From positions 124,001 to 188,000 of the forward strand of contig NZ_AOIP01000016.1 of the NCBI RefSeq assembly GCF_000337535.1: a stretch of 64,000 nucleotides of DNA. Direction: 5' to 3'. The stretch is from Natrialba aegyptia DSM 13077. Lineage in GTDB: Archaea > Halobacteriota > Halobacteria > Halobacteriales > Natrialbaceae. The notes under the pieces are model-generated. The model was not told where the DNA came from. It did no database searches and worked only from the letters and a program-made list of their open reading frames with translations. The position numbers and the translations under genes were made by a program. Of the stretch, positions 1 to 64,000 are shown one piece after another (within the stretch, counting starts at the first letter, position 1; the number at the start of each line of letters is the position of its first letter).

Positions 1-1758
1 CCGTTCGAGGGCGTCGATGTTCGGCACGATGAGCGCGCCGACGAACTTCTCGCCGTCGCCGACGACCAGACACTGCTCGACGAGTTCGTTCGCGGCGAAG
101 GTGTCCTCGATCGGTGCGGGCGCGACGTTCTTGCCGGTCGAGAGGACGACGAGTTGCTTCGTTCGCTCGTGGAACTCGATGTAGCCGTCGGGGCGGACGG
201 TGACGATGTCGCCGGTGCGGAACCACTCGGCGTCCGCGTCGGTCTCGGACGCGTTCCCGTCTCGGTCGGCGTCGCTCGCCCCCTCCCCCGGCGCGTCCGC
301 CGTGAACGCCCGGTCGGTCGCCGCCGGCTTGTTCCAGTAGCCCTCGGTGACGTTCGGCCCGCGAACGAGGAGTTCACCCGTTTCGCCGGGCGTGCTGGCG
401 GCATCGCCGTCCGGCACGATCGACCCGTCGACGGTCACGTCGCAGTCGATAACCGCCGGCCCGACAGTGCCGATCTTCGGTGCCTCCGGCGGGTTCGTCG
501 TGACGACGGGCGAGGTTTCGGTGAGCCCGTATCCCTCCAAAATCGGCAGCCCCATGCCGTGATAGAGCGTGCAGAGATCCTCGGAGAGCGACCCGCCGCC
601 GCTGACCAGCATCTCGACGTTCCCGCCGAGAGCCTCCTTGACCTTGCTGAACACCAGTTTGTCCGCAACCGAGAGCTTGAACTCGAGGATCGGTCCGGGA
701 TCGTCGGCCCGATAGTAGGCTCGACTCACGTCCGTCGCCCAGTCGAAGATGCGCTCTTTGATCGGAGACTCCGTGGCCTCCTCCCGAATCGCGTCGTAAA
801 TCTTCTCGTAGACCCGCGGGACGCTCGTCGCCCCGGTCGGCTGGACCGCGCGAAAGTCCTCCTTCAGCGTGTCCGAACTCTCGGCGTAGGCGACGGTCGC
901 CCCCGCGGCGAACAGCAGGAAGTGCCCCGCCGTCCGCTCGAAGACGTGCGCCAGCGGCAGGTACGAGACGAGCGTACTGTTCTCGTCGATGACCGGCGTG
1001 TCCGCGTCCTTGTCCGGCCGCGGGCCGTAGCGACGGTAGACCTGATTGACGTTCGTCCGGAAGTTCCGGTGGGTGAGCATGACCCCTTTCGGCTTCCCCG
1101 TCGTTCCACTCGTGTAGATGATGCTCGCCAGATCGTCCGGGTCGCGCGCTGCGAGCCACTCCTCGTACGCCTCCGGATCGTACCGCTCGTCTCCCAGTTC
1201 GTAGACCTCCGCGAGCGTGTAGCAGTCCGTCGCCGCGTCCTCTCCCGCACCACCTACCTCGTCCATCGACACGATGAACTCGAGTTCGAGTTCGTCCTCG
1301 ACGGCGAGCACCCGCTCTAACACCGCCTGGTTCTCGACGACGACGCCGCTGGCACCGGGATCGTCGAGCAGGTAGTGTGCCTTCTCGGGCGAGGAGTTCT
1401 TGTAGACGGTGGTCACGACTGCACCCGCGGCGAGTAGCGCGAAATCGGTCTGGGCCCACTCCATGCGCGTCTGGGCGAAGATACCGACCCGGTCGCCGGC
1501 CTCGACGCCGAGTTCGCGGAAGCCGGCGGCCAGCGCGCGGACGATCTCACCCGTTTCCGCGTAGGTCAGGCTTTCGTAGTCGCCGTGTGGGGCGGGGTCG
1601 ACCGCCGTCCCGGCGAGACTGCGATCGTAGATGCCGCCCTGATACTGCTGGGCGATCGCGTTCGGATTGCGCTCGACCGACGCCTCGAACATCCCTCCCA
1701 GCGGTTCCATACCCAGCACCGGACTCGTGAACTCGCGCTCCGCGGTCTGCCAACCCAT
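1..1758 (-). CDS. Long-chain acyl-CoA synthetase (AMP-binding), 3' end cut off
   Basis: Adenylate-forming enzyme that activates a fatty acid with ATP and CoA. The frame starts at the ATG at 1758 (MGWQTAEREF) and stays open for 586 codons to the window edge, so about the last 80-100 residues are missing. The A3-type loop (IYTSGTTGKPKG) and the segment RMEWAQTDF are readable. It is a close paralogue of the complete gene at 3083-5125: both code GGIYDRSL near the N-terminus, and some DNA stretches of about 50 bp are almost identical (for example 1264-1316 and 4620-4672). A 15-bp palindrome sits just before the start codon. The family is clear. Chain-length preference cannot be read from the sequence. 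Confidence 0.9.
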   Translation of the reverse strand, partial: MGWQTAEREFTSPVLGMEPLGGMFEASVERNPNAIAQQYQGGIYDRSLAGTAVDPAPHGDYESLTYAETGEIVRALAAGFRELGVEAGDRVGIFAQTRMEWAQTDFALLAAGAVVTTVYKNSSPEKAHYLLDDPGASGVVVENQAVLERVLAVEDELELEFIVSMDEVGGAGEDAATDCYTLAEVYELGDERYDPEAYEEWLAARDPDDLASIIYTSGTTGKPKGVMLTHRNFRTNVNQVYRRYGPRPDKDADTPVIDENSTLVSYLPLAHVFERTAGHFLLFAAGATVAYAESSDTLKEDFRAVQPTGATSVPRVYEKIYDAIREEATESPIKERIFDWATDVSRAYYRADDPGPILEFKLSVADKLVFSKVKEALGGNVEMLVSGGGSLSEDLCTLYHGMGLPILEGYGLTETSPVVTTNPPEAPKIGTVGPAVIDCDVTVDGSIVPDGDAASTPGETGELLVRGPNVTEGYWNKPAATDRAFTADAPGEGASDADRDGNASETDADAEWFRTGDIVTVRPDGYIEFHERTKQLVVLSTGKNVAPAPIEDTFAANELVEQCLVVGDGEKFVGALIVPNIDALER

Positions 1759-1772
1759 GGTATATTATACCA
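1758..1772. promoter_or_regulatory. Palindromic operator-like site at the acyl-CoA synthetase start
   Basis: TGGTATA-T-TATACCA is a perfect 15-bp inverted repeat that ends on the first base of the start codon of the minus-strand acyl-CoA synthetase gene. It lies in the 159-bp gap to the divergent phosphotransferase gene. Its position over the expected transcription start would suit a repressor site. It could also be a fortuitous AT-rich palindrome. Confidence 0.4.
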
Positions 1773-1917
1773 AGAGGAGCGGGGAACTCTTGAAAGTACA
1801 GGGAGTTCAGAGCAATTTATCACGATATTTCTGTGGGGGCGGCGGACGATAGTCGAGGTGTGAGGACCTAACCCATACCACCGAAACAGTTCTATCGGGT
1901 GCTCGGGAATCCCGCGT

Positions 1918-3012
1918 ATGGGCGACGGTCCAGCGGCACAGGAGTTGTCGGAATCGACCATCGAAGAGATGCTTCGATCCATCGAACGGGAGCGAGAGTC
2001 GGGACCGAAACTGGAACTCGTGGAGGCAACAGCGGTCGAGCGCGGCTTTTGTTCCGTGTACCGCATCATTGGCTCCGGCGGAGAAGGTGCCGACAGGAAT
2101 GCGACGTGAGAGGGATACCTGAAGGCCACCCCCGACGGGCAGACGTGGGGAATTCCAACCGAGTCGCGGATTCAGGCGGTTCTCAACGCTCACACGTCGA
2201 TCCCGGTTCCGCCGGTCTGCGGCGTCGTCGACGATCACGACTCCCTGCCATCGCCGTTTTACCTCATGCGCGCACTGCCCGGCGAGGAAGTCGCCTACGA
2301 GCGCGTGTGCCGATTCGAAGACGCCTCGCTCCGGCGACTCGCTCGAGAAACCGGCGAGTATCTGGCCGAACTGCACGCGGTTTCGGCGGTCGACCGGTTC
2401 GGACACGTCCGTCACGACGGCCCCGAACTCGACGGCGGCCAGCCTGTCGGCGATCCGGCGACCCTGACCATCGGTACCCCACGAGAAGCGTGGCCAACCG
2501 CACTGCGGAACTACGCCGATCGTGAACTCGACCGGCACGCAAATTCCCGGTTTTCGGATCTCACACCCGAACTCCGCCGGTGGGTCGAAACGGGCATCGA
2601 CGAACTCGACGGACCGTTCGAACCCGTCCTGGGGCGAAACGATCACGGACTCCACAACCTCCTCATCGATCCCGAAACGGGCGAGATTACCGCGATGCTC
2701 GACTGGGGCTATACGCTCGCCGTACCGGCGGCTTTCGACTTCGAGTTCGCCGCGTACCTCTACAGCGGGGCCTTTCTCGCGGGACTGCCCGATGTCTCGG
2801 ACCGGCGACCCCTCGTCCGCGAGGCAATGCTGTCCGGGTATCGGTCGACCGCGCCCACCCGTGCTGAAAACGTTTCAGCGCCCGAACCGCTCTACGAGAC
2901 GGTAGCGATGATCCGTATTATGAACGACTTCCATCATCTGGCGTTCCCCGACGGAACCGAAACGGCGGTGATGGACCGCATCAGGGCAGACGTACGGGAC
3001 CGTATCAGCTGA
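1918..3012 (+). pseudogene. Phosphotransferase (APH/choline kinase-like) with an in-frame TGA
   Basis: One reading frame runs from the ATG at 1918 to the stop at 3012 but is broken by TGA at 2107-2109 (codon 64). Both sides read as one protein. Before the stop is the N-lobe (ELVEATAVERGFCSVYRI). After it are EGYLKATPDG, the catalytic loop GRNDHGLHNLL and the metal-binding LDWGY of the aminoglycoside-phosphotransferase fold. There is no frameshift, and no start codon lies close after the stop; the first in-frame ATG is at 2266, inside the domain. A nonsense change from TGG or CGA, or a sequencing error, explains it best. The substrate is unknown. The gene sits on the opposite strand between two acyl-CoA synthetase paralogues. 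Confidence 0.75.
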
Positions 3013-3027
3013 TAACGCGACCCGGAA

Positions 3028-3066
3028 CGGGAACGGACACGGGCACGGACACGGACACGGGCACTC
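3028..3066. repeat. Degenerate hexamer repeat (cgggca/cggaca)
   Basis: About six imperfect copies of a 6-bp unit fill the short gap between the convergent ends of the phosphotransferase and the second acyl-CoA synthetase. No function is apparent. Confidence 0.5.
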
Positions 3067-3082
3067 GAACAGTCGTACTGAT

Positions 3083-5125
3083 TCACGCGTTCTCGTAGAT
3101 CCGATCCACTCGGTCCCCGAAGCGGTCCAGAATGACGCGGCGCTTCTTCTTCATCGTCGGCGTTAGCATCTCGTTCTCCTCGGTGAACTCGACCGGGACG
3201 AGTTCGAATTGCTTGATCGTCTCGTGTTTTTCGAAGCCCTCGTTCGCGCGGTCGACCTCCCGTTGGACGTACTCGCGAACGCGCTCGTCGTCGCAGATGG
3301 CGTCGGTATCGTCGGGCAGGTCGATGCCCTGTTCGTCCGCCCACGTCCGGATGTGCTCGACGTTGGGGACGAGTAACGCGCCGATGAACTTCTCGCCGTC
3401 GCCGACGACCATGCACTGCTCGACGACCTCGCTGGCGGCGAAGGCGTCCTCGAGCGGGCCGGGAGCGACGTTCTTGCCGGTCGAGAGCACGAGCAGTTGT
3501 TTCACGCGGTCGCGGAACTCGATGTAGTTGTCCCCGCGCAAGTGGACGACATCGCCGGTGCGAAACCACTGCTCGGCGGTCGAGTCGTCCGTAGTATCGA
3601 GTACAGTGCCGCCGTCGGGCCGAGACGTGACCCCAGCAGCGTCCTCGGCCGCAGCCTCGGTGAACGCACGGTCGGTCGCTGCGGGCATATTCCAGTAGCC
3701 CTCGGTGACGTTCGGCCCGCGGACGAGGAGTTCGCCGACTGCTCCCGGATCGTCGAAGGCATCCTGGTCGACGACGCTCTCGTCGATCGAAATGTCGACG
3801 TCAGACAGCGTCGGACCGATCGTCCCGATCCGCGGATCGTCCGGCGGATTGACCGCGATGACCGGCGAGGTTTCGGTCAAGCCGTAGCCCTCGAAGATCG
3901 GGAGCCCCATCGCGTGATAGAGCCGACAGAGTTCGGGTGAGAGGCTGCCGCCGCCGCTGATCAGGCTCTCGATTTCGCCGCCGAGTGCCTCGCGGACCGT
4001 CGAGAAGACCAGTTTGTCCGCAAGCGTTTGCTTCGCCGCGAGCACGGGGCCGGGCGAGTCGGCACGCTCGTACGCGACGCCGACGTCGGTCGCCCACTCG
4101 AAGAGACGCTTTTTGATCGGCGACTCGCTGGCCTGTTCGCGGATCGTGTCGTAAATCTTCTCGTAGACCCGCGGGACGCTGGTCGCCGTGTTCGGCTGAA
4201 CGATGCTGAAGTCCTCCTGGAGCGTATCTGGGTTTTCCGCGTAGGCGACACAGGCACCGCTTGCGAACAACAGAAAGTGCCCCGCCGTCCGCTCGAAGAC
4301 GTGCGCCAGCGGCAGGTACGACATCGCCTGACTCTCGGCGTCGATAACCGGCACGTCCGCGTCTCTGTCCGGCCGCGGCGCGAAGCGCTTGCGGATCTGA
4401 TTGACGTTCGCCCGGAAGTTGCCGTGGGTGAGCCGGACGCCCTTCGGCTGCCCCGTCGTCCCGCTCGTGTAGATCAGACTCGCCAAATCGTCCATCGCGG
4501 GGTCGTCGACCCACTCCTGGTAAGTCTCGGCGTCGAACACTGCGACACCGCGATCGTGAAGCTCCGCGAGCGTCAGCACGTCGTCCCGGTCGTCGTACGC
4601 CGTCCCCGCCAGCTCGTCGATCGACACGATGAACTCGAGTTCGAGTTCGTCCTCGACGGCGAGCACCCGCTCTAGCAGTTCCTGGTTTTCGACGACGACG
4701 CCGTCCGCGTCCGGGTCGTCGAGCAAGTACGACACCTGGTCGGGCGAAGAACTCGTGTAGACGGTGGTGACGACCGCGCCGGCCCCGAGCAGCGCGAAGT
4801 CGGTCTGGGCCCACTCCATGCGCGTGTTGCTGAAGATGCCGACCCGGTCGCCGGATTCGACGCCGAGATCGCGAAAGCCGGCGGCGAGGTTCCGAACGAT
4901 GTCGCGCATCTCGGCGTAGGAAATCGCCCGAAAGGAATCGGGTTCGGCCGGCGGAAGCACGGCGTTCGAGTCAGTGCCGGTGAGCGAACGATCGTAGATG
5001 CCGCCCTTGTACCGCTGGGCAGGTCGGTCCCTGTTTCGCTCGGCCGCGTCCTCGAACATCCGACCGAGCGTCGTGGTCCCGATCACCTCGTCGTCGTACT
5101 CGCGTTCGGCGTCCCGCCAGTTCAT
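3083..5125 (-). CDS. Long-chain acyl-CoA synthetase (AMP-binding), complete
   Basis: A 680-residue adenylate-forming ligase that makes acyl-CoA from fatty acid, ATP and CoA. It has LIYTSGTTGQPKG around residue 215, the acyl-AMP-binding block EGYGLTETSPV near 415, WFRTGDVVHL near 515, and a C-terminal GDRVDRI tail. The length is usual for the haloarchaeal FadD15-like group. The start at 5125 (MNWRDAEREY) is supported by a box A about 28 bp upstream. It is the intact paralogue of the truncated gene at the window start, and the two probably arose by tandem duplication. Confidence 0.93.
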   Translation of the reverse strand: MNWRDAEREYDDEVIGTTTLGRMFEDAAERNRDRPAQRYKGGIYDRSLTGTDSNAVLPPAEPDSFRAISYAEMRDIVRNLAAGFRDLGVESGDRVGIFSNTRMEWAQTDFALLGAGAVVTTVYTSSSPDQVSYLLDDPDADGVVVENQELLERVLAVEDELELEFIVSIDELAGTAYDDRDDVLTLAELHDRGVAVFDAETYQEWVDDPAMDDLASLIYTSGTTGQPKGVRLTHGNFRANVNQIRKRFAPRPDRDADVPVIDAESQAMSYLPLAHVFERTAGHFLLFASGACVAYAENPDTLQEDFSIVQPNTATSVPRVYEKIYDTIREQASESPIKKRLFEWATDVGVAYERADSPGPVLAAKQTLADKLVFSTVREALGGEIESLISGGGSLSPELCRLYHAMGLPIFEGYGLTETSPVIAVNPPDDPRIGTIGPTLSDVDISIDESVVDQDAFDDPGAVGELLVRGPNVTEGYWNMPAATDRAFTEAAAEDAAGVTSRPDGGTVLDTTDDSTAEQWFRTGDVVHLRGDNYIEFRDRVKQLLVLSTGKNVAPGPLEDAFAASEVVEQCMVVGDGEKFIGALLVPNVEHIRTWADEQGIDLPDDTDAICDDERVREYVQREVDRANEGFEKHETIKQFELVPVEFTEENEMLTPTMKKKRRVILDRFGDRVDRIYENA

Positions 5126-5148
5126 ATCCGTTCAGAGTCGTTCCTGTG

Positions 5149-5156
5149 CGATAAAA
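5149..5156 (-). promoter_or_regulatory. Box A for acyl-CoA synthetase gene
   Basis: Read on the minus strand the element is GTTTTATC, centred about 28 bp before the ATG at 5125. This is the spacing of a haloarchaeal TATA box driving a leaderless or nearly leaderless mRNA. Confidence 0.5.
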
Positions 5157-5276
5157 CGTGATGAAACTGGTTTCACTCGACGATTCGTTTATTCAGGTGT
5201 GAGCGCCGGCCGCCCCGAAAACGAGCGGATTCGGGAACTGAACTCGAAGCGACTGAACCGTCGCGCAACCGGGTGT

Positions 5277-6197
5277 TCACTCTCGGTTGTCGAGATAGCC
5301 GATAACGCCGCGGACGTTCATCGCCGCCTCGGCGCTTGCTTTCTGCTCGTTCCAGGCTTCGCCCTTCTCGGTCGCGGACGCGAAGTGGGCCATCACGTCC
5401 TCGTCGGCGTCGAGTTCAGCGCGTGTCCCCTCGACTGCGGAGACCCACTCGGTGAGGACGGTCGCGTACTCCTCGAGTACGCGTTCGGCGTCGTTGCCGA
5501 CGTAACGAGGCCCGAAGTGCGTATAGAGGAGGACGTCGGGGTCGATCTCGGCGAGCAGTTCGACGTCTTCGAGACACTGTTCGAGGTCGAAGTCGGAGGG
5601 CGGGGAGGTTTCGACGATTTCCTCGCGGTCGGGAATCCAGATGCCGGCGGCGTCGCCGGTGAAGACGGCGTCGTTCGCGGGGTCCTCGAAGACGACCTGA
5701 TGGAACGCGTGGCCGGGCGCGTCGTGAACGCGGAGTTCGTGGTCGCCGAGATCGATCGCGTCGCCGTCTTCGAGTTCGACGATTCGATCTTCGGAGATCG
5801 GTTTCGGCTCGACGTAGAACTGCCACTGGTCGCCGACGGCGTTTTTCGTGCCGGCGACCAGTTTGCCGGGATCGGCGAGCAGGCTCGCGCCGGCGGCGGG
5901 GATGCAGATGTCGGCGTTCGGGCAGGCCTCCGCGAGAAAGCCAGCGCCGCCCGCGTGATCGAGGTGGATGTGCGTCATCGTGACGACCTCGATGTCGGCG
6001 GGATCGATGTCGAGTTCGGCGAGCGCGTCGAGAATCAGGTCGTGATTGGTGCCGATGCCGGTTTCGACGATGGCCGGCCGGTCGTCGTTTAGAATATAGA
6101 CGGCTCCGTAGCCGCCCGTCTCGTACATGCCGGTATCGAGGTAGTACAGGTCCGAACAGTCGCCGGCGGTCACCTCGCGAACGTCACCGATGTCCAT
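5277..6197 (-). CDS. MBL-fold metallohydrolase
   Basis: A 306-residue metallo-beta-lactamase-fold protein. It carries the metal-binding motif MTHIHLDH near residue 80, a later FTGDAAG and LLYTHFGP, in the order typical of glyoxalase II-like hydrolases. The start at 6197 (MDIGDVREV) is chosen because it matches the family N-terminus; the frame is open back to 6284 but that would overlap the upstream transporter gene. It lies 53 bp downstream of the CDF transporter on the same strand. The substrate is not predictable; a thioester or lactone hydrolase is possible. Confidence 0.88.
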   Translation of the reverse strand: MDIGDVREVTAGDCSDLYYLDTGMYETGGYGAVYILNDDRPAIVETGIGTNHDLILDALAELDIDPADIEVVTMTHIHLDHAGGAGFLAEACPNADICIPAAGASLLADPGKLVAGTKNAVGDQWQFYVEPKPISEDRIVELEDGDAIDLGDHELRVHDAPGHAFHQVVFEDPANDAVFTGDAAGIWIPDREEIVETSPPSDFDLEQCLEDVELLAEIDPDVLLYTHFGPRYVGNDAERVLEEYATVLTEWVSAVEGTRAELDADEDVMAHFASATEKGEAWNEQKASAEAAMNVRGVIGYLDNRE

Positions 6198-6250
6198 ACC
6201 GGAAGCCCGTCGGCGGACGGGATAAAAGCTCGTGTCCCAGCACTCCGGCA

Positions 6251-7162
6251 TTACCGTTCGAGTTCGTCCGGCTGATCCTTCCACTCGCCGATGCCGGACG
6301 GGTCGAGGTGGACGTGCGCGTCGCCGACGTCCTCGAGTCCGCGGAGCTGATCGACGAGTTCAGATTCGATGTCGTGGGCGCGCCGGAAGGGGAGTTCGCC
6401 GTCGACCTCGACGTGAACTTCGACTTCGAGGACGGGGCCGTCGTAGAAGACGGTCAGATCGTGGACGCCCCGTACGTCGGGGTGGGATCGGAGCACGTCG
6501 AGCACGGCCGTTCGCTTCTCGGGCGTCGGGGCGGCACCGACGAGGTAGTCGACGTTTTCGCGACCGATTTCGACGCCCTGGTAGACGACCAGTAGGCTGA
6601 CGAGTCCGCCGGCGACGGGATCGAGTTGTGGCTGGCCGAACGCGACGCCGATGATGCCGACGACGGCGGCCAGCGACGTGTAGATGTCGTTGAGACAGTC
6701 GGCGGCCAGCGCCGCGAGGGCGGGCGAGTCGAGGTCCGCGTTGATCGCGACCGTGTACCGGTAGACGAGGTACATGTCGACGATGGCGAAGCCCAGCGAG
6801 CCGAGCAATAGCGGACTGAAGGTAACGTCGACCTCGGTGAGCAGTCCCTCGACGGAGCGATAGAGCAAGTTCAATCCGAGAAGTGAGATGACGGCACCCA
6901 CGAACAGCGCCGTCAGCGGCTCGATTCGGTCGTGCCCGTGGGGGTGGGTATCGTCGGGTTCGTCGTACGAACTCTGTCCCCAGATATAGACGACGATGCT
7001 GGCGATGAGATCCGCGATCGAGTGCGCCGCGTCCGCGAGCAGGGCGACGCTCCCGAAGACGAGTCCCGCAGCCCCCTCGACCGCGATTTTCGCGACGTTG
7101 CCGAGGACGTTGACCCACGATGCCCGTCGGAACCCGCGTCGCTCGTCCTCGACACTGTCCAT
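6251..7162 (-). CDS. Cation diffusion facilitator family metal exporter
   Basis: A 303-residue membrane protein of the CDF family, which exports divalent metal ions in exchange for protons. Transmembrane helix 2 carries D44-x2-H47-x3-D51 (LLADAAHSIADL), a His-rich loop follows (HPHGHD, 73-78), and helix 5 has D155-x3-D159 (DCLND). The cytoplasmic C-terminal domain (about 205-290) has the usual ferredoxin-like pattern ending HVHLDP. DxxxD in helix 5 is more common in Fe/Zn or Mn members than in strict Zn members, so the metal is uncertain. The gene is divergent from the fluoride riboswitch unit. Confidence 0.92.
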   Translation of the reverse strand: MDSVEDERRGFRRASWVNVLGNVAKIAVEGAAGLVFGSVALLADAAHSIADLIASIVVYIWGQSSYDEPDDTHPHGHDRIEPLTALFVGAVISLLGLNLLYRSVEGLLTEVDVTFSPLLLGSLGFAIVDMYLVYRYTVAINADLDSPALAALAADCLNDIYTSLAAVVGIIGVAFGQPQLDPVAGGLVSLLVVYQGVEIGRENVDYLVGAAPTPEKRTAVLDVLRSHPDVRGVHDLTVFYDGPVLEVEVHVEVDGELPFRRAHDIESELVDQLRGLEDVGDAHVHLDPSGIGEWKDQPDELER

Positions 7163-7301
7163 GGATGGTTTAGAGCCAGTCTAACCTTGGGTCTTTTCCT
7201 TCCGACTGGCCGCCGTGAGCGTCCCGTGACGTTCGCAGGGCATAACGCTCATCAATCTGCGCAAACGACCTCCTAACAAGACGGTTCGAATCACGACGCG
7301 G

Positions 7302-7308
7302 TTTAAAC
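7302..7308 (+). promoter_or_regulatory. Box A upstream of the fluoride riboswitch
   Basis: TTTAAAC matches the haloarchaeal TATA consensus. Its first base lies 25 bp before 7327, the first base of the aptamer, so transcription would be expected to begin at or within a few bases of the aptamer's 5' end. Confidence 0.55.
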
Positions 7309-7326
7309 ACGATGACCGTCCCTTTC

Positions 7327-7384
7327 GGGCGATGGGGCCCGCCTGACCCAACCGCCGGCACCGACCGCCGGCTGACGGTCCCTG
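7327..7384 (+). ncRNA. Fluoride riboswitch (crcB motif)
   Basis: The sequence keeps the fluoride aptamer core in order: GGGCGATGGGGCCCGCC, then AACCGCC, then GGCTGACGGTCCCT. Stem P1 pairs 7328-7331 with 7340-7343. The second hairpin pairs GCCGGC at 7354-7359 with GCCGGC at 7367-7372 around a 7-base loop. The pseudoknot pairs loop bases GGGGCC (7334-7339) with GGTCCC (7377-7382), with one G-U pair. It ends 13 bp before the ATG of the first of two crcB/fluC genes, the cognate target. Control close to the ribosome-binding region or in early transcription are both possible; no clear terminator is visible. Confidence 0.88.
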
Positions 7385-7397
7385 CCACTACACAGCC

Positions 7398-7823
7398 ATG
7401 GCAGCATCCCAACCCCAGCCCCATCCCCTCGTTCGACTCGAAACGCTCGCACTGATCGCCGTCGGCGGCTTCGCCGGCGCGAACCTCCGCTACTTCGCGA
7501 TGGGCCTGCTCTCCGACGTCCAGTCCGTCCTGCTCGTCAACGTCATCGGCAGTTTCGCGCTCGGATTTCTCGTCTACGAAGCCCAGTACACCGGCCTCGT
7601 CGCGCCCAAATCGAAAGTCGTCTTCACGACCGGCTTCCTTTCTTCGCTGACAACCTACAGCACGTTCGCCATCCAATCCGCACTCGCGTCAACTCCCTTC
7701 CTGCTCGTCGCCATCGTCCTCGGCAACTACGGCCTCGGCTTTACCGGCGTCCTCGCCGGCCGTGAACTCGCCCGCCGACTCGGCGATCCGGCCGCCGCGA
7801 CAGCCGGCGGTGAGACGGCGTGA
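7398..7823 (+). CDS. crcB: Fluoride channel CrcB/Fluc, first subunit
   Basis: A 141-residue, four-helix membrane protein that exports fluoride and so protects enolase and other metalloenzymes. The family motifs are present: GGFAGANLRYF near residue 25, LLVNVIGSF near 50, and TTYSTF near 90. It is directly preceded by a fluoride riboswitch and overlaps the next gene by 4 bp, so both are made from one mRNA. Paired divergent subunits suggest a heterodimeric dual-topology channel, as known for some Fluc pairs. Confidence 0.93.
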   Translation: MAASQPQPHPLVRLETLALIAVGGFAGANLRYFAMGLLSDVQSVLLVNVIGSFALGFLVYEAQYTGLVAPKSKVVFTTGFLSSLTTYSTFAIQSALASTPFLLVAIVLGNYGLGFTGVLAGRELARRLGDPAAATAGGETA

Positions 7824-8284
7824 GCGCGACCGCCGCGGCGTCGCTTGCTGAACTCTGGATGGCGATCGGGGGAGCGTTCGCGTCGGTGGCCGTCCCGAAA
7901 GTCGGTCTCGCAGCGGTCACGTTCGATCCCGAACCTGCACACATCGTGGGGACCGGCGGTGCGATCGGTGCGGTGTTGCGCTACGGCGTGTATCAACGGC
8001 TCTCGAGCGACCGATTCCCCTGGCCGACGCTGCTGGTGAACGTCGTCGGCAGTTTTGCCTTCGCGCTTGCGATGTTTGCGGGTGCGACCGAGTCGGTCCT
8101 ACAGTTGCTTGGAACCGGTCTCTGCGGGGCGTTCACGACGTTTTCGTCGTTCTCGGTCGAGACGGTACAGTTGTACGAACGCGGCGATCGGCTGCTGGCA
8201 ATCGGCAATACCGGTGCGAATCTCGGCCTCGCACTCGCTGGAATCGGTCTCGCGTGGCTCGTCGCCGCGCTGGGGCCCGTTTAG
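7820..8284 (+). CDS. crcB: Fluoride channel CrcB/Fluc, second subunit
   Basis: A 154-residue CrcB-family protein starting at GTG 7820, which overlaps the stop of the first subunit (GTGA), so translation is likely coupled. The motifs GAIGAVLRYG, LLVNVVGSF and FTTFSSF are all present. It carries an N-terminal extension of about 40 residues (MSATAAASLA...) that most single-domain family members lack; a later internal start would remove it, but no good alternative is obvious. It probably pairs with the product of the preceding gene. Confidence 0.9.
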   Translation: MSATAAASLAELWMAIGGAFASVAVPKVGLAAVTFDPEPAHIVGTGGAIGAVLRYGVYQRLSSDRFPWPTLLVNVVGSFAFALAMFAGATESVLQLLGTGLCGAFTTFSSFSVETVQLYERGDRLLAIGNTGANLGLALAGIGLAWLVAALGPV

Positions 8285-8443
8285 CCGTGTTCTACGGCCG
8301 TTCCGAGTCTGCAAGCGCCGAAATTCCCAGTCCGATTGCACCGAGCTGCCGCGACTGATTCTCGTTTGCCTCGTCGACCGTCGTTTCGATTTGCCGGAAG
8401 TTCGTTACAACGCGGCTGGAACTATCGGTTCAGCCCGATCGAC

Positions 8444-9652
8444 TCACGCCTGAGACAGGTCGTCGAACGCCGCCGCGGCCGTCCGGGTCCCCTTCGAAAT
8501 CAACACGTCGCCGGCCCGCAGCGTCGCGTCGGAGTCGCCGACGAGCAACCAGCCCTCGTCGGGGCGGCGGATTGCGATCACCGACATGGTCGAATCGGTG
8601 TCGGGGACGCCGCTGACGACGGTCGCGCCGTCGAGGGTGCTCTCTGACTCGACCGGAACCCGAGTGATTATCTCGTCGCTCTCCTCGACGGCCATCTGGA
8701 CGACCGGGTGAACATCGAGATCGCGGAGGACGCCCTCGCTAATGTCGACCGCAGCGTCGCTGATTACCTCCGTGCTGTTGCCGAGTTGGATGAGTCCCCG
8801 AAGGACGACCGGGTCGTCGGCGTCGGCGGCCGCTCGAAGCGTCCAGGCTTCGAACCGGGACTCCATCGCGTCGACTTCGACCTCCAGATTACGGACCTCC
8901 TCGGCGAGAGCCTCGCTGTCGAACAGCACGCTGCTGTAAGCCAGATCGACGGCGAGTTCGGAGAGGTTTTTCATGTGGACGATGGTGTCGACCGCCCGTT
9001 CGAGGTCGTCGATGTCCGGAACGTCGACTGCGGGGGATTCGTAGGGCGTGCCGGTGAGCGTCTCGTAGACCGATTCGATCGACGTATCCGGGCCGCGAAG
9101 GAGCGCAACGTCGTCGCTCGCGACCGTCGTGTTCGGGCCGGGATTGAGCAGCCACTCGTCGCCGCGTCGAAGGGCGATCACCCGGACGCCGGTCTCTGAC
9201 TCCAGATCGATGTCCATCAGCGTGCGGTCGGCGAACGCGGAGTCCGGCGAGACGACGCCCCGAACGAGCGTCTCGGTCGCTTCGGGAAGCGCCGCCCGCA
9301 TCGCCTCCGGCAACCCGACTTCCTCCAGGATGATCTTCGCGATGTCGCCCGCGGCGTCGCTGATGTCGCCCGCTGCGGCGACGATCCCCAGAACCGGAGC
9401 CAGTTGCTCCGCATCGTCTGGATTTCGAACCGCCATCATGAGGCTCATCCGCGCCTGCAGTTCGAGGACGTCCATGCGCTCTTCTAAGCGCAACACTTCC
9501 CGCGCGAGGTCGTCGTTACGGTGCAAGACGGCCGAGTACGAGAGATCGATCAACAGCTCCGCCGTATCCTTCATCTCGACCAGGATATCCTTGACACTAC
9601 GGGGCTCGTACTCGACCGACACCGCCGCGGTCTCCCCCTCGAACGGGTCCAT
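8444..9652 (-). CDS. PhoU-like / TrkA-C (RCK_C) domain protein, tandem repeat
   Basis: A 402-residue soluble protein built as an internal duplication. Each half has a helical PhoU-like segment (KDTAELLIDLSYSAV near 27; KNLSELAVDLAYSSV near 228) followed by an RCK_C/TrkA-C segment (GVRVIALRRGDEWLLNPG near 155; MSVIAIRRPDEGWLLVGD near 357). Such proteins accompany potassium channels or cation transport regulation in haloarchaea. No channel gene lies next to it here. The ligand is unknown; RCK_C domains often bind small molecules or cyclic dinucleotides. Confidence 0.85.
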   Translation of the reverse strand: MDPFEGETAAVSVEYEPRSVKDILVEMKDTAELLIDLSYSAVLHRNDDLAREVLRLEERMDVLELQARMSLMMAVRNPDDAEQLAPVLGIVAAAGDISDAAGDIAKIILEEVGLPEAMRAALPEATETLVRGVVSPDSAFADRTLMDIDLESETGVRVIALRRGDEWLLNPGPNTTVASDDVALLRGPDTSIESVYETLTGTPYESPAVDVPDIDDLERAVDTIVHMKNLSELAVDLAYSSVLFDSEALAEEVRNLEVEVDAMESRFEAWTLRAAADADDPVVLRGLIQLGNSTEVISDAAVDISEGVLRDLDVHPVVQMAVEESDEIITRVPVESESTLDGATVVSGVPDTDSTMSVIAIRRPDEGWLLVGDSDATLRAGDVLISKGTRTAAAAFDDLSQA

Positions 9653-9770
9653 ACGTCGACAAACCCGCCGCGTCGAAAAAAACGTTTCCCGCCGGTCCCG
9701 TCACAGCTATCACGGAATCGTACGCCGCCTTCCGATACGGTTTTGGACGGCCACACAGAAGCCACGGGCA

Positions 9771-11150
9771 ATGATCGATCGAACCCTTCTTCGCGAACAG
9801 CCCGAGACCGTTCGCGAGGCGCTCGACCACCGAGGCGATGACATCGACCTCGACAGCCTCATCGACCTCGACGAACGGTGGCGCGAACTCAAAGCCCGCG
9901 GCGACGAACTCCGCCACGAACGCAACGAGATCACCGACCGCATCGGCGAACTCGTCGCCGACGGCAAAGACGAGGAGCGAGAAGCCGCCATCGAGGAATC
10001 CAAGGAACTCAAAGCCGAGATCGAGACCGTCGAGGCCGAAGCCACGGAGTTGCGCGACGAACTCGACGAGCGATTGCTCGAAATCCCGCAGCTCCCCCAC
10101 GAGAGCGTCCCGATCGGCGACGACGAGTCGGACAACGTCGAGGACCGACGCTGGGGCTTCGACGAACTGCGCACGATCCCCGACGACGTCGTCCCCCACT
10201 ACGACCTCGGCGAGGACATGGACATCATCGACGAGGAACGCGGCGCGAAGACCACCGGCTCCGGCTTTTACTTCCTCAAGGGCGACGGCGCACGCTTGGA
10301 ACACGCGCTTATCCAGTTCATGCTCGACGTCCACCGCGAGCAGGGCTACGTCGACATCGTCCCGCCGGTCCCGATCACCAGCGAGTCGATGCGCGGCACC
10401 GGCCAACTCCCGAAGTTCGCCGACGACGCCTACCGGCTCGGCGGCCGCAACGACGAACCCTACGAGGACGACGACCTCTGGCTCTGCCCCACCGCCGAGG
10501 TCCCCGTCACCAACATGTACGCCGACGACATCCTCCTCACGGACGACCTCCCGCTCAAACACCAGGCCTACACGCCGAACTTCCGGCGCGAAGCCGGCGA
10601 ACACGGCACCGAAACCCGCGGCATCGTCCGCGTCCACCAGTTCAACAAAGTCGAACTCGTCAACTTCGTCGAACCCGCGGAGAGCTACGACCGACTCGAA
10701 ACCCTCCTCGGCGAGGCCGAGGAAGTCCTTCGTCGCCTCGATCTCCCCTACCGCGTGCTCGAACTCTGTACCGGCGACCTCGGGTTCAAGGCGACCAAGC
10801 AGATCGATCTCGAGGTCTGGGCCCCTGCGGACGACATGGACGACGGCCCAGACGAAGGCGGTCGTTGGCTCGAAGTCTCAACCGCCTCGAACTTCGAGGA
10901 CTTCCAGGCCCGCCGCGCCGGCCTTCGTTACCGCCCCGAGCGCCACGAATCGGCCGAGTACCTCCACACCCTGAACGCCTCCGGCGTCGCTATTCCCCGC
11001 GTGATGGTGGCCATCCTCGAATACTACCAGAACGAGGACGGTACCGTCACGGTCCCCGAGGCGCTGCGCCCCTACATGGGCGGCCAAGAACGCATCGAAG
11101 GCCACGAGAAAGTCGGCGAGAGCGCACTCGGTGCCGGCGAGCGAGAGTAA
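9771..11150 (+). CDS. serS: Serine--tRNA ligase
   Basis: A 459-residue class II aminoacyl-tRNA synthetase that charges tRNA-Ser. Residues 27-105 form the antiparallel coiled-coil tRNA-binding arm, which is very rich in Glu and Arg. Motif 2 reads TPNFRREAGEHG followed by RVHQFNKVEL, and motif 3 lies in the C-terminal segment (EVSTASNFEDFQARR; SGVAIPRVMVAILE). It is the common bacterial-type SerRS and not the rare methanogen type. The ATG at 9771 (MIDRTLLREQPE) matches the family N-terminus; the frame extends upstream but only as antisense of the neighbouring gene. Confidence 0.96.
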   Translation: MIDRTLLREQPETVREALDHRGDDIDLDSLIDLDERWRELKARGDELRHERNEITDRIGELVADGKDEEREAAIEESKELKAEIETVEAEATELRDELDERLLEIPQLPHESVPIGDDESDNVEDRRWGFDELRTIPDDVVPHYDLGEDMDIIDEERGAKTTGSGFYFLKGDGARLEHALIQFMLDVHREQGYVDIVPPVPITSESMRGTGQLPKFADDAYRLGGRNDEPYEDDDLWLCPTAEVPVTNMYADDILLTDDLPLKHQAYTPNFRREAGEHGTETRGIVRVHQFNKVELVNFVEPAESYDRLETLLGEAEEVLRRLDLPYRVLELCTGDLGFKATKQIDLEVWAPADDMDDGPDEGGRWLEVSTASNFEDFQARRAGLRYRPERHESAEYLHTLNASGVAIPRVMVAILEYYQNEDGTVTVPEALRPYMGGQERIEGHEKVGESALGAGERE

Positions 11151-11344
11151 CGGCTCGCTGACGGCGATCGGAACCGCTCGAACCGATGCCGCTGGGACTC
11201 CCAACGCGCACCCGCACCATCGCTCGTGGCAATCGAACCAATCAAACGCCGTCCAAACGAACTAACAGCGGGAAAGAGCCCCGTCTCTTGAACGAGTTCC
11301 CAATGCCAATCGGAGCGTTGACTGCAGCATCGAACCACCGGTCA

Positions 11345-11352
11345 CGTTTAAC
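11345..11352 (+). promoter_or_regulatory. Box A for the winged-helix/HalOD1 unit
   Basis: CGTTTAAC is centred about 28 bp before the ATG at 11377, consistent with a leaderless transcript. Confidence 0.45.
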
Positions 11353-11376
11353 TGTGAGACAACCGAACGCATAGCT

Positions 11377-12384
11377 ATGGCGTCATACGAGGAACGAGTC
11401 ATCCGACTGGTCGCCAACCCGGACAACCGCGCGATTCTGACGATTCTCGACGACGCATCCCGACGGCTCTCCGTGGCATCGCTCGCCGACCGACTCGTTT
11501 CTCGCGACGCAGCCGTCGTCGACGCAACAACCTACGACCGCCGTCTCGACTCCACGCGCCTGTCCCTGCACCACGCCCGCTTACCCCGCCTCGCCGACGC
11601 TGAACTCGTCGCGTACGACCCCGAGGAGAACGTCGTTTCCACCCGAGACCACGCCATCATCGACCCCGAATGGCTCGAGTTCACTCTCCTCGACGAGTTC
11701 CTCTCGCGATTTGGCGGCAAGCGTGGCCCCGATACGATCGGCATACTCGAGACTCAGGCGGCGATCTACGACTACAGCCGCGAACTGGCGGACAAAGCCG
11801 ACGATGAACTCTTCATCATCTATACGTCCGCCGACCTGCTCGATGAGGGCTGTCTTCCGCACACGACGCGGGCGGTCGAGCGCGGGGTGGACTTTTATGC
11901 CGGGTCGCAGAATCACGAGGTCAGGCGGTTCTTCCGGAATAACGTTCCGGAAACGACCATCTGGGAGCCACAGCTAGACTGGATGAACGAGCCATCGCGG
12001 TATCCACGCCTCAATCGTCTCATCGTGGCCGATCGCGACAAGGTACTGCTATCCCTGCAAGAGGAGCCACCGGTCGATAGCGCGGCGACGGCAACTGAAA
12101 CGGAGCCCGGGATCGAAGCCGCGGCTGAGACTGAAACCGAAACCGAAACTGAAACTGAAACTGAAACTGAAACTGAAACTGAAACTGAGACTGAAACTGA
12201 GACTGAAACCACGACCAACACAAAAAGCGGGGACGAGACCACCGAACTCACCGAAACCGCAATGATCGGCGAGGGGGCAACCAATCCGCTCGTCGTCCTC
12301 GTCCGGGAACTGCTCGGACCACGCCTCGACCACCTCGATTATCAGAGCGACCACTTCACGGGCGAACTTCCATTCGAACCATGA
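11377..12384 (+). CDS. Winged-helix regulator (DUF7344-like) with Glu-Thr repeat
   Basis: A 335-residue haloarchaeal protein. Residues 1-100 look like a winged-helix domain (VANPDNRAILTILDD, LSLHHARLPRLADAEL). Residues about 130-220 form a second alpha/beta domain (DELFIIYTSADLLDEG; TIWEPQLDW) like the sensor part of some haloarchaeal regulators. A spacer of 14 Glu-Thr pairs follows, coded by a GAAACT-type microsatellite, then a conserved tail. Its stop overlaps the start of the HalOD1 gene (ATGA), so the two probably act together. The target is unknown. Confidence 0.8.
   Translation: MASYEERVIRLVANPDNRAILTILDDASRRLSVASLADRLVSRDAAVVDATTYDRRLDSTRLSLHHARLPRLADAELVAYDPEENVVSTRDHAIIDPEWLEFTLLDEFLSRFGGKRGPDTIGILETQAAIYDYSRELADKADDELFIIYTSADLLDEGCLPHTTRAVERGVDFYAGSQNHEVRRFFRNNVPETTIWEPQLDWMNEPSRYPRLNRLIVADRDKVLLSLQEEPPVDSAATATETEPGIEAAAETETETETETETETETETETETETETETTTNTKSGDETTELTETAMIGEGATNPLVVLVRELLGPRLDHLDYQSDHFTGELPFEP
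12127..12210. repeat. Hexamer microsatellite coding (Glu-Thr)14
   Basis: Fourteen uninterrupted in-frame hexamers, mostly GAAACT with GAGACT and GAAACC variants, code Glu-Thr pairs inside the winged-helix gene. Copy-number changes would keep the reading frame, so the length of the acidic linker can vary without loss of the protein. Confidence 0.95.
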
Positions 12385-12722
12385 CCGACACTTCACGATC
12401 CGACGGCGACGACGAACCGCCGCCAGCAACCGTTCAATCGACCCACGAGTTCACCGATGACCAACCCCCGAGCGAGACGATCGTTCGGGCCGTCGCCGCA
12501 CTGACGAACACGCCGGTCCTTGAACTCGAGCCGCTGTATACGGTTATCGACCCGACGCAGATCGACGAGACGTACGAGAAGACGAGTGCGGCGGTCGAGG
12601 CCGAGTTTTCGTTTACCTACAGCGGTTGCGACGTGACGGTGACCCGCGAGGGGGTTCACGTGCGGCGGGTGAGAGACGGAAACGGAAACCGAGACGGAGC
12701 GAACGAGGACACGGACGTCTAA
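12381..12722 (+). CDS. HalOD1 output domain protein
   Basis: A 113-residue protein matching the haloarchaeal HalOD1 output domain: the N-terminal SETIVRAVAALTNTPVLELEPLYTVIDP and the central FTYSGCDVTVTREGVHV are characteristic. The family is linked to signal transduction and gene control, but its biochemical activity is undefined. The start codon overlaps the upstream stop by 4 bp, implying translational coupling with the winged-helix gene. The last 15 residues are low complexity (Asn, Gly, Arg, Asp). Confidence 0.85.
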   Translation: MTDTSRSDGDDEPPPATVQSTHEFTDDQPPSETIVRAVAALTNTPVLELEPLYTVIDPTQIDETYEKTSAAVEAEFSFTYSGCDVTVTREGVHVRRVRDGNGNRDGANEDTDV

Positions 12723-12937
12723 CCGGGCTATCGCGGCTCTGCGTTCGGCGATTGTCTCTCGTTTTCGGTGGTCGACCAGCCCGCGGAACTCGTGAGTTGC
12801 GAAGACGGTGGTCGCCGGTCGGGCGACCGGAACATGGTGGGGGCTTCGCTTTGCTGTGTGTCTGTGTGACTCGACCGCTCGGGACAGAAGACACAGGAAA
12901 GACCGACGGCGTCGGTCGAAAAGAAGGGCGCTTGGAC

Positions 12938-15124
12938 TTAGATGTAGTCGATGGCCGGCGGGAGTTCGAGCTTCATGCCCTTGCGCTCGCGGATCTCCAT
13001 GATCTTCTCGCGCTGGAGCGAGTCGGCCATGACTTCGAAGCCGGCGTTTTCCGTGTTCCAGGAGGCGCGGCCTTCGGTTGCGGAGCGAATGTCGCTGGCG
13101 AAGCCGATCATCTCGCCGACGGGGGCGATACCCTCGACGACCATCAGATCGCCTTCCTGGTACATGTCGTCGACGCGGCCGCGACGGCCCTGGATCTCGC
13201 CGGAGGCGGCACCCATGTGGTCGTTGGGCACGTCGATACGAACGTCCTGCATCGGTTCGAGCATCTTGATCTGGCCGTCGATCAGCGACTTGTGGACGGC
13301 CTCGCGGGTTGCCGGGATGACCTGTGCCGGGCCGCGGTGGATGGTGTCCTCGTGGAGTCGGGCGTCGTGCAGGCGGATCAGCGTCCCCTGAACCGGCTCG
13401 TTGGCGAGGGGGCCGTTATCGAGTGCGTCCTCGAGCCCTTCGATGACGAGTTCCATCGTCTCGTTCAAGTGCTGGATACCCTTCGTGTCGTCGATGAGGA
13501 TGTTCGTCCCGTGGATGTGCTCGACGTTCTGGGACGTGTCCTTGTCCATGCCGGCCTCTTGCAGGGCCTCGCGGCGTTCCTGTTCGGGCATGTCCATCGA
13601 GGCCTCGCCGAGTTGGATCGTCTCGACGAGTTCGTCCGTCATCGGTTCGATGGAGATGTAGAAGCGGTTGTGGCGGTTCGGCGAGATGCCCTCGACTTCG
13701 GCGCTTGCCTGCTGGGGCTGCTCGCGGTAGACGACGATCGGTTCGCCGGTGTTGACGGGAATGCCCTGGTTCTTCTCGATGCGCTGGGTGATGACTTCGA
13801 GGTGGAGTTCACCCTGGCCGGAGATGAGGTGTTCACCGGTGTCCTCGTTGATGGTGATCTGGATCGTCGGGTCCTCCTTGGAGACCTGGCGCAGCGTCTC
13901 GATGAGCTTCGGCAGGTCGTCCATGTTCTGGGCCTCGACGGATTTCGTAATGACCGGCTCGGAGATGTGTTCGATCGATTCGAACGGCGTCATGTCGACG
14001 CTCGAGACGGTCGAACCGGCGATGGCGTCCTTGAGACCGGTGACGGCGGCGATGTTCCCTGCCGGGACGCGGTCGACTTCCTCGCGCTCGCCACCCATGT
14101 AGATGCCGACGCTCTGGACGCGGTTCTTCCCGGCGGTGCCGGAGACGTACAGCTCCTGGCCCTTCTCGAGCGTGCCGGAGAAGACGCGGCCCGCGGCGAT
14201 TTCGCCGGCGTGGGGGTCGATCCCGATGTCGGTAACCATCAGGACGACGTCTCCCTCTTCATCGACGAGGCGCATGCCCTCGGCGAGATCCGAGTCGACA
14301 TCGCCACGCCAGATGCGCGGGATACGACGGGGCTGGGCGTCGATCGGGTTCGGGAAGTGCTCACAGACCATGTCGAGCACGACGTCCGACAGCGGCGTCC
14401 GCTCGTGGAGTTCCTGGCGCTTGTCCGCGCGCTCGAGTTCCATGATTTCGCCGAAGTCCATGCCGGTTCGTTGCATCGACGGCATGGAGACGCCCCACTT
14501 GTACAGGGCGGATCCGAAGCCGACGGTGCCGTCCTCGACGGAGACGGTCCAGTCGTCGATGTCGTCCATGTCCTCGGTCATGCCACGGATGAGTTCGTTG
14601 ACGTCGCTGATGACCGAGAGCAGACGCTGTTGCATCTCCTCGGGACCTTCCTGCAGTTCGGAGATCAGGCGGTCGACCTTGTTGATGAACAGGGTCGGCT
14701 TGACGCCCTCGCGGAGCGCCTGTCGCAGGACGGTCTCGGTCTGGGGCATGGCCCCTTCGACGGCGTCGACGACGACGAGCGCACCGTCGACCGCACGCAT
14801 CGCGCGAGTCACGTCGCCACCGAAGTCGACGTGGCCGGGCGTGTCGATGAGGTTGATGAGGTGGTTGGTGTCCTCGTACTCGTGGGTCATCGAAACGTTC
14901 GCCGCGTCGATGGTGATCCCACGTTCCTGCTCGTCTTCCTCGGTGTCCATCGCGAGCTGCTCGCCGGCAGTCTCGTCGGAGATCATGCCCGCACCAGCCA
15001 GCAGGTTGTCGGTAAGCGTCGTTTTTCCGTGGTCGACGTGAGCGGCGATGGCGATGTTCCGGATGTTCTCCGGGTCGTCCATCAACCGTTCACACTCTTG
15101 AACGATTTTTTTACGTCGGCCCAT
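12938..15124 (-). CDS. fusA: Translation elongation factor EF-2
   Basis: A 728-residue translocation GTPase. The G1 loop [19 protein letters not shown] (G3) and NKVDR (G4) are present. The C-terminal diphthamide loop [12 protein letters not shown] keeps the His that is modified in archaea and eukaryotes. The start at 15124 ([12 protein letters not shown]) matches archaeal EF-2 and has a G-rich ribosome-binding-like stretch (ggggggt) a few bases upstream. In many archaea it follows rpsG directly; here an MFS gene and a putative peptidase gene lie between. Confidence 0.97.
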
Positions 15125-15342
15125 ATACCCCCCAATACCGGTAGCGGGGTCAAAAGGGTAGTGTTTCGTCGGCGGCAGAATCCGACGCGTATCCCCGTTC
15201 GTGCCGTTGAATATCCATTTTGCGTGAGTGAATAACATGCACTAAGAGGGCCGGCGGAGTCGCGGCCCGTTCTGCACTCGAGTTCCACTGACTGCCACCC
15301 GGCGTAAGAGACATACCTGCCCATCCCTTGCTATCCTTGCAC

Positions 15343-16104
15343 ATGGACATTCGTATCCAGGGTCCCGGTCCGACCTCTCCCTTTCTCAGCGCCCGAGATC
15401 TCTTCGAGACCGAACACGACCTCTCACGGCCAGTCTACGTGCGCTTGCGCGATGACCCCGACGAACGTACGTGGGCCGGCCACTACGAGGACCGCCACGT
15501 CCTCAACATCTCCCGACAGGCCGCCTCCAGCGCGATGGCCCGTGAACTCGCCCTCCACGAGTTCGCCCACATGGCCAGACACGAACAGGAACATCCCTCG
15601 CACACCCAATCGACCGAAGAAGTCCTCTATCTCGCACTCGCCGGCAAGAGCGTCGAGCGGCGAAAACTCACTCACTGCTACCAGATCGCGAACCACATGA
15701 AAGACATCTATGCCGACGACATCACGCTCTCGGTCGGCCCCGGCGAGAAACTCCTCTCCTTTCTCGAGTCCGGTCTCGCAATGGCCGTCGCGAACCGCCC
15801 GGACACGCCGTCGCGGCCGGGACTGCGACGACTCTCGCCGAGCGCCGATCCCGAGATCACGGCCGTCAACGCGGCGTTCGCGCTCGCGCTCGCGGAGCGC
15901 CACGACCTCGTCGACGACGCGCACACGCACCGCCTGTACGATCTCGCCCACGCGGCCGCCATGGACGCCCCCGAGGTCGACTTCGACGGCTTCAGGCGAC
16001 GCTTTCGTGAACTCGGGCGGGAGACGGATTCGAGCACGTATCGGAAGGCGCTCGTCGACGCGACGCGCTCGTACGTCTCGATGAGTGACCCTGCCGCGGA
16101 CTGA
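15343..16104 (+). CDS. DUF5781-type putative zinc metallopeptidase
   Basis: A 253-residue haloarchaeal conserved protein. It contains HEFAH at about residue 67 (ELALHEFAHM), a match to the HExxH zinc-peptidase motif, with Glu residues in TQSTEEVLY downstream that could supply a third ligand. No signal peptide or membrane segment is seen, so it would be cytoplasmic. The ATG at 15343 (MDIRIQGPG) fits the family better than an upstream TTG. It is divergent from fusA. Activity has not been shown by anything in the sequence beyond the motif. Confidence 0.8.
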   Translation: MDIRIQGPGPTSPFLSARDLFETEHDLSRPVYVRLRDDPDERTWAGHYEDRHVLNISRQAASSAMARELALHEFAHMARHEQEHPSHTQSTEEVLYLALAGKSVERRKLTHCYQIANHMKDIYADDITLSVGPGEKLLSFLESGLAMAVANRPDTPSRPGLRRLSPSADPEITAVNAAFALALAERHDLVDDAHTHRLYDLAHAAAMDAPEVDFDGFRRRFRELGRETDSSTYRKALVDATRSYVSMSDPAAD

Positions 16105-16141
16105 TGGCCACTCGTCCGTGGGTTCCGGCGGCCGGAGCCAA

Positions 16142-17521
16142 TCACGCGCGTTCGGACGGCGTCGTGTGACGCTCGGCGGATACGACGCGCCGAGCGGAGA
16201 CAAGCGAGAGCGTCGCTCCCCCGAGCAGGAAGAACCCGCCGAGCAACGCCACGGTTTCGAGCGGACCGGTGAGATCGGCGACGTACCCCGCAACTGGCTT
16301 CAACGGGGCACGGACGACCGCATAACACATCGACATCGCACTCAGGACAGTTGCGCGTCCGGTCGACCCGATTCGGTCGTTGACATACGTGGTGACCAGC
16401 GGCTTCGATAACGCAGCGGCCCCTTTCAGAAAGACGAACACCGGAATTGCAAGCAGCGGGAGAACCACCGGTGCGACAAGCGCCACTGCGACGGCGACGG
16501 GTACCCACACGAGCACCGCACGAACCCCGACGAGTTCACGAACGCGGGCCGCGCTATCGCTCGCGATCGCGCTGATGACGGCAAAGCAGGCATAGAGCAC
16601 GCCCAGGAGTGCGGGCTCTGGGAGTCCAGCAGTCACCCCAATCGCTGTGCCAGCACCCGTCCCGCCGCCCGCGCTCGCACCCATCACTGCCATCGAATCG
16701 AGTACCCGACCGAGTACGGTCTCCGCAATCGGCTGGATGAAGGTATCCGCCGCGTTGACGACGGCGAAAAACAGTGCGATGAAGGCGACGAACGGACGCA
16801 ACGACCCCGAAAACAGGTCCGTCCGGATGATCGACAGCGACTTGCGAACGCCGACCCGGCTCGTCGTAATCGTCCCCTCATCACCGTGTCCGTTGTGTCC
16901 GTTCTGCGGGAGCGAAAGAACGATACCGATCCCGCAGGCGTGCAACGCCGCCGATGCAATGAACGGATACGTCGGATGGAACACGTAGAGCAGTCCGCCG
17001 GAGATCATCGTCATCGCCGACGTGTACTCGTAGATCGCCCCACCGCGACCGCGCACGCGAGTGAACTCGTCGTTGTCCTCGTTGCTGTCCTTGTCGCCGT
17101 TGCCGCTGTTGTCGTCGTTGTCGTCATTGCGCAGGTCCGTCGCGAGCGTCTCGTACAACCAGGCGTCGGCGGTTCCCGATTGAAACGCGATCGAAACGGC
17201 CCACAGCGAGTAGAGGACGACGAACTGCCAGTACGCATCGGCGACGACGAATCCGGCGACTGATGCGGTCATCGACGTCATTCCGAGCGCGAGGGCGTTC
17301 CGGCGACCGATGCGGTCGGCAGCGTAGCCGGTCGGGACCTCGAGAAGGACGACGAGTACGGCGGAAATGGCACTCAGTAGCCCGATCTGGGTAAACGAGA
17401 GGTCGTTCCAGAGCAAAAAGAGCGTGAAGACCGGCCAGATGAATCCGACCGAGTCAGTCACCTGGTAGCCGTAGTATGTCAGAATCGTCGTGTTCGGAAG
17501 CCGATCGGCAGGGGACAGCAC
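16142..17521 (-). CDS. MFS transporter
   Basis: A 459-residue membrane protein with about 12 predicted helices. The loop between helices 2 and 3 has GYAADRIGRRN, the major facilitator signature. A hydrophilic loop near residues 125-155 is rich in Asp and Asn (NDDNDDNSGNGDKDSNED) and is unlike the rest of the protein; it may be a species-specific expansion. The substrate is unknown; drug or metabolite efflux is most likely. The gene sits within the ribosomal and EF-2 gene cluster on the same strand. Confidence 0.88.
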   Translation of the reverse strand: MLSPADRLPNTTILTYYGYQVTDSVGFIWPVFTLFLLWNDLSFTQIGLLSAISAVLVVLLEVPTGYAADRIGRRNALALGMTSMTASVAGFVVADAYWQFVVLYSLWAVSIAFQSGTADAWLYETLATDLRNDDNDDNSGNGDKDSNEDNDEFTRVRGRGGAIYEYTSAMTMISGGLLYVFHPTYPFIASAALHACGIGIVLSLPQNGHNGHGDEGTITTSRVGVRKSLSIIRTDLFSGSLRPFVAFIALFFAVVNAADTFIQPIAETVLGRVLDSMAVMGASAGGGTGAGTAIGVTAGLPEPALLGVLYACFAVISAIASDSAARVRELVGVRAVLVWVPVAVAVALVAPVVLPLLAIPVFVFLKGAAALSKPLVTTYVNDRIGSTGRATVLSAMSMCYAVVRAPLKPVAGYVADLTGPLETVALLGGFFLLGGATLSLVSARRVVSAERHTTPSERA

Positions 17522-17687
17522 TAGGCTATCGTCGTATGGCGTCCCGTTTAGTCGTTCCCTGATCGCAGTTTCTGTAAGTAATTCTACGTGTTTGCCACAC
17601 GGAGTTGTTCAGTGAGCCACGCTGCTCGAGTTCAGGTGTAACTGTGAGGGGTGGCGAAATCGGCAGAGAAGAACGGCTCGATCGGCG

Positions 17688-18296
17688 TTAGCGAGCGGCC
17701 GCCGCGACGCGCTCTTTTTCCTCTTTCTGGCTGACCGCGTAGGTCTGGACGTCGTAGTTCGCTGCGCCGGTGAGCTGAGAGGCGATGGCCTCAGGAACCG
17801 ACGTGGACGTCTTGAACGAGGCGTTGTGGACGCCTTCGGCGAGGAACTTCAGCGCCTGATCGACGCGGCGCTGGGGCGCGACGTCGACGGCCTTCGGGAC
17901 CGAGATGCCACCGTACTTGAGGCGGACGGTCTCCTCGCGCGGCGCTGCGTTCTCGACGGCCGTCACGAGGATCTGGATCGGGTTCTCCTCGGTGCGCTCG
18001 TGGATGAGTTCGAACGCCTCGCGGACGTAGCTGAGCGTCTTTTGTTTCTTGCCCGTGTTCTCCTCGGTCTGCATGAGCCGGTTGATGAAGCGCTCGACGA
18101 TGGAGATCTGGGACTTCTGGAACTGCTTGCTGGCGTGGCGACCGGCGGTGTGTGCGACCGGCGTTACGGTGATGTAGCGCTCGGTCGAGGGGTCCTCGTA
18201 GGCGATTTCGTCGATTTCCCACGTGCCAAAGAGCTGTGCGCCGACATCTGCACCGCCTGCCGGGGCGTCCGGGTCCGGTTGATCTTCTGCCGCCAT
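17688..18296 (-). CDS. rpsG: 30S ribosomal protein uS7
   Basis: A 202-residue small-subunit protein that nucleates assembly of the 16S rRNA 3' domain. The archaeal N-terminal extension (GTWEIDEIAYEDPS) and conserved core (RFINRLMQTEENTGKKQ; KYGGISVPKAVDVAPQRRVD) are present. It follows rpsL with a gap of 2 bp and is co-transcribed with it. Confidence 0.97.
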   Translation of the reverse strand: MAAEDQPDPDAPAGGADVGAQLFGTWEIDEIAYEDPSTERYITVTPVAHTAGRHASKQFQKSQISIVERFINRLMQTEENTGKKQKTLSYVREAFELIHERTEENPIQILVTAVENAAPREETVRLKYGGISVPKAVDVAPQRRVDQALKFLAEGVHNASFKTSTSVPEAIASQLTGAANYDVQTYAVSQKEEKERVAAAAR

Positions 18297-18298
18297 GG

Positions 18299-18727
18299 TT
18301 ATCGCACCGGTTTCTCCGCGTTTCCGCGAACGAGTTCTTTCAGTGCGACGCCGTTGACCTTGTCGACCTTGTAGTTGACGCCGGAGAGGTCACCCATTGC
18401 ACGACCCTTCGCCCCGCCGATACCGGCGATGGTAACTTCGTCGTGCTCGTCGATGAACGAAATTGCGCCGTCACCGGGACAGAACGCGGTGACTTGCTTG
18501 CCGTTCTTGATCAGCTGCACGCGGACGCACTTTCGGATCGCCGAGTTGGGCTGCTTGGCTTCGATGCCGACTTTTTCGAGTACGATACCTCGTGCCTGCG
18601 GCGCTCCCTCGAGGGGGTCTGACTTCTCGCGAAGTCCACGAGCGCGGCGCGCGTAGTCAGAGTCGGACCACCGCTGATTCTGGCGGTCCTTCTTGAGCTT
18701 ACGCGCGGCGTACTTGCCGTTTGCCAT
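18299..18727 (-). CDS. rpsL: 30S ribosomal protein uS12
   Basis: A 142-residue decoding-centre protein. It has the universal segment [20 protein letters not shown] and the loop [11 protein letters not shown]. The start at 18727 ([10 protein letters not shown]) is the family start and has a box A about 30 bp upstream, so rpsL-rpsG seems to have its own promoter and does not depend only on read-through from nusA. Confidence 0.97.
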
Positions 18728-19049
18728 AGTGTCAGTCGCTATCCGACGAAGACACTTAAGCATCCCTGTTTCGATCCGACGTTACGCCACGAGAGCGCTC
18801 GATGTACCCCGCTCGCCGGATCTGAGCGTGTTTCGTGAACTCGAGTTATCGCTCGAGCGTCGATTAGCGGGCCTCGGCAGACTGGAGGTTCCCGAACGGC
18901 ACCGGTCGTCCGTGCCAGACCACGGTCGGTGTGAACGAAGTGGCAGCCGTTCCCGTGAATTCTTATTTGGTGACAGTTCTACCGATATGATCAAAATCGT
19001 ATGAGTAACGAGAAGCTATTAGTTAGGTGGGTCACATTCTGCAACCAGT
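18728..19049. other. Divergent intergenic region rpsL / V4R-like gene
   Basis: About 320 bp without a convincing gene. Near 18755-18760 is the rpsL box A (minus strand). Upstream of 19050 there is a weak TATA-like AGCTATTAG around 19014-19022 for the plus-strand gene. The 35-codon frame from 19001 to 19108 overlaps the next gene and has no recognisable feature. Confidence 0.5.
18755..18760 (-). promoter_or_regulatory. Box A for rpsL-rpsG
   Basis: CTTAAG within gatgCTTAAGtgtc (minus strand) is centred about 30 bp before the rpsL ATG, implying a very short leader or none. Confidence 0.45.
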
Positions 19050-19700
19050 ATGACAGTCACTACGGTACTTCTCGCCAATTCATGGATTCAGCGACTTCTC
19101 GGTTCTAGTGACAGTAGCTCACAATCAGATGATGAACTGCCGACGGTGCACGATCGAATCGGGTACGAGGGATCACTCGAGGATGCGGAGGTTATCGGTC
19201 GGAGTCCGCAGTCGTATATCGCTGCCGGCGAATCGGTCTCGACGTTCGTGGGCAAACAGGTGACTACCAAACTCGCCCAGCATGGCCTCGAGGACATCGA
19301 GGGCGAGGAGTGGTACTCACTCAAAATCCCACTCGCCGCACTGTACGATATGCGCGATGAGTACGGCGATGTGAGGATGCGGAATATGGGTCGAAACGTC
19401 CCCGAGCACGTCGAATTTCCGCCAGAACTGTCCGAGGTCGAGAACGCGCTACCGGGAATCAATCAGGCGTATACCCAGAACCACCGCGGTTCGGAAATCG
19501 GGTCCTACGAGTTCGAGCAAGCGGGATCGAACGAGGGAGTGATGATCTGTGAGAACCCGTATCCGTGCGAGTTCGACAAGGGACTTATCAAGGGTGTGGC
19601 GAAGAAATTTGCCGACAGCCACGTCACGGTCGAGGAGGTCGGCGATCAGTGTCGATCGGAGGGCGGCCAGCACTGTGAGTATCGCGTCGAGTGGATATAG
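19050..19700 (+). CDS. V4R-like sensor domain protein (uncharacterised)
   Basis: A 216-residue soluble protein. The C-terminal half has paired cysteines in CENPYPCEFDKGLIKG near residue 168 and DQCRSEGGQHCEYRVEW at the end. This spacing resembles the V4R / heme-NO-binding-like small-molecule-binding fold, in which a final C-x(3-6)-C-x-Y pattern is common. The N-terminal 35 residues are Ser/Asp-rich and poorly conserved in appearance. It is convergent with the aldehyde dehydrogenase gene. The assignment is by pattern only and the ligand is unknown. Confidence 0.6.
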   Translation: MTVTTVLLANSWIQRLLGSSDSSSQSDDELPTVHDRIGYEGSLEDAEVIGRSPQSYIAAGESVSTFVGKQVTTKLAQHGLEDIEGEEWYSLKIPLAALYDMRDEYGDVRMRNMGRNVPEHVEFPPELSEVENALPGINQAYTQNHRGSEIGSYEFEQAGSNEGVMICENPYPCEFDKGLIKGVAKKFADSHVTVEEVGDQCRSEGGQHCEYRVEWI

Positions 19701-19711
19701 CCGAGTACGGA

Positions 19712-19729
19712 TTCGAATTCTAATTCGAA
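19712..19729. terminator. Perfect inverted repeat between convergent genes
   Basis: TTCGAATT-CT-AATTCGAA, a perfect 8-bp inverted repeat with a 2-base spacer, fills the 30-bp gap between the stops of the V4R-like gene and the aldehyde dehydrogenase gene. A bidirectional terminator or a transcript-end hairpin is likely; a protein-binding palindrome is the alternative. Confidence 0.4.
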
Positions 19730-19730
19730 G

Positions 19731-21242
19731 TTAGTACGGATACTCGCGCGGTTCGCGCTGGATCGAGATCCACTTCAGCGTCGTCAGGGTGTCCATGATC
19801 CACTCGTCGTTGTACCGACCCATGCCCGACGCACCGACGCCGCCGAAGGCGACGTGGGGTTCGTCGTTCAGCGGTTGGTCGTTGATGTGAACCATTCCTG
19901 TCTCTAACGCATCGGCCACGTCACGCGCGCGGGCGACATCAGATGAGTGGACCGATCCCGACAGCCCGTAGTCGGTGCCGTTGGCGATACGGATCGCCTC
20001 CTCGTCGGTCTCGAACGGGATAACCGGGGCAACTGGCCCGAAGTGCTCGTTGCAGGCGGCCGGCATATCGGCCGTGACATCCGAGAGCACCGTGGGTTCG
20101 ATGAACAATCCGTCGTGGTTACCGCCGGCCTCGACCGTCGCGCCGCGTTCGATCGACTCCTCGAGGAATCCGACGATTTTGTCGCGCTGGCTCTCGTTGA
20201 TGACCGGTCCGACGAGCGTCCCCTCTTCGCGCGGATCGCCGATAGGGAGCTGTTCGGCGCGGTCGGCGAGCCCTGCGACGTACTCGTCGTACAGCGACTC
20301 GTGGACCAGGTGGCGGTTGATCGAGATACACTCCTGGCCCTGGTGAGTGAACGAGCCGAACGCGCCAGCGTCGACCGCACGCGCTACGTCGGCGTCTTCG
20401 AGCACGATGTGTGCGTTGTTGCCGCCCAGTTCCAGCGCCGGTTCCGTGTACGAGCCGACGGCGCGCTGGCCGACGCCTCGCCCGACTTCCGAGGAGCCAG
20501 TAAACGCCATCACTGACGGAACCGAGTGTCCCGAGAAGTGGTCGCCGATCTCGTGGCCGTAGCCGGGGACGACGTTCAGGACGCCCGCCGGCAGACCGGC
20601 CTCCTCGAAGATCTTCGCGAGCACGAGGCCGCCCGTCAGTGGGGTGTGCTCGTCGGGCTTTAGCACGACACTGTTGCCAAGCGCGATGGCCGGTGCGACG
20701 ACCCGACTGGAGAGATACAGCGGGAAGTTCCACGGTGTGATGACGCCGACGACGCCGGCGGGTTCGCGCACGAGCAGGTTCTCCTTGCCCGGCGTAACCG
20801 ACTCCTTGCGGCGGCCGCCGTCGCGCATCGCCAGCCCGGATCCGACCTCCATCGTCCCCTGGGCAAGTTGCGTCTCGAAGTCAGCCTTCAGTTGGACACC
20901 ACCGCACTCGACCGCAAACAGTGTTGCAAGGTCCGCAGCGTACTCACCCAGCAGCGCACAGGCATCCGCAACGATCCCGGCACGTTCCTGCGGCGGTCGA
21001 TTCGCCCACGCCGCCTGGGCCTCGTCCGCGATCGCATACGCCTCGTCGACATCGTCCTCGGTACTCGAAGGGACCCTTGTCAGAGGTGTTCGCGTCGCAG
21101 GATTTTCGACTTCGATCAGGTCTCGGTCACCGGCCGGAACCCACTCTCCGTCGAGATACAGCGCGTTCCATCCGTTCTCCGGCGCAATATCGAGTTCATC
21201 TACGGCACTCTCTTCGGCAGGGAAATCGTTCGTACCCGGCAT
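19731..21242 (-). CDS. NAD(P)-dependent aldehyde dehydrogenase
   Basis: A 503-residue enzyme that oxidises an aldehyde to its acid. The nucleotide-binding region has ITPWNFPLYL near 168 and VVLKPDEHTP near 192; FTGSSEVGR is at 247. The general-base Glu271 lies in ELGGNN, where ELGGK is usual, and the catalytic Cys305 in GQECISINR. The C-terminal FGGVGASGMGRY is intact, so it should be active. The substrate could be a benzaldehyde- or vanillin-like aldehyde given similarity of these blocks, but this is a guess. It interrupts the nusA-rpsL junction. Confidence 0.92.
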   Translation of the reverse strand: MPGTNDFPAEESAVDELDIAPENGWNALYLDGEWVPAGDRDLIEVENPATRTPLTRVPSSTEDDVDEAYAIADEAQAAWANRPPQERAGIVADACALLGEYAADLATLFAVECGGVQLKADFETQLAQGTMEVGSGLAMRDGGRRKESVTPGKENLLVREPAGVVGVITPWNFPLYLSSRVVAPAIALGNSVVLKPDEHTPLTGGLVLAKIFEEAGLPAGVLNVVPGYGHEIGDHFSGHSVPSVMAFTGSSEVGRGVGQRAVGSYTEPALELGGNNAHIVLEDADVARAVDAGAFGSFTHQGQECISINRHLVHESLYDEYVAGLADRAEQLPIGDPREEGTLVGPVINESQRDKIVGFLEESIERGATVEAGGNHDGLFIEPTVLSDVTADMPAACNEHFGPVAPVIPFETDEEAIRIANGTDYGLSGSVHSSDVARARDVADALETGMVHINDQPLNDEPHVAFGGVGASGMGRYNDEWIMDTLTTLKWISIQREPREYPY

Positions 21243-21544
21243 ACGAACTCCGTCTCAGTGAACGCTGTTTACTGTTTTGGTTATGATATTCGTAGCCAAA
21301 AACTACTTGTACAACACTATACAGTAATGACTATCACCGAACGAGATACATACGCCTGCTTAGATATTGTCGACTAATCGATCGAATCGGAACCGACGAG
21401 GGCGGCACCAAGCTAGCCACTTGCGTCCGGTGTCTCGACCGCTCGTTTCGTTTACCGTCACCGAGACGAGCACCCGCGAGTTCAACGGAGAGAGTTGAAC
21501 AGAGAAGGCAGATACCGAAACGACCGGGAAACGACCGGGACCGC
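21243..21544. other. Intergenic region between nusA and the aldehyde dehydrogenase
   Basis: About 300 bp, AT-rich in the part nearer the aldehyde dehydrogenase. A box A-like AAACAGTAAACAG (minus strand, around 21266-21276) lies about 28 bp before the dehydrogenase start. No gene, RNA or repeat was seen in the remainder. Confidence 0.5.
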
Positions 21545-21982
21545 TCAAATAAGCTGTACGTCGTCGATCTCGCAGTGTCGATCGGCGAGCCGACGAACGG
21601 TCTCGATCGTGCGACCGTTCGATCCGATCGCAACACCGCGGTCGGAATCGGCGACTTCGACGTAGGCGACCGTATCGTTGTTCTCGCTGATCGTCACGTT
21701 GTACACCGCTGCGGGTGCAAACGCGTTTGCGACGAACACCTCGGGATCGTCGGCGTCTTCGACGAGTCGAACCGGCAGGCCGATACGCTCCTGGAACTGC
21801 GTTACCGTCCGTCCGTCGGGCCCGATCGCCTCGCCCAATTGACCGCTCGCGACGACGATCGTCAACTGAACTCGTGCGCCGTCAGCCCCGGTGTCGATAA
21901 TGCAGTCGATGCCGTCTGCACCCGTCACCTCCTCGAACGTCTCGAGATACTGCCGGGCGTCGTCGTCGAGGGTTACCGCCAT
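21545..21982 (-). CDS. nusA: NusA-like transcription factor (KH domains)
   Basis: A 145-residue archaeal NusA homologue. It has only two KH RNA-binding domains, shown by GEAIGPDGRT near 52 and GVAIGSNGRT near 120, and lacks the bacterial polymerase-binding N-domain. It lies 3 bp after rpoA2 in the conserved polymerase operon and probably acts in termination or antitermination. Confidence 0.95.
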   Translation of the reverse strand: MAVTLDDDARQYLETFEEVTGADGIDCIIDTGADGARVQLTIVVASGQLGEAIGPDGRTVTQFQERIGLPVRLVEDADDPEVFVANAFAPAAVYNVTISENNDTVAYVEVADSDRGVAIGSNGRTIETVRRLADRHCEIDDVQLI

Positions 21983-21985
21983 CGA

Positions 21986-23185
21986 TCAGTCTGCTTGGCC
22001 GCCGGGTCCGGGATTGATCGATCCCATCCGCAGATCGACGTCGCCGGTCCCGAGTTTGATCGGTTTGCCGACGATGACGTTCTCCGCGACACCGTCGAGT
22101 TCATCGATCTCGCCGTGGATCGCTGCGTTCAGCAAGTGATTAACCGTCACCTCGAACGCCGCCCGTGCGAGGACGGAGTCTTTCGATCCAGAGATGCCGT
22201 GACGACCGATCGACTCGATCTCGCCGCGATTGGTCATGATGTCCGCGACGAGCATCAGGTGACGAACGTTCACGTCGTCGAGGCCCTGCTCTGCGAGCGT
22301 GTTGTTCGTCTCCTCGATGATGGCCTCGCGAGCGGCCTCGATACCGAGGTTGCGGTGGATCTCGTGGATGTTGTTACACGTCGTCCGCGAGGCGTCGACG
22401 CCTTCGATCTCGAGTGCGTCGCCGAAGGCAGATCCCTCGGTGTAGAGGACGAATTGCTCGTCGCCGTCGTCCAGTTCCTCGCGGCGGATGACAACGCGGG
22501 AGACCTCCTCGATCCCCTTGAACGTGATATCTCGTAGTTCCTCGACGAGTTGGAGCAAGTCGCGGTAGGACGGCTCCTCCGGACCGAACTCGATCTCGGT
22601 GTCGTTCTGAATCGCCTTCACGCCGAGGTTGTCCTCGATGATTTCAGCCACCTCGTCGGGCGTGATCAGGCGCTCTTCGAGCGTCTCCTCGTTGAGCGAA
22701 ATCTGCACGCGCATGTCGGCAACGTTCGTCGACACGTCACCCAGCGCGAGGATCTTCGTCGCCTCGATATTCCAGACGACTTCGTGGGCCTTCTCGCGCT
22801 CGGTCGCATATTCGTCCTCGAGATACACCGTCATCATCGGTGTATCCGGCGTCTTCCGGGCGTCGACGAGTTCGATCAGTCGCGGTAGCCCCTGGGTCAC
22901 GTCGATCTCTGCGACCCCCGCGTAGTGGAACGTGTTCATCGTTAGCTGCGTCCCCGGCTCCCCGATCGACTGTGCGGAGACGGTTCCGACGGGTTCGAGC
23001 GGTTCGACGCGGGTGTCGATGTAGCGTGCCTCGACCGCCTTCGCGAGTTCGTCCGCGTCTTCGACGGTCGCGTCGCCGCGGTCCTCCAGGGTTTCGTAGA
23101 CTTCGTCCTTGAGTCGCCGCGGAAGGTCGGCATCCTCGACGACGGCGATCATGTCGTCGTCGACGGCGTAGTCGACCTCAGTCAT
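21986..23185 (-). CDS. rpoA2: RNA polymerase subunit A'' (Rpo1C)
   Basis: A 399-residue C-terminal part of the largest polymerase subunit. It carries the trigger-loop region ([20 protein letters not shown] near 65) and the jaw and cleft parts. The start at 23185 ([11 protein letters not shown]) overlaps the rpoA1 stop by 8 bp, so translation of the split A subunit is coupled. No intein or insertion is seen. Confidence 0.97.
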
Positions 23186-26105
23186 CCGAGGGCACCTCCG
23201 TTTCCTCGGCAAAGCGAGTATCCGCGTGCTCGGAGAGGTTCGTCGGCTGGCGCTTCGTGCCGAGGAACTCCTCTTTCTCGGCCTCGGAGGCGAACTCCGA
23301 GTCCAGGACGCGATCCGCGATCTGGGCGACCTCGATATCGTTATCATCGCCCGAGGAAACCTTGACCGGCGAGGTGCCGTCCTCGCCGAACTCGAACTGG
23401 ACGATCGTATCGCTCGTGTCCCGAACCGTGCCGTCGTACTGCGCTTCGAGTTCGGAGAGCGCGTTGATCAGCCGCCGCTGCAGATAGCCCGACTTCGAGG
23501 TTCGGACTGCCGTGTCGACAAGCCCCTCGCGACCGCCCATCGCGTGGAAGAAGAACTCTCGCGGCGTCAGACCGCTGGTGTAGGAGTTCTCGACGAAACC
23601 GTGTGCCTCCGCGGAGAGGTCGTTCGGCTGATAGTGGCTGAGGGTACGATCCTCGTACCCCCGGTTGATCCGCTCGCCGCGAACCGCCTGCTGGCCGACG
23701 GCACCGGCCATCTGGGTCAGGTTGAGCATCGACCCACGCGCGCCGGAGTTCGCCATGACGACCGCCGGATTCTCGTCTTCGAAGTGCTCGTCGGCGATGT
23801 TCCCGGCGTTGTCGCGGGCACGCGAGAGCGTCTGCATGATCTTCATCTCGAGGGTTTCATCGAGCGTCCGGCCCGGCAGCGACTCGAGTTCGCCGCGCTC
23901 GTAGGCCTCGATGAGTTCCTCGACGCGATCGTTTGCGTCCTCGATCGTCTCGTCGATGCGCTCCTGTGCCGCCTCCGGGATCGTCTCGTCGTCGATGCCG
24001 ATCGAGAACCCGAAGTGCATGATCGCACGCATCGCCAGCGTCGAGACCTCGTTGATGAAGATCCGCGAGCGCGTGTTGCCGTAGACCTTCGTAATAGTGT
24101 CGACGATCTCGCCGCCGAACTCGCCGACCTCGTCCTCGGCGACCGTTCCCTCGATCAGCTGGCCGTCCTCGATGACGACCTCGTCGCCGACCGTGCCGGT
24201 GAACTCGAGGTTCAGGTCGTCCGGCAGGAGTTCGGAGAAGACGTCGTAGCCGGTCCAGAACGGCTCGCCGGCGTCGTCGATGCCGCTCGGTTCGGGCAGT
24301 TCGTCGATCCGGGTCGCACGCAGCAGGTCGAGCGCCTGCGTCTCGTTGAACCGCGGATTGTCGTGGGTCAGGAGGTACATCCCACTGATGTGGTCCTGAA
24401 TGGCACCGATGATGTTCTCGCCGAAGCGCGGCGAGAGAATCTGCTCCTGAACTCGCATGAGCACGCGGGCCTCGGCGCGGGCCTCCTCGTTTTGCAGCGC
24501 GTGCATGTTCATCTCGTCGCCGTCGAAGTCGGCGTTGTACGGCGGGCAGACGACGGTGTTCAGCCGGAACGTCTTGTACGGCATGACCACGACCTCGTGG
24601 GCCATGATCGACATCCGGTGGAGCGACGGCTGGCGGTTGAAGATGACGATGTCGCCGTCGACCATGTGACGGTTGACCTCCCAGCCGGCCTGGACCTTCT
24701 CCGCGAGTTGCTCGCAATTCTTCTCGGTGACCTTCAGTCGGCGACCGTCGGGTCGGCGGACGTAGTTCGCGCCGGGGTGGGCCTCGGGCCCGTTGGAGAC
24801 GTAGCGACGAGCCTCCGCCAGGTTTCGCTCCGTGACGTTCATCGTCTGGGTCATCTCCTTTGCGACCCGATCCGGAACGCCGACCTCGTTCAGGCTCAGG
24901 GTCGGGTCCGGCGAGATGACGGTCCGTGCGGAGAAGTTCACACGCTTCCCGGACAGCGAGCCGCGGAATCGACCCTCCTTCCCCTTCAGGCGCTGCGAGA
25001 GGGTCTTGAGCGGCCGACCCGAGCGGTGGCGGGCCGGCGGCGTTCCCGAAATCTCATTGTCCATGAAGGTGGTGACGTGGTACTGCAGCAGTTCCCAGAG
25101 GTCCTCGATAATCAGCTGTGGCGCTCCCGCCTCACGATTCTCCATAAACCGCTGGTTGATCCGGATGATGTCGACCAGTTTGTGCGTGAGGTCGTCCTCG
25201 CTGCGCTGGCCGTTGTCGAGCGTGATCGACGGTCGCGCCGTCACCGGCGGGACGGGGAGGACGGTAAGGATCATCCACTCCGGGCGCGAGCGTTCGGCGT
25301 CGATGCCGAGCACTTCGATGTCCTCGTCCGGAATGGCCTCGAACCAGTCCCGGATGTCGCTCGGCATCAGCTTGTTCGTGTCCTCTTCCGTGAGGTCGAT
25401 ATCCAGCGCCTTCTCGATCGCTTTACGCTGACTCTCGCGCGGGCGGAACGACCCCGAGAGAATCTCGTTGATCCGCGAGAGTTCAATATCGGTCTCCTCG
25501 GCGAGTTCGTCCGGCGAGGTTCGCTCGATGCCTTCCTCCTCGTCGCCCTGCATCGCGCCGGCGATTCGCTGGGAGTACTCGCTGGTGAGGACCTGCTGGA
25601 CCTCGTAGTAGGTGGTCGGCTTCTCGTGGTCGATGTCGTACTGGATCTCGCCGCAGAACGGACAGCGATCCTTCTTTCGGGCCTGCCGAATCGCGGCCTT
25701 CGTCACGTCGTTTAGGTCCCGACCGAGCTTTCGCGATTCGTCGATCTGGTCGCGGAACTCGCCGCGTTCGTCTTCGGTCAGCAACAGGCGCGAACACTCG
25801 CGACAGGTGCCACGCAGGAGCCGGCGGATGAGCTTCGTAAAGCCGACGTGGATGACCGGCGCGGCGAGTTCGATGTGGCCGAAGTGGCCGTTACACGACC
25901 CCGAGTGCTTCCCGCAGGTCTTGCACTCCAGACCGGGGTCGATCACGCCGAGCCGCGGGTCCATCAGCCCCATGTCGATGGGGAAACCGTCGTCGTCGTA
26001 GGTGTCGGCGGTGATGATCTTCGTCGCGCTCATCTCCCGGTACTCCTCGGGCTCCATCAGCCCGAAGTTGATCGATCCGATATCTTTTGGTGTACTGTTT
26101 CGCAT
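23178..26105 (-). CDS. rpoA1: RNA polymerase subunit A' (Rpo1N)
   Basis: A 975-residue subunit with the catalytic metal-binding [10 protein letters not shown] near residue 526. Zinc sites are [17 protein letters not shown] near 61 and [14 protein letters not shown] (about 100-150). The bridge-helix region lies near residue 800 ([17 protein letters not shown]). It starts 4 bp after the rpoB1 stop. The C-terminus of the full subunit is coded by rpoA2, the normal archaeal split. Confidence 0.98.
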
Positions 26106-26109
26106 TGTT

Positions 26110-27939
26110 TTAGACAGCGTCTGCCAGTTCCAGTCGCGGTGCGATTCCCAGCGCCTTCATTTCGTCCAACAGGAGCTTGAACGCGTAACTCATCTCGATT
26201 TCGTGGATATCCGTCTCCTCGCCACAGTTCGGACAGTAGACGCGCCGTTGCTCGACGTTCTCGACCGCGCTCATCCCACACTGCCCGCAGACGTTGATGA
26301 ACTCGCGGTCGGACTCGTCTAAGAGCCGTTCCTTGAGCGTCATCGCGGCACCGTGACCGATGAAGACGTCGCGTTCCATCTCCCCGATACGGAGGCCGCC
26401 CTCGCGGGCCCGCCCTTCGGTCGGCTGGCGGGTCAACACCTGCACCGGCCCGCGCGAACGGGCGTGCAGTTTGTTCGAGACCATGTGGTAGAGCTTCTGG
26501 TAGAAGATGATCCCGACGAAGATCTCGGCCTCGATTTTTTCGCCCGTCACGCCGGAGTACATCGTCTCCTTCCCGGCGGAGTTAAATCCGGCATCCTCCA
26601 GCCCGTCGCGGAGTTCGGACTCGTCCTCGCCGAGGAAGGGCGTCCCGTCGACGCGCCGTCCTTCCATCGCGCCGAGCTTGCCGCCGATCATCTCGAGGAT
26701 GTGCCCGACCGTCATCCGCGACGGCAGCGCGTGCGGGTTGACGATGAGGTCCGGCACGACGCCGTTCTCGGTGAAGGGCATGTCCTCCTGGGGTGCGAGG
26801 TGGCCGACGACGCCCTTCTGTCCGTGGCGGGATGCGAACTTGTCCCCGAGTTCAGGAATGCGCTCGTCGCGCACGGAAACCTTCGAGAGTTTCGAGCCGT
26901 CCTCGCCTTCCATCAGCGTGACGGTGTCGACGACACCCGACTCGCCCGAGCGCATGGTAACGGAGGTCTCGCGTCGTTTCTGTGGCGAGAGGCCGCCCAT
27001 GTCGTCCGGCTCCTCTAAGAATCGCGGCGGACTCGTCTTGCCGAGCAGGACGCTGTTTTCGTCGACGTCCGTCTCGGGGTTGACGAGGCCGTCTTCGTCC
27101 AAGTGCGCGTAGGCGTCCTCACCGCGTGCGCCGCGGACGTCCTGGGAAGGGACCTCGAAGCGGTCCTCCTGACCGCCCGGATACCGTCGTTCCTCGCCCT
27201 CGTAGGTCCGGAAGAAGTGCGAGCGGGCGAGCGCGCGCTCGACCGAGGCCTTGTTCATGACGAGCGCGTCCTCGATGTTGAATCCCTCGTAGCTCATCAC
27301 GGCGACGACGAAGTTCTGGGCCGCGGGCCGGTCGTCGAAGCCGATCTGCTCGGTCGTCTGGGTCTTGACCATCGAGAGCTGCGGGTAGTGCAGCAGGTGC
27401 TGGCGCGTGTCCGGCCGAATTCGGTAGTTGGCCGAGGGCAGCCCCAGCGACTGCTTGACCATCCCCGCCCCCATCGTAATCCGCGGCGACGCGTTGTGTT
27501 CCGGATACGGAATCATCCCCGCACCGATCCCGAAGATGAGCTGCGGGTCGATTTCGAGGTGGGTGTGATCCTCGTTTAGATCGTCCTCGTCGACGGCGAC
27601 GTAGATGTCCTCCTCCTCCTCGGCGTCGATGAACTCGATGTAGCCGTGATCGACGAGATCCTCGAACTCGAGTTCGTCGTTCTGGAGGGCTTGGATCTCC
27701 TGATCGGAGATTCGCGGTTCGCCGTCTTCGACGACGAGCAGCGGGCGGCGAGCGCGGCCCGCATCGGCGTTGACGATCACTTCGCGGGTGCGTTCTTTGA
27801 CCGAGACGTTGACCATCTCGCTAACGTCGCCGATTCGTCGTGCTTCGCGGATCTGTGCTGCAAGCTCGTGCGGGTTCGGGTGCGTTCCCACCAGCGACCC
27901 GTTGACGTAGACCTTGGCGTCTCGTTGTTGGCTGCTCAT
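26110..27939 (-). CDS. rpoB1: RNA polymerase subunit B' (Rpo2C)
   Basis: A 609-residue C-terminal half of the second-largest subunit. It contains the hybrid-binding [12 protein letters not shown] near 365 and a C-terminal zinc ribbon [12 protein letters not shown] / YCPNCGEE near 555. Its gene begins 6 bp after rpoB2 ends. The split of B into B'' and B' is a feature of halobacteria and methanogens. Confidence 0.98.
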
Positions 27940-27945
27940 GATTGA

Positions 27946-29526
27946 TTAGTCGTCTGCCGGTGATGTCGTTCGTTCGATGCCTTCGAGACCGGGAATCCCT
28001 TCGACCCCCATCGAGGCGAGTTCGCGTTTGAGCGCTTGCTCGTCCTCGATGTTCTGGGAGAGTTCCATCGCCTGCGCGAAGTTCTTGACCAGTCCACAGT
28101 TCGGTCCCTCCGGCGTCTCGGAGGGACAGATGCGACCCCACTGGGTCGCGTGGAGGTCTCGCGCTTCGAAGTGTGGCTGACTGCGCGAGAGCGGGCTGCG
28201 CAGGCGGCGAAGGTGTGAGAGAACCCCCATGAAATCAGTTCTATCCACCAGTTGGGAGACGCCGGAGCGGCCGCCGACCCAGTTCCCCGTCGCGATCGGG
28301 TGCTCCAGGCGTTCGGTGAGCACGTCCGAGCGGACGACCGTGGAGACCGACAGGTTCCGGTTTCGCATGTTGGCGCGCTCGAGCTGGTACTTCACGTCGC
28401 GTGCGAGCTTGTTCAGCGCCGTCCGGAACAGGTCTTTCATCAGGTCGCCGGAGACCTTCAGCCGCTTGTTGGCGTAGTGGTCCTTGTCGTCCGCCTCACG
28501 ACGGTTGAGCGCGAGCTCGAAGCAGGCCTCGGCCATCCGACAGAGGTAGTGGGCTTTGTTGATTCGGACGTCTTCTTCCTCGACGCCGTCCTCGTGGAGA
28601 TGCGGCAGGAGATAGCGGTCGATAACGTAGTTCGCTCGTTTGAGCTGGTAGTTCTTGCCCTGGCCGGAGGCGACGCGTTTTCCGAGTTCTTCGATGGCAC
28701 CCTCCTCGGTCTGGACGTCCGCCTCCTCCAGATTTTCGAGCATGTACTTGACGACCTCGGGGTCGTTCGAGACCTTGTGGACGATCTCTTCGTCCGATTC
28801 GAGGCCGAGGGCACGCACGAGCGTCACGAAGTTGATAGAGCCGGAGACGGAGGGGAAGCTCACCTCGAGCAGGCCGTCACGAGTTCGTTCACAGAGGACG
28901 AGCGCGCGGTAGCCACGGCGCTGGGAGAAGGTCTTTGCGACCTGGATCTCGTCGCCGTACTTGGTGTCGTATTCGGCGAGGATCTTGTTCGGCGCGAGGT
29001 CCTCGCTGGTCATCAGCACGCGCTCGGAGCCGTTGACGATGAAGTATCCGCCGGGGTCCGCCGGATCTTCGCCGATCTCGATCAGTTCCTCGTCCGAGAA
29101 GCCGGCGATGTTACACTTATCGGAGCCGACCATGATCGGCATCCGGCCGATCTTCGTCTCCGTGGAGTCGACGACTCGCTGGTCGCCTTCCTCGCCCTTG
29201 ACGATCGACATCTCCATGAAGACCGGTGCGGAGTAGGTGATGTTTCGGAGGCGGGCCTCCTGTGGGTAGAGGAGTTCTTCGGAGCCGTCGGCCTCCCGAA
29301 CGCGGGGCGTGACGACACGCACGTCACCGAGTTCGACGTGGACCGGTTCTTCGCCTTCCTTGTCGCCGATGTCCGTATCGATGGTTTCCTTCTCGTCGAC
29401 GACCTCCTGCATCCCCCGGTTGAGGAAAGAGTTGAACGAACGGTAGTGATGTTCTGCGAGCCGTTCCCTCGAGAAGTATTCGCGTGAGATGTCCCGTCGT
29501 TTCTCGCGGTTGAGTTCCATTGCCAT
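27946..29526 (-). CDS. rpoB2: RNA polymerase subunit B'' (Rpo2N)
   Basis: A 526-residue N-terminal half of the B subunit with protrusion and lobe domains (KCNIAGFSDEELIEIGEDP near 134; GSERVLMTSEDLAPNKI near 165; WGRICPSETPEGPNCGLV near 475). The start at 29526 directly abuts the rpoH stop; a second Met two codons later is an alternative start. Confidence 0.97.
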   Translation of the reverse strand: MAMELNREKRRDISREYFSRERLAEHHYRSFNSFLNRGMQEVVDEKETIDTDIGDKEGEEPVHVELGDVRVVTPRVREADGSEELLYPQEARLRNITYSAPVFMEMSIVKGEEGDQRVVDSTETKIGRMPIMVGSDKCNIAGFSDEELIEIGEDPADPGGYFIVNGSERVLMTSEDLAPNKILAEYDTKYGDEIQVAKTFSQRRGYRALVLCERTRDGLLEVSFPSVSGSINFVTLVRALGLESDEEIVHKVSNDPEVVKYMLENLEEADVQTEEGAIEELGKRVASGQGKNYQLKRANYVIDRYLLPHLHEDGVEEEDVRINKAHYLCRMAEACFELALNRREADDKDHYANKRLKVSGDLMKDLFRTALNKLARDVKYQLERANMRNRNLSVSTVVRSDVLTERLEHPIATGNWVGGRSGVSQLVDRTDFMGVLSHLRRLRSPLSRSQPHFEARDLHATQWGRICPSETPEGPNCGLVKNFAQAMELSQNIEDEQALKRELASMGVEGIPGLEGIERTTSPADD

Positions 29527-29754
29527 TTATTCCACCACAAGTCGGTATACGACTGCCTGATCGGTTGTACGTGAGTCGCGGACGATTTTGATGACGTCGC
29601 CGAGCTCCGCCTCGTCCGGGATCGCGGGATCGGTCCGTTTGATTTTCGGCAGATCTGTGCGGTCGATGTCGTACTCGGAAAGGACCTCCTCGAGCGTCTC
29701 CTCCTCGAGGATGGAGTGGTCCGGCACGAGTTCGTGTTGGCTTACGTCTACCAT
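29527..29754 (-). CDS. rpoH: RNA polymerase subunit H (Rpo5)
   Basis: A 75-residue small subunit homologous to the C-terminal domain of eukaryotic RPB5. The family blocks [12 protein letters not shown] and [18 protein letters not shown] are present. The ATG at 29754 (MVDVSQHE) is the family start. It is first in the polymerase operon. A box A near 29831-29836 would give a leader of about 50 bases. Confidence 0.96.
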
Positions 29755-30061
29755 GTATTGATGTGCGTGTGCGCTATTGGGAGAGAAGCGGCTGTCACGA
29801 GATACTACAGCCACGTAGCGGCGGCAAGCATTTAACGGTTTCTAACTCGACTCAGAAGCGTCGCTGTTCGACCGGGCGGACCTGACCGGAGTAACCGATC
29901 ACACTCGTGAATAGCCGATTCTCAGTTAAATTCCTTGTGGGTCATGTGAAGGACCCACACAATAATGCGAAAGTCACGGGCAGTTGTGTCCCGATTTCCC
30001 GTACCACGGCGCGTTCAATTGGAAACCCTTAATACTCTCACCGGGAAACCAAGAGTTGCAA
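29755..30061. other. Intergenic region between rpoH and tRNA-Asp
   Basis: Divergent promoter region of about 300 bp. The polymerase operon box A (CGTTAAATG on the minus strand, about 29829-29837) lies at one end. The tRNA box A CTTAATAC (30028-30035) lies at the other. Nothing else is recognised. Confidence 0.5.
29831..29836 (-). promoter_or_regulatory. Box A of the RNA polymerase operon
   Basis: GTTAAA (minus strand) in aaccGTTAAAtgctt. The expected transcription start is about 25 bp downstream, leaving a leader of roughly 50 bases before rpoH. Confidence 0.4.
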
Positions 30062-30134
30062 GCCCGGGTGGTGTAGTGGCCTATCATACAACCCTGTCAC
30101 GGTTGTGACGCGGGTTCAAATCCCGCCTCGGGCG
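30062..30134 (+). tRNA. tRNA-Asp (GTC), copy 1
   Basis: A 73-base cloverleaf. Acceptor GCCCGGG pairs with CTCGGGC, the anticodon loop CTGTCAC gives GTC (30096-30098), the T arm is GCGGGTTCAAATCCCGC and the discriminator base is G. CCA is not encoded and there is no intron. Box A CTTAATAC lies about 30 bp upstream. Confidence 0.97.
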
Positions 30135-30609
30135 TCTTCTTCGATTTCAACTTCGTGAGCGACCGGTGTATCCGTGTCGCGAACACACTGAATCGAGGAG
30201 CGACAGAATCAGGATTTGAAAACAAAGAGTCGCACGCCCGGACCGGTCGAACAGAGTGAGACCGCAGCCCGGAACGTCTCTGTCAGGTTCAAATCCCGCC
30301 TCGGGCGTCTTCTTCCGAGCACAAGTTTGGTAAGCGACGCGTCTAGGTTCAATACCGGTTGATGATCTACGCGGTGAGTCACGCCGTTATCCGGACGAAT
30401 TGGAAACAATCCGTGACAGTTGAGTCGCGTGAACTCGTTTCGGATTCCAGAACACTTTCCCGATCTACTGGGTGTTATTGATAGCAACCACGGTTACGGG
30501 TGCGAGATAGGCTGTCCCAGCGGCGAGTTCATAGCTGTCCGAATAAGCACATGATGGTGAGTGCAGAACAAAACCCTTAATACTCTCACCGGGAAACCAA
30601 GAGTTGCAA
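30135..30609. other. Spacer between tRNA-Asp copies
   Basis: No gene is convincing here. The first part (to about 30314) belongs to repeat unit A and includes the tRNA 3'-end fragment. From 30315 to 30571 the sequence is unique to this interval and holds no feature I can name. The rest is the start of unit B with its box A (30576-30583). Confidence 0.5.
30286..30308 (+). repeat. tRNA-Asp 3'-end fragment 1 (att-like)
   Basis: GGTTCAAATCCCGCCTCGGG plus CGT repeats the T arm and acceptor 3' strand of the complete tRNA-Asp, without the 5' part. Such 23-bp duplicates of tRNA 3' ends are what an integrase that targets tRNA genes leaves as att sites. Confidence 0.75.
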
Positions 30610-30682
30610 GCCCGGGTGGTGTAGTGGCCCATCATACAACCCTGTCACGGTTGTGACGCGGGTTCAAATCCCGCCTCGGGCG
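30610..30682 (+). tRNA. tRNA-Asp (GTC), copy 2
   Basis: Same as copy 1 except for one base in the D loop (CCATC for CTATC). Acceptor, anticodon (30644-30646) and T arm are intact, and the box A is duplicated too, so both copies should be expressed. Confidence 0.97.
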
Positions 30683-30833
30683 TTCTCTTCGATTTCAACT
30701 TCGTAAGCGACCGGTATAGCCGTGTCGCGAACACACTGAATCGAAGAGCGACAGAATCGGGATTTGAAAACAAAGAGTCGCACGCCCGGACCGGTCGAAC
30801 AGAGTGAGACCGCAGCCCGGAACGTCTCTGTCG

Positions 30834-30856
30834 GGTTCAAATCCCGCCTCGGGCGT
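30834..30856 (+). repeat. tRNA-Asp 3'-end fragment 2 (att-like)
   Basis: Same 23-bp tRNA 3' end as fragment 1, in the same orientation. It marks the border between duplicated DNA and the AT-richer stretch that holds the nuclease gene. Confidence 0.75.
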
Positions 30857-31034
30857 CTTCTTTCGCGAACAAGTTCGACGAGCAATGCGGTAGTATTTCT
30901 CTTTGTCTAGAAGTGGACCACTCGATGGATTTGAATCAGCGAGTTCAGGAGGTCGCGGATAAATTGGGCTCGGCCGCAGGTTAGCGGTCGAAGTGGTAGA
31001 GAACCGCTGTGCTCGGACAGCGACGCTGCGATCA

Positions 31035-31041
31035 TTTTTAT
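31035..31041 (+). promoter_or_regulatory. Box A for the PD-(D/E)XK nuclease gene
   Basis: TTTTTAT is centred 26 bp before the ATG at 31064, the classic leaderless spacing, which supports that start over the TTG at 31046. Confidence 0.55.
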
Positions 31042-31063
31042 CGGATTGAGAGCCAACTACGCT

Positions 31064-31474
31064 ATGCGGAACTCAAAGGACATTGGAGACGAGACAGAAG
31101 CCAAAGCAATAGCAACACTACTTTCGTGTGGGTACAGCGTCTCGATCCCGTTCGGAGACAACGATAAATATGACTTACTCGTTGATAACGAGGGCGAGAT
31201 CTATCGCATTCAGTGTAAAACCGGATGGGAAAACAAAAAGAACACGTTCCGGTTTAATACACACACTCAAACGACACGTAATGGGACATATCACGAGGAC
31301 ATATACCAAGGTGAAATCGACGCGTTCTTCGTCTACTACCCCGAAAACGGCACGTTTTATTGGATCGATGCAACCGATGCCACTGAACAGAAAATGGAAC
31401 TTCGATTCGAGTCTGAAATCGATCATCCATCGATAAATTGGGCAGAAGAGTACGTATTTACGGGCGAGATATGA
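31064..31474 (+). CDS. PD-(D/E)XK endonuclease-like protein
   Basis: A 136-residue protein similar to the archaeal nuclease family related to group I intron homing enzymes. The catalytic core reads E10 (GDETEAK), D37 (NDKYDLLVD) and Q50-x-K52 (YRIQCKTG), in the order expected for PD-(D/E)XK, with Gln in place of the usual Glu/Asp. The remainder (EIDAFFVYYPENGTFYWID) also fits the family. The gene is visibly poorer in GC than its neighbours and lies beside the duplicated tRNA-Asp ends, so it is probably a leftover of a mobile element. Whether it cuts DNA is not known. Confidence 0.75.
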   Translation: MRNSKDIGDETEAKAIATLLSCGYSVSIPFGDNDKYDLLVDNEGEIYRIQCKTGWENKKNTFRFNTHTQTTRNGTYHEDIYQGEIDAFFVYYPENGTFYWIDATDATEQKMELRFESEIDHPSINWAEEYVFTGEI

Positions 31475-31603
31475 GAAGCAGGGAGTAGTCTGCAGACGGA
31501 ACAACGAGCGAACGTCCGCTACTGCGTCACAAACAGTATCTATTTAGTACTTGTTTCGATAGTGTCCAATAATACTAGCTAGAATTCCCCTCTCTTTAAG
31601 ACA

Positions 31604-33718
31604 ATGTCACAGTCGATCACCGTCCTCGTCGTCGACAACGAGCCAGGATTCGCCGACCTCGCCGGAGAGATGCTCGAACGCGAACGATCCGAACTCGTCG
31701 TCGAGGCAGCAACGAGCGGGGAGGAGGCGCTCGAGTTCATCGAGCAGCGCGATGTCGACTGTATCGTCAGCGATTACGAGATGCCGGATTTGACGGGACT
31801 GGAGTTGCTCGAACGCGTTCGAGAGGACGACCCCGAGATTCCGTTTGTGCTCTTTACGGGACGGGGGTCGGAGGCGGTTGCGAGCGAGGCGATCGACGCG
31901 GGAGTGACCCAGTATTTGCAGAAGGGGACGGGGCAGGAGCAGTATACGTTGCTCGCGAATCAGATTACGAACGCGGTCGCCCAGTATCGGGCGGAGACGG
32001 AGTTGCGCGAGAGCGAGCGCCGATACGAGCGGACGGTGACGACGCTCCACGAGACGACGCGGGAGCTGATGCGGGCCGAAACGAAGACGGAAATTTACGA
32101 GACAGCGGTCGAGACGGCGGCGGAGATGGGAGGTGTGGTCGCTGCTGCGGCGTACGCGTTCGAGTCGACGGCGCGGGTGCTCGAACACGTCGCCTCGGCG
32201 ACGGCTGAGGAGACCTGCGGGGTTGTCGATTCCGAGATCGAAGCCCCGCGCGAAGACGACCTCGTCTGGGAAGCGTTCTCGGCGGGGACGACAACCCGGT
32301 ACGAGGCGTGTACGCGGTCGGGTGGGATTTTGAAGACCGAGCTGGTTCAACGAAGCGAAATCGTCGTTCCGCTCGGCTCTCACGGAGCGTTAGTTGCGGG
32401 GACGGACGCGGAATCGTTCGACGAGACGACGGCCGAAGTCGTCGAGATACTGGCGGCGAATACCGAAGCAGCGCTCGATCGGGCGGAACGCGAACAGTTG
32501 CTCCGCGAGCACGACCGGACGTTGACCCGCCAGAACGAGGAGTTGACGCGGCTCAACCACATCAACGAGATCATCCGAGAGATCAACCACGGGGTCGCAC
32601 AGGCCTCGACACGCAGCGGGATCGAATCGACCGTCTGTGAACGGCTTGCCGACACCGACCGCTACCGGTTCGCCTGGATCGCAAGCGATGATCCACCGGT
32701 GCCGACGGCCTGGACCGGCGTCGATGCGGCGTACATGGATCGCATTCGAGATGCGGACAACCATGCCCCGGAGGTGACGCTGATTCAGCAGACACTCGAA
32801 ACGGAACAGCCCTGTGTCGTACGGGATGTACTCGAGGCTGAATCGTGGGAGCAACGCCGAGCAGAGGCGCTGACCTACGGCTTCCGGCGCGTCCTCGCCG
32901 TGCCGCTCACGGACGGCGAACGCGAGTTCGGCGCACTCCTGGTCCACATCGGCGGCGGCGACGAGATCGGCGACGCCGAGCGCGAGGTACTTGCTGAACT
33001 CGGCGAGACCATCGGCCACGCGATTCATTCGGTCGAACGAACGCGAGCGATGCTTACGGACAGTCGGCTCGAACTCGAACTCGAGTGTCGAGACCCCCGG
33101 TTGCTTTTCAATCGGCTGACGACCCGTATCGACGAACCGCTTACCGTCGCGGGCGTGATCGACCGACCGAACGACGAGTTCGTCTGTTTCGTGAGCGCGC
33201 CGTCGTCGGTGGATCTCAGCCCGGTTGCGGACGAATGGGCAGTAATCGAGACCTGTTCGGTCGTCTCGGACGGCGACGACGAGACGCTCTTCGAGGTGAC
33301 GGGATCGACGACGCCGCTAATCGACGTGTTACGAACGTACGACGTGACGGTTCGGACTGCGGTCGCCGAGGCGGGGACCTCGACGCTCGTCCTGGAGGTG
33401 CCAAAGCAGGTCGAAGCACGCACGCTGTTCGAGGCGATCAGCGAACGCTACCCGGACACCGAACTCGAAGCGCGCCGCGAGACGGCGAGTGCGCGGTCGG
33501 CCCAGCAACTGGATACGCATCTCGAAGAGGAGTTGACCGACAAGCAGTACGAGGCGTTACAGGCGGCCCACTACAGCGGCTTTTTCGAGTGGCCCCGGGA
33601 GAGTACCGGCGAGGACCTTGCAGGGGTGCTCGACGTGTCCTCGCCGACGTATCAGTACCACCTTCGGGCCGCGGAGCGAAAGCTCGTCACGCTGGCACTT
33701 GGTCGGTCATCTAAATAA
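31604..33718 (+). CDS. Response regulator with GAF domains and Bat-type HTH
   Basis: A 704-residue regulator. Residues 1-115 form a receiver domain with phospho-acceptor D57 (VSDYEMPD), T85 and K107 (YLQKG). Two GAF-like regions follow (about 145-300 and 320-490), separated by a coiled coil near 290-325. The bacterio-opsin-activator GAF/HTH part occupies about 495-700, with the C-terminal HTH_10 segment LTDKQYEALQAAHYSGFFEWPR and LDVSSPTYQYHLRAAE. It should bind DNA in response to a histidine kinase and a small ligand. No kinase gene is adjacent, so the signal is unknown. Confidence 0.92.
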   Translation: MSQSITVLVVDNEPGFADLAGEMLERERSELVVEAATSGEEALEFIEQRDVDCIVSDYEMPDLTGLELLERVREDDPEIPFVLFTGRGSEAVASEAIDAGVTQYLQKGTGQEQYTLLANQITNAVAQYRAETELRESERRYERTVTTLHETTRELMRAETKTEIYETAVETAAEMGGVVAAAAYAFESTARVLEHVASATAEETCGVVDSEIEAPREDDLVWEAFSAGTTTRYEACTRSGGILKTELVQRSEIVVPLGSHGALVAGTDAESFDETTAEVVEILAANTEAALDRAEREQLLREHDRTLTRQNEELTRLNHINEIIREINHGVAQASTRSGIESTVCERLADTDRYRFAWIASDDPPVPTAWTGVDAAYMDRIRDADNHAPEVTLIQQTLETEQPCVVRDVLEAESWEQRRAEALTYGFRRVLAVPLTDGEREFGALLVHIGGGDEIGDAEREVLAELGETIGHAIHSVERTRAMLTDSRLELELECRDPRLLFNRLTTRIDEPLTVAGVIDRPNDEFVCFVSAPSSVDLSPVADEWAVIETCSVVSDGDDETLFEVTGSTTPLIDVLRTYDVTVRTAVAEAGTSTLVLEVPKQVEARTLFEAISERYPDTELEARRETASARSAQQLDTHLEEELTDKQYEALQAAHYSGFFEWPRESTGEDLAGVLDVSSPTYQYHLRAAERKLVTLALGRSSK

Positions 33719-33789
33719 TTAGTATATCTATGAGTGACTACCTACATAGCTAGAAACTATACTTAACCACCAGCCAATCGTATCCGTAA

Positions 33790-33816
33790 GTGGCGATCTG
33801 CGAAGGCTGTCGCCAC
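33790..33816. terminator. Hairpin between convergent genes
   Basis: GTGGCGA (33790-33796) pairs with TCGCCAC (33810-33816) around a 13-base loop in the gap between the response regulator and the convergent methyltransferase gene. A C/T-rich stretch follows but there is no long T run, so termination is only a suggestion. Confidence 0.3.
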
Positions 33817-33939
33817 CCCCTAATCCCCCACCCCCACTTTCCGTAATTCCGCACACCGTAACGTAGCGATACTATAACGACACCGGTGAGCCAGTGCTGT
33901 GCCGATCGTTCCTCCCAGCAAAGACAGGGGCGTCAGTCG

Positions 33940-34686
33940 TCAGTGATCGACCGCGCGATCCCACTCGATCCAGTCCTGTTCCCAGCCCCGTCTGGACTCG
34001 GCGCGTCGACGGGCGTGTTCGCGGTCCTCACGAGCCGTCCGATTTCGTTCGATAGCGCCGAGTTGCTCACCGTCGACGAGGAGTGGATCGAACGAAACCG
34101 GGCCTCGCTCGGAGCGCGACCCGTCGGCCGAGACGGCGACGAGTCGCTGTTGCTGGGTTCCCTGTGGAACGACCAGTCGGCCGTCCGCAGCCAGTTGCTC
34201 CACCAGGGCACGCGGCGGCGAAACGACGGCGGCTTCGAGCAGAATGCGATCGAACGGGGCGTACTCGGGAAGCCCATCCGCGCCGTCCCGGCAGTCGACG
34301 AGCACGCCGTCGTAGCCCGCATCCGCGAGGTTCTGGCGGGCTTCGATCACGAGCGGCCGTGCGATGTCGACGGCGTGGACGTTCGTCTCGCCGACGAGTT
34401 CAGCCGCGAGGGCGGCGGTGTAACCCACACCGGCACCGATGACGAGGACGGAGTCGTCGGCGGTTGGCGCGAGTGCGTCGAAGAGCCGAGCGACGGTGCT
34501 CGGCGCGAGCACGCGCGTCCCGAGGACTTCGTGCTCGCGATCGGCGTAGGCCGTGCGATCGTCGTCGACGAACTCGTGGCGGGGCACGTCCCGCATGGCG
34601 ACGGCGACGGCCTCGTTCTGGAGGACGTCCTTGGCCGGGGACTCGAGTCCGTCGACCATGTCCTCTCGCAGTACCGCGGGGTCCAT
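33940..34686 (-). CDS. Protein-L-isoaspartate methyltransferase-like, divergent paralogue
   Basis: A 248-residue Rossmann-fold methyltransferase related to PCMT. The VPRHEFVDDD start of the core is kept. The family's active-site loop GDGQTISAP is replaced by LGTRVLAPS, and SAM motif I reads VIGAGVGYTAA where the neighbour has EIGTGCGYHAA. It should bind SAM but may have a changed substrate or no isoaspartyl repair activity. The start at 34686 (MDPAVLREDM) matches the conserved region. It lies 125 bp after the canonical paralogue, on the same strand. Confidence 0.85.
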   Translation of the reverse strand: MDPAVLREDMVDGLESPAKDVLQNEAVAVAMRDVPRHEFVDDDRTAYADREHEVLGTRVLAPSTVARLFDALAPTADDSVLVIGAGVGYTAALAAELVGETNVHAVDIARPLVIEARQNLADAGYDGVLVDCRDGADGLPEYAPFDRILLEAAVVSPPRALVEQLAADGRLVVPQGTQQQRLVAVSADGSRSERGPVSFDPLLVDGEQLGAIERNRTAREDREHARRRAESRRGWEQDWIEWDRAVDH

Positions 34687-34811
34687 AGTCGACGTATCCG
34701 ACGAGCGAGTATGAATGGCGCGCTTGCGCTGCGGTCGGTTCGCGGACGCCGTCTCGGACGACCCCGAGGTACTCGCCTCGTCCATCCATAAAGAGCACCG
34801 TCACCGAACGA

Positions 34812-35519
34812 TCAGCCGCGCATCTGGACGAATCGAACCGCCCCGTGTTCGGTTCGATCGAGTGCCTCGGTTCCGGGTTCTCCGGATTCTCCGGATTCAG
34901 TCGCGCGTTTCGTCGCCTCGACGAGCGTCTGCCGGCCGGTCCCGATCGGCGCGAGGATCGCTCCCTCGGGCTGGAGTTGCTCGATCACGGGGTCGGGTAT
35001 CGACGCCGTCGCACAGGTGAAATAGACCCCGTCGTAGGGGGCGTGTTCGGCCCATCCCTCGCGACCGTCGCCGACGCGAACGGACACGTCACCGTAGCCG
35101 ATCTCCGCGAGCGTTTCCCGGGCCGATTCGGCGAGTTCAGCGCTGAACTCGACGCTGTAAACGTTGGCCGCGCCGGCGAGTTCGGCGGTGACGGCGGCGT
35201 GGTAGCCACAGCCGGTGCCGATTTCGAGCACGTCGTCGCCCGGGTCGGGATCGAGCCGCGCGGCCATGATCGCGACCATGTGCGGGGCGCTGATCGTCTG
35301 GCCGTCGCCGATGGGTAGGGGCCGATCGGCGTAGGCGCTTTCGCGTCGATTCTCGGGGACGAACTCGTGACGCGGGACCGACTCGAGGGCGTCGAGCACG
35401 CGCTGGTCGTCGATACGGCGGGCGACGGTTCGAACCAGGCGCTTGCGGGCGGTCTCGTAGTCGTCGGGGTCGTTGGGGTCGTTGCGGCCGTTACGGCCGA
35501 AGCGATCGAACGGGGCCAT
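34812..35519 (-). CDS. pcm: Protein-L-isoaspartate O-methyltransferase
   Basis: A 235-residue enzyme that methylates isoaspartyl residues with SAM, which starts repair of damaged proteins. Active-site loop GDGQTISAPHMV (near 82) and SAM motif LEIGTGCGYHAA (near 108) are canonical. The start at 35519 (MAPFDRFGR) is followed by an Asn/Asp-rich linker. The C-terminal 30 residues (ESGESGEPGTE) are low complexity. HVO_0476-type zinc-finger protein lies upstream on the same strand, a conserved haloarchaeal neighbourhood. Confidence 0.94.
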   Translation of the reverse strand: MAPFDRFGRNGRNDPNDPDDYETARKRLVRTVARRIDDQRVLDALESVPRHEFVPENRRESAYADRPLPIGDGQTISAPHMVAIMAARLDPDPGDDVLEIGTGCGYHAAVTAELAGAANVYSVEFSAELAESARETLAEIGYGDVSVRVGDGREGWAEHAPYDGVYFTCATASIPDPVIEQLQPEGAILAPIGTGRQTLVEATKRATESGESGEPGTEALDRTEHGAVRFVQMRG

Positions 35520-35640
35520 GGTTGTGTGTCGTCGCTCGCGAGCAAGAGAATGACGGGCGCACGTGCTGGCCGTGTGCGGAATCAGGTGTCTCAACGCGTT
35601 TTGTGCGGTTCGTCATCGAACGGCCCCGAATAGATCCGAT

Positions 35641-35680
35641 GGAGTCGAACGGAACCGAACGGAGTCGAACGGAACCGAAC
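35641..35680. repeat. Decamer tandem repeat
   Basis: Two copies of a 20-bp unit built from GGAGTCGAAC and GGAACCGAAC (four decamers), with a partial fifth, in the 200-bp gap between pcm and the zinc-finger gene. No function can be named. Confidence 0.8.
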
Positions 35681-35723
35681 GAAACCGATGGAGCCGGCGA
35701 CAATCGCGCCACCGTCTTCTGGG

Positions 35724-36377
35724 CTACCAGGCGGACCACGCACTCGTCGTCTGATCGTACGCGTAGACCCGCTTCGTGTCCTTTGCGGGCACCGTATCGC
35801 CTTCTATCTCGTATCGGTCGCGGTCGTACCCCTGAACCGTATCGCGGACGACGAACGCGTCGATCTCGAACTCGTCGTCGCCGAACTCCTCGATCTCGCC
35901 GACCTCGAACTCGTAGTCGCCAGGGACGTGGACCGTAATGCTTCGGCTGTCGTCCCGCGAGCCGTCCTGCGGGTGGATCGTCACGCTGACCGAGACGTTG
36001 TCGACCTCGCGCGTCCAGACGGTCTGTATTTCGTCCGCAGGAGCCTCCTCGACACGTTTGTGCCCCTCGAGTTCGATGCTCGTGACGCGGACCGTCGAGA
36101 GGACGGCCTCCGTTTCGAGGATGAACTCGTCGCCGACTTCGACGGGTTCGTCTTCGGGGGTGGTGACGTTCGCCGAGAAGGACTCGCCGTCCTGGGAGAC
36201 GATGACGTCGAGCGTGACCTCCCGCTCTCGTTCGGGCTGGACCTTGTGGACGTGGCTGCACTCGCTACAACGGACGGTGAGGGTGCCGCCGCCCTCGGTG
36301 AGGACCTCGTGCACCGTCTCGAGGTCCGGCGAGCACGACGGGCACGCCGTCGGAATCCGCTCCGGAATATCGTTCAT
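35724..36377 (-). CDS. HVO_0476 family zinc finger protein
   Basis: A 217-residue protein with an N-terminal zinc ribbon (C12-x2-C15 in CPSC; C37-x2-C40 in CSEC) followed by an acidic beta-rich domain (TLDVIVSQDGESFSANV; VGDEFILETEAVL). The family is conserved in haloarchaea beside pcm. Function is unknown; a role in nucleic-acid or translation-related binding is only inferred from the zinc ribbon. Confidence 0.88.
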   Translation of the reverse strand: MNDIPERIPTACPSCSPDLETVHEVLTEGGGTLTVRCSECSHVHKVQPEREREVTLDVIVSQDGESFSANVTTPEDEPVEVGDEFILETEAVLSTVRVTSIELEGHKRVEEAPADEIQTVWTREVDNVSVSVTIHPQDGSRDDSRSITVHVPGDYEFEVGEIEEFGDDEFEIDAFVVRDTVQGYDRDRYEIEGDTVPAKDTKRVYAYDQTTSAWSAW

Positions 36378-36517
36378 AGCACGTCGTATACGCTACGTGC
36401 CTAAAAGGCGATTGGACCGCGAATCGGTCCGAGTACTCGATAGCGGCGGGCGTTCTCGCCCACTGTCTCGGGCGGGCAGTCGTCGCCAGTCGTCAGTCAG
36501 TCGGTCGTTGTCAGTCG

Positions 36518-37579
36518 TCACTCGGCCGGTTCGTTTTCGTCGCCGAGAGGCGTCACCCGCTGGCCAGCGTGGACGTATCCGCGCTCGTGCGAACGCGACT
36601 CCGTGTCCGGATGCGCCGTCCTGACGTTGTCGAACTGCACCGGGAGCCCGGCCCCGAGGAAGAAATTCGGGCGATCCTGCACGTGAAAGTGGAGGTGCGG
36701 TTCCGTCGAGTTCCCCGAGTGCCCGCAGCGGGCGATTCGCTGGCCCCGGTCGACGCGCTCTCCCGGTTCGACCGCGACGCTGCCGCGCTGGAGGTGGGCG
36801 AGCACGCTGAACTCGCCGCCCGCGTGTTCGATGATCACGTTGTTCCCCAGGATGCTCCGCTGGAGCGGGTCCAGCCAGCCGTCGGTCCGGTGGTAATCGC
36901 GGTGGTCGGTTCGCACGCTGACGACGGTCCCGTCGGCGGGAGCGAGGATCGGCTCCCCGAAACAGTAGAACTCGTCGGGCGGGCCGCGGTCGCCCGCGGT
37001 CGTTCGCCCGTCCTCGTCGGCGATCACGAAATCGTAGGCGTACCGCTGGGCGTACAGCCCCCAGGAGTGGGAGTACTCGCGGTCCGGACTCCCGTTGATG
37101 ACCGTCCAGGTCCCCTCGAACGGCAGCCGGTAGTCAACCTCGCTCTCGTGGTCCGCAGGCGACGGCAGGCTCCCCCGGTAGCGCGCAAGGACCGGCAACT
37201 GGCCGGCCATCTGTCCGATCCCGGTGACTAACAGCACGGGCTGGAACTGAATCAGGAGCATTGCGACGATCATCCGAATGGAGGTTCCTCGGTCGTCCGT
37301 CTCGAGCCAGTCTCTCGGTGCCGGATCAGTCCGGTCGCCGTCCGAATCCGAACCCGCACCCGTGAGTAGTCCGGGGATCAACTGAAGAATCGGCCAGAAG
37401 GCCGCCAGAAAGAAGAGCGCGAACAGTTTGAGCTCCTCGAGCGAGTCGAACACGTAGCCGGGGATCGACAGAAATCCGAGCAGCGAGACGGTTATCGGGT
37501 CGGGAAGGCGACGCGTGATCGCCCTCAGCCGGCCCGGATCAGCCCCTGCATCCGAATCGACCGGATGTCGTATTGCCAT
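36518..37579 (-). CDS. Membrane-anchored M23-type metallopeptidase
   Basis: A 353-residue protein with two or three hydrophobic segments in the first 130 residues (FALFFLAAFWPILQLIPGLL; MIVAMLLIQFQPVLLV) and a LytM/M23 peptidase domain from about 170. The zinc ligands would be H in SHSWGLYAQRYAYD and the HLHFHV motif near 305. M23 enzymes cleave peptidoglycan in bacteria; archaea lack it, so this one probably acts on an S-layer or other envelope protein. The ATG at 37579 is used; an upstream start at 37609 adds ten residues. Confidence 0.87.
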   Translation of the reverse strand: MAIRHPVDSDAGADPGRLRAITRRLPDPITVSLLGFLSIPGYVFDSLEELKLFALFFLAAFWPILQLIPGLLTGAGSDSDGDRTDPAPRDWLETDDRGTSIRMIVAMLLIQFQPVLLVTGIGQMAGQLPVLARYRGSLPSPADHESEVDYRLPFEGTWTVINGSPDREYSHSWGLYAQRYAYDFVIADEDGRTTAGDRGPPDEFYCFGEPILAPADGTVVSVRTDHRDYHRTDGWLDPLQRSILGNNVIIEHAGGEFSVLAHLQRGSVAVEPGERVDRGQRIARCGHSGNSTEPHLHFHVQDRPNFFLGAGLPVQFDNVRTAHPDTESRSHERGYVHAGQRVTPLGDENEPAE

Positions 37580-37656
37580 ACTGCTCCACACAGACCGAGT
37601 CGGGATCAACGTTTGGCGAAGAACGTTTCTATAACCATTCCAATATCTTTCGCGAC

Positions 37657-38658
37657 TCAGTCAGTCGTGAACTCGAGTTCAGCGACCGAACCCGTCTCGT
37701 CGAGGGTCGCCCGAACGGTCGTATCGCCGATGTCGACCGACAACCGAACGCGGTTCGGGTCCGTCCCGCTCGACTCGAACTCGAGTTCGACGGCGGACGT
37801 GACGGGGTCGAGTTCCCACCAGTACTGCGTCCGCAGGGGGCGATCCTGGCGGTGGTACAGCCGTTCGATTTCGGGGTGGGTGAGGAGCGCGAATCCGACC
37901 GGAACGGACCAGGCAGCGCCGCAGGCGTCGCAGGCGGCGGTAAAACGGACGGACTGGCCCGCTGTGTCGTCGCCGCTGCTGTCGTCAGCCGACTCGAACT
38001 CGGGTGAAATCGACGAATAGCACTCCGAACACGTCCCGTTGACGACCAGTTCGTACGACTGGAAGGCGAGCGTCGTCGCGAGTTCGATCAGGTCTTCGAT
38101 CGACGCGCCCGCCGCTGCGTTCGGCGGCAGCGCCCAGACGAAAAGCGGATGTTCGTTCTCGCAGGAGACGGTGAGGATCCCGTCTCGGTAGGTTGCGGAG
38201 ACGGCCGCCCCGCAGAACGTACACGCGCTGTCGACCGGCGTCGGTCCGAGTGCGTCGGTGTCGGTGTAGGTTCCGGCGACGATCGCAGTGAGCACCGCTG
38301 AGCCCGCGTACGTGAGCCGGTAGCCACCGTCGCACTTCTCGACGAACGCCCCCCGGAGTTGCTCGAGGTGGTAGCGAAACTGGCCGGAGTCGCGGAGGCC
38401 GACGGCTCGCCTGAGCGTCGAAAACTGGACGACCGGAGTGGCCGCCGCCTGCTGGTGCTCGAGAAACGCCCGGAGGATATCGACGCGAATCGAATTCCCG
38501 AGCGCGGCGAAGGCGTCCGCGGGATCGACGCGCGCGGGAGCGGCGTCGTCCGCGTCTGCGTTTTCCGCGGTGAACTCGTCCGGGTCCGGATCCGTGCCCG
38601 TATCTGTCTTTCCGTCCGCGTCCATTCCGGCGTCGGAATCAGTTGGCGTATCGTCCAT
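37657..38658 (-). CDS. ArsR-like winged-helix regulator with zinc ribbons
   Basis: A 333-residue haloarchaeal regulator. After an acidic N-terminal 40 residues comes a winged helix (DAFAALGNSIRVDILRAFL; GQFRYHLEQLRGAFV). Three Cys pairs follow (CTFCGA near 145, CSECYS near 210, CDACGA near 245), which could form zinc ribbons around a DUF-type domain. It is 26 bp after the aminopeptidase gene and 77 bp before the M23 gene on the same strand, so the three may form one transcript. The target is unknown. Confidence 0.85.
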   Translation of the reverse strand: MDDTPTDSDAGMDADGKTDTGTDPDPDEFTAENADADDAAPARVDPADAFAALGNSIRVDILRAFLEHQQAAATPVVQFSTLRRAVGLRDSGQFRYHLEQLRGAFVEKCDGGYRLTYAGSAVLTAIVAGTYTDTDALGPTPVDSACTFCGAAVSATYRDGILTVSCENEHPLFVWALPPNAAAGASIEDLIELATTLAFQSYELVVNGTCSECYSSISPEFESADDSSGDDTAGQSVRFTAACDACGAAWSVPVGFALLTHPEIERLYHRQDRPLRTQYWWELDPVTSAVELEFESSGTDPNRVRLSVDIGDTTVRATLDETGSVAELEFTTD

Positions 38659-38684
38659 GGCGACCGGTGTACGAGCGAAGCCGG

Positions 38685-39644
38685 TTACTGTCCCGGTAGG
38701 TCGAGTTCTTTCCCGTCGGCGTACACCGTCGGCTCACGGATGATGCCGTCGAGGTGGATCGGCGCTTCCACGTCGCCGCCGATACCCGCGTCGTCGCCGA
38801 CGGCGATGTGGACCGTACCGCCGGCCTTCTCGTCTAACAGGACCGAGCCGACGAGTTCGGTGACGGCGACGTTGGTTCCGATACCGAGTTCCGCGAGGTT
38901 GCGAGCGGCGTCGCCGACCTCGTCAGCCGCGTTCTCGACGGTTTCGCGGATGTCGTCGTCCGAAATGTCCGTGACGAAGCCGTCCTCGACCTCGAAGGAA
39001 AGGGTCTGTCCGTCATCGAGCAGGCCGTGGGGCATCATCGTCCCGTCGACGACGAACGTGCCGGTCGCGGTCTCGGGGCTGACGAACACCTCGCCCGCGG
39101 GGAGGTTCGACATGACGCCGGCCTCGTGGACGATGCCGGTGTCCGAGCGGAACTCGCGGTCGCCGATGCCGAACGTGATGTCGGTTCCTGCGGGCGCGGT
39201 GACGCGGATTTCGTCCGCGCCGTCGACCTGTTCGCGAACGTCGGCGCAGTGGTCGGCGATCAGTTCGTAGTCGGCGTCGAGACCGGTGGTGAAGACCTCC
39301 TCGGTGATGCCGGGCAGGGTCGCGACGCGCGCGCCGGCCTCGTTGGCCTCGGTTCGAGCGCGGGTGTGGCTCAGGCTCTTGGTCGTCGGGGCGAGGACGA
39401 CGTCCGCGCCGGCCATCGCGGCCGCGACCGGCGCGGGCGGTTCGCCGCCGTGGGTCTCTCCCGGCGGGTAGCGGACGATCACCGCGTCGTCCGTGATCTC
39501 GCTCGCCACCTCGTAGAGGGTCTCGCCGATCGGTTCGCGCTTGTCGTCGGTAATGATCGCGCAGGATTCGTCCGGCTCGAGCGCCAGACACTGTTCGACG
39601 GCCGTTTCGGCCGGGCCGCGAAGATCGGTGTCAGAAGCGGACAT
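38685..39644 (-). CDS. Aminopeptidase, M29-like
   Basis: A 319-residue protein resembling the thermophilic-type (M29) leucyl aminopeptidases of archaea. Blocks matching the family include SLSHTRARTEANEAGARVATLPG near 95, NLPAGEVFVSPE near 185 (metal-binding Glu) and GTNVAVTELVGSVLLDEKAGGT near 262. It cuts N-terminal residues from peptides in the cytoplasm. It is the probable first gene of the unit with the zinc-ribbon regulator and the M23 peptidase. Confidence 0.85.
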   Translation of the reverse strand: MSASDTDLRGPAETAVEQCLALEPDESCAIITDDKREPIGETLYEVASEITDDAVIVRYPPGETHGGEPPAPVAAAMAGADVVLAPTTKSLSHTRARTEANEAGARVATLPGITEEVFTTGLDADYELIADHCADVREQVDGADEIRVTAPAGTDITFGIGDREFRSDTGIVHEAGVMSNLPAGEVFVSPETATGTFVVDGTMMPHGLLDDGQTLSFEVEDGFVTDISDDDIRETVENAADEVGDAARNLAELGIGTNVAVTELVGSVLLDEKAGGTVHIAVGDDAGIGGDVEAPIHLDGIIREPTVYADGKELDLPGQ

Positions 39645-39807
39645 ACCTCAGCGTGGGCACGGCGGGCGAATATGTCTTCCCCTCCGGCGGTTCCACGCTG
39701 GTGAACTCGATAGCCGATCGGCTACGGCCGCCGGTGCGACGACGCCGTCGCCGACGCCGAACGTCCCTCTTGGAACCGCTACAACGACCATTTCACCTTG
39801 GCAGATA

Positions 39808-39814
39808 GTTATAG
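39808..39814 (+). promoter_or_regulatory. Box A for the beta-propeller lipoprotein gene
   Basis: GTTATAG is centred 27 bp before the ATG at 39838, indicating a leaderless transcript and supporting this start over upstream in-frame ATGs. Confidence 0.5.
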
Positions 39815-39837
39815 GAACGACTCGCGACGATCACCGT

Positions 39838-41142
39838 ATGGACGAGTTCACTCGCCGAGGTGTCCTCCGTGCCGTCGGCGCGGCCGGGGCGGTCGGTACC
39901 GTCGCCGTTGCAGGGTGTCTCGACGCGTCGGCAGACGGTTCGCCGAAAGGCGACGACGGGATCGACAAAGACGACGACTACGACGAGATCGCCTGGAGGT
40001 ACGATACCGGCGGCAGCGTCGAGACGGTGCGAGACGGCATTCTCTACGGACAAGAGGATTTCGTGGACGGCACCGGCGGCGTCCTCGCTCTCGATGCCGC
40101 GACCGGCGAGCCCGAGTGGCGCTTCGGACGAACGGGCGGGTACAGTTCGTACACGGCACCCGTCGTCGACGAGTTCGTCTACACCGGCTACGGCGACGAC
40201 GCGATCGGTAGCGGCTCGGGGTCAGTGTACGCGCTCGACGACGACGGTACCGAACGCTGGACGGGCGAAACGGGAAGCGTCTATCACCGGCCGCGTCTCG
40301 CCGACGGACTGCTGGTCGTCGGCAGCGACGACGGGGCCGTCCGCGGATTCGACCGCGACAGCGGCGACGAACGGTGGACCGTCTCGGTTGAGGGCGAGGA
40401 CGCGGGCGAGCCCGCACCAACGAGTCCGACGGTCGAAACCGTCGCGGACGGCGTCGCGTACGTCACCGACGACGAGACCCTCTACGCGTTCGACCTCGCG
40501 AACGGCGACGAACGGTGGCGCTACGACGCCGAGAATCGGCTCTCGTCGCTCACGGTCACGGATACCGTCTACTTCACGACACGGGACTGCGTGGGAGCGA
40601 TTTCGGTCGACGGCACCGAACGCTGGACGATCGAACTCGACTCGGTGAAGCGACTCCGCGCCGTCGTCCGGGGAACCGTCTTCGTCGTTCGCGGAGACGA
40701 CCTTTTCGCGATAGACGCCGCGGACGGAACGGAACGCTGGAGTGACGAACCCGACGCCGGTGCTGACACCGATCGGACGATCCGCATCGCTGCAGGAGCG
40801 GAAACCGACGGCGACGAGCGCATCTACATCGCTTCCGACGCGGACTCCGACTCCGATCCCGCAACCCTGCGCGCGCTGGCGCTCGACGGCGACGAACGGT
40901 GGTCGACCGCACTCGGCGACGTGAAGGAGTCAACGAAGCCCGAAGCGAAAACCGAAACGGAGCCCCGTTCGATTTCGACCGCCGACGGCTCGGTGTACGT
41001 CGTGACCGCCGACGCGATCCACCGGTACGCCTTCGGCGGCGAAAATCACTCGGCGGTGCCGATCGCCGACATCTGGAGTCACGCCGTCGGCGAACTCGCG
41101 TACGTCGGCACTCGCGACGCCGTGTACGGACTCCGCTTTTGA
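39838..41142 (+). CDS. PQQ-type beta-propeller Tat lipoprotein
   Basis: A 434-residue exported protein. It begins with a twin-arginine signal (TRRGVLRAVGAAGAVG) that ends in a lipobox VAGC with the lipidated Cys at residue 27. The mature part is a series of six or so blades with the repeated pattern ALD...GTERW or FDLANGDERWR, typical of PQQ-like or BamB-like propellers. It is expected on the outer face of the membrane. The usual PQQ-enzyme metal site is not visible, so a scaffold or sensor role is more likely than a dehydrogenase. Confidence 0.88.
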   Translation: MDEFTRRGVLRAVGAAGAVGTVAVAGCLDASADGSPKGDDGIDKDDDYDEIAWRYDTGGSVETVRDGILYGQEDFVDGTGGVLALDAATGEPEWRFGRTGGYSSYTAPVVDEFVYTGYGDDAIGSGSGSVYALDDDGTERWTGETGSVYHRPRLADGLLVVGSDDGAVRGFDRDSGDERWTVSVEGEDAGEPAPTSPTVETVADGVAYVTDDETLYAFDLANGDERWRYDAENRLSSLTVTDTVYFTTRDCVGAISVDGTERWTIELDSVKRLRAVVRGTVFVVRGDDLFAIDAADGTERWSDEPDAGADTDRTIRIAAGAETDGDERIYIASDADSDSDPATLRALALDGDERWSTALGDVKESTKPEAKTETEPRSISTADGSVYVVTADAIHRYAFGGENHSAVPIADIWSHAVGELAYVGTRDAVYGLRF

Positions 41143-41244
41143 GCCCCCGATCGAACCCGTCTGGAAACTCTCAACCGAGTAAAAATCCCTCGAGAAGCCT
41201 CGAAACGGTTATCCGACTCGGTAGTGGACTGCCGGATACAGACA

Positions 41245-42258
41245 ATGATCAAGGTCGCGATCAACGGCTACGGAACCATCGGCAAACGCGTCGCAGACGC
41301 CGTCCGGGCCCAGCCCGATATGGAAGTCCTCGGCGTCGCCAAGACGCGGCCGAACTTCGAGGCCGAAACGGCCATCGACAAGGGATTCCCCCTCTACGCC
41401 GCCATCGAGGAACGCGAAGACCAGTTCGCGGCCGCCGGCCTCGACATCGCCGGGCCCGTCGCCGAACTCGTCGACGCCGCGGACATCGTCGTCGACGCCA
41501 CCCCCTCCGGCATCGGTGCCGAGAACAAATCACTGTACGAAGAGTACGACACGCCCGCGCTCTATCAGGGCGGCGAGGACGCTGCACTCGTCGACACCAG
41601 TTTCAACGCGCGCTCGAATTTCGGGGACGCCGTCGACGCCGACCACGTCCGGGTCGTCTCCTGTAATACGACCGGCCTCTCGCGCGCCATCGCGCCGCTT
41701 CGCGAAGCGTTCGGTGTCGAGAAAGTCCGCGCGACGCTCGTCCGGCGCGGCGGCGACCCCGGCCAGACCTCCCGCGGTCCGATCAACGACATCCTTCCGG
41801 ACCCGGTGACGATTCCGTCCCACCACGGCCCCGACGTGGAGACGATCTTCGACGACCTGGACATCGACACGCTCGGAATGAAGGTGCCGGCAACGCTGAT
41901 GCACATGCACAGCCTCAACGTCACGCTCGAGGAGGCGGTCGACGCCGCCGAGGTTCGCGACCTGTTCGCCGACGAGTCGCGCCTGTTCCTGATTCCGAAG
42001 CACATGTCGATCGACGGCAGCGGCAAGCTCAAGGAGTACGCCCTCGATGCGGGCCGTCCGCGCGGCGACATCTGGGAGAACGCCGTCTGGGAGGAGTCCA
42101 TCTCGACCGTCGGCCGCGACCTGTATCTCTTCCAGGGAATCCACCAGGAAAGCGACGTGGTCCCCGAGAACGTCGACGCGATCCGGGCGGTCACCGGCAG
42201 CGCCGACGCCGAGGAAAGCATCCAGACGACCAACGAGGCACTCGGAATCGGACTGTAA
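41245..42258 (+). CDS. gap: Type II glyceraldehyde-3-phosphate dehydrogenase
   Basis: A 337-residue archaeal GAPDH that interconverts glyceraldehyde-3-phosphate and 1,3-bisphosphoglycerate. The Rossmann start [20 protein letters not shown] and the catalytic Cys140 in [13 protein letters not shown] are present, and the length fits the archaeal type II family, which mainly serves gluconeogenesis. The ATG at 41245 is the family start. It is co-directional with the preceding lipoprotein gene, but a gap of about 100 bp separates them. Confidence 0.96.
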
Positions 42259-42372
42259 CGTTCTCTCTTGGTTTTGCGATTTCTCTTGGTACAATTCTAC
42301 TGTCGGACAGTCTATTCCAGATAGCGTTCTATGGCTTAGAGAGAGTGTTGATATCCACCGGTAACCGATTCG

Positions 42373-42549
42373 TTAACTCCTGTTTTGAAAATAATCCAAA
42401 GATGACGACACGATCCCAAGTATTATGAGAAAGAATAATCCGATAGAGAGAAAGAGAAATAGTAATTCAGAATAAATATTGCTAGTTCCTAGAGTATTAA
42501 ATGCAAGTGTGAATGCGATAATAGACAAGATTGTCTCTTCAACGTCCAT
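42373..42549 (-). CDS. Possible small membrane protein
   Basis: A 58-residue frame (MDVEETILSI...) with two hydrophobic stretches (ILSIIAFTLAFNTLG; LLFLFLSIGLFFLIILGIV) and a polar C-terminus. The ATG at 42549 has TATAAAC on the minus strand centred 26 bp upstream, the spacing of a leaderless promoter; this is the main reason to take it as real. I do not recognise a family. It lies in the AT-rich island, so it may be foreign. Confidence 0.45.
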   Translation of the reverse strand: MDVEETILSIIAFTLAFNTLGTSNIYSELLFLFLSIGLFFLIILGIVSSSLDYFQNRS

Positions 42550-42571
42550 AGAGAGGATCAAAACTGAGTAT

Positions 42572-42578
42572 GTTTATA
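42572..42578 (-). promoter_or_regulatory. Box A for the small membrane protein frame
   Basis: TATAAAC on the minus strand, 26 bp before the ATG at 42549. Confidence 0.4.
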
Positions 42579-42843
42579 GTTTTCTCTACCAGTACCACAG
42601 TAATTGTGGCCGTATGAGTCATTCTGCCTCAATAGCATTCCAAACACACCCTCCCAGTATAGATACGATTCAAATAGGCATTTGAGAGAGAGAGTCGTCC
42701 TAACACTCAGATCAGCTATGGGGTGTGAAATGAGTTCAGAGAATCATGCGTAGGATTATGGCCGATACTGGGTTTGCAATTACGTATCCGAAACAACTAG
42801 TTCCGACAGAAAGTTTTTCCCGCACCGGCCACTACCAGTTCCT

Positions 42844-43245
42844 ATGCGAAGAGACGACCGCGACGAGCCCTTCGACGACCTCTTTCGTGAGATCGAGCGG
42901 ATGATGAACGAGATGATGAACAACAGCGATGCGAACGTCAACTTCAACACCTCTCGGGATATCGACAGCGGCTTCGGCATGGACACCCACGTCGACATCC
43001 ACGAGACGGACGACGAACTCCGCGTCGTCGCCGACCTCCCCGGCGTCGAAAAGGAAAACATCGACCTCGAGTGCGACGGCAAGACGCTGACCATCTCCGC
43101 CGGCAGCGACCACCGTCAGTACGACGAACGCATCACCCTCCCCCAGCGCGTCAACGAACACACGGCCTCCGCAACCTACAACAACGGCGTTCTCGAGGTC
43201 GTCTTCGATCCCGCAGAGCAGTCCTCGGGAATCAGTCTCGAGTAA
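42844..43245 (+). CDS. Hsp20/alpha-crystallin small heat-shock protein
   Basis: A 133-residue chaperone that holds unfolding proteins. An N-terminal Met/Asn-rich arm (IERMMNEMMNN) precedes the alpha-crystallin domain (THVDIHETDDELRVVADLPG, then LTISAGSD and TYNNGVLEVVF), and the C-terminal ISLE is close to the I-x-I/L anchor of the family. An A/T-rich stretch upstream (42809-42818) is a possible promoter. Confidence 0.94.
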   Translation: MRRDDRDEPFDDLFREIERMMNEMMNNSDANVNFNTSRDIDSGFGMDTHVDIHETDDELRVVADLPGVEKENIDLECDGKTLTISAGSDHRQYDERITLPQRVNEHTASATYNNGVLEVVFDPAEQSSGISLE

Positions 43246-43298
43246 GTATCACTCGCGGTCAGACGGACGTTTCAGCCGCCCCGCCGTCCCCCTCGTCC

Positions 43299-43326
43299 TT
43301 CAGCGTTCATCGTTCAGCGTTCATCG
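43299..43326. repeat. Tandem 14-bp repeat
   Basis: TTCAGCGTTCATCG occurs twice head to tail in the gap between the convergent hsp20 and RimK-like genes. No role is evident. Confidence 0.8.
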
Positions 43327-43408
43327 AGTATCGACATCTCTGAGCGGTAGCAAGAGAACAAGAGAGCGCGAGAGCAGCACACGGAAAGACGCGCTTGTCG
43401 AGAACACG

Positions 43409-44284
43409 TCAGTCGCCTGCTCGCGCCCGCGAACGAATCGCAACCGCAAGCCGATCGTAAAAGTCCGGCTCGTACTTCGTCTCCTCGTCGATCGTCGGCC
43501 GCGCGTTCGTTTCGTTGACGACGACCGCCTCACCCGTGACGAGTAAATCGACCCCCACGAACGGAATCTCGAGCGTCCGCGCAACCGACTCGGCGAGTTC
43601 ACGCCACGGCTCCGGCAGGTCGACGCCGGTGGCCTCCGCCCCCCGGTGGACGTTGTGTTTCCACTGCCCCGACGAAACCGCGTCGTCGGGCAGCCGTCGC
43701 TCGACCGCGCCCGCGTACTCGCCCTCGAGAACCATCACCCGGTAATCAGTCGCCCCAGGGAGGAACTCCTGGACGAGAAACGAGCGGTCGTCGGTCGCCC
43801 GGTAGTCGTGGACCAGCGAGAGGTAGTCGCAGATACCGAGAAACGAATCCAGGTCGTGAGCCTTCGCGACGCCGACGCCCCGCGTCGTCGAGTTCGGTTT
43901 GACCACGACGGGCGGCTCGAACCGATCGAAGACGGCCGTCAGTTCGGACTCGGACACGTCGTTCGAGACGTACTCCGTCCGCAGGACCGGGAGCCCGGCC
44001 CGGTCGAGCCGGGCGAGCACGTCGGCCTTGTTCCGCGAGGTGAGCACGGCGTCGCGGTCGTTGAGCCACGCCACGTCGAGCAGCGCGTCGGCGACGCCAC
44101 CCTCCATCATCCGTCCCGGATAGACGAAGCCAGCGCTGAACTCGTCGGGCGACCACGGCGGGTCCCCGAGCGGGACGACGCGTTCGCTTACGGGGACGTG
44201 GTGGGCGCGAACGCCGCGCTCGGCGAGCGGGTCGCGCATCCGCTGGAACGTCTCCTGGTCGTTGGCGACCGCGAGATCGATCAT
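43409..44284 (-). CDS. RimK-like ATP-grasp ligase
   Basis: A 291-residue ATP-grasp enzyme of the RimK/LysX type, which join an amino acid to a carboxyl group using ATP. Seen are VVVKPNSTTRGVGVAKAHD (ATP-binding, near 125), FLVQEFLPGATDYRVMVLEG near 167 and the metal-binding VVVNETNARPT near 252. The substrate may be a coenzyme, protein tail or another carboxylate. Box A (44307-44314) supports the start at 44284. Confidence 0.88.
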   Translation of the reverse strand: MIDLAVANDQETFQRMRDPLAERGVRAHHVPVSERVVPLGDPPWSPDEFSAGFVYPGRMMEGGVADALLDVAWLNDRDAVLTSRNKADVLARLDRAGLPVLRTEYVSNDVSESELTAVFDRFEPPVVVKPNSTTRGVGVAKAHDLDSFLGICDYLSLVHDYRATDDRSFLVQEFLPGATDYRVMVLEGEYAGAVERRLPDDAVSSGQWKHNVHRGAEATGVDLPEPWRELAESVARTLEIPFVGVDLLVTGEAVVVNETNARPTIDEETKYEPDFYDRLAVAIRSRARAGD

Positions 44285-44306
44285 GCTCGGGAGTCAGGAT
44301 GGAAGC

Positions 44307-44314
44307 GATAAAAA
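44307..44314 (-). promoter_or_regulatory. Box A for the RimK-like gene
   Basis: TTTTTATC (minus strand) is centred about 27 bp before the ATG at 44284, fitting a leaderless mRNA. Confidence 0.5.
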
Positions 44315-44537
44315 GCTGCTCGAGACTGCGACCTGAATGAACTCTGTGGCCGGGAGTGCGACTCGGAGGAAGGAGGAATCACACCGTTCCCAATCGCGAG
44401 CGAGCCGAGCCAACGAGCGGGCCGACGACCGATGTGGACGTACGGCTCCCTGGAGCGAAAGAACGGAAGGAGAAGTGCTTTTACTCGAATTTTGCCGAGG
44501 GCGCGGCGAAGCCGCGTCCGCAGAGCAAAACTCCGAA

Positions 44538-45068
44538 TTACGCGATCAGCTGCTCTTCGCCCTTCTCGACGACGACGCGACACGGCGGCGAAATTTTGTT
44601 GTACGCACGACGGAGTGCATCCTTGGCGAACTCGGCGTCGTCGACATCACACCAGATCGTGAAGATGCGCTCGCCCTGATCGATCCGGGCGGCGGTGCCG
44701 ACGATCTTCCCGAACGCCTGGCGCATCCCGTCGGAAACACGGTCTGCACCCGCGCCAGTTGCCTGCTTGTTCTCCCGGATGACGTGGTGGGGGAACTTGC
44801 GCAGGATCATCTTGTAGTTGCCCTCGCCGGCGTTTTTCAGCATGTGGCGGTTCGCCGAGAGCCGGGAAGCCTCGAGACTACCGTGGCGGAGCTGGACCTC
44901 CTCTTCCGTGATGAGGCTAATCTGGATGGGGTAATCCTCGGCGTCTGCCTGCAGGTCGCCCATCTTGTGCTGTGCAATCTTCGAGCCGGGAATGCCAGTG
45001 ATGTACTCGCGTCGCGTGTAGGCTGGCTTGCTGATTTCCCGGTACATGGAGGCGGGTTTGTCGGACAT
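44538..45068 (-). CDS. rpl10e: 50S ribosomal protein uL16 (L10e)
   Basis: A 176-residue large-subunit protein near the peptidyl-transferase and P-site tRNA. Family blocks are [30 protein letters not shown] and [11 protein letters not shown]. It stands alone here, divergent from the M50 protease gene and not in a ribosomal operon, as is normal for archaeal L10e. Confidence 0.97.
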
Positions 45069-45269
45069 GGTTGTGGTTACTTACGAAAACGCAGGCCTAC
45101 CGTCCGGATAAAGCCTTCGAAGCACGCGCTCGAGTTCAGTATCGGCACGTCGTCCGATGGACCGATCCATCGGGGTTCGAAACGATTGCTCGATCGGGCC
45201 GGCCACAGTGTGAGTCGCGGATCGTACGCCGCGACATGAACCGCCACAGTCGGTGGAACTCGGCGGCGT

Positions 45270-45276
45270 CTTTATG
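45270..45276 (+). promoter_or_regulatory. Box A for the M50 protease gene
   Basis: CTTTATG is centred 28 bp before the ATG at 45301. This argues for that start and not for the in-frame ATG at 45274 that overlaps the box. Confidence 0.45.
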
Positions 45277-45300
45277 GTTCCGCCGCGGGTAACACAAGGC

Positions 45301-46563
45301 ATGTTGAGGAGTTTCCGGATCGGCTCTCTCTTCGGAATCCCGATCAAACTGGATATCACGTTCTTGCTGGTGCTCCCGCTGTTTGCGTACCTCATCGGGT
45401 CCCAGATCAGTGATGTCTCGGACATCCTGAACACGACTCTCGGTGCGGGAATCGACATCGGGTACATCACGTCCGGGGTGAATCCGTGGCTCTTCGGCCT
45501 TGCGGCGGCGCTCGGGTTGTTCGTCGGCGTCGTGTTACACGAACTCGGGCACTCGCTGACGGCCCGGCGGTACGGATTTCCGATCGACTCGATTACGCTC
45601 TGGCTGTTCGGCGGGGTTGCATCGTTTACCGAGATGCCCGAGGACTGGCGACAGGAGTTCGCAATCTCGATCGCCGGGCCGATCGTCTCGGTTCTCGTCG
45701 GCGTCGGCTCCTTTGTGCTCTTTACCGTGACGCCGGTCGGATTCGACGGCGCGCGTTTCGTTCTTGCGTATCTTGCAATCCTGAATATCGCCCTCGCCGC
45801 GTTCAACATGTTGCCGGCGTTCCCGATGGACGGCGGACGCGTGTTGCGGGCGTTTCTCGCCCGGTCGAGACCGTACGCGCAAGCGACCCAGCAGGCCGCG
45901 AGCATCGGGAAGTTCCTCGCGGTTCTGATGGGGCTGTTCGGTCTGCTTCAGTTCAATATCATCCTCATCGGGATCGCCTTCTTCATCTACATCGCGGCCT
46001 CGAGCGAGGCCCAGCAGGTGACGATGAAAGCCGCCTTCCAGGACGTGACCGTCGCCGACATCATGACCCCTGCAGGCAATCTTCACACCGTATCACCCGA
46101 GACATCGGTCGCAGAGTTGGTGCAGCGGATGTTCAGCGAACGGCACACGGGCTATCCGGTCATCGACACGAGCGGATTCGATAATGGACGGCTGGTCGGC
46201 CTCGTGACGCTCTCGGACGCCCGCGAGATCAAACCCGTCGAGCGCGACGCCTACACGGTCGAGGAGATTATGACGACGGATCTCCAGACCATCTCGGCCG
46301 ACTCGGACGCGATGACCGCGATCGAACGGATGCGAGAGCACAATATCGGACGTCTCCTCGTCGTCGAACGACAGTCGCCGACACAAACCCAAACCCAGCC
46401 CCTCGGCACCGATGGCTCTACGGAGCCCGCCACGGAACTGAGAGAGCCACAGGAAGGCGACGATCTCGTCGGCCTGATCTCGCGGTCCGACGTCATGACC
46501 GCCTTCGATATCGTCCAGAAGAGCGGTGCCGTCGGACTCTCACAGACACAGCGCGCGGACTGA
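45301..46563 (+). CDS. M50 site-2 protease with CBS domains
   Basis: A 420-residue membrane protease. The zinc motif is HELGH (VVLHELGHSL, near 80) and the second site NMLPAFPMDGGR near 175, both within membrane helices. Two CBS domains follow from about 245 (TVADIMTPAGNLHTVSPETS; VEEIMTTDLQTISADSDA), which may bind adenine nucleotides and regulate the protease. It probably cleaves a membrane-bound regulator. A short Gln/Thr-rich insert (SPTQTQTQPLG) lies in the second CBS domain. Confidence 0.93.
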   Translation: MLRSFRIGSLFGIPIKLDITFLLVLPLFAYLIGSQISDVSDILNTTLGAGIDIGYITSGVNPWLFGLAAALGLFVGVVLHELGHSLTARRYGFPIDSITLWLFGGVASFTEMPEDWRQEFAISIAGPIVSVLVGVGSFVLFTVTPVGFDGARFVLAYLAILNIALAAFNMLPAFPMDGGRVLRAFLARSRPYAQATQQAASIGKFLAVLMGLFGLLQFNIILIGIAFFIYIAASSEAQQVTMKAAFQDVTVADIMTPAGNLHTVSPETSVAELVQRMFSERHTGYPVIDTSGFDNGRLVGLVTLSDAREIKPVERDAYTVEEIMTTDLQTISADSDAMTAIERMREHNIGRLLVVERQSPTQTQTQPLGTDGSTEPATELREPQEGDDLVGLISRSDVMTAFDIVQKSGAVGLSQTQRAD

Positions 46564-46643
46564 CACCCCGTTCTCCCGCTAAAACCCCGTCTCCCGTGCC
46601 GAGACCAACATTCTTAACCGCAGCCGTGGCCGACGATGTGTCG

Positions 46644-47723
46644 ATGCCACCGGCCATCGATACTGTCGATCTCGTGAAGGATTACGGTGATCTCCGAGCG
46701 CTGAACGAACTCTCGCTCACCGTCGAGTCGGGCGAGTTCTTCGGCCTGCTCGGCCCCAACGGGGCCGGCAAAACGACGTTCATCAATACGCTGGTCGGCC
46801 TCGTCCGCAAATCCGGCGGCGAGGCGCGGGTCTTCGGCTACGACGTCGAGGACGACTACCGCCAGGCACGCGACGCCATCGGCCTCGCGCCACAGGAGTT
46901 CAACGTGGATCGGTTCTTCCCCATCAAGGAGGTGCTGATGCACAAGGCCGGCTACCACGGGATTTCCGAGGACGAGGCCGCCGAACGGGCCGACGAGGTA
47001 CTCAAGCGCGTCGGCATCTACGACAAGCGCAACGAGCGATTCGACTGGCTCTCGGGCGGGATGAAACGACGACTCCTGCTCGCGCGGGCGCTCGTCACCG
47101 ATCCCGATCTCCTCATCCTGGACGAGCCGACGGCCGGGGTCGACGTGCAGTTGCGCCACGACCTCTGGGACCTCGTCACCGAACTCAACGACGAGGGCAC
47201 GACGATCCTCCTGACGACCCACTACATCGAGGAGGCCGAACGCCTCTGCGACCGCGTCGCGATCATGAACGAGGGCCACAAGGTCACGGTCGCCACGCCG
47301 GACGAACTCAAACAGCGCGGCACCGACACCGTCGACGTGCGCCTCGAGTCGCCGCCGGACACCGCAGCCAGCATCGCGACCGAACTCGGCGCGTACGCCC
47401 ACGACGCGACCGTCACCGGCGACCACCTCGAAGTCCGCGTCGACGACGGCGGCTCGACCGCCCCGCAACTGCTCAGTGAACTCGAGACGATGGGCTACGA
47501 GATCGCCGATCTCGAGATTTCGCGTACGTCGCTCGAGGAGATTTTCGTCGACATGACGAGACAGGATGACCGCTCGGTGACCCGATCGGATGCACCGAGT
47601 GCAGCTACCGGTACTGCCGATGGGCCGAAATCCGAACGCAACGATGGCCGGACAGGTGGAACGCAGGAAGCGGTGGCCGACCGAGAACCCGACTCCGAGC
47701 GGGAACAGGAGGGGATTGTCTAA
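46644..47723 (+). CDS. ABC-2 type exporter, ATP-binding protein
   Basis: A 359-residue ATPase. Walker A GPNGAGKTT (K43), signature LSGGMKRRLLLARAL and Walker B LLILDEPTAGVD are intact, followed by the H-loop TTHYIEEAERL. The last 60 residues are polar, low-complexity extension. Its stop TAATG overlaps the start of a decayed permease fragment, showing that the native permease once followed directly. The substrate is unknown; DrrA- or Nod-type exporters are the nearest relatives. Confidence 0.93.
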   Translation: MPPAIDTVDLVKDYGDLRALNELSLTVESGEFFGLLGPNGAGKTTFINTLVGLVRKSGGEARVFGYDVEDDYRQARDAIGLAPQEFNVDRFFPIKEVLMHKAGYHGISEDEAAERADEVLKRVGIYDKRNERFDWLSGGMKRRLLLARALVTDPDLLILDEPTAGVDVQLRHDLWDLVTELNDEGTTILLTTHYIEEAERLCDRVAIMNEGHKVTVATPDELKQRGTDTVDVRLESPPDTAASIATELGAYAHDATVTGDHLEVRVDDGGSTAPQLLSELETMGYEIADLEISRTSLEEIFVDMTRQDDRSVTRSDAPSAATGTADGPKSERNDGRTGGTQEAVADREPDSEREQEGIV

Positions 47724-47890
47724 TGCTCTCGGTCGGTTTTCGCGCGGTCTTCCGGGTGATTCTCGGCGGGCGCATCGAAGAGCCAGTCGACGGCATCGGC
47801 TACATCCTCTTTCTCATCCCGAGGCTCGTCGTCCTCGGGGTGATTTCGAACGCCTCGTTCTCGATCTTCCACGGGCGGTGGAACGAGTTC
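47723..47890 (+). pseudogene. N-terminal remnant of the native ABC-2 permease
   Basis: A GC-rich fragment of about 56 codons from the ATG at 47723. It reads FRVILGGRIEEPVDGIGY then LIPRLVVLGVISNASFSIFHGRWNEF, parallel to residues about 38-85 of the intact permease downstream (FGVILGSRIGSIGDVTY, LGAMSNAFENASFSIFHGRWNEY). It lacks the first 35 or so residues and has a three- or four-residue deletion. After 47890 the sequence changes to AT-rich DNA, and the frame ends at a TGA that overlaps the next start codon. Confidence 0.8.
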
Positions 47891-47934
47891 GTCCCAAGAC
47901 AGAATACTCAAGATATACGTAACGGAGATATACA

Positions 47935-48702
47935 ATGAGCATTGCCAACACACAACTAAAGACGTTGATCCAACGAGAGGTACTCCGGTTCGTCAGACGT
48001 CCGTACAACACGTTCCTCCCACCGCTGATAACGAACGTTCTGTACTTTTCGGTATTCGGCGTAATCCTGGGAAGTCGAATTGGATCCATAGGAGATGTGA
48101 CCTACATCCAATTCGTTTTGCCAGGATTAGTGGTGCTTGGAGCTATGTCGAATGCCTTCGAGAACGCTTCATTCAGCATTTTCCACGGGAGGTGGAACGA
48201 ATACATTCACGAAGTCATCACGTCGCCGCTATCGCATACGCAAACGATAGGCGGATATGTAATATCAAGTGCGCTTCGTGGCATTATTATTGGCACTTTG
48301 ATCGTTGCGGTGGGATTCATCTTCACGACAATTCCCTTTGCACATCCGTTTTACCTCCTTAGTTTTGGTGTCGTGACGACCACCCTATTCGCCGGCCTTG
48401 GCATAATCGGTGGTCTCTGGGCGGAAGACTTCGATCACCTAACGGTCATGAATCAATTCCTTCTCCGGCCGTTGGTGTTTTTCGGTGGAGTCTTCTATTC
48501 GTTAGATCAACTGGAGGGGATAGCCCACACAGCGTCGCTGCTCAACCCGATGGTCTACATGGTCAACGGTGTCCGATACGGAATGATCGGTGTTACAGAG
48601 ATAAATCCGAACAGATCTCTATTCGTGCTTTCTGCAGCAGCTGTAATTGTCCTTTTTATCGATCTTCTACTGTTCAAGCGGGGATATGGAATTTCCGACT
48701 GA
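47935..48702 (+). CDS. ABC-2 type permease, compositionally foreign
   Basis: A 255-residue membrane protein with about six helices and the ABC-2 permease segment FENASFSIFHGRWNEYIHEVITSPLS near 80. It is plainly poorer in GC than the genes around it and uses A/T-ending codons that they avoid (for example att, aat, gga). It would form an exporter with the upstream ATPase. GC-rich fragments of another permease flank it on both sides, so it seems to have replaced the native gene by recombination. Confidence 0.9.
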   Translation: MSIANTQLKTLIQREVLRFVRRPYNTFLPPLITNVLYFSVFGVILGSRIGSIGDVTYIQFVLPGLVVLGAMSNAFENASFSIFHGRWNEYIHEVITSPLSHTQTIGGYVISSALRGIIIGTLIVAVGFIFTTIPFAHPFYLLSFGVVTTTLFAGLGIIGGLWAEDFDHLTVMNQFLLRPLVFFGGVFYSLDQLEGIAHTASLLNPMVYMVNGVRYGMIGVTEINPNRSLFVLSAAAVIVLFIDLLLFKRGYGISD

Positions 48703-48755
48703 TGTGCCGTGGTGAATCACCATACGGCGTCGGGTTTTCCTAGCTCACAACACGC

Positions 48756-48791
48756 CTAATGCTGTTCAAGATCGGATACGGGTTGACGGAC
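48756..48791 (+). pseudogene. C-terminal remnant of the native ABC-2 permease
   Basis: Twelve codons reading LMLFKIGYGLTD, parallel to the end of the intact permease (LLLFKRGYGISD, then stop). Here CGA stands where TGA would be expected. Codon use is GC-rich again, so this marks the right border of the inserted AT-rich segment. Confidence 0.55.
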
Positions 48792-48887
48792 CGAGTCGGC
48801 GAGCGATCGACACACCTGATTTGGCGTCGAACGACAACACGAGAACGACCGGTCGCGATGCGAAATCGGCGTTCTCGACGGGCTTCG

Positions 48888-49907
48888 TCACCGGGTATCG
48901 AGTTCAGCAACCTGGACGAGTTGTTTCCCGATGTTCTCGCCCTCGAACAGACCGAGGAACGCATCGGGTGCGTTCTCGAACCCGTCGACGACGTGGTGAC
49001 GGTAGCGGAGGTCGTTGTCTGCGACGAACGTCGAGAGCCGATCGAGGGCTACGTCCCAGCGGTCGTCGTAGTCGCCGACGAGGAACCCCTCGACGTGTGC
49101 GCGGGTTTCGATCAACTTGGCGAGTTTTCGCGGTCCGGTCGGTACGTCAGTGGCGTTGTAGATCGAAATCTGCCCGCAGACCGCGACGCGGGCGTCGACG
49201 TTCAACAGCCGCCAGACGGCATCCGTGATCGGGCCGCCGACGTTGTCGAAGTACGCATCGACGCCGTCGGGACACGCTTCGGCCATCGCCTGTCCAAGAT
49301 CGTCGACCTCCTTGTAGTTGATCGCGTCGTCGAATCCCAGATCGCCGGTGAGCCAGTCGCATTTCTCGTCGCTGCCGGCGGTTCCGACGACACGCGCACC
49401 CGAAAGGCGGGCGAGTTGACCGGCGACGGAACCGACTGCGCCAGCGGCGGCCGAGACGACGACGGTGTCGCCGGGGGACGGATCGGCGACATCGAGCATG
49501 CCGAAGTACCCGGTCACGCCGGGCATGCCGAGGACGCCAAGGGCGGTCGAGACCGGGCCACGGTCGGGATCGACGGGGCGGAGTTCGTCCCCGTCTGCAA
49601 CGGCGTGCTCGGCCCACAGGAGATTGCCCGTGACGACATCGCCTGCCTCGAATCGATCGTGGTTCGACTCGAGGACTTCGCCGACGATGGCGGCTTGCAT
49701 CGGGTCACCGACATCCCAGGGTTCGGCGTAGGATTCGGCGTCGCGCATTCGACCGCGCATGTAGGGATCGACGGATTGGTACAGCGTTCGGACGAGGACC
49801 TCGCCCGGACCGGGCTCGGGACGGTCGACGGTTACGAGTTCGAAGTTGTCGCGGGTCGGTTCGCCGGTGGGGCGGCTGGCGAGTCGCCACTGTCTGGTTT
49901 CTGCCAT
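48888..49907 (-). CDS. NADP-dependent oxidoreductase (zinc-free MDR)
   Basis: A 339-residue medium-chain reductase of the leukotriene B4 12-hydroxydehydrogenase/prostaglandin reductase group. It has SVDPYMRGRM near 49, the nucleotide-binding AAAGAVGSVAGQLARL near 155, and YFDNVGG near 228; the zinc-ligand cysteines of alcohol dehydrogenases are missing. It reduces C=C bonds of enones or similar compounds in the group. Its start is divergent from the remnant-containing gap before dabA. Confidence 0.92.
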   Translation of the reverse strand: MAETRQWRLASRPTGEPTRDNFELVTVDRPEPGPGEVLVRTLYQSVDPYMRGRMRDAESYAEPWDVGDPMQAAIVGEVLESNHDRFEAGDVVTGNLLWAEHAVADGDELRPVDPDRGPVSTALGVLGMPGVTGYFGMLDVADPSPGDTVVVSAAAGAVGSVAGQLARLSGARVVGTAGSDEKCDWLTGDLGFDDAINYKEVDDLGQAMAEACPDGVDAYFDNVGGPITDAVWRLLNVDARVAVCGQISIYNATDVPTGPRKLAKLIETRAHVEGFLVGDYDDRWDVALDRLSTFVADNDLRYRHHVVDGFENAPDAFLGLFEGENIGKQLVQVAELDTR

Positions 49908-49984
49908 ACCGAACCTAGCGGTCGGCGACGGATGAAACGCCGGCTCGCGGAAGTCAGTGCCGGTGTTGCAATCGACGGGGGTGA

Positions 49985-50092
49985 GAGGGACCTCGAGAGC
50001 GGGGCGGCTTCGTCGTCGGCTTCCTGCTTTTCGTGCTCGTCCACTTCGTTTCGATTGCGATCCACCGGCTCGAGAAGCGCGAGGAACTGTAA
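49985..50092 (+). other. Orphan membrane-helix frame (possible gene remnant)
   Basis: An in-frame stretch without a proper start reads GGFVVGFLLFVLVHFVSIAI then HRLEKREEL and a stop at 50090-50092. It has the look of the C-terminus of a membrane protein. The frame is closed by TGA at 49982-49984. No partner sequence is visible upstream, so this is either a remnant or chance. Confidence 0.3.
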
Positions 50093-50125
50093 CGGCGGGG
50101 TAGCATCGAGGAGGACGAGACGGAG

Positions 50126-50130
50126 AAAAA
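50126..50130 (-). terminator. T-run after dabA
   Basis: A run of five T (minus strand) inside a pyrimidine-rich stretch lies about 33 bp after the dabA stop, in keeping with archaeal oligo-T termination. Confidence 0.3.
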
Positions 50131-50162
50131 GAGTCAGCAATCAGCGCTCAGTAAGCAACGGA

Positions 50163-52745
50163 TCAATCCTGCGCCGCTGTTGAAATCGGTCCCTGTCCCT
50201 GATCGCGGGCCGCCATTGCCGTCTGTGACTGCGACGTCCACTCGAGGTCGCCCCGATAGTGGAACGCCTCGTTATCGCGCTCCGGATCGATGACGGTCAG
50301 GTCGCCGACCCAGCCGTTGTCGACCAGCCGTTTGACGTCCTCGTGGTGACGGAGGATGTCGGTCACACGCTCACGGGGTGCGTGGATGACCGCTGTCAGG
50401 CGGAGCGGCTGGTGGTACGGCTCGTCGTCGGAGCACTGCAGCGACTGGAGCGGGAGACCGGTCATCAGATCGCCGCCGTTACCCTGCACGACGCCGACGT
50501 TACCGAGCGGGTTCTGCGTGATCTTCGAACCGCTGCCGTAGACGCCGTTGTCCACCGTCGCGAAGTAGTACTGGTTGTTGATCCACTGGGTGACGACCAG
50601 CGGGCCGGTCATGATGGCCTCCAGTGCCTCGCCCTCGGGATCGGTCGTCCAGTCGTAGGAGTGGAGGAACGCGCGGCCGTCTAAGCTCTCATCGTCGGTC
50701 AACTCGCGCGGGCCGATGACGAACGAGGCGTTGCCGGCCAGCCCCCACTCGGGGCGGGTTTCCGCCCAGTCGGCGGCCTTGCGCTCGACTTCGGCGACGG
50801 CCTCCTCGGGGTTGACGTCGGTCTCGTCGGTCATCGACTCGAGGCGCTCGGCCGCCGCGCCGGCCTGTGCGCGCTCGAGGTCGGCGCGAAGCTGCTCGAG
50901 GTCCTCGCGGTGGCTCTCTGGGACGGCGTCGTCGAACAGGTCGATCTCGTCGGTCGTCGTGTTGTGCTCGCCCGCGAGGAAGACCGTGTCGTCGGGGATC
51001 TGGAAGCCGCGCTCGCGGAGTTCCGCCTGCACGTCCGGATCGTTGCAGATTTCGGCGAGCACGCGTGCGTTCGGGCCGCCGGGGTTACCGGCGCAGGCCC
51101 CGCAGTCGAGGCTCGAGTCAAACGGATTATTCGTCGTCTCGCTCGCGTGGCCGGTGAAGACGACCAGGCGGGCGAACTCCGTCCAGCCCATGAGCGCGAA
51201 AGCGTTCTGGGCGTACTCGACTTTCTCCTCGAGGGTCATCCCCTGCGGAAGGTCGTGGTCGGCGTGACTGTGATCGTCGTGGTCGTCGTAATCGAGGACG
51301 GGCGAACAGAACTCGTGCTGGCTCGGGACGCGTTCCTCGACAGCGTTCTCGAGCGAGGCGATCGCCGAGGGGGCGAGCGTCCGGGCGGCCATCGCCGAGC
51401 CGTACGCGGCGCCGCCGCCTTCGACGAACGGGAAGGCGGCGACGACGTTGGCCTTGAGCCGCTTGAAGTGTTTCCGGGTCGCCCTCGCGAGGCCGGTCCA
51501 GCGGTCGCGTTTCGTCGCCGTCTCTTCGTCGTCGGGCCGGTCGACCACGCGGTGCTCGGGGTCGACGATCGGCGGACACGCGTCGACGGCGGCGGTCGCG
51601 TCGTAGCCGCGGTAGCGCATCGGGACGCCGAAGAAGCCGGCGTAGCCGTGGGTCTCGTAGCGGCCCTGCCCCTCGATGTAACGGCGGATGATCTCCGAGC
51701 GCGTGTCGATGCAAAACACCAGTTGGGCGGCCGGCCGCGACGACTCGCCCGCGTCGGCGGGATCGGTCACCGAACCGTCGAGTTGCTCGAGCAAGTGCTC
51801 GCGATAACTTTTCTCCCAGGCGGTCAGCCAACGTTCGGGGAGCGGGGGCGTCTCGTCTTCACCCTCGCTCTCGTCGCCAGCATCGGCGCCGCGCTCGTCG
51901 TCGCTCGAGGGCTCGATCGGCGCGTCCAGCAACTCCGCGAGCGTCAGCCGCACCGCGAGGTACTCGTGCAGCGTGATCGGATACGTCGATTGCCAGGGGT
52001 CGGTGTCGTCGTCGACGCGCTGTTTGATGAACCCGGTCCAGCCCGGCAGCGCGGCAAAGTGGTGCTCGGCGATGTCGATCCACCGGCCTTCGGGATGCTC
52101 GTCGAGGACCGACTCGAGCGCCTCGGTCGCCGTCTCGGGGAGGTCCGACGAGTCGTCGCAGCCGGGTACGTCGCCGTCGTAGGGGACCATCGAACGCCAG
52201 GCGGCGTAGAACCCCTCCTCGCGGTTCGGCATCGGCCACTTGGCCTGCCCTTCGTCGAGGAAGGCGGCGAGCCACTTCGAGAGCACGCGGTCAAGGATCT
52301 CAGTCGCCTCGTCGGACTCAGTGTCGGCGTCGCGCGCCGCTTCGGCCGCGGCCATCTCTTCGAGGAGGGCCTCGGGATCACGATCGATCCCGTGAGCCTC
52401 GAGTTCACCGGCGAGCACGTCGGGGTCGATCTGGCCGCGCTCCCAGGCCGTGCGAAAGATGTCGGGGTGCGGATACCCCCGTCCGCCGAACAGGCGCTCG
52501 CCGTCGGCGACGGCTCGGTGGAACGGCTGGTCCTCGAACCCCGAAAGAGGGTTGGCCGTGACGAACGAATACAGCGGCCAGACGGCCCCGACCCGCTCGA
52601 CCGCGCGCTCGATCGTCGTGGCGATGGGGTCCTGATCGGCGTCGGGGCGGGTCCCGTGGTGATCCGCCGCCTGATCGGATTGCTGTAGCGCCTGTTCGGC
52701 TCGGGCGTCGCCTTCGAGTTCGGATTGGGCAGGCTGCTTAGACAT
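50163..52745 (-). CDS. dabA: Inorganic carbon transporter subunit DabA
   Basis: An 860-residue DUF2309 protein. The beta-carbonic-anhydrase-like zinc site is complete: C345 and D347 (VFCIDTRS), H533 (FTGHASETTN) and C548 (SSLDCGACAG), with the H-to-C spacing of 15 found in characterised DabA. It works with DabB at the membrane to hydrate CO2 and trap bicarbonate using ion-motive force. Acidic inserts (SDDERGADAGDESEGEDE near 283; a His/Asp stretch near 485) look like halophilic or species-specific additions. It overlaps dabB by 8 bp. Confidence 0.93.
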   Translation of the reverse strand: MSKQPAQSELEGDARAEQALQQSDQAADHHGTRPDADQDPIATTIERAVERVGAVWPLYSFVTANPLSGFEDQPFHRAVADGERLFGGRGYPHPDIFRTAWERGQIDPDVLAGELEAHGIDRDPEALLEEMAAAEAARDADTESDEATEILDRVLSKWLAAFLDEGQAKWPMPNREEGFYAAWRSMVPYDGDVPGCDDSSDLPETATEALESVLDEHPEGRWIDIAEHHFAALPGWTGFIKQRVDDDTDPWQSTYPITLHEYLAVRLTLAELLDAPIEPSSDDERGADAGDESEGEDETPPLPERWLTAWEKSYREHLLEQLDGSVTDPADAGESSRPAAQLVFCIDTRSEIIRRYIEGQGRYETHGYAGFFGVPMRYRGYDATAAVDACPPIVDPEHRVVDRPDDEETATKRDRWTGLARATRKHFKRLKANVVAAFPFVEGGGAAYGSAMAARTLAPSAIASLENAVEERVPSQHEFCSPVLDYDDHDDHSHADHDLPQGMTLEEKVEYAQNAFALMGWTEFARLVVFTGHASETTNNPFDSSLDCGACAGNPGGPNARVLAEICNDPDVQAELRERGFQIPDDTVFLAGEHNTTTDEIDLFDDAVPESHREDLEQLRADLERAQAGAAAERLESMTDETDVNPEEAVAEVERKAADWAETRPEWGLAGNASFVIGPRELTDDESLDGRAFLHSYDWTTDPEGEALEAIMTGPLVVTQWINNQYYFATVDNGVYGSGSKITQNPLGNVGVVQGNGGDLMTGLPLQSLQCSDDEPYHQPLRLTAVIHAPRERVTDILRHHEDVKRLVDNGWVGDLTVIDPERDNEAFHYRGDLEWTSQSQTAMAARDQGQGPISTAAQD

Positions 52746-54237
52746 CGTTGTACTCCTCCTTGGTCGTGAGCACGGTCGCGGAATCCGGCTGCGAGAGGTT
52801 CAACAGCGAGACGTAGAGACGTTCGCTCGAGCGGTGCCACCCGAGTTCAGTCGCGAGGTAGGCCCCGACGAACAGGGCGACGACGAGGCCGTGGGCGATC
52901 GTCACGTCGGTCGGCGCGTGGGTCATCGCGGAGGGGACCACCGCCGAGATCGCGTTGTACAGCAGCGCGTAGCCGCCGATCGCGGTAAGGACGACCAGCG
53001 GGACGCTGACGAACCGCAGCGTCCGCGGCAGGGTCGTCCGGTTGAGGATGTCCCGCGCCGCGGTCAGCGTCGTCAGGACCACCACGAGCGTCAGGATCGT
53101 CCCGCTGTCAAACGCCAGGCCCGTCGCCTTCCCGGTGAGGGTGCCGAAGAGCACGCCGCCGCCGACGGCCGTGGCGAGGCTGACGGCGGCGCTCGCGAAG
53201 CCGAACTCGGTGTGGCCGGCGTGTTTGGCCGTCGATGCGGGCGCGGCCTCCTCGACGGCGGCTCCCGACGAGAGGAAGAGGTAGGCCTTGTAGAAGCCGT
53301 GAAGGATCAGGTGGGCGATCGCGGCCGCGAAGAAGCCGAGGCCGCACTGGAGGATCATAAAGCCCATCTGGGCCATCGTCGAGCCGCCGAGCTTGCGCTT
53401 GACGTTCGTCTGGACGAGCAACATCGCCTGTCCCAGCAGGGCGCTGACCGCGCCGAGGACGACGACGGCCGACATGATCGCGAGGTGGTCGGAAACCAGC
53501 GGCGCGAAGCGGGTCAACAGGACGCCGCCCGCGTTGACGAAGCCGGCGTGCATCAGCGCAGAAGCCGGCGTCGGAGCCGTCATCGACGACAGCAGCCACC
53601 CGTGGAACGGGAACAGTGCCGACTGGATCAGCGCCGCGAGGACGATCCCGCCGGCGGCGACGAGGCCGACCGTCGCGGAAACCTCTTCGAGGCCGCCGAG
53701 GATACCGGCGATCGATGTCGTTCCCGTCTCCCAGGCCAGCAGCGCCAGACTGCCGGCGAGTACCGCGCTGCTGGCGACGAAGTAGCGACGCGCAAGCGAA
53801 CCGGCGGCCTGCGCCTGCTCCCAGTCGCGGACGTGTCCGATGAGGCCGGCCATCAGCAGCCCCATCGCGAGCCACGCCGCCGAGAACAGCGCGACGTGAT
53901 CAGCCGCGGTTAGCGTCATCACGACGATCGTGAATCCGAGCACGCGGGCGAAAAAGCGCTCGAGGTCGCGGTCGCCCGCCATGTAGCGCCGGGAGTAGCT
54001 GTGGACGATGCCGCTGAAGAAGGTGACCACGATCCACAGCACCGCGGTCAGGCCGTCGACGACCACGTAGTCGACGCCGGTCCACGGCTCGCCGCGGTTG
54101 ACCGTCAGCGCGAGGACGCCGACGCTACAGAGAAACAGCGCCCACACCAGCCGCGTCGACGCCCGGGGGACGACCGAATCGTCCGTCGTCGTCAGTTCCG
54201 AGAGTTGTACGGCGTCGATCGAGCGTTCGTCGGTCAT
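52738..54237 (-). CDS. dabB: Inorganic carbon transporter subunit DabB
   Basis: A 499-residue multi-helix protein of the NuoL/MrpA proton-channel family. Conserved stretches include LFPFHGWLLSSMTAPTPASALMHAGFVNAGG near 210 and KRKLGGSTMAQMGFMILQCG near 281 (key Lys and Glu/His sites are in helices here). The gene ends inside the dabA start, which identifies it as the energising partner and not a complex I part. It may be expressed from a TATA box at 54321-54330. Confidence 0.93.
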   Translation of the reverse strand: MTDERSIDAVQLSELTTTDDSVVPRASTRLVWALFLCSVGVLALTVNRGEPWTGVDYVVVDGLTAVLWIVVTFFSGIVHSYSRRYMAGDRDLERFFARVLGFTIVVMTLTAADHVALFSAAWLAMGLLMAGLIGHVRDWEQAQAAGSLARRYFVASSAVLAGSLALLAWETGTTSIAGILGGLEEVSATVGLVAAGGIVLAALIQSALFPFHGWLLSSMTAPTPASALMHAGFVNAGGVLLTRFAPLVSDHLAIMSAVVVLGAVSALLGQAMLLVQTNVKRKLGGSTMAQMGFMILQCGLGFFAAAIAHLILHGFYKAYLFLSSGAAVEEAAPASTAKHAGHTEFGFASAAVSLATAVGGGVLFGTLTGKATGLAFDSGTILTLVVVLTTLTAARDILNRTTLPRTLRFVSVPLVVLTAIGGYALLYNAISAVVPSAMTHAPTDVTIAHGLVVALFVGAYLATELGWHRSSERLYVSLLNLSQPDSATVLTTKEEYNDV

Positions 54238-54320
54238 GTGTCGAGTATCACCTTCGACCAGCGCGGGCGTTCATACGGGTCGATCCGTCTGGTCGCGTTA
54301 CCAGCCCATTGAACACCCTG

Positions 54321-54330
54321 GTTATTATAT
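54321..54330 (-). promoter_or_regulatory. Box A for dabB-dabA
   Basis: ATATAATAAC (minus strand) is a strong TATA match. It lies about 88 bp before the dabB ATG, so the mRNA would have a leader of roughly 60 bases, unlike most genes here. Confidence 0.45.
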
Positions 54331-54510
54331 CCTGCTGTTCGAACAAATCGTTCGCTAAATACCGTGTGAAAGAACATCATGGTCTATCGCAAAAAGTGCC
54401 GTGAACGAACCTGCCGATCCGACGACGATCCGGAGGGCCAGTCACGCTGGCACGACTGAGACGCCGCTCACCCGCCGTTATCGTCGAAGGTGGGCGAGAA
54501 GAGGTGGTAT

Positions 54511-54542
54511 AAAAATCGAGCCGGGAGTCCGCACCGGTGCGG
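54511..54542 (-). terminator. Hairpin plus T-run after the Lrp gene
   Basis: CCGCACCGGTGCGG (54529-54542) is a perfect 14-bp palindrome directly after the Lrp stop codon; a run of five T (54515-54511 on the minus strand) follows 13 bases later. The T-run with flanking TATA could also be read as a promoter on either strand. Confidence 0.4.
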
Positions 54543-55007
54543 TCACTCCGCGGAGAACTCGTCGAACGAGGTCGACTCGTGGCTGCGCACGAGCACCTCG
54601 TCGGTAATCGTCAGACCCATGTCCGAAATCTCCTGCGCGATCGGCGTGATGTCCCGATCGTTCTTGACGACGGCCGTTACGAGGAGGTTCTCCTCGCCCG
54701 TTACCAGTTCCTGCACCGAGACGACGCCGGGAATGTCCAGAGTGTCGTCGATGTAGTCGCCTCGGTCCGGAATCGGCGCCGTACAGAAGAGGAGCATCCG
54801 GATCGGATACCCGGATTTCATGTAATCGATGTTGGCGCTGTACCCCTTGATGACCCCCTCCGACTCGAGGCGCTGGATGCGCTTGCGGACCGTACTCGAG
54901 GACGCGTCGGTCCGTTCGGCGATCTCGCCGGACGAAAGGTTCCGGGCCTCCTCCTGGAGCGCGTAGAGGATCTCCCGGTCGACCGCGTCGAGCTCGTACT
55001 CGGACAT
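54543..55007 (-). CDS. Lrp/AsnC family transcriptional regulator
   Basis: A 154-residue regulator. The N-terminal HTH reads LDAVDREILYALQEEARN then RTDASSSTVRKRIQRLESEGVI; the C-terminal RAM/AsnC domain (LLFCTAPIPDRGDY; GVVSVQELVTGEENLLVTAV) would bind a small effector. It is the gene just upstream of dabBA on the same strand and is a candidate regulator of inorganic carbon uptake. The start at 55007 has a box A 26 bp upstream. Confidence 0.92.
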   Translation of the reverse strand: MSEYELDAVDREILYALQEEARNLSSGEIAERTDASSSTVRKRIQRLESEGVIKGYSANIDYMKSGYPIRMLLFCTAPIPDRGDYIDDTLDIPGVVSVQELVTGEENLLVTAVVKNDRDITPIAQEISDMGLTITDEVLVRSHESTSFDEFSAE

Positions 55008-55028
55008 ACCGCGTCGTTTCGACCGGCG

Positions 55029-55036
55029 AATATAAG
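55029..55036 (-). promoter_or_regulatory. Box A for the Lrp-type gene
   Basis: CTTATATT on the minus strand, centred about 26 bp before the ATG at 55007; a leaderless transcript is expected. Confidence 0.5.
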
Positions 55037-55158
55037 GGACTTCGCCTGCGTCCCGCGGACCGGGTCCGGGTCCGGGTCCGACGGACCGACGCTCGCCGGT
55101 CTCGAGCCGCCTCGCACGTCTCGCTTTCGACTCGAGGAGAAGGACAGCAGCGACTCGG

Positions 55159-55353
55159 TTAGTACCCGCCTGCATCGGCGAAACAGCGACCACACCGGGA
55201 GACGTTTCGGTCCGTCGTCGTCCGGTCGATCGAGACGAGGCGGAGTCGGTCGTGAGTCACGTGCGATGTCGCGCCGCAGTGCGTTCTGAAATCGGAACGG
55301 CCGGTCTTGTGCTTGTGAACAGTGTTCGTCGTTTCGTTTAGAACCCCATCCAT
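55159..55353 (-). CDS. Small zinc-ribbon-like haloarchaeal protein
   Basis: A 64-residue protein with C26 (THCGATSHV), C54 and C57 (RCGRCFADAGGY at the very end). The terminal CGRCF-x-GGY pattern is one I know from small conserved haloarchaeal proteins, probably zinc-binding with His13 or His15 as a fourth ligand. Function is unknown. The ATG at 55353 has the box A CTATATGC 27 bp upstream, which supports the start. Confidence 0.65.
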   Translation of the reverse strand: MDGVLNETTNTVHKHKTGRSDFRTHCGATSHVTHDRLRLVSIDRTTTDRNVSRCGRCFADAGGY

Positions 55354-55375
55354 GACATATGGTAGCACTCCCAAA

Positions 55376-55385
55376 GCATATAGTT
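55376..55385 (-). promoter_or_regulatory. Box A for the small zinc-ribbon gene
   Basis: AACTATATGC on the minus strand, centred 27 bp before the ATG at 55353. Confidence 0.5.
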
Positions 55386-55716
55386 TCAGTCCCGGAGTAC
55401 GTAGGCGCCCGCGTTCTGTGACGCGATCGATTGGCCAGTCGAATCGAAAAGAAAGGCGATGAAGCGCTATTCGGGTTCGAGACGAGGTGCTACGGCACGG
55501 TTGACCTCTCCGTTCGTGCCGGTAACGTCTCGATACCGATCCACCGTCACGAAGACGGCGAGTACGCTTTGGCGACTGTACTCGAGTTCACCGCACCAGG
55601 GCATCGGAGCGACCGCGATTCGTCTGAACTCGCCAAAAGAGGACGTACGAACGATCTATCCGGATATCTGGCGAGTCGCAGGGTTTATGCATACAGGGAC
55701 GTTCTCTTTAGAGGCA

Positions 55717-55911
55717 ATGGCGAAAGGAACCGTTGATTTCTTCAACGACACTGGCGGCTACGGATTCATCGAGACTGAGGACGCGGACGACGACGTGTTC
55801 TTCCACATGGAAGACATCGGCGGCCCGGACCTTGAGGAAGGACAGGAACTCGAGTTCGAGATCGAGCAGGCCCCCAAGGGCCCGCGCGCGACGAACGTCG
55901 AGCGCCTGTAA
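55717..55911 (+). CDS. cspA: Cold-shock domain protein
   Basis: A 64-residue single OB-fold protein that binds single-stranded RNA or DNA. RNP1-like GGYGFIETED and RNP2-like DVFFHMEDI are intact, and the C-terminus PKGPRATNVERL is typical. The start at 55717 gives the usual CspA N-terminus (MAKGTVDFF); the frame is open upstream but without support. A TTTATG element about 30 bp upstream may be the promoter. Confidence 0.95.
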   Translation: MAKGTVDFFNDTGGYGFIETEDADDDVFFHMEDIGGPDLEEGQELEFEIEQAPKGPRATNVERL

Positions 55912-56102
55912 GGCGGATTCGTACGGTATCGGCACTTGACTGCAGTATTTTACTTCCGGTGAGCGACGGCGCTTGCAAGCGACGGACGAGTCCCCGCCGA
56001 CGGACGTGAACGCGACCTTTTATCTCGCTCGACTCTGTACTCCCGAGGTAGTTCACTCGCGGATCGCGTCGCACACGCGGCTACGATCCAATCCACTCGA
56101 CT

Positions 56103-56672
56103 ATGGCGAACCAGTACATTACCGCCGACGAGCACCTGCCAGAGACGGGAACAGACGAGACCGTAACGCATCTCCAGATCCGGGATCCGGAGACGAAAGA
56201 GATCTTCGAGGCGCGAGTTCACGTCGCGAGGGAGTCGGATCGGCTCGACGACCCGGAGCCGCTGTCGGTCGTCAGAGGGCCGCACGAGAACACGACCGAG
56301 CAGTGGTACGTCGAGTTCGTCGACGAGGCGGTCGAGACGGAGCGACTCGAGCGACTCGCCGACGAGCAGCGCGAGCGTTCGAACGTGGTCAACACACGGT
56401 CCGACGATCTGACGGTTCTGTTGCGGTATCTCGTCGAGACCGGCCGCTACGAGTCGACATCGGCGGCCGTCAGAGCGATCTTGTTCGAGCACCTCGCCGA
56501 CCGCGATCCGGCGGTGCTCGAAGCCTACGACGAGATCCGGACGGCTTACGACGCGGATCCGTTGCGGGAGGCGCTCGCGGATGCGAACCATAGCAACGCC
56601 GGCACAGACGACGAGCCCGCCGTCGTGGTGACGGAGCAGGAGACGGAAACCGACCGATCCGGGGCCAGATGA
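56103..56672 (+). CDS. Unknown protein, first gene of the UbiD operon
   Basis: A 189-residue acidic soluble protein with no family I recognise. The N-terminal part is beta-rich (THLQIRDPETKEIFEARVHVA), and a Glu/Arg-rich helix follows near 80-95. Residues 98-135 (VNTRSDDLTVLLRYLVETG, YESTSAAVRAILFEHLAD) resemble a ribbon-helix-helix-like DNA-binding unit. The C-terminus is disordered (DDEPAVVVTEQETETD). Its stop overlaps the UbiD start by 4 bp (ATGA), so it is probably a partner or local regulator of the two UbiD proteins. Confidence 0.7.
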   Translation: MANQYITADEHLPETGTDETVTHLQIRDPETKEIFEARVHVARESDRLDDPEPLSVVRGPHENTTEQWYVEFVDEAVETERLERLADEQRERSNVVNTRSDDLTVLLRYLVETGRYESTSAAVRAILFEHLADRDPAVLEAYDEIRTAYDADPLREALADANHSNAGTDDEPAVVVTEQETETDRSGAR

Positions 56673-58240
56673 CCGCCGAGACGTTTCGGGACTTTCTGGG
56701 GCTGCTCGCCGACGTCGGCGCAACGAACGAGATCACGACGCCGGTCTCGTGGGATCTCGAGGCGAGCGCGATTACGATGCGGGCGAACGCCACCGACGAG
56801 CGGATTCCGGTCTTCGAAACCGTCGAGTTCGACGGCGCGGACGCCCGCCTCATCGGCGACCCGTATCGAGGGCCGCGCGGGCGCGTCTTCGAGCACCTCG
56901 CGCGGGCGTTCGAACTGCCCGATCCGGCGGGACTATCGGGGCCGGCGTACTACGAACGGGTGATCGATCGACTGGCGAACCAGCGCGATCCGATCATCGT
57001 CGATTCGACGACGGCCCCCTGTAAGGAGGTCGTCCGAACCGGCTCGGCGGCCGACCTGCTCGAGTTTCCCTGGCCGTACATCCACCGGCAAGACGGCGGT
57101 CGGTACGCGACGCTAACGACGCTCGTCGCGCCCGATCAGGACGGCGAGTGGGGCCGGTGGTCGCGCCACCGCGCGATGATCCACGGCCGCTCGCAGGCGA
57201 GTCTGTTGTTTCTCGCCGGCGAACAGCTCCCGAATCGCTACTACTACGAGTTCGAGCGCCGCGGCGAGGCGATGCCGGTCGCGCTGACGGTCGGTGCGCC
57301 GCCGGCCGTAACGGCCGCAAGCGAGATGTGGATTCCAGTCGGCCGCCAGGAAGCGACGTTCGCCGGCGGCCTCCAGGAATCGCCGGTCGACCTCGTCCCC
57401 TGCGAGACGAACGACCTCCGCGTCCCGGCGTCGGCCGAACTCGTCATCGAGGGCCGCGTGCTTCCGGAGGAGCGCCTCGACGAGGGGCCGTTCGGCGACT
57501 ACTTCGGCTACGTCAACGGCCCGCGGCGATCGATGCCGGTCCTTGCGGTCGACGCGATCACCCACCGCGAGCGGCCGTCCCTTCCATTCTGCGTGGCCGG
57601 GTCGGGCGTCGGCGACGCCGAGAACTCGACGAGTTCGCTCCAGGTCGCAGCGGGCGGGCCGGACGCCACCCTCGGACTGCGTGCCGCGGGCTACGACGTA
57701 GCGATGGCCGCCCCCTGGCCGTTCACCGAGCGGACGGTCTGGGTGATCGCGACGGAGCGCCCTTACGCAGGCTACCTGCACGAACTCGCGAACTTCATCT
57801 TCACGACCTGGGGGATGCTCCACATCGACTTCTTCGTCTTCGTCGACGCCGGCGTCAACCCGCTGCACTCGCGCGCGGTGGTGGAAGCGCTTGCGCTGCA
57901 CGCCGATCCGGCGACGGACTTCCACCAGTTCGGCGTCGAGCGGATGCCGAAGGTGCCGCTGAACATCTACCAGACGCCCGACGAGAAGGGCAACGCGGCG
58001 GTCGGGACCTCGAAGTCGAAGACGGCGAAGGCGTACGTCGATGCGCTTTCGGACGGAGACCGACCGACGCGGGCGATCGGCGAGCGCGAGGACCGCGAGC
58101 GCGCCCGCGACCTGCTCTCGGCGGCCGGCGTCGACGGCGCGTTCGAGCCCCACTATGTGACCGACGCCGGCATCGACGCCGATACCGACACCAGAACCAA
58201 CACCAACACCGAGACCACGATCCACCGATCCAACCGATGA
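56669..58240 (+). CDS. UbiD family decarboxylase, catalytic type
   Basis: A 523-residue member of the prenyl-FMN-dependent UbiD family, which add or remove CO2 from unsaturated or aromatic acids. Seen are RHRAMIHGRSQASL near 166 (region of the cofactor Arg), SAELVIEG at 255 and EGPFGDYFGYVNG at 272 holding the catalytic Glu pair. The C-terminal 20 residues (DTDTRTNTNTETT) are low complexity. No UbiX (prFMN synthase) gene is in the window. The substrate is unknown. Confidence 0.9.
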   Translation: MTAETFRDFLGLLADVGATNEITTPVSWDLEASAITMRANATDERIPVFETVEFDGADARLIGDPYRGPRGRVFEHLARAFELPDPAGLSGPAYYERVIDRLANQRDPIIVDSTTAPCKEVVRTGSAADLLEFPWPYIHRQDGGRYATLTTLVAPDQDGEWGRWSRHRAMIHGRSQASLLFLAGEQLPNRYYYEFERRGEAMPVALTVGAPPAVTAASEMWIPVGRQEATFAGGLQESPVDLVPCETNDLRVPASAELVIEGRVLPEERLDEGPFGDYFGYVNGPRRSMPVLAVDAITHRERPSLPFCVAGSGVGDAENSTSSLQVAAGGPDATLGLRAAGYDVAMAAPWPFTERTVWVIATERPYAGYLHELANFIFTTWGMLHIDFFVFVDAGVNPLHSRAVVEALALHADPATDFHQFGVERMPKVPLNIYQTPDEKGNAAVGTSKSKTAKAYVDALSDGDRPTRAIGEREDRERARDLLSAAGVDGAFEPHYVTDAGIDADTDTRTNTNTETTIHRSNR

Positions 58241-59676
58241 CCGCCTTCCGGAATCACCTCGAGTTCCTCCGTCGAACCGACGACTGCTGCGCGCTCGACC
58301 GACCCGACGATCTCTCCCCGCAGGTCGTCGCCGCGGAGGCGCTTCGAGCCGGCGGTCCCGCGATCGAGTTGACGACCGATGGGCGAGCCGGCGTTGAACT
58401 CGCGAGCGGCGTCTACGGCGGTGTCGACCAGACGCGCGGTCGAACGCGGGGACAGCCCCGCAGCCGGTATCCCTGGACCCGCCTCGGGCTCGGCCTCGGA
58501 GTCGACCGCGATCCGGCGTACGTCGACGTGCTCGAGACCCTGCTCTCACTCGGCGAGCGACGGGCGGAACGCGACGTGACCTACGTCGAGCGCGCCGCCG
58601 CGGCGACTGAACTCGGCGTGCGGGAACTCGGCTTGCCGACGCCGCCGGACGAGGCCTGGCCCCGGTTCACGCTCGGCCTGCTCTCGATCGGCACCGATGC
58701 GGGATCGTACTGGGCACCGATCCACGGCGCGATCCTCGACGGACGGACGATCCGCGCTCGCGTTCCAGAGGCGATCGCCGCCCACGATCGGCTCTCGACG
58801 GGCGCGTCCGCCACGATCGCGCTCGGCGTCCCGTCGGAGGCGCTCGCGGCGGCGCACGTACTCGCGATCACCGACCGGCTCGCGACGCCGATCGAGGACC
58901 GCGGCGTCGGCGCGACGGTCCCGCTCATTCCCACCGCGGGCGGCGTCGTCCCGAGTTCAGCGGAGGTCGTCATCGAAACCAGCGTTGCGGACCGCCAGCC
59001 CGACACCCGGTCCGAGAAGCGCGAGTTCTGGGAGCGCCTGGTCCCGAGTACGACGCTGACGCTCGACGCCGAGGCCGTCTTCTCCCGCGAGGATGCCGTC
59101 GTGCCGTACACGCCGCTCGGAGCGGCGCTGTCGGACGATCTCCAGTTGGCGGCGCTTGCGCTGTCGGCGACGCTGTACGATCGGGTCAACAGCTACTGGG
59201 GCGTGTCACCGGTCGACTGGCTGTTGCTCCCGACGGAGGGACGGCTCGGGCTCTGCCTGGTCGCCTCGGAGATCCTCTACGCCGGCTTCGAGTGGCAACT
59301 GGCGAACCTGCTGTTTTCGCTGTCCGACTGCTTCGATAAGGTGATCGTCGTCGACACCGAAACCGGGCCGCGAAATCTCGGGCGAGTGCTCGGCGATAGC
59401 TGGGTCAAGGCCCACCCCTCGCGGGACTGGCTGTTCAGCGAGGCCGACGCCCCGGCCGCACGGCTGCCGGCCTACGGCCGGGACGGCGAGACGGGTGCGC
59501 GACTGTACGTCGACGCCACCTGGGACCCCCGTTGGAAGGACGAGTTCATCGCGCCGCGCGTGTCAGTTACCGACTCCTATCCGCCGGAGATTCGCGCGGC
59601 GGTTCGCGACTCATGGGCTGAACTCGGCTTCGAGTCCGACGGTGCGTTCGAAGAAGCGAACGACTCCGGGAGCTAG
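58237..59676 (+). CDS. Divergent UbiD-like protein
   Basis: A 479-residue relative of the preceding UbiD protein, starting at 58237 within its stop (ATGA). The fold blocks are kept: FTLGLLSIGTDAGSYWAPIHGAI near 140 and SSAEVVIETSV near 240. The segment that is EGPFG in active UbiD enzymes reads SEKREFWERL, so the catalytic Glu arrangement is not conserved. It may be a structural subunit of a hetero-oligomer or an enzyme with changed chemistry. The N-terminal 90 residues are short of the usual pattern. Confidence 0.8.
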   Translation: MTAFRNHLEFLRRTDDCCALDRPDDLSPQVVAAEALRAGGPAIELTTDGRAGVELASGVYGGVDQTRGRTRGQPRSRYPWTRLGLGLGVDRDPAYVDVLETLLSLGERRAERDVTYVERAAAATELGVRELGLPTPPDEAWPRFTLGLLSIGTDAGSYWAPIHGAILDGRTIRARVPEAIAAHDRLSTGASATIALGVPSEALAAAHVLAITDRLATPIEDRGVGATVPLIPTAGGVVPSSAEVVIETSVADRQPDTRSEKREFWERLVPSTTLTLDAEAVFSREDAVVPYTPLGAALSDDLQLAALALSATLYDRVNSYWGVSPVDWLLLPTEGRLGLCLVASEILYAGFEWQLANLLFSLSDCFDKVIVVDTETGPRNLGRVLGDSWVKAHPSRDWLFSEADAPAARLPAYGRDGETGARLYVDATWDPRWKDEFIAPRVSVTDSYPPEIRAAVRDSWAELGFESDGAFEEANDSGS

Positions 59677-59917
59677 CGTGTGCCGTCAGTGTTGGGTCGG
59701 TGGAAGGACTGGACGAGTAGCGTCGACCCGATTCTGCGAGTTCGATTCGTGATCAGTTTGCGGGCAATTGTGGCCGAGTCTTGCGTATACGAAACTGTTT
59801 ACGCAAGCGGGCGTCGGGGTATGCTGGCTGCTCGGCACTGAACACGGTTCATTGTTTCGCTCGATGGCGTAAAAATTACCGGAACAGTTATCATGACCGG
59901 AGTAACCGCTTCGGAGT

Positions 59918-61645
59918 ATGCCACCGGACCACAACCTGCCGGCCTACGACGAGACGCGCCAGGCGTTTTCGTGGGACGACGGTTACGAGGAAGCCGACTG
60001 GGACGCCCCGGAGCGGATAAATATCGCACACGAGGTCTGCGATCGCCACGCCGAAAACAAGGAGAAGGTGGCGCTCTACCAGGTCGGCGAGGACGGCGAG
60101 TTGACGACGCTTACCTTCTGGGAACTCGCCGAGCGAACCGACCGGTTCGCGAATCTCCTCGCTGAACTCGGAATCGAGCGCGGCGACCGGGTCTTCTCGT
60201 ATCTGCCGCGCGTTCCGGCTCACTACGTGGCGCTCGTCGGGACGCTCAAACGGGGTGCCGTCTTCGGCGGTGTCAACGAGCGGTTCGGGCCGGACGGCAT
60301 CGCCTACCGGCTCGACGACTGCGACGCGAAGGCGGTCATCACGACCGCCGACAACCGAGATACCGTCGAGGCCGCGCTCGAAGACGCGCCGTCGGTCGAG
60401 CACGTCATCGTCGTCAGCGACGACGGAACGGGGCTGCGCCGCGGCGACGTGAGCTACCACGCGGCCATGGAGCGAGCGAGCCGCGAGTACGAGACGGCCG
60501 AGACGAGCGGCGAGGACGACGCGCTGTTGTACTACACCAGCGGAACGACCGGACTGGCGAAGGGCGTCCTCCACAAGCACCGGTGGGTTGTCGGCGTCGC
60601 CACGACGCAGCGCTACGCCGCCGACCTCCAGCCGGGTGATTTGTACTGGTCAACGGGCGACCTCGGCTGGCTGACCGGCCCCATCAACACGCTCGGAGCC
60701 TGGTTCTGGGGCACCGCCCTGTTCACCTACGAGGGCGAGTTCGACCCCGAGACGTGGGCCGACCTGCTCGATACCTACCCGATCAGCGTCCTCTTCTCGG
60801 TGCCGACGGCCTACCGGATGCTCCGGGAGAACGAGAGCGTTCTCGAGGGAACTGCACTCGACCTGCGCCACGCGCTGTCGATCGGCGAACCGCTCTCGGC
60901 CGGCGTCGTCGAGTGGGGCGAGGAGACCCTCGGCGTCACCATCCACGACACCTACGGCCAGACCGAGACGGGGAACATGATCATCAACAACTACCCGACG
61001 ATGGAGGTCCGTCCGGGATCGATGGGCAAACCGCTGCCCGGCATCGAGGCGGACGTGGTCGATCCCGAAACCGGCGCGGTGCTCGACCCCGGCGAGACGG
61101 GCGAGATCGCCCAGCGCGGGGACTACCCCTGCTTCTTCGCCGAGTACTGGGAAAAGCCCGACAAGACGGCTGACTGCTTCGTCGACGACCCCGACGGCGG
61201 TGAACAGAGTGAAACGATGCGATCCTCGCCAGACGAAACGTCTGGCGGCGAGTGGTACCTCTCGGGCGACCTCGCGCACAAGGACGAGGACGGCTACTTC
61301 TGGTTCGAGGGGCGAGCGGACGACGTGATCCTCTCCTCGGGCTACCGCATCGGCCCCTTCGAGGTCGAGAGTTCACTCGGCGAACACGAGGCCGTCGCGG
61401 AGGCGGCCGTGGTCCCGAAGCCCCACCGCGAGCGCGGCAACATCGTGAAGGCGTACGTGGTGCCGGGCGGCGACGCGACGCCCTCGGAATCGCTCAAAGA
61501 CGAGATCACGGACCACGTCAAATCCGAACTCTCCGCCCACGAGTACCCCCGTGAGGTCGAGTTCCGCGAGGAGTTGCCAAAGACGGTGACGGGGAAGATT
61601 CGACGGACGGAGTTACAGGACGAGGCGGCGGCGGAGGCCGAATAG
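59918..61645 (+). CDS. Short/medium-chain acyl-CoA synthetase (Acs-like)
   Basis: A 575-residue adenylate-forming enzyme. The A3 loop is LLYYTSGTTGLAKG (near 208), followed by YWSTGDLGWLTG near 243, DTYGQTETG near 345, and the C-terminal lysine block ELPKTVTGKIRRTEL. This order fits the acetate/propionate/butyrate-CoA ligase group better than the fatty-acid ligases at the window start. An insert (GGEQSETMRSSPDETSGGE near 428) is unusual. It lies upstream of an acyl-CoA dehydrogenase and a carboxylase on the same strand. Confidence 0.92.
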   Translation: MPPDHNLPAYDETRQAFSWDDGYEEADWDAPERINIAHEVCDRHAENKEKVALYQVGEDGELTTLTFWELAERTDRFANLLAELGIERGDRVFSYLPRVPAHYVALVGTLKRGAVFGGVNERFGPDGIAYRLDDCDAKAVITTADNRDTVEAALEDAPSVEHVIVVSDDGTGLRRGDVSYHAAMERASREYETAETSGEDDALLYYTSGTTGLAKGVLHKHRWVVGVATTQRYAADLQPGDLYWSTGDLGWLTGPINTLGAWFWGTALFTYEGEFDPETWADLLDTYPISVLFSVPTAYRMLRENESVLEGTALDLRHALSIGEPLSAGVVEWGEETLGVTIHDTYGQTETGNMIINNYPTMEVRPGSMGKPLPGIEADVVDPETGAVLDPGETGEIAQRGDYPCFFAEYWEKPDKTADCFVDDPDGGEQSETMRSSPDETSGGEWYLSGDLAHKDEDGYFWFEGRADDVILSSGYRIGPFEVESSLGEHEAVAEAAVVPKPHRERGNIVKAYVVPGGDATPSESLKDEITDHVKSELSAHEYPREVEFREELPKTVTGKIRRTELQDEAAAEAE

Positions 61646-61706
61646 CGAGTAGCGAGCAGCGAGTAGCGAGTAGCAAGCAGCAAGCAACGAGTCGCAAGCA
61701 GCGGAT
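61644..61706. repeat. Heptamer tandem repeat
   Basis: Nine tandem 7-bp units beginning AGCGAGT, drifting to AGCAAGC and CGCAAGC toward the 3' end, directly after the acyl-CoA synthetase stop. The spacer to the next gene is short. Its role, if any, is not apparent. Confidence 0.9.
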
Positions 61707-61786
61707 GGCGGGTCCCGAGGAACAACTACCGAGACCCGAACCGACGCGAGACAGCGACGACGAAATCAGACACAACGAAGAACACC

Positions 61787-62953
61787 ATGAACTTCGAATC
61801 CACGCAGGAACGCGAGATGATCCGACAGACGGCGGCCGACGTCGCCGCCGAGTACGGACCCGAGCACTGGCGCGAGAAAGAACGAGCGGGCGAGTTCTCC
61901 GAAGCCTTCTGGGCTGAACTCGCGGACGCGGGCTTTCACGGCCTGTTGATCCCCGAGGAGTACGAGGGTGCTGGCATGGGGATGCAGGAAATGGGGCTGG
62001 CGATGGAGACCCTCTGCGCCGAGGGTTGTGGCATGGCCGGAACCTGGTACTTGGTCCTCACGGCGGGGATGGCCGCGGTCGGCATCCGCGAGTACGGCAC
62101 CGAGGCCCAGAAGGAGACCTACCTGCCGGACATCGCGAACGGGAAGCGAAACTTCTCGATCGGGATCACCGAGCCCGAGGCGGGGACGAACACGCTGAAC
62201 GTGGCAACGAAGGCCGAACGGGACGGCGACGAGTTCGTCCTCAACGGCCAGAAGGCCTGGATCACGTTCTCGGATCGCGCCGAGAACATGATCATCGTCA
62301 CGCGGACGACGCCCCGTGAGGAGGTCGACCGCGGGACGGACGGGATCAGCCTGTTCATCGTCGATATGGACGACCCGAACATCGACGTCTCGCCGATCGA
62401 GAAGCACGGGATCAACTACTCGAAGTCCTGTGAAGTCTTCTTAGAGAACGTCCGCGTCCCGGCCGAGAACATACTCGGCGACGAGGATGACGGCTGGTGG
62501 GTACTGGTCGACATGCTCAACCCCGAGCGGATCGGCTTCGCCGCGGCGGGGACGGGGATCGGCAAACTCGCCGCGAACACGGCGATCGAGTACGCTAACG
62601 AGCGCGAGGTGTTCGACGCGCCGATCGGCTCCCACCAGGGCGTCTCGTTCCCGATCACGAAGGCATACGCACAGATGGAGACCGCCGCGCTCATGCGCGA
62701 GAAGGCGGCCTGGCGCTACGACCAGGGCGAGGAGTGCGGCTACGAGACCAACGTCGCGAAGGCGACCGCGGTCGCAGCCGGAATCGAGGCCGTCAAGCAG
62801 TCCATGCAGGCCTTCGGCGGCTGGGGCTACGCCACGGAGTACGACGTCGAGCGCTGGTGGCGCGAGATCAATCTGACCCGACTCGCACCGGTCTCCCAGC
62901 AGATGGCGTACAATCACATCAGCCAGCAGCTCGGATTCCCGAAGTCCTACTGA
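61787..62953 (+). CDS. Acyl-CoA dehydrogenase
   Basis: A 388-residue FAD enzyme that oxidises acyl-CoA to enoyl-CoA. Signature segments are FSIGITEPEAGTN near 125, LNGQKAWITFSDRAENM near 152 and the C-terminal FGGWGYATEYDVERWWREI near 343. The catalytic Glu is probably in the E-x-D or nearby part of that last block. It is 9 bp before the carboxylase gene and belongs to the same transcription unit. Short-chain or branched substrates are likely from the neighbours. Confidence 0.94.
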   Translation: MNFESTQEREMIRQTAADVAAEYGPEHWREKERAGEFSEAFWAELADAGFHGLLIPEEYEGAGMGMQEMGLAMETLCAEGCGMAGTWYLVLTAGMAAVGIREYGTEAQKETYLPDIANGKRNFSIGITEPEAGTNTLNVATKAERDGDEFVLNGQKAWITFSDRAENMIIVTRTTPREEVDRGTDGISLFIVDMDDPNIDVSPIEKHGINYSKSCEVFLENVRVPAENILGDEDDGWWVLVDMLNPERIGFAAAGTGIGKLAANTAIEYANEREVFDAPIGSHQGVSFPITKAYAQMETAALMREKAAWRYDQGEECGYETNVAKATAVAAGIEAVKQSMQAFGGWGYATEYDVERWWREINLTRLAPVSQQMAYNHISQQLGFPKSY

Positions 62954-62962
62954 TCTACTAGC

Positions 62963-64000
62963 ATGTTCGACAAACTACTCGTTGCCAACCGCGGCGAAAT
63001 CGCCGTACGCGTCATGCAAGCGTGTGAAGAACTGGGAATCGACACCGTCGCGATCTACAGCGACGCGGACCGCAACGCGGGTCACGTCGAGTTCGCCGAC
63101 GAGGCGTACAACGTCGGCCCCGCGCCGGCGAGCGAATCGTACCTCGATCAGGAAACGATCCTCGAGACCGCCGACCGGGCGGGCGCGGATGCGATCCATC
63201 CCGGCTACGGCTTCCTCGCCGAAAACGCCGCGTTCGCCGCCCGCGCCGAGGACGCAGAAGGGATCACCTGGGTCGGCCCGCCGAGCGAAGCGATGGAAGC
63301 CCTCGGCGAGAAGACGACGGCCCGACGAGTCATGCAGGCGGCCGACGTGCCGGTCGTCCCCGGCACGAGCGATCCAGTCGACTCCGCCGCCGAAGTTCGC
63401 GAACTCGGCGACGAGTTCGGCTATCCGGTCGCGATCAAAGCTGCCGGAGGCGGCGGCGGTCGCGGGATGAAGATCGTCCGCAGCGCGGACGAAGCCGAAG
63501 ACGCCCTCGAGAGCGCGAAACGCGAGGGGGAAGCCTACTTCGACGACGCGACCGTCTACGTCGAGAAGTACCTCGAGTCCCCGAAGCACGTCGAGGTGCA
63601 GATTCTCGCGGACGAGCACGACACCGTGCTCCACCTCGGCGAGCGGGACTGCTCGCTCCAGCGGCGTCACCAGAAGGTCATCGAGGAAGCGCCGAGTCCC
63701 GCGCTCGATGCGTCGCTTCGCGAGTCGATCGGCGAGGCGGCCCGCCGCGGCGTCCGCGAAGCGGGCTACACGAACGCGGGTACCGTCGAGTTCCTCGTCG
63801 AAGACGGCGAGTTCTACTTCATGGAGGTCAACACCCGGATCCAGGTCGAACACACCGTCACCGAAGAGGTGACGGGGATCGATATCGTCCGGGAACAGTT
63901 GCGAATCGCGGCCGGCGAGGAACTCCCGTTCGCGCAGGAGGATGTTGCGATCGACGGCCACGCGATCGAGTTCAGAATCAACGCCGAGAATCCGGCCGCG
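62963..64000 (+). CDS. Biotin carboxylase subunit of acyl-CoA carboxylase, 3' end cut off
   Basis: The ATG at 62963 opens a frame that runs to the window edge for 346 codons ([16 protein letters not shown]). The ATP-grasp loop [14 protein letters not shown], the block [30 protein letters not shown] and the active-site [14 protein letters not shown] are complete. It carboxylates biotin with bicarbonate and ATP; with a carboxyltransferase it makes malonyl- or methylmalonyl-CoA. The C-terminal part, and any fused biotin-carrier domain, lies outside the window. Confidence 0.94.

Follow-up and report, generated by a model that had tools for sequence, protein, structure and literature searches.

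A haloarchaeal three-gene unit encoding a UbiD-family protein, a diverged UbiD paralogue and a small partner, and its distribution relative to UbiX

Phenylphosphate carboxylase, as represented by the NCBIfam models, has an alpha/beta layout of UbiD-like subunits. The enzyme combines two UbiD-like subunits with a small gamma subunit, and the carboxylases of PAHs likewise combine several UbiD-like subunits (PMC8379154, PMC12016498); naphthalene carboxylase, in particular, is a multi-UbiD complex (PMC12016498). Small partner proteins are known for VdcC (PMC8379154) and for LpdC (PMC10865409). UbiX is held to make the cofactor on which all UbiD enzymes depend. An obligate need for it is said to be common to all UbiDs (PMC8379154), and UbiX is named as the only flavin prenyltransferase that goes with them (PMC10865409).

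Here we analyse a locus in a 64,000-nucleotide window of the Natrialba aegyptia DSM 13077 genome that comprises a small gene (A), a UbiD-family gene (B), and a second, diverged UbiD-like gene (C). The original prediction held that combining a catalytic and a non-catalytic UbiD with a small partner departs from the standard arrangements and that the locus is a candidate for an undescribed enzyme system. The first part stands only in modified form: the subunit layout has precedent in the phenylphosphate and PAH carboxylases, and it is the genome-wide absence of UbiX, rather than the layout, that is the unusual feature of the trio. The second part agrees with the literature searched, in which no such system is described and which is silent on haloarchaeal UbiD systems, on a "ubiD operon protein", and on UbiD genomes that lack UbiX.

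Locus layout, conservation and genomic contexts

The three genes lie on the + strand: gene A at 56103..56672 (189 aa), gene B at 56669..58240 (523 aa), and gene C at 58237..59676 (479 aa). Each of the two junctions is an ATGA; the coordinates and the 4-bp overlaps are as originally predicted. An 842-aa ORF at 57148-59676 was rejected as a separate gene, since it is the C frame continued upstream across B sequence.

Scanning GTDB 220 at one genome per species identified 61 trio loci, every one haloarchaeal, in Natrialba, Natrinema, Natronorubrum, Haloarcula, Halorientalis, Haloferax, Halobellus, Halorubrum, Haladaptatus and other genera. The order A-B-C is kept in 61/61 of these named loci, in line with the proposal that the genes are made together as one conserved operon. 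Seventeen plasmid records, haloarchaeal throughout, also carry the trio. Among the 74 loci with clear starts, the B-to-C junction is a 4-bp overlap in 65, a 1-bp overlap in 7, and a spacing of +2 in 2, while the A-to-B junction is a 4-bp overlap in 31 and mostly −1 to +4 in the rest. Of 125 sampled genomes from the family, 47 contain C, with a UbiD domain adjoining C in the same 47 genomes, and 48 contain A (one match marginal); A is restricted to trio genomes. The separation of the two UbiD genes in most relatives, or the absence of A from other genomes, had been named as outcomes that would count against a dedicated unit; neither occurred, as B and C stay together and A is found wherever C is found. 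The exception is genome G084: of its B-C pairs, one has no A beside it and another has a diverged A, and an additional A is located elsewhere. With A separated from one of the pairs in G084, cotranslation of A with B and C is not obligatory.

The trio occurs in two settings, as defined with a simple codon-based gene caller checked by homology. In context 1, the setting of the window, A-B-C is followed by genes for an AMP-forming acyl-CoA ligase (59918..61645, + strand; the conserved next gene), an acyl-CoA dehydrogenase (61787..62953, + strand), the biotin carboxylase/BCCP subunit of an acyl-CoA carboxylase (62963..64000, + strand, continuing past the end of the window), the carboxyltransferase, and generally a MaoC hydratase that is nearest to itaconyl-CoA hydratase; one Natrinema plasmid carries an extra RipC-like CoA ester lyase. 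In context 2, A-B-C is often followed by an MBL-fold hydrolase and then by a diverged PaaA/B/C/D-like epoxidase set with a ferredoxin, and the further genes encode crotonases (one PaaG-like), MaoC, an aryl/acyl-CoA ligase, an acyl-CoA dehydrogenase, a thiolase, and an HMG-CoA-synthase-like protein. A maximum-likelihood tree of B places the two contexts in separate regions: the context 1 loci, joined by one G084 copy, form a single supported group, and members from Natrialbaceae and Haloferacaceae are intermixed in context 2. This mixing of families suggests that the trio has been transferred between them.

A DabA gene and its partner (an inorganic-carbon transporter pair) adjoin the trio in some Natrialba, and γ-carbonic-anhydrase-like genes are present in some context-2 loci; both would fit the carboxylation direction, weakly. 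Isobutene/3-methylcrotonate-like, cinnamate-like, phthalate-like and phenol-like substrates were considered; we claim none of them, as the neighbouring genes do not decide.

Features of the B, C and A proteins

Gene B encodes a putative catalytic subunit predicted to keep a UbiD cofactor pocket. B matches PF01977 (UbiD) at 211.2 bits (cut-off 23.3), scores above the cut-offs of UbiD_N and UbiD_C, and has Fdc1 and PA0254 as its closest PDB entries (E ~1e-44). The RXnEX4(E/D) network, including R173, is needed for Fdc catalysis (PMC5818171), and the corresponding Arg-Glu-Glu/Asp network is present in B: R168 (codon at 57170..57172, + strand) is the equivalent of AnFdc1 R173, and E272 and D277, in the motif EGPFGD (57482..57499, + strand), are the equivalents of AnFdc1 E277 and E282. 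R168, E228, E272, D277 and K454 are each invariant in 81/81 orthologues.

The Mn ligands listed for Fdc1 are N168, H191, E233 and K391 (PMC4947166), and we compared the residues of B with those of Fdc1 and of seven non-trio haloarchaeal UbiDs from UbiX-bearing genomes. The equivalents of AnFdc1 E233 and K391 are kept in 81/81 B orthologues. The position of N168 is variable in B (Asp in 33, Arg in 21, Ser in 13, His in 5, Thr in 5, Asn in 2, and Gln in 2) and is Asn in 7/8 comparators, while the position of H191 is Gln in 81/81 B orthologues and varies among the comparators. A broader claim, that the metal site of B is mostly lost at both N168 and H191, was rejected, because pairwise and larger alignments place H191 opposite the invariant Gln, at a position that is variable in other UbiDs; only N168 is unusual. 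With this one Mn ligand not conserved, the cofactor binding of B may differ from that of AnFdc1.

Gene C encodes a putative non-catalytic UbiD paralogue. Its sole UbiD-domain match is to UbiD_C (43.1 bits, cut-off 24.2); a PF01977 profile search of the window copy gave no match, and C contains no EGPFGD-like motif. Orthologues of B and C align weakly over most of their length (~20–24% identity, E 1e-6 to 1e-13). The catalytic network is missing from C, with a gap at the position of AnFdc1 E277, mostly Arg, Lys or Pro at the position of E282, and mixed residues at the position of R173. The nearest named orthologues of C, in Natrialba asiatica and N. taiwanensis, are 95% identical to it. The original prediction had B retaining EGPFG and C having lost it; both statements hold, and the loss in C extends to the catalytic residues.

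Gene A encodes a protein with a β-rich N-terminal domain containing a conserved GPHE and a helical C-terminal half that is RHH-like. No Pfam or NCBIfam family is matched above its cut-off, as anticipated, and A contains no cysteine. The RHH-like segment (56376..56504, + strand; residues ~92–134, SNVVNTRS...GRYESTSAAVRAILFEHLAD), earlier noted only as possible, receives independent support from two comparisons: hhalign of the half around this segment against six RHH sequences of the same genome (54–83%), and an HMM of the A family, which picks up 59-aa RHH_1 proteins in other archaea (E ~1e-4 per genome). Thus, the RHH pattern is found in A by hhalign and the A HMM, whereas A alone falls below every Pfam RHH cut-off. 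The structure prediction proposed at the outset was less informative: two AlphaFold runs gave models with pTM of 0.45 and 0.50 (pLDDT 82 for the latter), and the model with pTM 0.50 had no Foldseek PDB match at E<=0.001 and no VIA-align match at Z>=5, in comparisons that also served to look for the fold of the LpdD chaperone. Some NCBI records label A "ubiD operon protein", indicating that annotators had already noticed the linkage.

The RHH-like half raises the alternative that A is an RHH-type DNA-binding autoregulator outside the enzyme, with B and C alone forming the enzyme. The position of A as first gene of the operon and its separation from one B-C pair in G084 are consistent with such a role. 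However, crude tests for an operator upstream of A found no shared words or dyads above shuffles; the N-terminal domain of A is conserved as strongly as the RHH half; and A accompanies B-C in two different operon settings, with translational coupling of A to B at many loci. On this evidence, we regard an autoregulator as possible but doubtful.

UbiX distribution and the proposed system

The original prediction stated that no UbiX gene lies near the locus; the absence extends to the whole genome. Matches to PF02441 in the genome are confined to a single 416-aa frame that is CoaBC-like, and a search with TIGR00421 (UbiX) gave a best score of 14 bits, on the same CoaBC-like gene. In a sample of 392 genomes of the order, the UbiD domain is present in 116, the trio in 81 (five further weak trio matches, which are other UbiDs, were excluded), and UbiX above cut-off in 34. 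None of the 81 trio genomes contains UbiX, as compared to 34/35 UbiD genomes without the trio, the one exception being a genome that is 72% complete (Fisher p ~1e-28, a value that overstates independence, as the genomes are related). Since UbiX is held to be obligate for all UbiDs (PMC8379154), this split is the most surprising result of the analysis. An artefact of draft genomes was rejected as the explanation, because many trio genomes that are near-complete or in few contigs lack UbiX and because the same search finds UbiX in nearly all UbiD genomes without the trio. In the family sample, G054 is the only genome with both the trio and UbiX, and in it two other UbiDs lie close to UbiX. Haloferax volcanii gave neither a UbiD match nor, at E<=0.001, a UbiX match.

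We propose, with moderate confidence, that A-B-C is a dedicated haloarchaeal heteromeric UbiD-type (de)carboxylase system that opens CoA-dependent catabolic pathways and whose cofactor does not come from UbiX. The genes, their linkage, conservation and residues, the two contexts, and the UbiX distribution are direct observations, from which we infer complex formation, catalysis, direction, substrate and cofactor as follows. A, B and C would form a hetero-oligomer with B as the catalytic subunit, in which the Arg168-Glu272-Asp277 network would hold the substrate carboxylate and move a proton. C would probably pair with B as a pseudo-subunit of structural or regulatory function. A would be a small obligate partner whose RHH-type half dimerises; its probable role would be to activate the enzyme, to act as a chaperone or to supply the cofactor. 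The complex would add CO2 to, or remove it from, an unsaturated or aryl acid, and the neighbouring AMP ligase would join the trio's acid to CoA. In context 1, the acyl-CoA would then be desaturated, carboxylated by the biotin enzyme, and hydrated; in context 2, it would be attacked by the Paa-type epoxidase and passed to β-oxidation enzymes.

As trio genomes lack UbiX, the cofactor would not be prFMN made by UbiX. We lean towards a UbiX-independent UbiD system in which B uses either another cofactor or a prenylated flavin produced by an enzyme not homologous to UbiX; A is a candidate for the cofactor step that is missing, and there is a real chance that the trio represents a new cofactor route.

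A narrower version, which we consider unlikely, is that B is an ordinary prFMN enzyme served by a flavin prenyltransferase unrelated to UbiX, with A a candidate for that enzyme or for a chaperone that partly replaces it. B retains Glu and Lys at the positions of E233 and K391 as well as the R-E-E/D network, none of the 81 sampled trio genomes has UbiX, A is restricted to trio genomes, and small UbiD partners that bind prFMN are known, namely LpdD (PMC10865409) and PhdC (PMC13040415). Against A being the prenyltransferase, A resembled neither prenyltransferase nor flavoprotein families in searches of Pfam and NCBIfam, and the C-terminal half of A is RHH-like.

It is less likely still that the trio is not a (de)carboxylase, the UbiD fold of B having been retained for some other reaction for which UbiX is dispensable. 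The missing UbiX, the freedom of the N168 Mn-ligand position to vary in B, and the loss of catalytic residues from C would all agree with another reaction, but the R-E-D network, which UbiD enzymes use for decarboxylation (PMC5818171), is present in all 81 B orthologues, and the neighbours of the trio activate and metabolise carboxylic acids. A haloarchaeal enzyme of phenylphosphate carboxylase type, with gamma beside two UbiD-like subunits and an activated aromatic as the compound carboxylated, would have the same layout, and B matches its alpha and beta models (140.6 and 65.1 bits) while C has the alpha family as its top NCBIfam match (30.7 bits), but it is highly improbable, as these scores are far below the cut-offs (564.6 and 468.95 bits), the gamma family (TIGR02725) has no match in the genome at E<=10, and context 1 contains no aromatic-ring enzyme.

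If the preferred reading is correct, a widely distributed UbiD system whose catalytic network is intact functions with no UbiX in 81 sampled genomes; this would break the rule that UbiX is obligate, uncover two unassigned catabolic pathways of haloarchaea, and add another type to the small partners of UbiD enzymes. The distribution of the trio implies that there is a new cofactor source or a different UbiD chemistry to be discovered.

Comparison with described UbiD systems

The Fdc1/PA0254 branch (PF01977) resembles B in its fold domains, in the RXnEX4(E/D) network, and in the cofactor-site Glu and Lys. It differs in that trio genomes lack UbiX, that the Mn-ligand Asn is not conserved in B, and that B is always paired with C and A.

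Phenylphosphate carboxylase (Ppc alpha, beta, gamma and delta) resembles the trio in combining two UbiD-like proteins with a small protein, followed by CoA chemistry. Here, the family cut-offs are missed widely, gamma is absent and A is unlike it, neither the delta phosphatase nor phenylphosphate synthase was seen among the conserved neighbours, and the trio operons contain an acyl-CoA carboxylase or a Paa-type epoxidase.

The decarboxylases VdcC/VdcD (vanillate) and LpdC/LpdD (gallate) resemble the trio in having a UbiD enzyme with a dedicated small partner for activation or cofactor handling. Both use UbiX, however, and the VdcC model matches B at 138 bits, compared to a cut-off of 650. VdcD is a zinc ribbon, a feature not found in the cysteine-free, partly RHH-like A.

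The naphthalene and benzene carboxylases of anaerobes resemble the trio in having several UbiD-like subunits encoded together and a product that is ligated to CoA; they differ in belonging to anaerobic bacteria and in their proposed dependence on prFMN. The trio is set apart from all of these systems by two features in combination, the lack of UbiX and the fixed unit A-B-C.

Gene A apart from genes B and C

In one sampled genome, G084, a solitary copy of gene A (L039:7475-7972), which encodes the small accessory protein of the trio, lies far from a pair of the UbiD-family genes B and C without A, whereas the A that accompanies another B-C pair of this genome is diverged (loci L037, L038, and L039). 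This arrangement suggests that A may act in trans. The trio is present on 17 haloarchaeal plasmid records. Those of Natrinema sp. DC36 and Halorientalis sp. IM1011 (plasmids NZ_CP084473.1 and NZ_CP019068.1) bear the RefSeq name "ubiD operon protein" for A. The A profile also matches short RHH_1 proteins in other Halobacteriota (loci L141-L145); directly 3′ of these lies a reading frame that, judged by eye, looks FtsZ-like. The match to C is split into two adjacent parts in five genomes (G193, G226, G245, G257, and G304), all from a single other family of haloarchaea, f5; the pattern resembles that expected from an insertion or frameshift in C.

Surroundings of the trio in Natrialba

Upstream of the trio, in divergent orientation, are an inorganic carbon transporter pair (window 50163-54237, minus strand), in which DabA (PF10070, 896 bits) is joined by a partner resembling antiporters, and, beside the pair, an AsnC-type regulator (window 54543-55007). 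Gene clustering of the trio loci placed three such genes at the same position in Natrialba asiatica, N. taiwanensis, and N. chahannaoensis, and in no genus other than Natrialba. Elsewhere in the window, a plus-strand, 335-residue open reading frame (11377-12384) contains an extended run of Glu-Thr repeats (ETETET...) that may vary in length.

Operon partners in the two contexts

The operon with acyl-CoA ligase, acyl-CoA dehydrogenase, and biotin-dependent carboxylase ends elsewhere with a MaoC hydratase gene; in Natrialba its place is taken by a gene for a cupin protein (L061:4672-5037, past the end of the window on the downstream side). In the second context, the trio accompanies a diverged Paa-type epoxidase set (L047:2122-5482 and L134:14708-18068), in which a conserved GNAT protein adjoins the ferredoxin. 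Its PaaA scores 140 bits versus a cut-off of 280, and the set is likely a different, haloarchaeal aryl- or cyclic-CoA epoxidase.
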